From a bacterium (GTDB taxonomy: Bacteria; UBP6; JAFGXH01): DNA of 31,918 nucleotides. Below the pieces are notes generated by a model, which had not been told where the DNA came from, searched no databases, and saw only the letters and a program-made list of their open reading frames with translations. Below, piece after piece: positions 1-31,918 of this stretch. A program made the position numbers and the translations under genes. Within the stretch, counting starts at the first letter, position 1. Each line of letters starts with the position of its first letter. The stretch covers positions 1 to 31,918 of the forward strand of contig JAMOQH010000152.1 of assembly GCA_027064085.1 (NCBI GenBank). Direction: 5' to 3'.

Positions 1-506
1 TCTTTTAATTGCCAAAAATTTTCATAGTACTGATCAATACTTTTTTTATTATCTTTAATTAAATCCTGAACAGAGGCCCAGTCCGGAACAATTAGCCTTA
101 ATTTTGCTAAATATGGAATAGCTTGCTCCTTTTCTTTTAGAGCAAGTAGTATTCTTACATGATTTTCAATAAAAATAACAGTTTCTGAATCTAAATTTAT
201 TGCAATTTGGCTAAACACTAAGGCTTTTTTATATGACTTTTTATTGTATAAGAAATATGCATAATTAGCATAAGGATTAGCGGAGTATTTATCTTCTAAG
301 GATAGAAGAAGTGGCTCTGCTTTTTTGTACCATATTGCTGAATTTTTATAATCACCTAATCTATGATATGAAGATGCTATGTTAGTATATAAAAATGGAT
401 GCCCACTTGTTTTTAGGGCAAGTTTATATTGCTCAATTGCTTCAAGTGGATCTTCTAGGTTAAGCTCATATCCTAAGTCCCATTGTTTATCTGAAATTTC
501 TGACAT
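1..506 (-). CDS. TPR-repeat protein, C-terminus outside the window
   Basis: The frame is open from an ATG at 506 to the left edge, giving 168 residues with no stop, so the gene continues outside the window. The start follows GAGG at a good distance and a strong promoter. The sequence consists of helix pairs of tetratricopeptide type: a stretch around residues 12-32 with the pattern LGYELNLEDPLEAIEQYKLA, then repeats around 40-60 (YTNIASSYHRLGDYKNSAIW), 75-100 (NPYANYAYFLYNKKSYKKAL) and 105-135. There is no signal peptide, so the visible part is cytosolic or lies ahead of a later membrane segment. TPR proteins are scaffolds for protein binding; no specific partner can be inferred. Confidence 0.8.
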   Translation of the reverse strand, partial: MSEISDKQWDLGYELNLEDPLEAIEQYKLALKTSGHPFLYTNIASSYHRLGDYKNSAIWYKKAEPLLLSLEDKYSANPYANYAYFLYNKKSYKKALVFSQIAINLDSETVIFIENHVRILLALKEKEQAIPYLAKLRLIVPDWASVQDLIKDNKKSIDQYYENFWQLK

Positions 507-532
507 TAATTACCTCAAAAAATAAGATAACT

Positions 533-561
533 ATTATATCAAAATTTAATAATAATATCAA
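533..561 (-). promoter_or_regulatory. Sigma-70-type promoter of the TPR gene
   Basis: On the minus strand TTGATA (561-556) is followed after 17 bp by a perfect TATAAT (538-533). The -10 box lies 26 nt before the ATG at 506, leaving room for a short leader with GAGG. It is one of the closest consensus matches in the window. Confidence 0.65.
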
Positions 562-588
562 TAGTCTTATCTTGGTTTTTGGTTGTTA

Positions 589-1167
589 TTATTCCCATTT
601 CATGTTTTTTAACTTTGCTGAAAGTCTTTTATGGGCATCTCTTGAACGATTTGTTAATTCTTTTATAGCTTGTTCCTGTGTTTTAGGGGGCAGTTCTTTT
701 ACGATTTTTTTATTAATCTTCTTTCCTGCATTACTTAAATTTAATTTTATTTTGATATAATATTGATTCGTATTTTCATCATGCCATCTTAGTTCGTGTT
801 TATTGTTATCTTTAACTATTTCCAAATCAGCTAAAACAGCTTTACTAGTTATATGTGTTTTGTCTATTATTCTAATAGATACTTCTTTATCACCTTCTGT
901 ATTCTTTATAAATTTCTTATAAGATTGCCTAAAACCTTCTATGTAAAAATCTATTGCTTTTGCCATTTTTCTGTGAGCATCCATTTCTGCCATTTGCCAT
1001 GATCTATTTCCAAAATCATCACTGTGCCCAACAGCTATTAAATAGTTTCCTTCTATTTTGACTATATTTTTAGTCCAAAAAGGTTTTTTTACTGTTTTTT
1101 TAGTATTTGCACATGAAGCAAACACGCTAAATAATAAAATAATAACTAAAATCTTAAATAGTTTCAT
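589..1167 (-). CDS. LPP20-family lipoprotein
   Basis: A 192-residue protein with a type II signal peptide: hydrophobic residues 5-17 then the lipobox FASC, which puts the lipidated cysteine at 19. The mature part begins with a P-W motif, then a segment of the form NYLIAVGHSDDFGNRSWQ and an alanine/methionine-rich helix (AEMDAHRKMAKAI), the layout of LPP20 lipoproteins, which are small envelope proteins without a known enzymatic activity. The C-terminal 50 residues are lysine-rich and probably helical. It starts 12 nt after the dipeptidase gene and has its own strong AAGGAGG, so both are likely made from one transcript started near 1883. The family assignment rests on motif memory. Confidence 0.7.
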   Translation of the reverse strand: MKLFKILVIILLFSVFASCANTKKTVKKPFWTKNIVKIEGNYLIAVGHSDDFGNRSWQMAEMDAHRKMAKAIDFYIEGFRQSYKKFIKNTEGDKEVSIRIIDKTHITSKAVLADLEIVKDNNKHELRWHDENTNQYYIKIKLNLSNAGKKINKKIVKELPPKTQEQAIKELTNRSRDAHKRLSAKLKNMKWE

Positions 1168-1179
1168 AAAACCTCCTTT

Positions 1180-1866
1180 TTATTTAATGTCTTCAAGTTT
1201 AATGTTAATAACAGGATATCTTTTAGGCTTAGGTAAATTATAATGCCACCATTCACTTCTGATTGAATTTAAGCCAACTTTTTTCATTATATATTTTAAT
1301 ATCCAACGGTTTTCTTTAACTTTTTTAGGCAATTTCTGATAATTGTGATTAGCTTTTTTAGATAAATCATCAAATTTTGTTGGCATATTTACTTCTTTAC
1401 CGTCTAAATCAGTTAAAGTGATATCAACAGCGCAGCCTCGGTTGTGATTTGAACCCCAAGCCGGATGGGCGACATAACCTTTTTTAGGGTATAAGCTCCA
1501 CATTATCTTTTGAACACTCCAAGGCCTATAACAATCCCAAAATTTGATTCTTTTTTTATATTTCTTTTTTAAAATTTCATTTGCTTTTTTTAGTTTTTCA
1601 CCCAATTCTTTTTTTACTAAGCATTTGTTTTCGGTATAAACCGGTTTTTTAAACATAGAATCTTTTGTTGCATATTTCATGTCAACTATAGCATCTGGTA
1701 TATAATTTTTTATATTAACCAATTCTACTAATTTGTTATCTTTTACTATATATAATTTTCTTGTTTTTCCAGAGGGCATTTTTACTTCTACATAATCTGC
1801 GAAAGTAGTAATTGAAAATAGTAGAGTAATTGCAATTAAAATTTTGAAGATAGTATTTATTTTCAT
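1180..1866 (-). CDS. D-alanyl-D-alanine dipeptidase, VanX family (peptidase M15D)
   Basis: A 228-residue exported zinc dipeptidase expected to split D-Ala-D-Ala in the periplasm, a step in peptidoglycan recycling. Zinc ligands are visible in SNHNRGCAVD (His141, Asp148) and EWWHY (catalytic Glu205, His208); the substrate-binding Arg is in CYRPWSVQ (Arg114). Residues 1-23 form a signal peptide ending near TTFA. The reading frame is open to 1899, but the ATG at 1866 has GAGG 7 nt upstream and the -10 box lies at 1890-1895, inside the longer frame, so 1866 is chosen. No vanH/vanA-type ligase or vanRS genes are nearby, so a housekeeping role is more likely than glycopeptide resistance. Confidence 0.88.
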   Translation of the reverse strand: MKINTIFKILIAITLLFSITTFADYVEVKMPSGKTRKLYIVKDNKLVELVNIKNYIPDAIVDMKYATKDSMFKKPVYTENKCLVKKELGEKLKKANEILKKKYKKRIKFWDCYRPWSVQKIMWSLYPKKGYVAHPAWGSNHNRGCAVDITLTDLDGKEVNMPTKFDDLSKKANHNYQKLPKKVKENRWILKYIMKKVGLNSIRSEWWHYNLPKPKRYPVINIKLEDIK

Positions 1867-1889
1867 ATAAGACCTCAATATTACTTTAT

Positions 1890-1917
1890 ATTTTATCATT
1901 TAATGGTAAAATGTCAA
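1890..1917 (-). promoter_or_regulatory. Promoter of the dipeptidase-lipoprotein operon
   Basis: On the minus strand TTGACA (1917-1912), a 16-bp spacer, then TAAAAT (1895-1890). The -10 box is about 24 nt from the ATG at 1866, which supports that start over the upstream one. Confidence 0.6.
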
Positions 1918-1927
1918 ATTTATAAGT

Positions 1928-1962
1928 AAGGCATATCTAATATGCTTTGTTTTTTTATTTTT
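1928..1962 (+). terminator. Hairpin with T-tract, plus-strand orientation, no matching gene
   Basis: AAGGCATAT (1928-1936), loop CTA, ATATGCTTT (1940-1948) form a 9-bp stem with one G-T pair, followed by a T-rich run to 1962. This is the form of an intrinsic terminator for plus-strand transcription, yet both flanking genes are on the minus strand. A second small palindrome, ACTCC-N4-GGAGT, follows at 1964-1977. Confidence 0.4.
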
Positions 1963-1997
1963 AACTCCATTTGGAGTGTATTTATATAAAATAATAC

Positions 1998-3227
1998 TCA
2001 TTTATTTATAGATTTACCTGAAATTCCTTCTGCAGGATTTAACTTTGCTGCTTTATATGCTGGATATATAGTTGAAAGTATGGAAATTACAAAAGAAATT
2101 AATATAACCATAATAACTTCTAAGGGTCTTAAATCGATAGGAATATATGAAATATTATAAACATCTGGAGCTAGTTTTATATCTACATATTTAATGCCAA
2201 ATAGTATAGCTGCGCTAATTAATAAGCCCATAATTATACCTATAATACCAATAACTCCACCTTCAATTACAAATAATTTAATTAATTGATTTTTAGATAA
2301 ACCTATAGCTTTTAATAAGGCAATATCCTTTTCTTTTTCTGTAACAAAGATTAATAAAGTACCAATAATACTAAAAGATGCCAATATAATAATAATAATA
2401 AGCACTATACCTATAAATATTTTTTGATAATCAATAGACTTAAAAAGATTGGAAAACATCTCTCTATAAGTGGATACAACATAAGGGTAACCACCTAATT
2501 GTTTTCTTGTTGCTTTTGCTATTTTAAAAGTATTTTCTATATTATTAACTTTAACTTCTATTCCCTTTATTTCAGATTTTGTTTTAAATAATTTATTGGC
2601 TGTTTTTAGAGAAACATAAAGGTAACTACTATCAAAATCATACATTCCTGTACTAATGAAATCTATAATTTTGAAGGTTACAATTTTAGGGTAGGCTGCA
2701 ACTTTTCCTGATTTATCAAATGGAAATGTTATAGTTAAATCATCTCCAATTTTTAAATTTAATGCTTCAGCCATTGCAATTCCAGGCATAATACCATTTT
2801 TAACTTTTTTCATTTTTTCAACAGAATTTTTGTCGCTAATCATAGCTTCAAAGTTTGCTACACTGTCAATACTACTGAGTTCAACTGCTTTAAGTTGAGC
2901 TCCTTTATCACCATTCTTAGAAGATATCAGTACTTGATAATAATTTATTGGAGTTGCTCCTATTATACCTTTCACTTTTTTAATATTTTTAATATCTTTT
3001 TGGTAATCATTAAATGTACCATATTTTCTTATGAAAATTTCACCAGAATGTGCCAATATTTTATCTTTGTAGGCTTTTTGAAAGCCTGAAGTAATAGATA
3101 ATACAGTAATTAGTGACGCAACACCTATTGCTACACCAAAAATAGATATAAAAGCAGATAAGTTGGTTAATAAATGTTTACCTTCAGATAAAATATGTCT
3201 TTTTATTATAAATCGTTTTATTCCCAC
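1998..3227 (-). CDS. LolC/LolE-type ABC transporter permease (FtsX/MacB fold)
   Basis: A 409-residue inner-membrane protein. There is one transmembrane helix at about 23-47 (with GVAIGVASLITVLS), a large periplasmic domain of about 220 residues, and three C-terminal helices (about 268-293, 318-345, 370-389) with the FtsX-type segment EKEKDIALLKAIGLSKNQL between helices 2 and 3. This is the layout of LolC/LolE, which release lipoproteins from the inner membrane for transport to the outer membrane. The start is a GTG with AGGA just upstream, 9 nt after the double-DsbA gene, so the two are cotranscribed. The partner ATPase LolD is not in the window. A generic MacB-like permease is the main alternative. 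Confidence 0.85.
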   Translation of the reverse strand: MGIKRFIIKRHILSEGKHLLTNLSAFISIFGVAIGVASLITVLSITSGFQKAYKDKILAHSGEIFIRKYGTFNDYQKDIKNIKKVKGIIGATPINYYQVLISSKNGDKGAQLKAVELSSIDSVANFEAMISDKNSVEKMKKVKNGIMPGIAMAEALNLKIGDDLTITFPFDKSGKVAAYPKIVTFKIIDFISTGMYDFDSSYLYVSLKTANKLFKTKSEIKGIEVKVNNIENTFKIAKATRKQLGGYPYVVSTYREMFSNLFKSIDYQKIFIGIVLIIIIILASFSIIGTLLIFVTEKEKDIALLKAIGLSKNQLIKLFVIEGGVIGIIGIIMGLLISAAILFGIKYVDIKLAPDVYNISYIPIDLRPLEVIMVILISFVISILSTIYPAYKAAKLNPAEGISGKSINK

Positions 3228-3236
3228 AATTTCCTA

Positions 3237-5045
3237 TTACTTAATTTTATTTATAAATTCATTAATTTTATCAAGATTAGATGGGTCATCTTCATAAATC
3301 ATACCATTAATATATAAAGAAGGTGTCCCTTGTACTCCAATAGAAATACCTTCTTCTATTTCTTTTTTAATTGTTTTACTGCTTTCTTTATCTGTTGCAC
3401 ACTCTTTGAATTTATCAATGTTTAATTTTAATTCTTGAGCCCATTTTAAAAAATTATTTTCTGTTAATTGGTATTGATTTTTAAATGCTTTGTCATGAAA
3501 TTCCCAAAACTTATTTTGCTTATAAGCACAATATGAAGCAAGTGCAGCAGGAAAAGCCCTTTTATGGAATGATAATGGAAAGAATTTGTATACAATTTTG
3601 ATATTTTTTTCTTTAGCTAATTTTTCAATTATTGGAGCTACTCTAGAGCAATATGGGCATTGAAAGTCTGAAAATACAAAAATTGTATTAATTGCATCTT
3701 TATTGCCAATGATAGGGCTATTTTTGTAATTAATTGTAAATTTAGGAGGTAATAATAATGGATTAACATTATATTTTTTAATTAGCTCTAAGTTCTTCTT
3801 TCTAAAAAATCCATCTACTTTTGATTTCATAATAAATTGTTTTAATTGTTCTTTTACTTGATCAAAAGTTGCACCTCTTAATCTATTTTTATATGCTTCA
3901 TACAGGGTTTTAACTTCTTCTGCTGTTGGTTCTTTAATTTCTTTTTTTATTAGTGCTGCCATATAGTTTTCTGGATTTTCAAACTTATTTTCTTTTGCCT
4001 CTTTTGTAAATATTACATTAACAACATCTGTTTCTGTTATTTTTTTCAACATATTATATGCTTCATTAGCTACTTTATTATTAAATTTTATTGCTAATTC
4101 TGGAACTAATTTATAGAAATCTTTGATAGTGTAAGGTTTTTTATTTAAATATAAAATTACAGTATTTAAGTTTTCTAAGTCAGAGTATTTTATATCCTTA
4201 TCAGATTTTTTATAGTTTTTGTATATTTTATTAAATTCTTTTATGTTTCTTGTATCATTATATGCAACATCATTTAAGAAATATGTAGGGGTTCCTCTTA
4301 CACCAAGTTTTTTTCCTTCTTCCATTTGTTTTAATAATATATTTTTTGTTTCTTCATTAGTTAAACATTCCATAAATTTAGCTTGGTCTAACTTTAACTC
4401 TTGAGCTATAGTCATGTATAGAGAATCTGAAAGCTCATTTTGATTTTTAAATAGTTTATCATGAAATTCCCAAAATCTACCCTGATTAGCCGCACATATT
4501 GAAGCAATAGCTGCGTCTTTTGCATTTTTATGGAATGATAATGGAAAATTCTTAAATACTATTTTGAAATCTTTATTTTTCATAACTTCTCTGTCAAACT
4601 CTTTTGCATACTTAGAACAATATGGGCATTGGAAATCAGAAAATACAACAAGAGTATAAGGAGCGGATTTATCACCTTTAGTTTGCTTTTCATTTTCAAT
4701 AATATTTACTCTTTTTAAAGGTAAAAGTATTTTATAATTAGTGATATTATTTTCTTTTACATAGTTTAGTATTTCTTTTCTTAAGAATTTAGCTCTTTTT
4801 TCACTAAAAGATTCGTCTACTATTTTAGAATATTCCGGATATTTTTTTTTAAGATCTTTAATTTTTACTACTTTATTATCTATAGAATAAAGAGCCGTAT
4901 TTTCGTCATAATATTTTTTATAGATTTGCTTATTTTCTAATTTATTAGTTTTTATAGACTCTTTTTTAGTTATTTTAGAGTTTGTTGATGTACATGATGG
5001 TAGTAACAATAAACTAACGAGTAAGATAATTGATTTTTTTAACAT
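3237..5045 (-). CDS. Lipoprotein with two tandem DsbA-like thioredoxin domains
   Basis: A 602-residue lipoprotein (lipobox LPSC, Cys18) whose two halves are alike. Each half has a helical lead-in (about 50-125 and 295-445) and a DsbA/Com1-like oxidoreductase domain: FSDFQCPYC with CPYC at 140-143 and again at 463-466, the shared segment FPLSFHK, the helical insert with FWEFHDK, and a cis-proline loop (GTP at 251-253 and 573-575). Both active sites are intact, so each could make or isomerise disulfides in periplasmic proteins. Residues about 370-425 resemble the N-terminal helical region of SurA/PpiC-type chaperones. The halves arose by internal duplication. RBS AAGGAGAA precedes the ATG, and lolC/E follows in the operon. 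Single-domain DsbA-like lipoproteins are usual; two in one chain is not. Confidence 0.88.
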   Translation of the reverse strand: MLKKSIILLVSLLLLPSCTSTNSKITKKESIKTNKLENKQIYKKYYDENTALYSIDNKVVKIKDLKKKYPEYSKIVDESFSEKRAKFLRKEILNYVKENNITNYKILLPLKRVNIIENEKQTKGDKSAPYTLVVFSDFQCPYCSKYAKEFDREVMKNKDFKIVFKNFPLSFHKNAKDAAIASICAANQGRFWEFHDKLFKNQNELSDSLYMTIAQELKLDQAKFMECLTNEETKNILLKQMEEGKKLGVRGTPTYFLNDVAYNDTRNIKEFNKIYKNYKKSDKDIKYSDLENLNTVILYLNKKPYTIKDFYKLVPELAIKFNNKVANEAYNMLKKITETDVVNVIFTKEAKENKFENPENYMAALIKKEIKEPTAEEVKTLYEAYKNRLRGATFDQVKEQLKQFIMKSKVDGFFRKKNLELIKKYNVNPLLLPPKFTINYKNSPIIGNKDAINTIFVFSDFQCPYCSRVAPIIEKLAKEKNIKIVYKFFPLSFHKRAFPAALASYCAYKQNKFWEFHDKAFKNQYQLTENNFLKWAQELKLNIDKFKECATDKESSKTIKKEIEEGISIGVQGTPSLYINGMIYEDDPSNLDKINEFINKIK

Positions 5046-5085
5046 TTTATTCTCCTTTATCCGTGTTTAAATAAAATCCTTGCTT

Positions 5086-5114
5086 AATATATATTAAAAA
5101 TGATAATTATTCAA
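5086..5114 (-). promoter_or_regulatory. Promoter of the double-DsbA/LolC operon
   Basis: On the minus strand TTGAAT (5114-5109), 17 bp, TATATT (5091-5086), about 40 nt before the ATG. The -35 box and spacer overlap TGATAAT (5101-5107), which matches one half of a Fur 7-1-7 box; the other half is poor, so iron control is only a possibility. Confidence 0.5.
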
Positions 5115-5155
5115 GTGTTTGGTGTTTTAAATATGGATTAAGGGGAAGTTTCTCT

Positions 5156-5303
5156 GATACTTGTAGACTAGAGGATTAAATGAATATAAATGATAAAACC
5201 CACCCCCTAAAAGCTAAGCAACTAGCTTTTGAACCCCTCCCAAGAGGGAAATTATTTTCAGATATTTGTAGACTAGAGGATTAAATGAATATAAATGATA
5301 AAA
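5156..5303. repeat. 105-bp partial duplication of the start of the radical SAM gene
   Basis: A 43-bp segment at 5156-5198 is repeated at 5261-5303 with one mismatch. The segment contains the ribosome binding site, ATG and first six codons of the following gene. The copies are exactly 105 bp (35 codons) apart, so the first ATG (5180) opens a 34-codon frame that ends in TAA directly before the true ATG at 5285. The 62 bp between copies holds a palindromic element. Confidence 0.9.
5199..5250. repeat. Small palindromic intergenic element
   Basis: AAAAGCTA (5209-5216) and TAGCTTTT (5223-5230) form a perfect 8-bp stem with a 6-nt loop, and CCCTC (5235-5239) with GAGGG (5244-5248) form a second. 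The C-rich strand (CCCACCCCCT, CCCCTCCC) differs sharply from the AT-rich surroundings. This composition is typical of REP/MITE-like repeats found in many bacteria. I see no second copy in the window. Confidence 0.55.
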
Positions 5304-6202
5304 GGTATAGTAGATTTTCGGATTATTTGAAGAAAAAATATGGTAAAAAAATAATAAAAATAAGTTTAAATGCGGGATTTACTTGCCCAAATATAGACGG
5401 GAGCAAAGCTTATGGAGGTTGTATTTATTGCTCAAATAAAGGAAGTGGAGATTTTGCAGGTGTTCCTAGTAATGATTTAGTTACTCAATTTAATAATGTT
5501 AAAGAAAGAATGAGTAAAAAATGGAAAAATGGATTATATTTACCATATTTTCAAGCTTATACTAATACTTATGCTCCTTTAGATGTACTAAAAAAAAAAT
5601 ATGAAGCTGTTTTGTATTTAGATAATGTTATTGGAATTGATATTGCTACTAGACCTGATTGTTTAGAAGATGATTTAGTTGATTATTTAGCTGAAATATC
5701 AAAAACAAAAGAAGTTTGGGTAGAACTAGGGCTTCAATCTATTTATGATGAAACCGCTAGGATAATTAATAGAGGTCATGATTTTAATGAATTTTTAATA
5801 GGTTTAAATAAGCTAAGGGCTAAAAATATCAATGTTTGTGTTCATATTATAAATGGATTACCTAATGAAACAAGAGAAATGATGATGAATACATTAAAAA
5901 AAGTTAATGAACTTGATATTCAGGCAATAAAAATACACTTATTACATGTTTTAAAGGATACTCCTTTGGAAAATATGTACAAAAAAGGTAAGTTTAAAGT
6001 TATGGAAAAAATGGATTATGTAAATTTGGTTGTTGATCAACTTGAAGTACTAAGGCCAGAAATTTTAGTTCAAAGAGTAACGGGTGATGGAGGTAGAGAT
6101 GAGTTGATAGCTCCACTTTGGAGTTTAAAGAAGTTTGAATTATTAAATGAAATAGATTGGGAGTTTTTAAGGCGAAAAACTAAACAAGGATATTATGTGT
6201 AG
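5285..6202 (+). CDS. Radical SAM protein, TIGR01212/YhcC family
   Basis: A 305-residue cytosolic iron-sulfur enzyme. The segment NAGFTCPNIDGS ... GGCIYC supplies Cys34, Cys46 and Cys49; the long CX11CX2C spacing, with the SAM-binding 4Fe-4S cluster at these cysteines, is characteristic of the TIGR01212 family. Further family features are FQAYTNTYAPLDVLKKKYEA, IATRPDCL, WVELGLQSIYDET (radical SAM core strand with the Glu/Gln signature), and HIINGLPNETREMM. The C-terminus QRVTGDGGRDELIAPLW is also typical. The exact substrate of this family is unsettled; a tRNA or other modification role has been proposed. RBS GAGG is 6 nt upstream, inside the duplicated segment. Confidence 0.9.
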   Translation: MNINDKRYSRFSDYLKKKYGKKIIKISLNAGFTCPNIDGSKAYGGCIYCSNKGSGDFAGVPSNDLVTQFNNVKERMSKKWKNGLYLPYFQAYTNTYAPLDVLKKKYEAVLYLDNVIGIDIATRPDCLEDDLVDYLAEISKTKEVWVELGLQSIYDETARIINRGHDFNEFLIGLNKLRAKNINVCVHIINGLPNETREMMMNTLKKVNELDIQAIKIHLLHVLKDTPLENMYKKGKFKVMEKMDYVNLVVDQLEVLRPEILVQRVTGDGGRDELIAPLWSLKKFELLNEIDWEFLRRKTKQGYYV

Positions 6203-6272
6203 GAGGAATTATTCGTTATTTTACATTATTAAATGAACATCGCTGGAAATTTATGATGGGATTAGGTGGAAT

Positions 6273-7148
6273 ATGGATTATATAGGCAATATTTTTAGGC
6301 CTCCATCAGAGGCTAATTCTTTGTTATTACAGATAACAATAGGTTGTAGTCATAATAAATGTACATTTTGTAAGATGTACAAGGATAAACAATTTAAAGT
6401 TAAGTCTTTAAAGACAATAGAAAATGATTTAAAAGAAGTTGCAGTCTATTCTAATCAAATAGAAAAGTTGTTTTTAATGGACGGAGATGCTCTTATTTTG
6501 AAACAGAGTAAGTTAGTTGAAATACTAAATATGATTAATTATTATCTTCCTAATTTAAATAGAATTTCAACTTATGGAAACAGTAGGTCTATATTGTTAA
6601 AATCTGATAAAGAACTTTCTGAATTGAAAAAATTGAAATTAAAAATGGTGTATCATGGAGCTGAATCTGGGTGTGATAATGTATTACAGCGAATAAATAA
6701 AAACTCAACTAGGAGTGATAATATAAATGCAGGAAAAAAGCTAAAAAAAGCAAAGATTATACAATCTGTAATGGTTTTACTTGGTATAGGTGGTAAAAAA
6801 TATAGCCTTGAGCATGCAAAAAATACAGCAACTATGCTTACAGAAATGGACCCCGAGTTTGTAGGGGCATTAACATTAATACTTGTACCAGAAACTGAAT
6901 TGTATAAGAGGTTTATCAATAAAGAATTTATTCTTCCTGATAAGTTTGAATTATTAAAAGAGTTGAAAACAATAATAGAATACTCTGATTTTACTAATTG
7001 TAGATTTTCATCTAATCATGCATCAAATTATTTGCCAGTTAAAATTAATTTACCTGAAAATAAAACAGAAATTTTAACTTTAATTAATAATATTATAATG
7101 CAAAATAATGAGGGGTTGCTGAAACCTGAAAATTTAAGAGGTCTTTAA
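6273..7148 (+). CDS. Radical SAM protein with CX4CX2C motif, function unknown
   Basis: A 291-residue protein beginning with the lead-in FRPPSEANSLLLQITIGC. Cys25, Cys30 and Cys33 (GCSHNKCTFCKMY) give CX4CX2C, one residue longer than the canonical CX3CX2C; this variant occurs in a widespread, poorly characterised Elp3/HemN-like radical SAM family. Downstream are LMDGDAL, a core strand MVYHGAESGCDNVLQRINK and MVLLGIGGKK, all in the order of an Elp3-type barrel. The start has AGGTGGA a few bases upstream. It lies 70 bp after the first radical SAM gene on the same strand and may be cotranscribed. The substrate cannot be read from the sequence. Confidence 0.85.
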   Translation: MDYIGNIFRPPSEANSLLLQITIGCSHNKCTFCKMYKDKQFKVKSLKTIENDLKEVAVYSNQIEKLFLMDGDALILKQSKLVEILNMINYYLPNLNRISTYGNSRSILLKSDKELSELKKLKLKMVYHGAESGCDNVLQRINKNSTRSDNINAGKKLKKAKIIQSVMVLLGIGGKKYSLEHAKNTATMLTEMDPEFVGALTLILVPETELYKRFINKEFILPDKFELLKELKTIIEYSDFTNCRFSSNHASNYLPVKINLPENKTEILTLINNIIMQNNEGLLKPENLRGL

Positions 7149-7180
7149 TTTTTTATTCTAAAAAATAAATAATAAAATAA

Positions 7181-7224
7181 TAAAATAACTAAAAAATAAC
7201 TAAAAAATAACTAAAAATAACTAT
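7181..7224. repeat. Phased A-tract tandem repeat upstream of lon
   Basis: Four copies of an AATAACTAAAA-like unit, with the ACT of successive copies at 7188, 7199, 7210 and 7220, so periods of 11, 11 and 10 bp. The A5-A6 tracts recur once per helical turn immediately before the lon -35 box, a layout expected to bend DNA. Confidence 0.75.
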
Positions 7225-7229
7225 TAATA

Positions 7230-7257
7230 TTGACTTTTTAAATAAAAATACTAATAT
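7230..7257 (+). promoter_or_regulatory. Promoter of lon
   Basis: TTGACT (7230-7235), 16 bp, TAATAT (7252-7257), about 27 nt before the ATG. No CIRCE or other heat-shock operator is recognisable. Confidence 0.55.
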
Positions 7258-7283
7258 ATCCTTATATTATATTTGGAGTTATA

Positions 7284-9611
7284 ATGAGTAAATCGAGAAA
7301 ATTAATATTACCTATGGTTCCTTTAAGAGATTTAATTGTATTTCCATATACTATCTTACCTTTACTTGTTGGAAGAGATAAATCTGTAAAAGCAATTAAA
7401 GAATCTCTTAAAAACTTTGAGAACAAGGTGTTTTTAGTTGCTCAAAAAAACGAAATAGATAATAATCCTTCACCGGAAAACATTTATAAAGTTGGAATAA
7501 TTGCTCAAATTGTTAAAATGATAAAAACAGATAATAATACAATAAAAATCATTGTTGAAGGGATAGAAAGAGCAAAAATTATTAAATATACAAAAACAGA
7601 TGATTATAATGAAGTTGAAATAGAAAAAATTGAAATGAAAAGTAAAGATGAAATAACAGAAAAAGCTTATATTCGTTCTCTTTTAAATACTTTCAATGAA
7701 TATGCCCAATTTAAAGATAATATTCCTTCTGAAATAATAATGTCTGTTAAATCTGTATCAGATCCATCTAAGCTAATCGACATTTTAATTGCAAATCTTG
7801 ATCTTAGATTAAAAGAAAAGCAAAATATACTTGAAATTTTTGATATTATTGAAAGGATGGACAATTTATTAAAATTAATTCGCTCAGAAATTGATATTTT
7901 AAAGTTAGAAAAAAGAATTAATGATGGTGTAAAAGATAAAATAGAGTATACTAGAAAAAAGATGCTTTTAAATGAAAAAATGGAAGTTATTAAAAAGGAG
8001 TTAGGAAATACTGATGATTTTAATGATGAAATTTTAAAAATAAAAAATAAACTAAAAGAAAAAGAACTTCCTGAAGAAGTGAGAGAAAAGGCTTTTGAAG
8101 AATTAAATAAGTTAAAATTTATGTCTCCTATGGTTGCAGAATCTACTGTTATTAAAAATTATTTAGATTGGATTATTGCTATTCCATGGGCAGAAGCAAC
8201 AGATGAAAAAAACACATTATTAGAAGCTGAAAAAATATTAAATGAAGACCATTATGGTATAGAAAAAATAAAAGAAAGAATCTTAGAGTTTTTGGCTGTA
8301 AAAAAATTAACATCTAAGTCAAGGGGGTCAATTCTTTGTTTTGCAGGGCCTCCTGGGGTAGGTAAAACTTCTTTAGCTCGTTCTATTGCAAGAGCAACGG
8401 GGCGAAAATATGTTAAAATTGCATTAGGTGGTTTAAAAGATGAGTCTGAAATAAGAGGACATAGAAAAACATATATTGGAGCAATGCCAGGAAGAATAAT
8501 TCAATCGTTAAAAAAAGCTAAAGTAAATAATCCTGTGTTTTTACTTGATGAAATTGATAAAATTGGTTCGGGTGCCCAAGGAGATCCGTCATCAGCATTG
8601 TTAGAAGTGTTAGACCCCGAGCAAAATGTTGAATTTCAAGATAACTTTATTGGTCTTGATTATGATTTATCCAATGTGTTTTTTATTACAACAGCAAATA
8701 ATCTACAAATGATTCCTCATGTTTTAAGAGATAGATTAGAAATTATTAATTTATCTAGTTATACCGACGAAGAAAAGCTTGAAATAGCTAAAAGATATTT
8801 AGTTAAAAGAGCAAAAGAAGATAATGGCTTAAAAGCTTATAAAATAAAAATAGAAGATTCTGTTTTAAAGAGAATTATTAGAAACTATACCAAAGAATCA
8901 GGGGTTAGAAACTTAGAAAGAGAAATATCTAAGGTGTTTAGAAAAATTGCCAAAAAAGTATTAATGGATGATTTGAGTAAATCTAAACTAATTAAAGTTA
9001 ATACTAAAAACCTAACTGATTATCTAGGAAAAACTAAATTTACTTATGAGAAAAAGGAAAAAACATCTTTAATTGGTGTGGCTTCAGGGCTAGCATGGAC
9101 TTCCGTTGGTGGTGAAATATTAAAAATTGAAGTTATGGTTATTCCCGGCAAAGGGAAAATCCAAATAACAGGTAAATTAGGTGATGTTATGGTAGAGTCT
9201 GCTAAAGCGGCCTTAACTTATGTTAGGTCACAGGCAAAAAAATATGGTTTAGCAGAAGATTTTTATGAAAAAAATGATATTCATATTCATGTTCCAGAAG
9301 GGGCAATTCCTAAAGATGGGCCAAGTGCGGGTATAACTATTTCTACAGCATTATTATCTGCTTTTATTAAAAAGCCTGTTGATAGTTATGTAGCAATGAC
9401 TGGAGAAATTACTTTAAGGGGCTTTGTTTCTCCTATAGGTGGTTTAAAAGAGAAGTTGTTAGCTGCTTATAGAGCCGGGATAAAAAAAGTTATTATTCCA
9501 AGCGAAAATGAGAAAGATTTGGAAGAAATTCCAGAAATTGTTAAAAAATCACTAGAAATTATACCTGTAAAGCAAGTTAATGATGTTTGGAAGATAGCAA
9601 TTTTGAACTAA
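7284..9611 (+). CDS. lon: ATP-dependent Lon protease
   Basis: A 775-residue protein of normal LonA length that degrades misfolded and regulatory proteins in the cytosol as a hexamer. In order: the N-terminal LON substrate-binding domain (from MVPLRDLIVFPYTILPLLVG), a coiled helical region to about 330, the AAA+ domain with Walker A GPPGVGKT (355-362), Walker B FLLDEIDKI and sensor region TTANN, and the C-terminal protease domain with catalytic Ser681 in PKDGPSAG and Lys724 in GGLKEKLLAA. The Ser-Lys spacing of 43 equals that of the E. coli enzyme. All key residues are present. The gene is monocistronic with its own promoter. Confidence 0.97.
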   Translation: MSKSRKLILPMVPLRDLIVFPYTILPLLVGRDKSVKAIKESLKNFENKVFLVAQKNEIDNNPSPENIYKVGIIAQIVKMIKTDNNTIKIIVEGIERAKIIKYTKTDDYNEVEIEKIEMKSKDEITEKAYIRSLLNTFNEYAQFKDNIPSEIIMSVKSVSDPSKLIDILIANLDLRLKEKQNILEIFDIIERMDNLLKLIRSEIDILKLEKRINDGVKDKIEYTRKKMLLNEKMEVIKKELGNTDDFNDEILKIKNKLKEKELPEEVREKAFEELNKLKFMSPMVAESTVIKNYLDWIIAIPWAEATDEKNTLLEAEKILNEDHYGIEKIKERILEFLAVKKLTSKSRGSILCFAGPPGVGKTSLARSIARATGRKYVKIALGGLKDESEIRGHRKTYIGAMPGRIIQSLKKAKVNNPVFLLDEIDKIGSGAQGDPSSALLEVLDPEQNVEFQDNFIGLDYDLSNVFFITTANNLQMIPHVLRDRLEIINLSSYTDEEKLEIAKRYLVKRAKEDNGLKAYKIKIEDSVLKRIIRNYTKESGVRNLEREISKVFRKIAKKVLMDDLSKSKLIKVNTKNLTDYLGKTKFTYEKKEKTSLIGVASGLAWTSVGGEILKIEVMVIPGKGKIQITGKLGDVMVESAKAALTYVRSQAKKYGLAEDFYEKNDIHIHVPEGAIPKDGPSAGITISTALLSAFIKKPVDSYVAMTGEITLRGFVSPIGGLKEKLLAAYRAGIKKVIIPSENEKDLEEIPEIVKKSLEIIPVKQVNDVWKIAILN

Positions 9612-9724
9612 AATTAAAATTTTATTTAAAATTGAGCAGTTTAGCCAAATAAATTTGTCTTCCTGCTATTTGTTAAAAAAAAACTTGTAAATTATAAGTC
9701 TATTTGAGAATAAGCTTTTAACAT

Positions 9725-9753
9725 TTGACAAATTATCAATAATTGTTTAAAGT
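9725..9753 (+). promoter_or_regulatory. Promoter of the DUF3467-dnaX-ybaB-recR operon
   Basis: A consensus TTGACA (9725-9730), 17 bp, then TAAAGT (9748-9753), 25 nt before the ATG at 9779. The -10 match is only 4 of 6. The preceding 110 bp after lon show no convincing terminator. Confidence 0.5.
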
Positions 9754-9778
9754 AATTATTCATTATTGAGGTAATAAA

Positions 9779-10063
9779 ATGGCAGACGAAAAAAAGAATA
9801 AAATAAAAGTAACCTTAACAGAAGAAGTTGCAACGGGTGTATATGCTAACAATGTTATAATAAATTTTAATAACTCTGAATTTATGCTTGATTTTGCATT
9901 ATTTCAACCACAAAACGGTACCAATAAAGTCCAAACAAGGGTTATTATGCATCCTCATAATATTAGAGCATTAATGAATTCATTAGATAAAACTTTAAAA
10001 ATGCATGAAAACAATACCAATAATGTAAGCAATATTAGTAATTTAAATAATACAATACAATGA
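9779..10063 (+). CDS. DUF3467 family protein
   Basis: A 94-residue protein matching the DUF3467 pattern: VYANNVIINFNNSEFMLDFA (residues about 21-40), then a short loop, then VQTRVIMHPHNIRALMNSL and a polar asparagine-rich tail. The fold is expected to be a small beta sandwich; the biochemical function is unknown. It has no signal peptide. The stop codon overlaps the dnaX start (ATGA, 4 nt), so translation of dnaX is probably coupled to it, and it heads the dnaX-ybaB-recR operon. The start follows GAGG 6 nt upstream. Confidence 0.8.
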   Translation: MADEKKNKIKVTLTEEVATGVYANNVIINFNNSEFMLDFALFQPQNGTNKVQTRVIMHPHNIRALMNSLDKTLKMHENNTNNVSNISNLNNTIQ

Positions 10064-11937
10064 CATACCAAGTAATTGCAAGAAAGTGGCGTCCACAAAA
10101 TTTTGATGAGTTGATAGGGCAGTTTCATATATCCAATACCCTCAAAAATGCTATTATGAATGACAGAGTAGGGCATGCTTTTTTATTTACTGGAGTTAGG
10201 GGCGTAGGTAAAACAACAACTGCAAGAATTTTAGCCAAAAGATTAAATTGTGAAAATCCAAAAGATGGTAATCCTTGTAATGAATGTTCTTCTTGTTTAG
10301 ATGTTCAAAAAGGCAAACATATTGATATTATCGAAATTGATGGAGCAAGTAATACAGGTGTGGATGATGTTAAAGTTTTAAGAGAAGCCGCGAAATATTT
10401 ACCATCAAGAGGTAAATATAAAATCTATATCATAGATGAAGTTCATATGCTTTCAGAAAAGGCTTTTAATGCTCTTCTTAAAACACTAGAAGAGCCACCA
10501 CCTCATGTTAAATTTATTTTTGCTACAACAGATCCCCACAAAATACCTATAACAATAAAATCTAGGTGTCAGATATATGATTTTCGCTCAATTTCCTTAG
10601 ATGAAATATTTAATCAATTAAAGTTAATTTTAGATTCAGATAATATTAAATATGAAGAATCTGCATTATACTTAATCTCTAAAAAGGCAGAAGGAAGCAT
10701 GAGAGATGCTCAGTCTTTATTAGAACAAGTCATAGCTTTTGCATCAAATAATATTACAAAACTAGATGTTTTAAACATTTTAGGAGTAACCGATAGTGAT
10801 GCTTTATTTGAAATGACTGAAGCAATTTTAAATAATAGTATAGAAAATATTATTTTACTGATAGATAAGTTAATAAAAACCGGAATAAACTTAGTTCATT
10901 ATTATAAAGAGTTAATAGAGCACTTTCATAACATCTTAGTGGCTAAAAAAGTAAAAGATCCTTACAAAATATTAAAAATGCCTAAATTTGAAATAGAAAG
11001 ATATATAGCTCAATCAAAGAAAACTGATGAAAGCTTTATTAAGCTTTATCAACTCTTAATTGAAGGATTTGATACTTTAAAGGCTAGTCAATTTCAACAA
11101 ATCACATTTGAAATGAATATGATAAAATTGGCGGAATTTAAACCTATAACACCTTTAAGTGATATTTTAAAATTTGTAAATAAATTATCTAAAAGTTTTA
11201 ATGAACAGCCAGATGCTAAAAAGATAGAAATAGATTTATTTGGAATGATTAGGGGAGATAAAAATATAAAGACAGTTGAATCTAAACCTGAAACGCAAAT
11301 AATTCAAAAAGAAGAACCCATTAAAAAAGAACACCGTAGGGATAAGGCGATGCCTTATCCTGAAACGACAAATAATCCTGAAGTGATGCCTTCTGAAACG
11401 CAAATAGTTCAAAAAGAAGAACCCATTAAAAAAGAACACCGTAGGGATAAGGTGATGCCTTATCCTGAAACGACAAATAATCCTGAAGTGATGCCTTATC
11501 CTGAAGAAATTCCTGAAATTATTGATTTTAATTTATATCAAAAATTAGTAAAACCATTTTTTGAACAAGAAGAAGATACTTTACATTATTTTTATCAAAA
11601 TGTAAAAATACCAATTATATATAAAAACAATATTTTAACATTAGAGTATTCTAATGATTCAGAAACAATGTTTAAGTTTCATCCTGATTTCAAAGAAAAA
11701 TATGAAAATTGGCTTAAAAAAAGAATTTCAAAAGAGCTATCCCTAGAAATTAAAATGACTACGATAAGCAAAGAAGATTCTTTTGATGGAATATTACAAA
11801 AGTATAAAAAAGAAGCAGATAAAAGAGAATTAAAAAGTATAAGAAGTTTAGAAGGTGTAAGAAAAGTAGAAGAAGTTTTTAATTTAAAAGTTAAGAAAAT
11901 TATAAGGAGTGATGAAAATGGCAAAAGCAAAGACTAA
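10060..11937 (+). CDS. dnaX: DNA polymerase III subunit gamma/tau
   Basis: A 625-residue clamp-loader ATPase. Residues 1-370 contain Walker A GVRGVGKT (45-52), a zinc module with Cys64, Cys73, Cys76 and Cys79, Walker B DEVH (126-129), and the sensor segment IPITIKSRCQIYDF. The clamp loader opens the beta sliding clamp for the replisome; tau also bridges to the polymerase and helicase. Between about residues 405 and 485 lies a proline- and charge-rich linker made of a 35-residue unit repeated twice (starting ETQIIQKEEP), which holds an in-frame palindromic element; a tau-like C-terminal domain follows to 625. The start overlaps the DUF3467 stop. The end overlaps ybaB by 20 nt. Confidence 0.95.
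   Translation: MTYQVIARKWRPQNFDELIGQFHISNTLKNAIMNDRVGHAFLFTGVRGVGKTTTARILAKRLNCENPKDGNPCNECSSCLDVQKGKHIDIIEIDGASNTGVDDVKVLREAAKYLPSRGKYKIYIIDEVHMLSEKAFNALLKTLEEPPPHVKFIFATTDPHKIPITIKSRCQIYDFRSISLDEIFNQLKLILDSDNIKYEESALYLISKKAEGSMRDAQSLLEQVIAFASNNITKLDVLNILGVTDSDALFEMTEAILNNSIENIILLIDKLIKTGINLVHYYKELIEHFHNILVAKKVKDPYKILKMPKFEIERYIAQSKKTDESFIKLYQLLIEGFDTLKASQFQQITFEMNMIKLAEFKPITPLSDILKFVNKLSKSFNEQPDAKKIEIDLFGMIRGDKNIKTVESKPETQIIQKEEPIKKEHRRDKAMPYPETTNNPEVMPSETQIVQKEEPIKKEHRRDKVMPYPETTNNPEVMPYPEEIPEIIDFNLYQKLVKPFFEQEEDTLHYFYQNVKIPIIYKNNILTLEYSNDSETMFKFHPDFKEKYENWLKKRISKELSLEIKMTTISKEDSFDGILQKYKKEADKRELKSIRSLEGVRKVEEVFNLKVKKIIRSDENGKSKD
11288..11497 (+). repeat. Tandem 105-bp repeat inside dnaX
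   Basis: Two head-to-tail copies, 11288-11392 and 11393-11497, nearly identical, each encoding 35 residues. A shorter motif encoding MPYPE appears three times (11350, 11455 and 11491). Each copy contains the palindrome GGATAAG-N7-CTTATCC (11340-11360 and 11445-11465). The near-identity suggests recent duplication. Confidence 0.92.
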
Positions 11938-12289
11938 AATAAAGAAAAAATCAAGTGGTGGTGGTAGCTTTCAAGGAGGGTTAACAAATCTAATTAGAGA
12001 AGCTAAAAAAATGCAATATAAAATTGAAAAACTTAAAGAAGGTTTAAGAGAAGAAGAATATCTTGGTGAAGCAGGAGACGGAGAAGAAATTGTAATTAAA
12101 GCAACAATTAATGGTGATTTAGAATTAAAAAACATTGAAATTTCAGAAGCTGCGTATAATGAGGATAGAGATATGCTCAATGATTTAATTATTACTGCAG
12201 TAAATAAAGCAATTAAAGAAAGTCAAACTAAAAAAGATGAGGAAATGAATGGAATTACTTCTGGATTTTCTTTTCCTGGATTGTTTTAA
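11918..12289 (+). CDS. ybaB: YbaB/EbfC nucleoid-associated DNA-binding protein
   Basis: A 123-residue YbaB/EbfC protein. A lysine-rich head (MAKAKTKIKKKSS) leads to the family core: a helix with LIREAKKMQYKIEKLKE, a strand segment with VIKATINGDLELKNIEIS, and a C-terminal helix with MLNDLIITAVNKAI, ending with a glycine/phenylalanine-rich tail. YbaB dimers bind DNA and compact the nucleoid. The frame is open to 11909, but AAGGAG at 11904-11909 is correctly spaced (8 nt) for the ATG at 11918. It lies between dnaX and recR, a conserved order in many bacteria. It overlaps dnaX by 20 nt and recR by 1 nt. Confidence 0.93.
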   Translation: MAKAKTKIKKKSSGGGSFQGGLTNLIREAKKMQYKIEKLKEGLREEEYLGEAGDGEEIVIKATINGDLELKNIEISEAAYNEDRDMLNDLIITAVNKAIKESQTKKDEEMNGITSGFSFPGLF

Positions 12290-12885
12290 TGGTAATAGTT
12301 GAAAGGCTTATAAATGAGTTAAGTAAGCTTCCTGGTATAGGGCGAAAGTCTGCGATGAGGCTTGCTTTTCATTTACTAAATCAATCATTAGATGATTTAA
12401 CTGATTTATCAAAAGCGATAATAGAAGTTCCTATGAATATCAAAGAATGTGATATTTGTCATAATTTTATGGATAAAAAGGATAATGTTTGTTCTATTTG
12501 CTCCGATAATAAACGAAATAAAGAAAAAGTTGTTGTGATATCTACCGTTCAAGATTTAATGGCAATTGAAGAAGTAGGGCATTATAGGGGGCAGTATCAT
12601 GTCTTGCATGGTCTTATTTCTCCATTAAAAGGGATAGGGATAGATGATATCAGGCTTGATTCACTTGTTGAGCGTGTAAAAGGTGAAAGTGAAATTAAAG
12701 AAATTATATTTGCATTAACTCCAAATACAGATGGAGAGACAACATCAATATACTTAAAAAACAGTATTCAAAAGGTAAATAATAATATTAAAATAACTCA
12801 AATTGCAAAAGGTGTTCCTATAGGAAGTGAAATAGAGTATGTTGATAAAATGACTCTTATGAAGGCTATAGAAAATAGAACCTAA
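12289..12885 (+). CDS. recR: Recombination mediator protein RecR
   Basis: A 198-residue protein of normal RecR length. In order: a helix-hairpin-helix (LSKLPGIGRKSAMRLAFHLL), a four-cysteine zinc module (Cys54, Cys57, Cys68, Cys71), and a Toprim domain with VVVISTVQDLMAIEEVG and ALTPNTDGETTSIYL, then a C-terminal segment with IAKGVPIGSEIEYVD. RecR works with RecO (and RecF) to load RecA at single-strand gaps. Its start overlaps the ybaB stop (TAATG), indicating coupled translation. It is the last gene of the operon and is convergent with the metal transporter operon. Confidence 0.96.
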   Translation: MVIVERLINELSKLPGIGRKSAMRLAFHLLNQSLDDLTDLSKAIIEVPMNIKECDICHNFMDKKDNVCSICSDNKRNKEKVVVISTVQDLMAIEEVGHYRGQYHVLHGLISPLKGIGIDDIRLDSLVERVKGESEIKEIIFALTPNTDGETTSIYLKNSIQKVNNNIKITQIAKGVPIGSEIEYVDKMTLMKAIENRT

Positions 12886-12971
12886 CTGTTGTTTTCTCTT
12901 TTTTAATCAAAAAATAAAGGTATTATCTCATGCTAGAGTTTAGTTTTCAAGATTGTAACTACAAGTTTTTA

Positions 12972-13787
12972 TTAAGCTTTTTTAGAAATAACTAATTTAA
13001 TTAATGAAGTAATGAGTAAAACTCCACCATATACAATTACAACAGAAGGGCCAGTAGGGAAATCAAATTTATATGAAATTATAAGTCCAGTAACCGAAAC
13101 AATTGTTCCCATAATCCAGCCTATAATTAATCTATTTTTCCAACCATTTGACACCATCATTGTAAACAAAGAAGGAGCAATCAAGAATACAAAAACCAGT
13201 AAAACACCTGCTGTTCTTACTGAGAGAGTAATTACAACTCCAAAAGATAAATAAAATAAAAAATCCCATAATCTTACATTTATACCGTCTTCTTCTGCCT
13301 TATGGCTGTCTTCAGAAATAGCTATAAATTTATCTTTAAATATAAAATGGAATATTCCAACAAGTGCATATACTATTACAACAGTAATTATTGTTTTCCA
13401 TTGCACCCACAATAAAGAACCGGTTAGTATTTCTTGAATATGTTCGCCACCATGAGGTGCTTTTTCTATTAGTAAAATTGTCGCAGCTGAAAATATTGCA
13501 TACGTTACTCCTATTCCTGCCTCAAGAGGGATTTCACTCTTTTTTTGTTTTAAAAGTGAAAATATTAAAGCTCCAATTATTGCAGCTATTAGTGAAAATG
13601 CAAATGCAACTCCTGTATCTGGTTCATAATGGAATATAAAAGCAACAACAGTACCAAATGCTGCCATTTGAGCTAGTGCTAAATCAACAAAAATAACTCC
13701 TCTTTTTATTACATGAATACCAAGATATGAATGAATTCCAACTAAAACTAGGCATTCTATGAAGGCAGGTAACATTATATCTATCAT
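12972..13787 (-). CDS. Metal ABC transporter permease, ZnuB/MntB (ABC-3) family
   Basis: A 271-residue inner-membrane protein with about eight hydrophobic helices and no signal peptide. Family features include the segment GIHVIKRGVIFVDLALAQMAAFGT near the N-terminus, the central SLLWV, and near the C-terminus VRTAGVLLVFVFLIAPS. ABC-3 permeases form the channel for Zn2+ or Mn2+ delivered by a periplasmic binding protein. A charged, histidine-containing loop (EKAPHGGEHIQE) faces the periplasm and may aid metal handling. It overlaps the znuA-like gene by 4 nt (ATGA) and ends the operon. No ATPase gene accompanies it. Confidence 0.9.
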   Translation of the reverse strand: MIDIMLPAFIECLVLVGIHSYLGIHVIKRGVIFVDLALAQMAAFGTVVAFIFHYEPDTGVAFAFSLIAAIIGALIFSLLKQKKSEIPLEAGIGVTYAIFSAATILLIEKAPHGGEHIQEILTGSLLWVQWKTIITVVIVYALVGIFHFIFKDKFIAISEDSHKAEEDGINVRLWDFLFYLSFGVVITLSVRTAGVLLVFVFLIAPSLFTMMVSNGWKNRLIIGWIMGTIVSVTGLIISYKFDFPTGPSVVIVYGGVLLITSLIKLVISKKA

Positions 13788-14776
13788 TGTTTAGCCTCTT
13801 TAATCTTTTTAATCCAATTGTTAAATTTATCCATTATTTCATTATTTGAAAATTTTGCATTTAAATCAAGAACAATTAGTTTAACTCCTGTTTTTTCGGC
13901 AACATTTTTCATTTTATATTCAGGAAAATAAGAAGCTCCTATAATGTAGTTAATTTTATGTTCCTTTATTTTTTTTACAACATTAAAAACATGTTTAGGT
14001 GTTGGTGGTACCCCAGGTTTTACTTCTATGGTTTCTATTAGTTGCAAATTTAAAAGTTTTTGCAAATATCCCCAAGATTTATGATAAGTTACAATTTTAC
14101 TTCCATATAGAGGTAGAGCAGTCTTAAACCAGCCACCAAGTTTATCAAGTAGTCCTTTTTTCTTTAAAAAATCAATGAGAGTAGATTTTTCAGCCATTTT
14201 AATAACTAGGTCATCACCCAATAATTTAGGTATTTCGCTACCAAAAATTTTATTTATCATTTCTTTTTTAAATTTTTTATATTGTGATTTATAAAAATCC
14301 TTTTTACTAGGGTCAACTTTTGCTAAACCAATCGCAATATTTTTTGCAACATAAATCATATTGATAGGGCTAGTTGTAATATGAGGATTACCATAAACAT
14401 GCAAACCACCTTCACTATGACTTAAATTCTTAGGCTTTTCAATTAAAGGAATTCCATCAGATGCAGAAACATAACCAATTTGACCACTTCTTACTTTAGG
14501 ATTAGAAGCTCTGTTTAGTAATGCAGGAACCCACAATTCTAAATCAAGACCAGTTGTTACAAATAAATCAGCGTTTTTAACTTTTGTAACAAAAGAAGGT
14601 TTGGGCCTTACATGATGGTCATCTTCAGATATTTGTACTATACTAAATACACTTACATTGTCCCCACCTATAGCTCTAGTGATTACACCGTAATCAGGTA
14701 AAGTTGTTACTACGCTTACTTTTGCAAATAATGATATGCTCGCAAGAATTACTGTTAAAAATATTAGTTTTTTCAT
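13784..14776 (-). CDS. znuA: Metal ABC transporter substrate-binding protein, ZnuA-like
   Basis: A 330-residue periplasmic protein with a signal peptide (1-18, SLFA). It belongs to the ZnuA/TroA cluster A-I binding proteins: His54 (in EDDHHVRPKPS), His132 (GNPHITTSP) and His232 (YHKSWGY) are placed as the three histidine ligands. The usual acidic fourth ligand near the C-terminus is not certain; DLNAKF is the candidate. A short His-containing loop (HSEGGLHVYG) sits where zinc-specific members have longer histidine-rich loops. Zinc is favoured over manganese because of this and the porin neighbour, but specificity is inferred. It follows the porin gene by 12 nt. Confidence 0.85.
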   Translation of the reverse strand: MKKLIFLTVILASISLFAKVSVVTTLPDYGVITRAIGGDNVSVFSIVQISEDDHHVRPKPSFVTKVKNADLFVTTGLDLELWVPALLNRASNPKVRSGQIGYVSASDGIPLIEKPKNLSHSEGGLHVYGNPHITTSPINMIYVAKNIAIGLAKVDPSKKDFYKSQYKKFKKEMINKIFGSEIPKLLGDDLVIKMAEKSTLIDFLKKKGLLDKLGGWFKTALPLYGSKIVTYHKSWGYLQKLLNLQLIETIEVKPGVPPTPKHVFNVVKKIKEHKINYIIGASYFPEYKMKNVAEKTGVKLIVLDLNAKFSNNEIMDKFNNWIKKIKEAKQ

Positions 14777-14788
14777 GTTATCTCCTTA

Positions 14789-16132
14789 TTAATATCTTTC
14801 ATGTTTGTGAGGACCCGCAGCCCAGATAAATTGTAAAATAATTCTGTGGTCAGCTTTATCCATTTCTGTTCCATTTTTAAAATTATACTGTAGTCTTATT
14901 TTAACCCATGGACTTTGCATAAATGTCAAATAAGGAACAACTTGGTAAGTATATTTATCACTATTGTCTAATTCAGCTGGTTGAGTGTAATCAAACCTTG
15001 TTCCTAAACTTATTCTTTCAGTTACTTTGGCTTGCATGTAAGAGTATGCACCATAAGCTTTTAATTTATCTTTACCTAAGTCTTTATATAAATAATATAA
15101 TTCTGTTCTCCATAAAAAAGAACTAGTTTTAGCAAATTTAGGATTTTCATGTAAAAATGTTAAATCCATTCCTCCAAGATAAGTAAATCTTGTATCTTCA
15201 TTAATTTCTTTACCATTTTCATCAAAACCAGCATGGTATTTGTTATTTGGCCCCATTATTCCACTAAAGCCTATGTTTAAGTAATCAGACTGACTTAAAT
15301 CATAGTAGTTAACTAGTCTTAATAAAGTTGTTGGTATAACAGAATATGCTTCTCCTCCAAATAAATTAGGATTACTTGAATTAGTAATTTCTAAGAATAA
15401 TTCGTTACTACTTGCCCAAAGAGCAGGCATTATCCAATGTAGTGATATTCCATAATTATTAAGTTTTCCTTTTCCACCTAATAATGTTACTGCTGGTAAT
15501 GGATTATCAAATTGATCTAATGAAGGCATATGCCATCTATTTATTATACCAAAATTTTGTAAAAATTTACCAACTCTAATTGTCAATGAAGGGATTAAGC
15601 CATTCCAATCTATAAATGCTTCTCCTAGTTCAATACCTTCTGGATGTACCTCAATTCCTATAAATGTTTTTGAAAAAGGGTCTAAATCAGATTGAATATG
15701 AAAGGCTGCAACTCTAAAATATGCTCCTGTTCTGTTATTTTCATTTGAAGGTGGGTCGGCAATATTAGCTTTAAAACCCATATCGGTTACAACAGAAATT
15801 TCGGGATTTAGTGCTTGTTGTGCAGTCTGTCCTCCTGAAAATGTTTTGTTGGTATCAAAATCATCTTTTTTTTCATTAGTTTGTGCCATTGCTTCTTGAC
15901 GAAGAGCTTTTAATTCTTGTTCTGCTTTAAACTTTTTAAGTTTTTCTATTTCCTTATTTAAAGTTTCTATTTTTTTATTTATTTTTTCATTTTCTCCATT
16001 TGTATTTTTAGTAGGATAAGTCTCCGTCTTATCCTTACTAGATGAGTTAGTATCAGAAGACTTATTTACTGAATTTTGACCCAATACCACTGTTGAGCCT
16101 ATTAATAGTAAAAAAATTATATATTTTTTCAT
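14789..16132 (-). CDS. Outer-membrane porin of the metal uptake operon
   Basis: A 447-residue protein with a signal peptide (1-18), a lysine/asparagine-rich linker, a predicted coiled coil (about 50-80, KKIETLNKEIEKLKKFKAE) and then a beta-barrel of about 330 residues, shown by alternating polar/aromatic strands and the ending GPHKHERY with a C-terminal aromatic residue. An N-terminal coiled coil before a barrel is typical of phosphate-selective-porin-like proteins, and the coil may contact peptidoglycan. As first gene before znuA and znuB it probably admits the metal across the outer membrane. Residues 34-40 (DKTETYP) come from a palindromic element shared with dnaX. RBS AAAAGGAGAAA precedes the ATG. 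Confidence 0.8.
   Translation of the reverse strand: MKKYIIFLLLIGSTVVLGQNSVNKSSDTNSSSKDKTETYPTKNTNGENEKINKKIETLNKEIEKLKKFKAEQELKALRQEAMAQTNEKKDDFDTNKTFSGGQTAQQALNPEISVVTDMGFKANIADPPSNENNRTGAYFRVAAFHIQSDLDPFSKTFIGIEVHPEGIELGEAFIDWNGLIPSLTIRVGKFLQNFGIINRWHMPSLDQFDNPLPAVTLLGGKGKLNNYGISLHWIMPALWASSNELFLEITNSSNPNLFGGEAYSVIPTTLLRLVNYYDLSQSDYLNIGFSGIMGPNNKYHAGFDENGKEINEDTRFTYLGGMDLTFLHENPKFAKTSSFLWRTELYYLYKDLGKDKLKAYGAYSYMQAKVTERISLGTRFDYTQPAELDNSDKYTYQVVPYLTFMQSPWVKIRLQYNFKNGTEMDKADHRIILQFIWAAGPHKHERY
16014..16034 (-). repeat. In-frame palindromic element in the porin gene
   Basis: On the coding strand GGATAAG-ACGGAGA-CTTATCC, a 7-bp stem with a 7-nt centre. The same stem and spacing occur twice in dnaX (centres GCGATGC and GTGATGC), and in all three cases the first G is a third codon position, so each encodes DKxxxYP. 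Confidence 0.75.
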
Positions 16133-16191
16133 TTTTCTCCTTTTAAATGATGCTAAGTTATAAAATTACATTTTATTTGTTGCCATAATGC

Positions 16192-16219
16192 ATAGTAATA
16201 ATCGTTATTATGTACCCAA
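16192..16219 (-). promoter_or_regulatory. Promoter of the porin-znuA-znuB operon
   Basis: On the minus strand TTGGGT (16219-16214), 16 bp, TACTAT (16197-16192). The match is moderate, but the spacing is right and a Fur/Zur-like palindrome covers the spacer and the edge of the -10 box. Confidence 0.4.
16196..16210. promoter_or_regulatory. Fur/Zur-type operator
   Basis: TAATAAT-C-GTTATTA is a 15-bp 7-1-7 palindrome matching 11 of 14 positions of the Fur-family box TGATAAT-N-ATTATCA. It overlaps the promoter of a metal uptake operon, so a Zur-like (or Mn/Fe-responsive) repressor binding when metal is plentiful is the natural reading. No Fur-family gene lies in the window. Confidence 0.5.
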
Positions 16220-16231
16220 ATAGACTTCAAT

Positions 16232-16256
16232 GAGACACGGCATTACCGTGTGTCTC
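16232..16256. repeat. Intergenic palindrome with CACGGCATTACCGTG core
   Basis: GAGACACGG (16232-16240), CATTA, then CCGTGTGTCTC (16246-16256) form an imperfect hairpin. TCTCTACTG recurs just downstream. Twelve bases (GGTAATGCCGTG on the other strand) recur at 26846-26857 in another intergenic palindrome. Confidence 0.6.
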
Positions 16257-16305
16257 TACTGCGAGGTGCTGTATCTCTACTGTGTTTAATATATTGTGGG
16301 TAACT

Positions 16306-16686
16306 CTATGCTATTTGGTAAGGAGGAGAGTTTTTAGGGGCAATGAATATTGCTTTGTTGACAGTTATTATTTTTTTGTATATGTTAGATTTATAAACAT
16401 ATTTTTTTATATTCTTAGTTTTTACTATTGGAGAGTAATAATTATTTTTAAAAAGGCTAGTAAATAAATTTACCTGACAAATATCTGTTTTAAATTTTAT
16501 ACTATTTAATTTTTCAATTTCAGAGCTTTCACTACAATGACCTTTACATTGGAGTTGACCTGTATTTTCAGTATGTTCCAACTTTTTATCAAATGGATTA
16601 TAACTGTGATTGTGTTCAATAAAATGTATAGAAGGGGCTATGAATGATATTATTATTAAAAATGTAATAAATCTTCTTTTCACCAT
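16306..16686 (-). CDS. Small exported protein with His/Cys motifs, function unknown
   Basis: About 126 residues with a basic start (MVKRRF), a hydrophobic segment of about 15 residues and probable cleavage or anchoring near SIHFIEH. The following polar part has an HNH cluster (IEHNHSY) and a CKGHC pair, and the protein ends in a proline-rich tail (PKNSPPYQIA). This resembles small periplasmic proteins found beside heavy-metal efflux systems, but no efflux pump is present. The frame is open to 16698 only through a TTG without a ribosome site; GAGG at 16689-16692 favours the ATG at 16686 or the GTG at 16683. It may bind metal, in keeping with its position upstream of the metal uptake operon; this is inference. 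Confidence 0.6.
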   Translation of the reverse strand: MVKRRFITFLIIISFIAPSIHFIEHNHSYNPFDKKLEHTENTGQLQCKGHCSESSEIEKLNSIKFKTDICQVNLFTSLFKNNYYSPIVKTKNIKKYVYKSNIYKKIITVNKAIFIAPKNSPPYQIA

Positions 16687-16745
16687 ATCCTCAATCAATG
16701 ACTAAACAATATATAATCATTAAACAGTAAAAATCAAGGATTATT

Positions 16746-17159
16746 TCATTTCTTTAGCTGAATCACTTCAATTCCTGATTTTTTTAATAAGTCAAGTCCA
16801 TCTGTAACTCTATATCTTTCATTAAAAATTACTTTTGTTATACCCGTTTGAATAATTAATTTACTACATTCATAACACGGAGACATAGTAACATATAGAG
16901 TGGAACCAATGGAAGATTGAGTAGATTTTGCTAGTTTAGTTAATGCATTTGCTTCTGCATGAAGTACATAGGCTTTAGTAGTATTGTTTTTATCTTCACA
17001 AATATTTTCAAAACCTGTTGGTGTACCATTATAGCCATCAGATATAATCATATCATCTCTTACTATAATACATCCAACCTTTTTTCTTTTACAGTATGAT
17101 CGTTTAGAGATTACTTTTGTAATTTCCATATACATTTCATCTTTTTCAATTCTACACAT
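16746..17159 (-). CDS. Deoxycytidylate (dCMP) deaminase family protein
   Basis: A 137-residue cytosolic zinc deaminase expected to convert dCMP to dUMP for thymidylate synthesis. The zinc site is complete: HAEANAL (His67, catalytic Glu69) and SPCYECSKL (Cys95, Cys98). Other features are KRKKVGCIIVRDDMIISDGYN and GTPTGF, typical of dCMP rather than cytidine deaminases. The frame extends to 17195, but that region is the terminator of the upstream pspA operon; AAAGGA just before the ATG at 17159 supports the shorter start. A ComEB-like label is the alternative name for the same family. Confidence 0.88.
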   Translation of the reverse strand: MCRIEKDEMYMEITKVISKRSYCKRKKVGCIIVRDDMIISDGYNGTPTGFENICEDKNNTTKAYVLHAEANALTKLAKSTQSSIGSTLYVTMSPCYECSKLIIQTGITKVIFNERYRVTDGLDLLKKSGIEVIQLKK

Positions 17160-17174
17160 ATTTCCTTTATATAT

Positions 17175-17206
17175 AAAAAAAGCCCCAGGCAACATTACCT
17201 AGGGCT
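17175..17206 (-). terminator. Intrinsic terminator of the ybjN-pspA operon
   Basis: On the minus strand AGCCCTAGG (17206-17198), an 8-nt loop, CCTGGGGCT (17189-17181), then T6 (17180-17175). The 9-bp stem has a single mismatch. It lies 80 nt after the pspA stop and directly before the deaminase start. Confidence 0.85.
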
Positions 17207-17288
17207 AAAATTTAAGGAGGTAGTAAATGAAGTTTCTTTCATTCACTTGTATAACACCTCAATATAATCTTTTATTTCAAAAAAATTT

Positions 17289-18014
17289 TTATTTTGGCGT
17301 ATCCAATTTTGGAGTATCAGTTTTTTTAGTTTCTAGTAAGCCCATTTCAGCTTTCATTTTAGCTAAATCATCATCTGTACCTGCACTTGATGCTGCAAGA
17401 GCTGCAAATTCTTTATCTAAATCAGCGTTACCACCAGCAAAATCTTCTGCAAGTTCAGCTGTTGCATCTGCTTTAGCTTCTGCGATTTCAACTTTTTCAC
17501 TCATTCTATCAAATGCAGAAAATGCTGAATTGTCATTCATTCCACTCATAGTTGATTGTATATCTTGTTGAGCTTTTGCTCTTTTTGCTCTTGCAATAAG
17601 AAGATTTTTCTTTCTTCCTGCATCATCAATTTTGTCACTTAATTGTTTTAAGCTAGTTCTAAGCTTATCTGTCATCATTTTTTGTTTTTGCCATTCAGCT
17701 TTATATCCAGCAGCATTTTGAGCATAACTAGACTTTTCTGCTAGTGCTTTTCTTGCAAGTTCTTCATTTCCTGCTTTAAGAGCTAATCTAGCTTTATCTT
17801 CCCAGTCTTTAGCTTTTCTTTCTTCTGCTAAATATTGTTTTTCTAGTCTTTTTTCATCTGCAATAGCAACTGCAACTTGTTGTTTAGCTTTAATTAATTG
17901 ATCCTTCATGTCTAATAATGTTTGATTTAGAATCTTTTCAGGATCTTCCATTTTTTCAACCATTGCATTTGCATTTGATGTAAATACTCTTCCAAGTCTT
18001 CCCCAAAAACCCAT
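17289..18014 (-). CDS. pspA: PspA/IM30 (Vipp1) family protein
   Basis: A 241-residue ESCRT-III-like coiled-coil protein. It begins with an amphipathic membrane-binding helix (MGFWGRLGRVFTSNANAMVEKMEDPEKILNQ, residues 1-31 overall), then long helices rich in Ala, Lys, Glu and Gln, with the family segments LARKALAEK and RAKRAKAQQDIQ. The last 70 residues are alanine/aspartate-rich and end with DTPK repeated. PspA binds damaged inner membrane and preserves the proton gradient. It follows the YbjN-like gene by 11 nt with GGAGG before the ATG. No pspB, pspC or pspF is present. Confidence 0.92.
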   Translation of the reverse strand: MGFWGRLGRVFTSNANAMVEKMEDPEKILNQTLLDMKDQLIKAKQQVAVAIADEKRLEKQYLAEERKAKDWEDKARLALKAGNEELARKALAEKSSYAQNAAGYKAEWQKQKMMTDKLRTSLKQLSDKIDDAGRKKNLLIARAKRAKAQQDIQSTMSGMNDNSAFSAFDRMSEKVEIAEAKADATAELAEDFAGGNADLDKEFAALAASSAGTDDDLAKMKAEMGLLETKKTDTPKLDTPK

Positions 18015-18025
18015 ATATAACCTCC

Positions 18026-18409
18026 TTACAGATTAAAATTTTCTTTAAATTCAGGATAATGTTCTACTATTTCCATTGCTAATGCATTTACTGAACCTTC
18101 AAATTCATTATAATCTAAATTTTCCGTTTCTAGTGTATCGACAATAACAACGCTATCACCCTCTATTGCGTAAGCACCATGTGTAAGTAGAGAATTTCTT
18201 TCTAACATAAAACGATATAATTTTTCATTATTTCCTTCTGGTAGTTCAAAAAGTTTAACTCTAAAAACAATAAGAGGTTCATCAAACCAAACTACAATAT
18301 CATCAATATTGTCAAAATCATCTCTTATAACCCACATTCCATCACCAATTTCTTCAAACGGCTCATCAAAATGAATTAAGTATTTTTCAACTGTTTCCTT
18401 TGTTGCCAT
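18026..18409 (-). CDS. YbjN-like / type III secretion chaperone-fold protein
   Basis: A 127-residue acidic cytosolic protein. The pattern of a short helix, antiparallel strands (WVIRDDFDNIDDIVVWFDEP, VFRVKLFELP), then helix-strand units with FMLERNSLLTHGAYAIEGDS and VIVDTLETENLDYNEFEGSV matches YbjN and related chaperone folds; E. coli YjfI (DUF2170), which sits next to the PspA paralogue YjfJ, is similar in outline. It is the first gene of a two-gene operon with pspA, so it probably modulates PspA or the same envelope-stress task. GGAGG precedes the ATG. Upstream on the minus strand a TATAAT (18429-18424) and a TTGACA (18468-18463) are present but too far apart to belong to one promoter. Confidence 0.7.
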   Translation of the reverse strand: MATKETVEKYLIHFDEPFEEIGDGMWVIRDDFDNIDDIVVWFDEPLIVFRVKLFELPEGNNEKLYRFMLERNSLLTHGAYAIEGDSVVIVDTLETENLDYNEFEGSVNALAMEIVEHYPEFKENFNL

Positions 18410-18572
18410 ATATCCTCCTAATAATTATACACTAACACATAAAATCATTTTTATTATTAGCTTGTCAATAAATTTATGAATTTTTATTGATTTTTATTTA
18501 TTTTACTATAAAATTGAAGTTTTATCGTATTTTATGTTAAAAGTTTTTACGAGCTTGTGTTTAAGAGGGATA

Positions 18573-19973
18573 ATGCATACAAAATTAAGTAATATAGAAG
18601 AATTTGTCAAAATGATTGATGGTAAGTTGATAAATACTTCTCAAAAAGAACTGTCTAATATTAGTGGTATTTCTACAAATTCAAAAGAAATTAAAAAAGG
18701 AGAAATTTTTATTCCATTAATTGGAGAAAAATTTGATGCTCATAATTTTATTGATTCTGCTTTAGAAAAAGGAAGTGGAACTTTATTTATGAAAAATAAA
18801 TATTCGGTTTCTGAAGATAATATTAATAAAGGATATTTTATTGAAGTTGACGATACATTAAGTGCCTTACAGTTACTGGGTAAAAATAACCGTTTACTTA
18901 ACACGGATATGAAAATAATTGGAGTTACTGGTAGTAATGGAAAGACTACAACTAAAGAGATAATGGGAGCTATCCTTAGTAGATTATCAGATGATGTTTT
19001 CATATCAGAAAAAAATTTAAATAATCATATCGGAGTACCGTTAAATTTAATAAAATTAACTGAAAATATAAAGTATTCTGTATTTGAAATGGGTGCAAGT
19101 GCTATGGGAGAAATTGATTTACTGGCATCTTTAGTGCTTCCTGATATTAGTATTATTACAAATATTGCTCCTGCTCATTTAGAAGGTTTTAAAACTATTG
19201 AAAATATATTAAAAACTAAAACTGAAATATTTAAACATACAAAATCAGTTAAAATTGTTAATTATGATAATCAGTATTTAAAGAAATATGCAGATGAAAA
19301 TAAAGATGTTGTTAAATTTGGTTTTGAAAATGGTAGTGATTTACAAATAATAGAGTTAATTACAAGAGCAACACACAAGGTGATGTTTAAATATAAAGGT
19401 AAAAGATATAATTTTGAATCTATATTGCCTGGGGTTCATAATATTTATAATTTACTTGGAGCCTTACTTGCTGTTGAAGCACTTGGTTTTGAAATGCAAG
19501 AGTTAGTAAATATTATTGATAAATTAGATATAGAAATAAGTGGAAGGTTAAAAAAAATAGAATATAAAAATCATATAGTTTATGATGATAGCTACAACTC
19601 AAATCCATTATCTATGAGAGCTGGTATTGAATATTTTTATAAAGATAGCGAAAAAACTGATAAAAAAACTAAAAAAATACTGATTTTAGGTGAAATGAAA
19701 GAACTTGGTGAGCACTCTAAATTTTATCATGAAGATATTGGTAGTTTTTTAAATAATTATAGATTTGATGAGATATTTTTAATTGGTAATGAATCAAAGC
19801 ATATTTTATCAAAACTTGATTTTGGTATTTCGGCAAAATGGTTTTCAAATCTTGATGAATTAATTGATGTAACTATGAATTTATTAACTCACAATGATAA
19901 AAAAGCCTTCTATATTAAAGGCTCAAGAGGAAATAAATTAGATGAAATTATTAAGAAAATAGAGGAGATATAA
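18573..19973 (+). CDS. murF: UDP-N-acetylmuramoyl-tripeptide--D-alanyl-D-alanine ligase
   Basis: A 466-residue cytosolic ligase that adds D-Ala-D-Ala to the UDP-MurNAc-tripeptide. Domain 1 contains GISTNSKEIKKGEIFIPLIG; the ATPase domain has the P-loop VTGSNGKTTTKEI (P-loop about 117-126), then NLNNHIGVPLNL and FEMGASAMGEI, which mark MurF; the C-terminal domain has YDDSYNSNPLSM and ILGEMKELGEHS. The frame extends upstream to 18534, but GAGGG lies 3 nt before the ATG at 18573, whereas 18534 has no ribosome site. A TATAAA at 18507-18512 is a plausible -10 box. The mraY start follows the stop without a gap. Confidence 0.95.
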   Translation: MHTKLSNIEEFVKMIDGKLINTSQKELSNISGISTNSKEIKKGEIFIPLIGEKFDAHNFIDSALEKGSGTLFMKNKYSVSEDNINKGYFIEVDDTLSALQLLGKNNRLLNTDMKIIGVTGSNGKTTTKEIMGAILSRLSDDVFISEKNLNNHIGVPLNLIKLTENIKYSVFEMGASAMGEIDLLASLVLPDISIITNIAPAHLEGFKTIENILKTKTEIFKHTKSVKIVNYDNQYLKKYADENKDVVKFGFENGSDLQIIELITRATHKVMFKYKGKRYNFESILPGVHNIYNLLGALLAVEALGFEMQELVNIIDKLDIEISGRLKKIEYKNHIVYDDSYNSNPLSMRAGIEYFYKDSEKTDKKTKKILILGEMKELGEHSKFYHEDIGSFLNNYRFDEIFLIGNESKHILSKLDFGISAKWFSNLDELIDVTMNLLTHNDKKAFYIKGSRGNKLDEIIKKIEEI

Positions 19974-21593
19974 ATGTTTTATCATCTTTTTGGAAGAGTA
20001 AACAAAAGTTTATTTAGTTTTATTACTTTTAGAGCTTTTATGGCGGCATTAACTGCTCTTTTAATGGCTTACTTTATTTATCCTAGATTTATAAAGTTTT
20101 TGAAAAAAATTGATGCTGGAGAGGCTGCAAAAGAGGATGCTCCTGAAAATCATATGTTAAAGGCAGGAACTCCCACTATGGGGGGAGTTGTAATTGTTTT
20201 TACTATTGTTATTCCTGTATTATTGTGGGCTAGACTGGATAATCTGTATGTTCTATCAGCATTGTTTTTTCTAATGTCATTTTCTTTGATTGGTTTTTTT
20301 GATGACTTAATTAAGTTAAAGTTTAAGAAAAGGAGAGATAAATTTTTAAAAGAAAAGGAGAGTGAGTGGTTTAGTAAAAATGAAGAAGATGATAGTAAAA
20401 TAATGACTGCTGATAATAACAACAAAAGAATGGAGAGTTTTTTAGAATTAGTTTTTGAATTTCTAGGTGAAAAAGTAGATAGAGATACTCTTCAGGAGAA
20501 GGTAATTCACGAAGAGAGAAGAGAGATTTATAAAAAATTAAAAGATGATATTTATAAATTATATTTTATAAGGTCTGCAAAAGAGCAATTAAGTAAAATT
20601 AAGGAAATATGGAAAAATAAAAAGATAAAATTTGAAAATTGGGATAAGTTTTTAGTGTCAAAAGATAAATTTGAGAAGTTAGAGAGTTTTCAAGATGATA
20701 TTATTGATTATTTTGGGGCTAATTTTCAATTTTCCTTTCAGGAAACTAAAAAATTAGATAGTCTTGTAAATAATTGGTTTGAATATATCTCCATGCCTTA
20801 TGCCATGCAGGAATTATCCCGTAGAAAGAGGAAATGGATACAATCCTTTGTTAAAGATGCTAAAACTAGAAGAAATTCATTTAAAGATATTGACGGATTA
20901 AGAGGAAGTTTTAGGCTTGTGCTTGAATTTATAATTTCTGGAGGAATACTATTTTGGTTATTTACTTCTCAAGTTGCTAATACAACATTACAAATACCAT
21001 TTTTCAAGAATTTTACTCCTGATATTGGGGCTGTATATATCTTTTTTGGAATGTTTGTTATTGTATCATTTGCAAATGCTGTGAATCTAACTGATGGGCT
21101 TGATGGTCTAGCGATTGTTCCTATTATGGTTGCAATGGCAACACTGGGTTTGCTTGTTTATATGTCAGGACATAGTATTATTGCAAAGTATTTGCATATT
21201 ACATATATTTCAGGAGTAGGGGAGCTAGCTATTTTTGCTTTAACTGTTACTGCTGCGGGAGTAGGATTTTTATGGTATAACACATATCCTGCACAGATTT
21301 TTATGGGAGATGTTGGTTCACTTGCATTAGGAGCATCGTTTGGTTCACTTTTGGTTATGAGTAAAAATGAACTTATTGGGGTTGTTTTAGGTGGAATATT
21401 TGTAATGGAAGCTTTAAGTGTAATGATTCAGGTAGGAGTTTATAAAACTAAAAAAGTCAGAGTTTTTAAAATGGCGCCTATACATCACCATTTTGAAAAA
21501 ATGGGTCTTCATGAAAATAAAATTATTGTAAGATTTTGGATAGTTGCAATAATTTTAGCATTGATTTCTATAGCTACAATCAAGATTCGTTAA
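19974..21593 (+). CDS. mraY: Phospho-MurNAc-pentapeptide transferase with a large insertion
   Basis: MraY makes lipid I from UDP-MurNAc-pentapeptide and undecaprenyl phosphate in the inner membrane. The family core is intact: KAGTPTMGG (63-71), the Asp-Asp pair in GFFDD (110-111), NLTDGLDGLA (371-380), MGDVGSLALG (444-453) and APIHHHFE (502-508), with about ten transmembrane helices. Typical MraY has about 320-370 residues; this one has 539. The excess is one charged, helical, non-membrane segment at about 119-307, placed in the cytoplasmic loop after GFFDDLIKLK and before DGLRGSFRLVLE, which replaces the usual GLSGKQKL motif. It is translated directly after murF; the rest of the dcw cluster is absent. 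Confidence 0.95.
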   Translation: MFYHLFGRVNKSLFSFITFRAFMAALTALLMAYFIYPRFIKFLKKIDAGEAAKEDAPENHMLKAGTPTMGGVVIVFTIVIPVLLWARLDNLYVLSALFFLMSFSLIGFFDDLIKLKFKKRRDKFLKEKESEWFSKNEEDDSKIMTADNNNKRMESFLELVFEFLGEKVDRDTLQEKVIHEERREIYKKLKDDIYKLYFIRSAKEQLSKIKEIWKNKKIKFENWDKFLVSKDKFEKLESFQDDIIDYFGANFQFSFQETKKLDSLVNNWFEYISMPYAMQELSRRKRKWIQSFVKDAKTRRNSFKDIDGLRGSFRLVLEFIISGGILFWLFTSQVANTTLQIPFFKNFTPDIGAVYIFFGMFVIVSFANAVNLTDGLDGLAIVPIMVAMATLGLLVYMSGHSIIAKYLHITYISGVGELAIFALTVTAAGVGFLWYNTYPAQIFMGDVGSLALGASFGSLLVMSKNELIGVVLGGIFVMEALSVMIQVGVYKTKKVRVFKMAPIHHHFEKMGLHENKIIVRFWIVAIILALISIATIKIR

Positions 21594-21636
21594 TAATTTA
21601 ACTTTCCCTTTTAAATACCCAAAAAATAGGTTTTCT

Positions 21637-22968
21637 TTATAAAATCTTTTGAGAATTTACCCATTCTTTAAATTTATTTGTTGCATATTCAAGTCTAAGG
21701 GCATTTTTTTCTTTCTTTTTTATCTTTCTAGGAAGAGGAATACCTGAGAATAAAGAAAAATTTATATTTGAGGGTTGAAAATTAGTTTTAGTCGTATTTC
21801 TTAAGTGATAATATAAGGCTCCTAATGCAGTATCTTGTGTAGGGAAAGTAAAATTATTATTACCGTTTAGTCTATTATAGATGCTTATAGCTGTTAGCAT
21901 TCCCATTGCAATTGATTCAACATATCCTTCTACACCAGACAGTTGTCCTGTAATATATAAATTAGGATATCCCTTTACTGATAAGTCATCATTAAGTATT
22001 TTAGGGGCATTGATAAATGTATTTCTATGTATAGAACCATATCTTATAAATTTTACATTTTCAAGTCCGGGAATTTTTCTAAAAACTCTTTTTTGTTCTT
22101 GATACTTTAATTTAGTTTGGAATCCAACAATATTATAATATTTTCCTTCTTTGTCTTCCATTCTTAATTGAACAACAGCATAAAATCTTTTGCCTGGATA
22201 TCGAGGGTCAAATAATCCAATAGGTTTCATAGGACCATATCTAAGTTGTTCAGAGCTTCTCTCTTGCATAACCTCAACCGGTAAACAAGCTTCAAAATAT
22301 TTTTCAAAACTATGCAATTCTACTCTTTGAGCACCTTGCATTTCTTCGATAAAATCTTCATACTCTTCTTTATTTAGAGGACAGTTTATGTAATCACCTT
22401 CTGATTCATCTCCTTTTTGCCATCTGGAGGCTTTAAATGCAATATCATAATTTATTGTTGATGCATCAACAATTGGAGCAATTGCATCATAGAAGTGTAA
22501 ATTACCTATTTCAATTCTAGTTTTTAATTCATTGATCAATTTATCAGAAGTTAAAGGGCCTGTTGCAATAATGGTTATCTCATTATCATTTATTTTAATA
22601 AACTCTTTTTCTATTATTTTTATGTTTTTATGAGATTCTAGTTTTTGAGTAAGAAGTTTAGAGAAATCTTCTCTATTTACCGCAAGAGCATTTCCGGCAG
22701 GAACTTTTGTTATTTGTGCAGCATTCATTAATTCTGAGTTTAAAATAAATAGTTCATTTTTTAATTCACCAACAGCATTTGTTAGACCTCGAAATGAATT
22801 TGAGCAAACTAATTCAGAGTAATTATTACTTGTTTGTGCAGGAGTTTTTTTTATTTTTTTAGATTCATAAAGATTAACATTGAATCCTTTATTTGCAAAA
22901 TATAAGGCAATTTCGGTTCCTGAAAGTCCTGCTCCTACAATATTTATAGCTTTTTTTTCTTTGTTCAT
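21637..22968 (-). CDS. trmFO: tRNA (uracil-54-C5)-methyltransferase, folate/FAD-dependent
   Basis: A 443-residue flavoprotein that methylates U54 in the T-loop of tRNA with methylenetetrahydrofolate as carbon donor. It has the FAD-binding VGAGLSGTEIA (11-21), the two conserved cysteines Cys55 (ELVCSNSFR) and Cys228 (FEACLPVEVMQERS), and GQLSGVEGYVESIA near the C-terminus. GidA/MnmG is related but longer and lacks these motifs. Length and motifs match TrmFO well. It is transcribed alone, convergent with mraY and divergent from the sigma factor gene. Confidence 0.96.
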   Translation of the reverse strand: MNKEKKAINIVGAGLSGTEIALYFANKGFNVNLYESKKIKKTPAQTSNNYSELVCSNSFRGLTNAVGELKNELFILNSELMNAAQITKVPAGNALAVNREDFSKLLTQKLESHKNIKIIEKEFIKINDNEITIIATGPLTSDKLINELKTRIEIGNLHFYDAIAPIVDASTINYDIAFKASRWQKGDESEGDYINCPLNKEEYEDFIEEMQGAQRVELHSFEKYFEACLPVEVMQERSSEQLRYGPMKPIGLFDPRYPGKRFYAVVQLRMEDKEGKYYNIVGFQTKLKYQEQKRVFRKIPGLENVKFIRYGSIHRNTFINAPKILNDDLSVKGYPNLYITGQLSGVEGYVESIAMGMLTAISIYNRLNGNNNFTFPTQDTALGALYYHLRNTTKTNFQPSNINFSLFSGIPLPRKIKKKEKNALRLEYATNKFKEWVNSQKIL

Positions 22969-22989
22969 AAAACCCCATTAATTATTAAA

Positions 22990-23017
22990 ATTTTAATAAT
23001 ATCAATTCCTGTATCAA
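22990..23017 (-). promoter_or_regulatory. Promoter of trmFO
   Basis: On the minus strand TTGATA (23017-23012), 16 bp, TAAAAT (22995-22990), about 21 nt before the ATG at 22968. In the same 232-bp divergent region no equally good promoter is visible for the sigma factor gene. Confidence 0.5.
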
Positions 23018-23200
23018 ATTATCTATAAAAGTTGGTTTAAGTCAATTGGTGATTTTGTACTCAGTATGTATTTTTATACTCGTTATTTTATAGCGATTTA
23101 TAGTGGTGTTGTACTAAAATAAAGAGATTTGTCAAACTGTTAAATATGGAAAAGATATTGCTTAATAGCTAAGTGTTATAAATTTTATGAGGGGAATATC

Positions 23201-23974
23201 ATGAGTAAGGATTCTAGAAAGATTGCAAGGAAAGAGAAAAATTTAAGGCTATTGAACTACTTAGAGAAGAAAGATTTAGATGGTATTGTAAAATTAATGA
23301 ATCCATTTGTTAATATGATTGCTTATAAAATGTATTATTCAAGTCGTAGAATGATTGAATTCGGAGATTTAGTATCAAATGGTTATATTGGTTTATTGGA
23401 TGCAATTTCAAAATTTGATCTCGAAAAGTCTAAAAATTTAAAATCATATGCTGAAATAAGAATAAAAGGAGCAATGCTTGATTACATTAGGAGTCAGGAT
23501 AAACTTCCTCGTTCTATGAGAGATAAAGTTAATTCTGTTCAAAAAGCAATATCAAGGCTTGAGGGACGATTGGGGAGAAAAGTTACTGATACTGAAATTG
23601 CTGAGGAGTTATCATTTAGTAATGTTGAAGAGTATTATAAATATCTAACTACAATTAAAAGAGCTTTTTATGTTAATTTAAAAGATTTTTATCCAAATTC
23701 AGATAAATCTTATGAGTTAAGAGATTATAGGCAGGAAACTCCAGAAGAAAATTATGAGACAAAGCTTAGGAATAAATATTTAAGCAGTAAAATATCTAAC
23801 TTAAACCCTAAGCAGAGAAAGGTTATTGAAATGCATTACTTAAAGGAAATGAACCTTAAAGAAATTAGTAAAGAAATGCGATTAACAGAGTCTAGAATCT
23901 CTCAATTACATCTTGCAGCATTAAAAATATTAAAAATAGAGTTAAATTCTGAAATAATTGAGCTTGCAAACTAA
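23201..23974 (+). CDS. fliA: RNA polymerase sigma factor, sigma-28 (FliA/WhiG) family
   Basis: A 257-residue group 3 sigma factor. Region 2 has DLVSNGYIGLLDAISKFDLE and the helix SYAEIRIKGAMLDYIRSQDK, followed by LPRSMRDK, the FliA/WhiG signature. Region 3 is around RLGRKVTDTEIAEEL, and region 4 contains LNPKQRKVIEMHYLKEMNL with the helix-turn-helix LKEISKEMRLTESRISQLH. Such factors usually direct flagellar or late developmental genes. No flagellar gene or anti-sigma factor (flgM) lies nearby, so its regulon cannot be inferred here and the symbol is by family. It has a strong GAGGGGA ribosome site. Confidence 0.9.
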   Translation: MSKDSRKIARKEKNLRLLNYLEKKDLDGIVKLMNPFVNMIAYKMYYSSRRMIEFGDLVSNGYIGLLDAISKFDLEKSKNLKSYAEIRIKGAMLDYIRSQDKLPRSMRDKVNSVQKAISRLEGRLGRKVTDTEIAEELSFSNVEEYYKYLTTIKRAFYVNLKDFYPNSDKSYELRDYRQETPEENYETKLRNKYLSSKISNLNPKQRKVIEMHYLKEMNLKEISKEMRLTESRISQLHLAALKILKIELNSEIIELAN

Positions 23975-23980
23975 AAAATC

Positions 23981-24009
23981 TTGACTTTAATTGAAACTAA
24001 ACATATAAA
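23981..24009 (+). promoter_or_regulatory. Promoter of cdaA
   Basis: TTGACT (23981-23986), 17 bp, TATAAA (24004-24009), 24 nt before the ATG at 24034. It indicates that cdaA is transcribed separately from the sigma factor gene. Confidence 0.65.
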
Positions 24010-24033
24010 TAACAATAACTTTTTTTTTGAGGT

Positions 24034-24849
24034 ATGATAGATAATTTAATACAAATAATTAATAATGAATTCTTTAAAGCAGACTTGTCACACATACTTG
24101 TAAATTTTTTAGATATTTTTGTTATATTTATTATTATATACTTTTTTTTATACTTATTAAAAGGAACAGAAGCTATACCTGTTTTATTTGGGCTTTTCTT
24201 TATATATTTTAGTTACATATTATTTTCATTCTTGGGATTAACTACAGCAACTTGGGTGTTTTCTACATTTTCACATTATTTAGCATTGATAATTGTTATT
24301 ATATTTAAGGATGATATTAGGAAAACTTTGGCCAAAATTGGTAAAAATAATTTAATTTCAAGGCACAATAGTAAAAATAATAAGTTAGAATCTGTAGATG
24401 AGCTTTCAAAAGCAGTACAGACTCTATCCAAGAAAAAAATTGGAGCTTTAATTTTAATTCAATTAGAAGCGGAACTTAAAGATAGAGTAACAGGACAGGT
24501 GCCTATTGATTCTAATGTAAAAAAAGAGTTATTAGAGGCAATCTTCCATCATAATTCACCAATACATGATGGAGCTGTAATTATAATCGATGACCGAATT
24601 GCTTATGCAAGTGCATTTTTACCACTTTCTTTAAATAGAAATATTCCAGCTCATTTTGGTACAAGACATAGGGCAGGAATAGGTATTTCTGAAACTACTG
24701 ACACTATAGTAATTGTTGTTTCAGAGGAAAGAGGTACCATTTCATTAGTTTATAGAGGGGTTGTTAAGGCATACAGTAATGGCAATGAACTTAGAGATGC
24801 TGTTTATACTATTCTTGCGTCAAATGATGAAACTAAGCAAGAATTATAA
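24034..24849 (+). CDS. cdaA: Diadenylate cyclase CdaA
   Basis: A 271-residue membrane-bound enzyme making cyclic di-AMP from two ATP. Three transmembrane helices occupy about 25-42, 47-66 and 78-92, followed by the DisA_N (DAC) catalytic domain with the two signature motifs DGA (179-181, in SPIHDGAVIII) and RHR (211-213, in GTRHRAGIGISE). Both are intact. Cyclic di-AMP typically controls potassium, osmotic balance and cell-wall homeostasis. In Firmicutes the gene is followed by cdaR and glmM; here it is followed by a convergent gene and neither partner is in the window. GAGG precedes the ATG. Confidence 0.95.
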   Translation: MIDNLIQIINNEFFKADLSHILVNFLDIFVIFIIIYFFLYLLKGTEAIPVLFGLFFIYFSYILFSFLGLTTATWVFSTFSHYLALIIVIIFKDDIRKTLAKIGKNNLISRHNSKNNKLESVDELSKAVQTLSKKKIGALILIQLEAELKDRVTGQVPIDSNVKKELLEAIFHHNSPIHDGAVIIIDDRIAYASAFLPLSLNRNIPAHFGTRHRAGIGISETTDTIVIVVSEERGTISLVYRGVVKAYSNGNELRDAVYTILASNDETKQEL

Positions 24850-24860
24850 AAAATTTAATA

Positions 24861-26739
<1,879 letters not shown>

Positions 26740-26761
26740 CTAAAAAATAGCATATAAATAA

Positions 26762-26789
26762 CTTATAATGATATATTTAAAAATGTCAA
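26762..26789 (-). promoter_or_regulatory. Promoter of eno
   Basis: On the minus strand a perfect TTGACA (26789-26784), 16 bp, TATAAG (26767-26762), about 31 nt before the ATG. This is fitting for a highly expressed gene. Confidence 0.62.
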
Positions 26790-26845
26790 ATTAATTTATT
26801 TTTTATTTTATTTTATTTATCTCCATTTTTATATTGAAGAGTTTT

Positions 26846-26870
26846 GGTAATGCCGTGCTCAACACGGTAT
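26846..26870. repeat. Intergenic palindrome related to the one at 16232
   Basis: ATGCCGTG (26850-26857), loop CTCAA, CACGGTAT (26863-26870) form an 8-bp stem with one G-T pair. GGTAATGCCGTG at 26846-26857 is identical to the opposite strand of the 16.2-kb palindrome. There is no T-tract on either side, so it is not a simple terminator. Confidence 0.6.
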
Positions 26871-26945
26871 ATTTATTTGATGTTTAGAATTAGTATGTTA
26901 AATGTATAAGAATATTTTTAAACAAATAAGCTCTATAGGAGTAGA

Positions 26946-27479
26946 TTAATTATACTTATCTTTATCTCTAAATATATAGGCTAGTATCCAAATAATAATC
27001 CATCCACCACTAGTAAAAACACTTAAAAAGAAATGAAGTATATGAGGAAAATTTTTCTTGTTTAGAGCTCCATTGTTTTTTTTAAGCAAGGTTACATCTA
27101 TGATTTCTCCACAATGTTTACACTTTTTAGCATTTGGTCTTATTGGTTCCATGCAATATGGACATTGCCTAGTTTGACTATTTGACCTTACTCTTACATT
27201 TGGGTTTATAGGTTTATTTTCTACTTTGTTGATGCCAAAAAAATATGATTTTAATACTTCTTCATCAAGTTTTCTTGGAACATTGGGCATATAATAGAAT
27301 AAATTACCATCATCATCGCTATCAAGCATTAGTGTTCCTGTATCTGCAAGTGCTTCAAGATGCTTTTTGGTTTCTTGAGTACTAAGTCCGAGGTAATATG
27401 CAACATTTGTATGTACTATCTTTTCTTCACTATTTCTTACAAAAAATAGTAAATTTTTTTCAAATTCATCTATTTTCAC
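26946..27479 (-). CDS. Winged-helix / zinc-ribbon protein with a C-terminal membrane segment
   Basis: A 177-residue protein of three parts. Residues 1-65 look like a winged helix (VHTNVAYYLGLSTQETKKHL then LMLDSDDDGNLFYYMP). Residues about 105-125 hold a double-CXXC zinc ribbon (CPYCMEPIRPNAKKCKHCG). Residues 145-172 are hydrophobic, with the segment FFLSVFTSGGWIIIWILAYI, reminiscent of the helix in superinfection-immunity-like small membrane proteins. It would therefore be a membrane-anchored putative DNA- or protein-binding factor. GGAGG lies 9 nt before the ATG. No family name is certain, and neighbours give no clue. Confidence 0.7.
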   Translation of the reverse strand: MKIDEFEKNLLFFVRNSEEKIVHTNVAYYLGLSTQETKKHLEALADTGTLMLDSDDDGNLFYYMPNVPRKLDEEVLKSYFFGINKVENKPINPNVRVRSNSQTRQCPYCMEPIRPNAKKCKHCGEIIDVTLLKKNNGALNKKNFPHILHFFLSVFTSGGWIIIWILAYIFRDKDKYN

Positions 27480-27572
27480 AAGCCTCCTAGTAAAATGCTA
27501 AATAAATTTAACATTAAATTTAGTATTATTCAAGAATATTACTATTTTTTTAATCAAAAATGCAACTATTTT

Positions 27573-27649
27573 GAACTTTTAAGCTGATTTTTAGATAATT
27601 TAATTGAAAAAAGAACTACTTGAGAGGTGTGTCAAGCACTTAAAAGTTC
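27573..27649. repeat. Inverted repeat with nested stem
   Basis: GAACTTTTAAG (27573-27583) and CTTAAAAGTTC (27639-27649) are perfect 11-bp complements enclosing 55 bp. A smaller stem CTTGA/TCAAG (27619-27623, 27632-27636) is nested inside. Candidate small mobile palindromic element or structured transcript. Confidence 0.5.
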
Positions 27650-27711
27650 TGTCTAGTTTTAAATTGAAATAGATTTGAATTATATTAAAAATATGATAAG
27701 TACTATGAATG

Positions 27712-27787
27712 CTAATGTTAAGGTACTTAGAAAAATTTTAGATGAATCTTTTGATAAGATAATATAAAAAATAAGTATTAACATTAG
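27712..27787. repeat. Second inverted repeat upstream of sdhA
   Basis: CTAATGTTAA (27712-27721) and TTAACATTAG (27778-27787) are perfect 10-bp complements, and flanking bases are partly complementary. AT-rich composition makes chance occurrence possible. Confidence 0.35.
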
Positions 27788-27842
27788 GTATATTACTAAA
27801 ACTAATAATTAAAATCATTTTTTAAGTAAAATTAAAAAATAT

Positions 27843-27871
27843 TTGACTGTTAAGCCAAATAGTGGTATGAA
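27843..27871 (+). promoter_or_regulatory. Promoter of sdhAB
   Basis: TTGACT (27843-27848), 17 bp, TATGAA (27866-27871), 49 nt before the ATG at 27921. The spacing is ideal, and the -10 match is moderate. Confidence 0.55.
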
Positions 27872-27920
27872 GTTTCTGATTTAATAAGTTTTACTTGATT
27901 TATATAGTAGGAGTTTTAGT

Positions 27921-29741
27921 ATGGCTAAAAAAGGAACAAAAGCAATTGTAGTTGGTGGAGGCCTTGCTGGGGCTATGGCTGCAATAAAAATTTGTGAGGC
28001 TGGATATGATGTAGATTTAGTTGCATTATTACCTGTTAAAAGAGCTCACTCTGTTTGTGCTCAAGGTGGAATTAATGCTGCTCTTGATACACTAGGAGAG
28101 GGAGATAGTATTTGGGAACATTTTGATGATACAATTTATGGTGGTGACTTTTTAGCTAACCAAGAATTGCCATGGAAAATGGTTAAAGCTGCTCCTGGTA
28201 TTATTGCAATGTATGATAGAATGGGCGTTCCTTTTACTAGAACTTCAGAAGGTCGTTTAGATGCTAGAAGATTTGGGGGTACCAAAAAAAGAAGAACTTA
28301 TTTTTCAGGTGCTTCAACTGGTCAGCAATTAGAATATGCTCTAGATGAGCAATTAAGAAGATTAGAAGCTGGTAATATTTTTGGATATGGAAAATTAACT
28401 AAATATGAATACCATGATTTTCAATCAGCTATTCTTGATGACAATCAAGTTGCAAGAGGTATTGTTGTAATGAATCTTAGAACAATGAAACTTCAAGTAA
28501 TGAAAGCTGATGCTGTTGTTTTAGCAACAGGAGGCCCCGGTATGATTTGGGGTAAATCAACAAACTCTATTGAAAACCACGGAACAGGTGCTGGGGCTAT
28601 TTTGGCACAAGGTGGACATTATGCTAATGGTGAATTTGTTCAAATTCACCCAACAACTATGCCTGGTACAGATAAACTTAGATTAATGTCTGAATCTGCA
28701 AGAGGTGAAGGTGGTAGAGTTTGGGTACCAAAAGATAAAAATGATAAAAGACCACCAGAAACTATCCCTGAGAAAGATAGATTCTATTTCTTAGAAGAGT
28801 GGTTCCCTGCTTATGGTAATTTAGTTCCTAGGGATGTTGCATCTCAAAATATTTATAAAATATGTGTAAATATGGGTATGGGAATCAATGGTGAAAATAA
28901 AGTTTATCTTGATTTAACAGAGCAAGCAACTGGTATTCCTGAAAAGAGACTTAGGTATCGTTTAGGTGCTATTGTTGAAATATATGAGAAATTTGCTGGA
29001 AGTAATCCTGCAAAAAAACCTATGATTATTTATCCTGGAATTCACTATTCAATGGGTGGAATGTGGATAGACAGTAATCATATGACTGCATTACCTGGTG
29101 TGTTTGCTGCTGGTGAAGCAGAGTATCAGTATCATGGAGCAAATAGACTCGGTGCCAATTCATTATTATCAGCAACTTGGGCAGGATTATATACTGGTCC
29201 TAAAATGGTTGAATATATTGAAGGTCTATCATCTCATTACACTGAAACTCCAGACGCTGTATTTAAAAATGAGCTTAAAAGAGTTGAAGCAATTTATGAT
29301 GGTTTTAAAAAGTCTGATGGTAGAGAAAATGTGTTTCAAATTTTTGATGAAATGGGTGAGTTGATGTCTAAATATGTTCATATTTCTAGAAACGAAGAAG
29401 GGCTTACAAAAGTTGGTGAAGAGCTACAAAAACTTCAAGATAGATATCATAAAATTGGCTTAAATGATACAAAATTTGATAACTATAACTTAGAGCTTCA
29501 AATGGCTTACCATTTAGGTTTAATGCTTAATATGGCAAGAGTTATTGCTGAAGGTGCAAGACAAAGAAAAGAAAGTAGAGGTGCTCATTTAAGAACTGAT
29601 TATACAGAAAGAAATGATGAAAAATTCTTAAAAACAACTAAGGCTCATTTAGACAAAGATAATAATCCTGTTATTGAATATGAAGACGTTGATGTTAAAT
29701 ATCTTAAACCTCGTTTAAGAAATTACTCTAAAAATAAATAG
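27921..29741 (+). CDS. sdhA: Succinate dehydrogenase/fumarate reductase flavoprotein subunit
   Basis: A 606-residue subunit with covalently bound FAD that interconverts succinate and fumarate. It has the FAD-binding VVGGGLAGAMAAIKICEAG, the flavinylation region with His-Ser in RAHSVCAQGGIN, the active-site segment GEFVQIHPTTMPGTDKL, SESARGEGG, the substrate Arg in PRDVASQNI, and HYSMGGMW and GANRLGANSL near the C-terminus. Length and sequence style match the B-type enzymes (Bacillus, Bacteroidetes, epsilonproteobacteria) rather than E. coli SdhA or FrdA. Direction of reaction cannot be judged from sequence. sdhB follows after 8 bp. No cytochrome b subunit gene is adjacent. Confidence 0.95.
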   Translation: MAKKGTKAIVVGGGLAGAMAAIKICEAGYDVDLVALLPVKRAHSVCAQGGINAALDTLGEGDSIWEHFDDTIYGGDFLANQELPWKMVKAAPGIIAMYDRMGVPFTRTSEGRLDARRFGGTKKRRTYFSGASTGQQLEYALDEQLRRLEAGNIFGYGKLTKYEYHDFQSAILDDNQVARGIVVMNLRTMKLQVMKADAVVLATGGPGMIWGKSTNSIENHGTGAGAILAQGGHYANGEFVQIHPTTMPGTDKLRLMSESARGEGGRVWVPKDKNDKRPPETIPEKDRFYFLEEWFPAYGNLVPRDVASQNIYKICVNMGMGINGENKVYLDLTEQATGIPEKRLRYRLGAIVEIYEKFAGSNPAKKPMIIYPGIHYSMGGMWIDSNHMTALPGVFAAGEAEYQYHGANRLGANSLLSATWAGLYTGPKMVEYIEGLSSHYTETPDAVFKNELKRVEAIYDGFKKSDGRENVFQIFDEMGELMSKYVHISRNEEGLTKVGEELQKLQDRYHKIGLNDTKFDNYNLELQMAYHLGLMLNMARVIAEGARQRKESRGAHLRTDYTERNDEKFLKTTKAHLDKDNNPVIEYEDVDVKYLKPRLRNYSKNK

Positions 29742-29749
29742 GGGGAATA

Positions 29750-30655
29750 ATGGCTGATAATATTAGATTTAAAATAAAGAGACAATTATCTGAAAAAGAT
29801 AATTCATATTGGGAAGAGTTTGATGTTGAATATTATGAAACATTAAATGTTATTTCTGCGTTATTGCATATTCAGAAAAATCCTAAAATGGCAAATGGAA
29901 AGATGACAACTCCTGTAAATTGGGAGTCTTCATGCTTAGAAGAAGTTTGTGGTAGCTGTACTATGATTATTAATGGTAAAGTTAGGCAAGCTTGTTCTGC
30001 ACTTATTAAATACATTATTGAAGAAACTGGAAGTAAAACAATTACACTTGAGCCTCTGAGTAAATTTCCTGTAATAAGAGATTTACAAGTTGATAGACAA
30101 AGAATGTTTGATGGATTAAAGCAAGTTAAAGCTTGGACTCCTCTTGATGGCATATTTCAACATCAAGAAGTTCAAATTTCAGCAAAACAACTCACAGAAC
30201 ATGAGTTAGAACAGGTTAAATTAGATGCTATTATTGCTAGTGATGAATTAATCTATGATGAAACAACTAAAACTATAACTGGTATTGGTACTTATCAAAA
30301 CAGAGATTTAGCTCCTCAGCAATCTCCTAAAAATTCAGATATGCGTTATACACTTTCAGAATGTATGACTTGTGGTTGTTGTATAGAAGCTTGTCCTAAT
30401 GTAGAAAAGGCTGATGATGCATTTGTTGGTGCTGCAATTATTTCACAAGCAAGATATTTTAATGCTCATCCACAAGGCGAATACTTAAAAGAAGAAAGAT
30501 TGGAAGCTCTAATGGGTGATAATGGTATAGGCAACTGTGGTAATGCTCAAAACTGTGTTCAAGTTTGCCCTAAACATATTCCTCTTACTGAATCTATCGT
30601 TGATATGATGAGGCAAACTACTAACCATGCTTTATTTGGTTGGTTTAATAAGTAG
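29750..30655 (+). CDS. sdhB: Succinate dehydrogenase/fumarate reductase iron-sulfur subunit
   Basis: A 301-residue subunit that passes electrons between the flavin and the membrane quinone site. The 2Fe-2S cluster site is Cys62, Cys67, Cys70 and Cys82 (SCLEEVCGSC ... QAC). The 4Fe-4S site is Cys205, Cys208, Cys211 with Cys215-Pro (CMTCGCCIEACP). The 3Fe-4S site is around Cys263, Cys269 and Cys273-Pro (CGNAQNCVQVCPKHIPLTES). It is about 50 residues longer than most B-type SdhB, mainly in the linker at about 130-200. GGGGGAA precedes the ATG. Its stop codon touches a structured intergenic segment. Confidence 0.94.
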   Translation: MADNIRFKIKRQLSEKDNSYWEEFDVEYYETLNVISALLHIQKNPKMANGKMTTPVNWESSCLEEVCGSCTMIINGKVRQACSALIKYIIEETGSKTITLEPLSKFPVIRDLQVDRQRMFDGLKQVKAWTPLDGIFQHQEVQISAKQLTEHELEQVKLDAIIASDELIYDETTKTITGIGTYQNRDLAPQQSPKNSDMRYTLSECMTCGCCIEACPNVEKADDAFVGAAIISQARYFNAHPQGEYLKEERLEALMGDNGIGNCGNAQNCVQVCPKHIPLTESIVDMMRQTTNHALFGWFNK

Positions 30656-30818
30656 GAAACCGCAAGACTACATTGTAGCGAAAACCACGCTTTTGGGTTA
30701 TGTAGTCGCAGAACCCGTTTCCGTATAAAAACAAGTTTTTTACTTGTTAATTTTTAGCCTTAAGTCTAAAAATTGTCGTTCAACCCTTGGGCAGGAAAAT
30801 CCAGCCTCTACGGTTTTC
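30655..30818 (+). other. Structured intergenic segment, candidate RNA or palindromic repeat
   Basis: GGAAACCG (30655-30662) pairs with CGGTTTTC (30811-30818) through eight pairs including one G-T, closing several local hairpins: GACTACAT/ATGTAGTC (30666-30673, 30700-30707), AACAAGT/ACTTGTT (30730-30736, 30742-30748), TTTTTAG/CTAAAAA (30751-30757, 30766-30772), and GGCAGGA/TCCAGCC (30790-30806, one A-A mismatch). GGAAAC can instead pair with GTTTCC (30717-30722), so two folds compete. GC content is higher than in the neighbouring intergenic DNA. It matches no RNA family that I can name. Confidence 0.5.
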
Positions 30819-30974
30819 ACTTTTAAATATTAAATAAATATAGCCTGTTAAGCAGGGAATGACTAATACCATATAGTATCAAAATGGAGAGAAATTAAAT
30901 AAAACTAATAATAATGCTTAACATTATAACTGAACTATGATATTAACTAAAAATAACTCTATTTTGGGAGTAAA
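30656..30974. other. 319-bp intergenic region between sdhB and glsA
   Basis: No protein gene was found. The first half is the structured segment to 30818; the second half is AT-rich and carries a weak CCTG/CAGG stem near 30844-30856 and the glsA promoter at 30918-30946. Confidence 0.8.
30918..30946 (+). promoter_or_regulatory. Promoter of glsA
   Basis: TTAACA (30918-30923), 17 bp, TATTAA (30941-30946), 28 nt before the ATG at 30975, with GGGAG as ribosome site. If right, the structured segment upstream is not part of the glsA leader. Confidence 0.45.
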
Positions 30975-31889
30975 ATGGATTATCAAAAGATTCTTAATGA
31001 AGTATATGAAGAAGTTAAAGGGATTAAAGAAAAAGGGAAAGTTGCTGATTACATTCCTGAATTATCTTTAGTTGCAAATGATAACTTTGCTATGGCTTTA
31101 CGAACAGTCGATAATAGATTATACACAATTGGAGAGAGTAAAAAACAGTTTTCAACCCAAAGTATCTCTAAGTTGTTTACCCTTACTATGGCTATAAATA
31201 TAGAAGGTAAAACATTATGGAAAAGGGTAGGGAAAGAGCCTGCAGGGACATCATTTAACTCATTAATTCAGCTTGAGAGTGAAAATGGAGTACCTAGAAA
31301 TCCATTTATTAATTCAGGGGCTTTAGTTGTATCAGATATTATACTTTCTGAGTATGAAAACGGCAAGGAATCTATACTAAAATTCATTAGAGAGCTCTGT
31401 AATTGTGAAAATATTAATTTCGATGAAAAAGTTGCTAAATCAGAAGCTGAAACTGGCTATAGAAATGTTGCTTTGGCTAATTTCATAAAAGATTTTAATA
31501 ATTTAGATAATGAACCAAAAGATGTTTTAGATTTCTATTTCCATCAATGTTCTATTGCTATGAGTTGTGAAGAATTAACTGCAGCTACATTGTTTTTAGC
31601 AAATCAAGGATATAATCCTATTACAGCAAAAAGAATTACTAGCGAGTCAAGAACAAAACGATTAAACTCTATTTTACTTACTTGTGGAACTTATGATGCT
31701 GCAGGAGATTTTGCTTTTAGAGTAGGTTTACCAAGTAAATCAGGTGTAGGAGGTGGAATTGTTGCTATTATGCCTCATCAATTTGTAATTTCAGTTTGGT
31801 CACCAGGGCTTGATTATCATGGAAATTCATTATTAGGATTGAAGGCTTTAGAATTATTTACTGAGAAAACTGATATTAGTATATTTTAA
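30975..31889 (+). CDS. glsA: Glutaminase A
   Basis: A 304-residue cytosolic enzyme hydrolysing glutamine to glutamate and ammonia, of the serine-dependent beta-lactamase-like glutaminase family. The catalytic pair is Ser63-X-X-Lys66 in STQSISKLFTL; other family segments are PRNPFINSGALVV, SEAETGYRNVALA, the Tyr/Cys region DFYFHQCSIAM, and SGVGGGIVAIMP near the C-terminus. The length is normal and all motifs are intact. It appears to have its own promoter. In some bacteria this family serves glutamate supply or acid tolerance; nothing here selects between roles. Confidence 0.95.
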   Translation: MDYQKILNEVYEEVKGIKEKGKVADYIPELSLVANDNFAMALRTVDNRLYTIGESKKQFSTQSISKLFTLTMAINIEGKTLWKRVGKEPAGTSFNSLIQLESENGVPRNPFINSGALVVSDIILSEYENGKESILKFIRELCNCENINFDEKVAKSEAETGYRNVALANFIKDFNNLDNEPKDVLDFYFHQCSIAMSCEELTAATLFLANQGYNPITAKRITSESRTKRLNSILLTCGTYDAAGDFAFRVGLPSKSGVGGGIVAIMPHQFVISVWSPGLDYHGNSLLGLKALELFTEKTDISIF

Positions 31890-31918
31890 AGTGTGCAATT
31901 TGTGAAATTTGGTTTAGG

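Follow-up and report, generated by a model that had tools for sequence, protein, structure and literature searches.

An MraY with a Conserved, Predicted All-Helical Domain Inserted in Cytoplasmic Loop B

An MraY encoded in a 31,918-nucleotide contig of a bacterium from phylum UBP6 (the whole stretch analyzed, hereafter the window) almost certainly contains a conserved helical domain of approximately 186 residues, which is inserted in cytoplasmic loop B and leaves the catalytic residues in place. MraY is an essential cell-wall enzyme and an antibiotic target that is nearly uniform across bacteria; MurF makes its substrate and MurG uses its product. The nearest parallel to the insert is the CL9 domain of DPAGT1. 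Literature searches, in which subscription journals were thinly covered, revealed no report of an MraY that bears a cytoplasmic domain.

Identification of an Inserted Segment in MraY

The mraY gene (positions 19974–21593, forward strand) encodes a protein of 539 amino acids, which was matched by the TIGR00445 equivalog model with 354.9 bits, above the curated cut-off of 192.05. Both Pfam MraY_sig1 and Glycos_transf_4 also match this product. Since it is the only PF00953 protein found in the window genome (94.7% complete), this MraY should be the enzyme that the cell uses, unless the part of the genome that is missing encodes another. The idea that a second MraY had freed the window copy to decay was rejected, as none was found in the genome.

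All catalytic residues that we checked are kept, including D110, D111, K114, N371, D374, D377, D446, and H504–506, as the earlier note had recognized from the motifs. The DDD and HHH residues of MraY are thus represented by D110, D111, D446, and H504–506. Based on the alignment, the catalytic aspartates D110–D111 together with K114, L115, and K118 (20301–20327, forward strand) lie immediately before the insert. The NLTDGLDG motif (N371–G378, 21084–21107), D446 (21309–21311), which is the counterpart of the Mg-binding aspartate D265 of Aquifex aeolicus MraY (PMC6606608), and the HHH motif (H504–H506, 21483–21491) follow after it on the same strand.

Sequences of solved MraY proteins align to the window protein as two blocks, with the segment in between. 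Counted from D111 up to the residue that precedes the conserved G308, the window protein has 197 residues versus 9–11 in 48 ordinary MraY proteins (the aligned subset of the best 80 matches from a contig scan), and about 186 residues have therefore been added. The insertion site is the cytoplasmic loop B, between TM3 and TM4. The earlier note had described some 190 extra residues and placed them at residues 119–307; the excess and its place were correct, whereas that range extends by a few residues into the normal loop, and the inserted domain is best assigned to residues 120–302 or so (20331–20879, forward strand), with bounds uncertain by about 5 residues. The normal loop resumes and TM4 begins at G308–R314 (20895–20915, forward strand), as judged by the alignment. 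In our own alignment, R314 occupies the position of Bacillus subtilis K116, which has been reported to be important for catalysis (PMC5039524). Because 14 of the 48 ordinary MraY proteins also have an arginine at this position, R314 has no particular connection with the insert.

The segment is charged, with 41 Lys and Arg and 36 Asp and Glu among 183 residues, in addition to five tryptophans and a single proline. It is rich in basic and aromatic residues, its flanks are basic, its GRAVY value is -1.06, and it has no transmembrane-like stretch. Together with the all-helical prediction described below, these features agree with the earlier view of a charged, helical, nonmembrane segment. Its lack of a recognizable motif was also confirmed: searches gave no credible match in Pfam (best E-value = 0.29), NCBIfam (0.032), PHROGs (0.57), or PDB profiles (0.015 over 50 residues), and neither a ligand-binding motif nor a family match was found in the insert. 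The PDB match, to a "putative zinc protease", was regarded as a chance hit. Internal duplication was rejected as an origin of the insert, as mraY is without a long direct repeat.

Conservation and Distribution of the Insert

Two sister genomes, which belong to another genus of the same family, carry the segment at the same place and with the same size, and misassembly was rejected on this ground. Between the window protein and those of the sisters, the insert is 47–49% identical and the cores are 68–70% identical. Between the two sisters, dN/dS was 0.08 for the insert, 0.10 for the N-terminal core, and 0.03 for the C-terminal core (Nei–Gojobori estimates from this one sequence pair), and 26 of 38 nucleotide differences fall at third codon positions (P-value = 1e-5). 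All five tryptophans of the insert are invariant across the three sequences, as in a folded core. The open frame, the place, and the size are kept in another genus and purifying selection is indicated; this comparison, of three sequences within a single family (two being closely related), thus shows the segment to be real and selected, far beyond what chance would give. Two findings had been named in advance as speaking against the segment, namely relatives without it together with signs of misassembly, and a match to a described MraY domain; instead, the close relatives carry it intact, and no such match was found.

We then have to consider how far the insert is distributed. Among 386 genomes searched with an insert profile, convincing matches were detected only in the three carriers, and these were also the only genomes with a match to the insert among 28 searched from the phylum. 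In the 383 other genomes nothing convincing appeared; four of them gave matches of 16–18 bits (E-value = 0.002–0.008) and viral contigs gave none, and occurrence of the insert as a free protein elsewhere was rejected. A TIGR00445 survey of the same genomes revealed no other large loop-B insertion among the readable MraY layouts, matches cut at contig ends being left unjudged, and no other loop-B carrier was recognized among the best 80 matches of the contig scan. As far as the surveyed sequences indicate, the insert is restricted to one bacterial family.

This restriction, as well as divergence of the insert faster than that of the core, would suit the idea that the segment is no functional domain but the product of misassembly, a decaying gene, or an element removed from RNA or protein. 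However, its constant place and size across two genera (three genomes), the low dN/dS and the invariant tryptophans, and the absence of a known-element match, a stop, or a frame break make this idea extremely improbable.

Other long MraY proteins were also observed, in which the profile alignment breaks near positions 103–120. Those at loci L037, L158, L159, and L160 have extra residues after TM4, in the periplasmic TM4–TM5 loop. The proteins of L037, L158, and L159 resemble the window protein in that each is a normal MraY apart from one large insertion, but their insertions follow TM4 and are periplasmic, with a normal loop B, whereas the window insert is cytoplasmic, lies in loop B, and precedes G308 and TM4. 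No obvious sequence likeness was seen between the insertions of these three and the window insert. Open frames of 767–1120 amino acids in other genomes, which were considered as natural MurF-MraY fusions, were rejected because their extra length looks like readthrough of a high-GC frame.

Predicted Structure and Possible Function

An AlphaFold2 model was built from an alignment of 49 sequences. The pLDDT is mostly above 90 in the core and mostly 47–62 in the insert, all of which is modeled as helix. TM3 appears as one helix from residue 91 to residue 143 that runs on into the insert; thus, at low confidence, the segment is predicted to be all-helical and to continue TM3. When the insert was modeled alone without an alignment, the pLDDT was 58 and the helix limits were nearly unchanged, which is mild support only, because the same program and the same sequence were used. 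Foldseek matched the whole model to MraY structures with a TM-score of about 0.9 by target length, as an MraY fold would give, and gave no match for the insert (best E-value = 3.4), a result that carries little information at the low confidence of the modeled insert.

The window protein shares the transmembrane core, catalytic residues, loop order, and sequence family with known MraY structures (A. aeolicus 4J72/5CKR and Escherichia coli 8G01), but differs from them in having a long segment where known MraY proteins have a short loop B. The CL9 loop of DPAGT1, a eukaryotic PNPT of the same superfamily, is likewise a cytoplasmic insertion near the active site; however, CL9 has 52 residues of mixed alpha/beta structure and follows TMH9 (PMC6218659), whereas the window insert is not of the CL9 type, with about 186 residues that are predicted to be all-helical and lie between TM3 and TM4.

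It is highly probable that a catalytically ordinary MraY acquired, within loop B, an all-helical domain that is folded and comprises about 186 residues. A single insertion in the ancestor of a small bacterial family is the simplest account, and selection has kept the domain there. The domain would extend TM3 into the cytoplasm and come back at the start of TM4, and for this reason it would stand on the cleft's side wall, replacing no catalytic residue. The earlier placement in a cytoplasmic loop next to the active site therefore holds for the TM3–TM4 loop.

One possible role for a domain at this place is that of a gating or regulatory lid, which would fold over the cleft and control substrate entry or sense a metabolite, in a manner comparable to CL9 of DPAGT1. 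K114, L115, and K118 of the window protein correspond in the alignment to K121, L122, and K125 of the A. aeolicus enzyme, which form a shallow pocket that is used by capuramycin (PMC6606608); the insert starts right after these residues, and the pocket lies beside the nucleotide site. In DPAGT1, the TMH3-CL3-TMH4 region has been described as a lateral wall of the active site, and CL9 joins in substrate recognition (PMC6218659). On the other hand, the insert contains no ligand-binding motif or family match, the cleft residues are unchanged, and the modeled helix continues TM3 without folding back, albeit at falling confidence. We consider a lid somewhat unlikely.

The same pocket is also relevant to the idea that the domain protects MraY against an inhibitor, for example a phage lysis protein or an antibiotic of the nucleoside class, by covering the site at which it binds. 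The base of the insert adjoins the pocket for the caprolactam of capuramycin (PMC6606608), and the faster divergence of the insert would fit a conflict of this kind, but the pocket residues are kept and dN/dS between the sisters is low, and such protection appears very improbable. A structural role, in which the domain stabilizes MraY, drives its oligomerization, or fixes it to the surface of the membrane, would be compatible with an all-helical (predicted) insert that has basic and aromatic residues and basic flanks, and MraY crystallizes as a dimer (PMC5039524). However, all other MraY proteins manage without the insert and no result points specifically to this role, which is distinctly unlikely.

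We favor docking over a gating or regulatory lid. The insert may serve as a docking module, on which a cytosolic partner in lipid I/II synthesis (MurF, MurG, or the MreB scaffold) would be held beside the cleft; this possibility is put forward tentatively, at somewhat less than an even chance, and the explanation as a whole, the anatomy of the insertion and docking taken together, is offered with the same reserve. The support for this preference is indirect: no catalytic position has changed, the domain is large, soluble, and charged, and for other bacteria there are reports or proposals of a MurF-MraY-MurG complex and of contacts between MreB and each of these three proteins (PMC3187750, PMC4929429). 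In Chlamydia, another study reportedly did not detect the contact between MreB and MraY (PMC4047632). Several observations were counted against docking, including the ordinary MurF and MurG of the carriers, the occurrence of the murF-mraY pair without the insert, and the low-confidence fold. The faster divergence of the insert than of the core would fit a docking surface, and also a loosely constrained domain.

It is unlikely, although conceivable, that this family-specific domain couples the cytosolic and membrane steps of precursor synthesis, such that transfer of the substrate from MurF, or of the product to MurG, would take place on MraY itself. In that case, these bacteria would have, built into one enzyme, a scaffold whose assembly from separate proteins has been proposed for other bacteria. 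It is under discussion whether MraY and MurG work in a single complex with the cytosolic Mur enzymes (PMC4929429). An MraY that naturally bears a cytoplasmic domain next to its cleft would offer a soluble handle on this question, as the isolated insert could be expressed and used as bait. In addition, the protein shows that an insertion of 186 residues is tolerated in loop B, a lateral wall of the active site.

Genomic Context of mraY

The murF gene (18534–19973, forward strand) ends at the base before mraY, as had been noted for the window, and the pair is kept in both sisters, so that murF lies directly upstream of mraY in all three carriers. The window MurF fits an ordinary murF profile from end to end and has no matching novelty, and the MurF and MurG proteins of the carriers have ordinary length and profile fit. 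Another genome of the phylum (G010) encodes an ordinary MraY without the segment, also adjacent to murF, within a canonical-looking cluster that reads ftsI-murE-murF-mraY-murD-ftsW-murG-murC-murB-ddl-ftsQ-ftsA-ftsZ (MraY, MurG, and MurD were matched to families; the other names were given by order, length, and opening sequence). Because this pair occurs without the segment and such pairing is common, the adjacency of murF is no argument for recruitment of a Mur ligase, which the earlier note had suggested with sensing of a regulator as the alternative.

The murG, murD, and mreB genes are located on contigs other than that of mraY, and this is true of murG and murD in all three carriers. A link between loss of the dcw cluster and the insert was considered and rejected as unspecific: in genome G003, which has no insert, murD is likewise on a different contig from mraY, and loss of the cluster thus fails to explain the insert.

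In two carriers (locus L169, positions 5833–8341, and locus L170, positions 3588–6381), murG is found beside the same two genes rather than the usual mur genes. By eye, these encode a protein resembling the metallo-beta-lactamase fold and a protein resembling cyclic-nucleotide-binding proteins. Elsewhere in the window, a dnaX-like gene (10060–11937) contains a tandem duplication (11288–11497), whose two copies of 105 nucleotides are 98% identical and in frame. Finally, positions 3237–5045 encode a 602-residue protein that seems, by eye, to consist of two halves that resemble thioredoxin/DsbA and contain one CPYC motif each.
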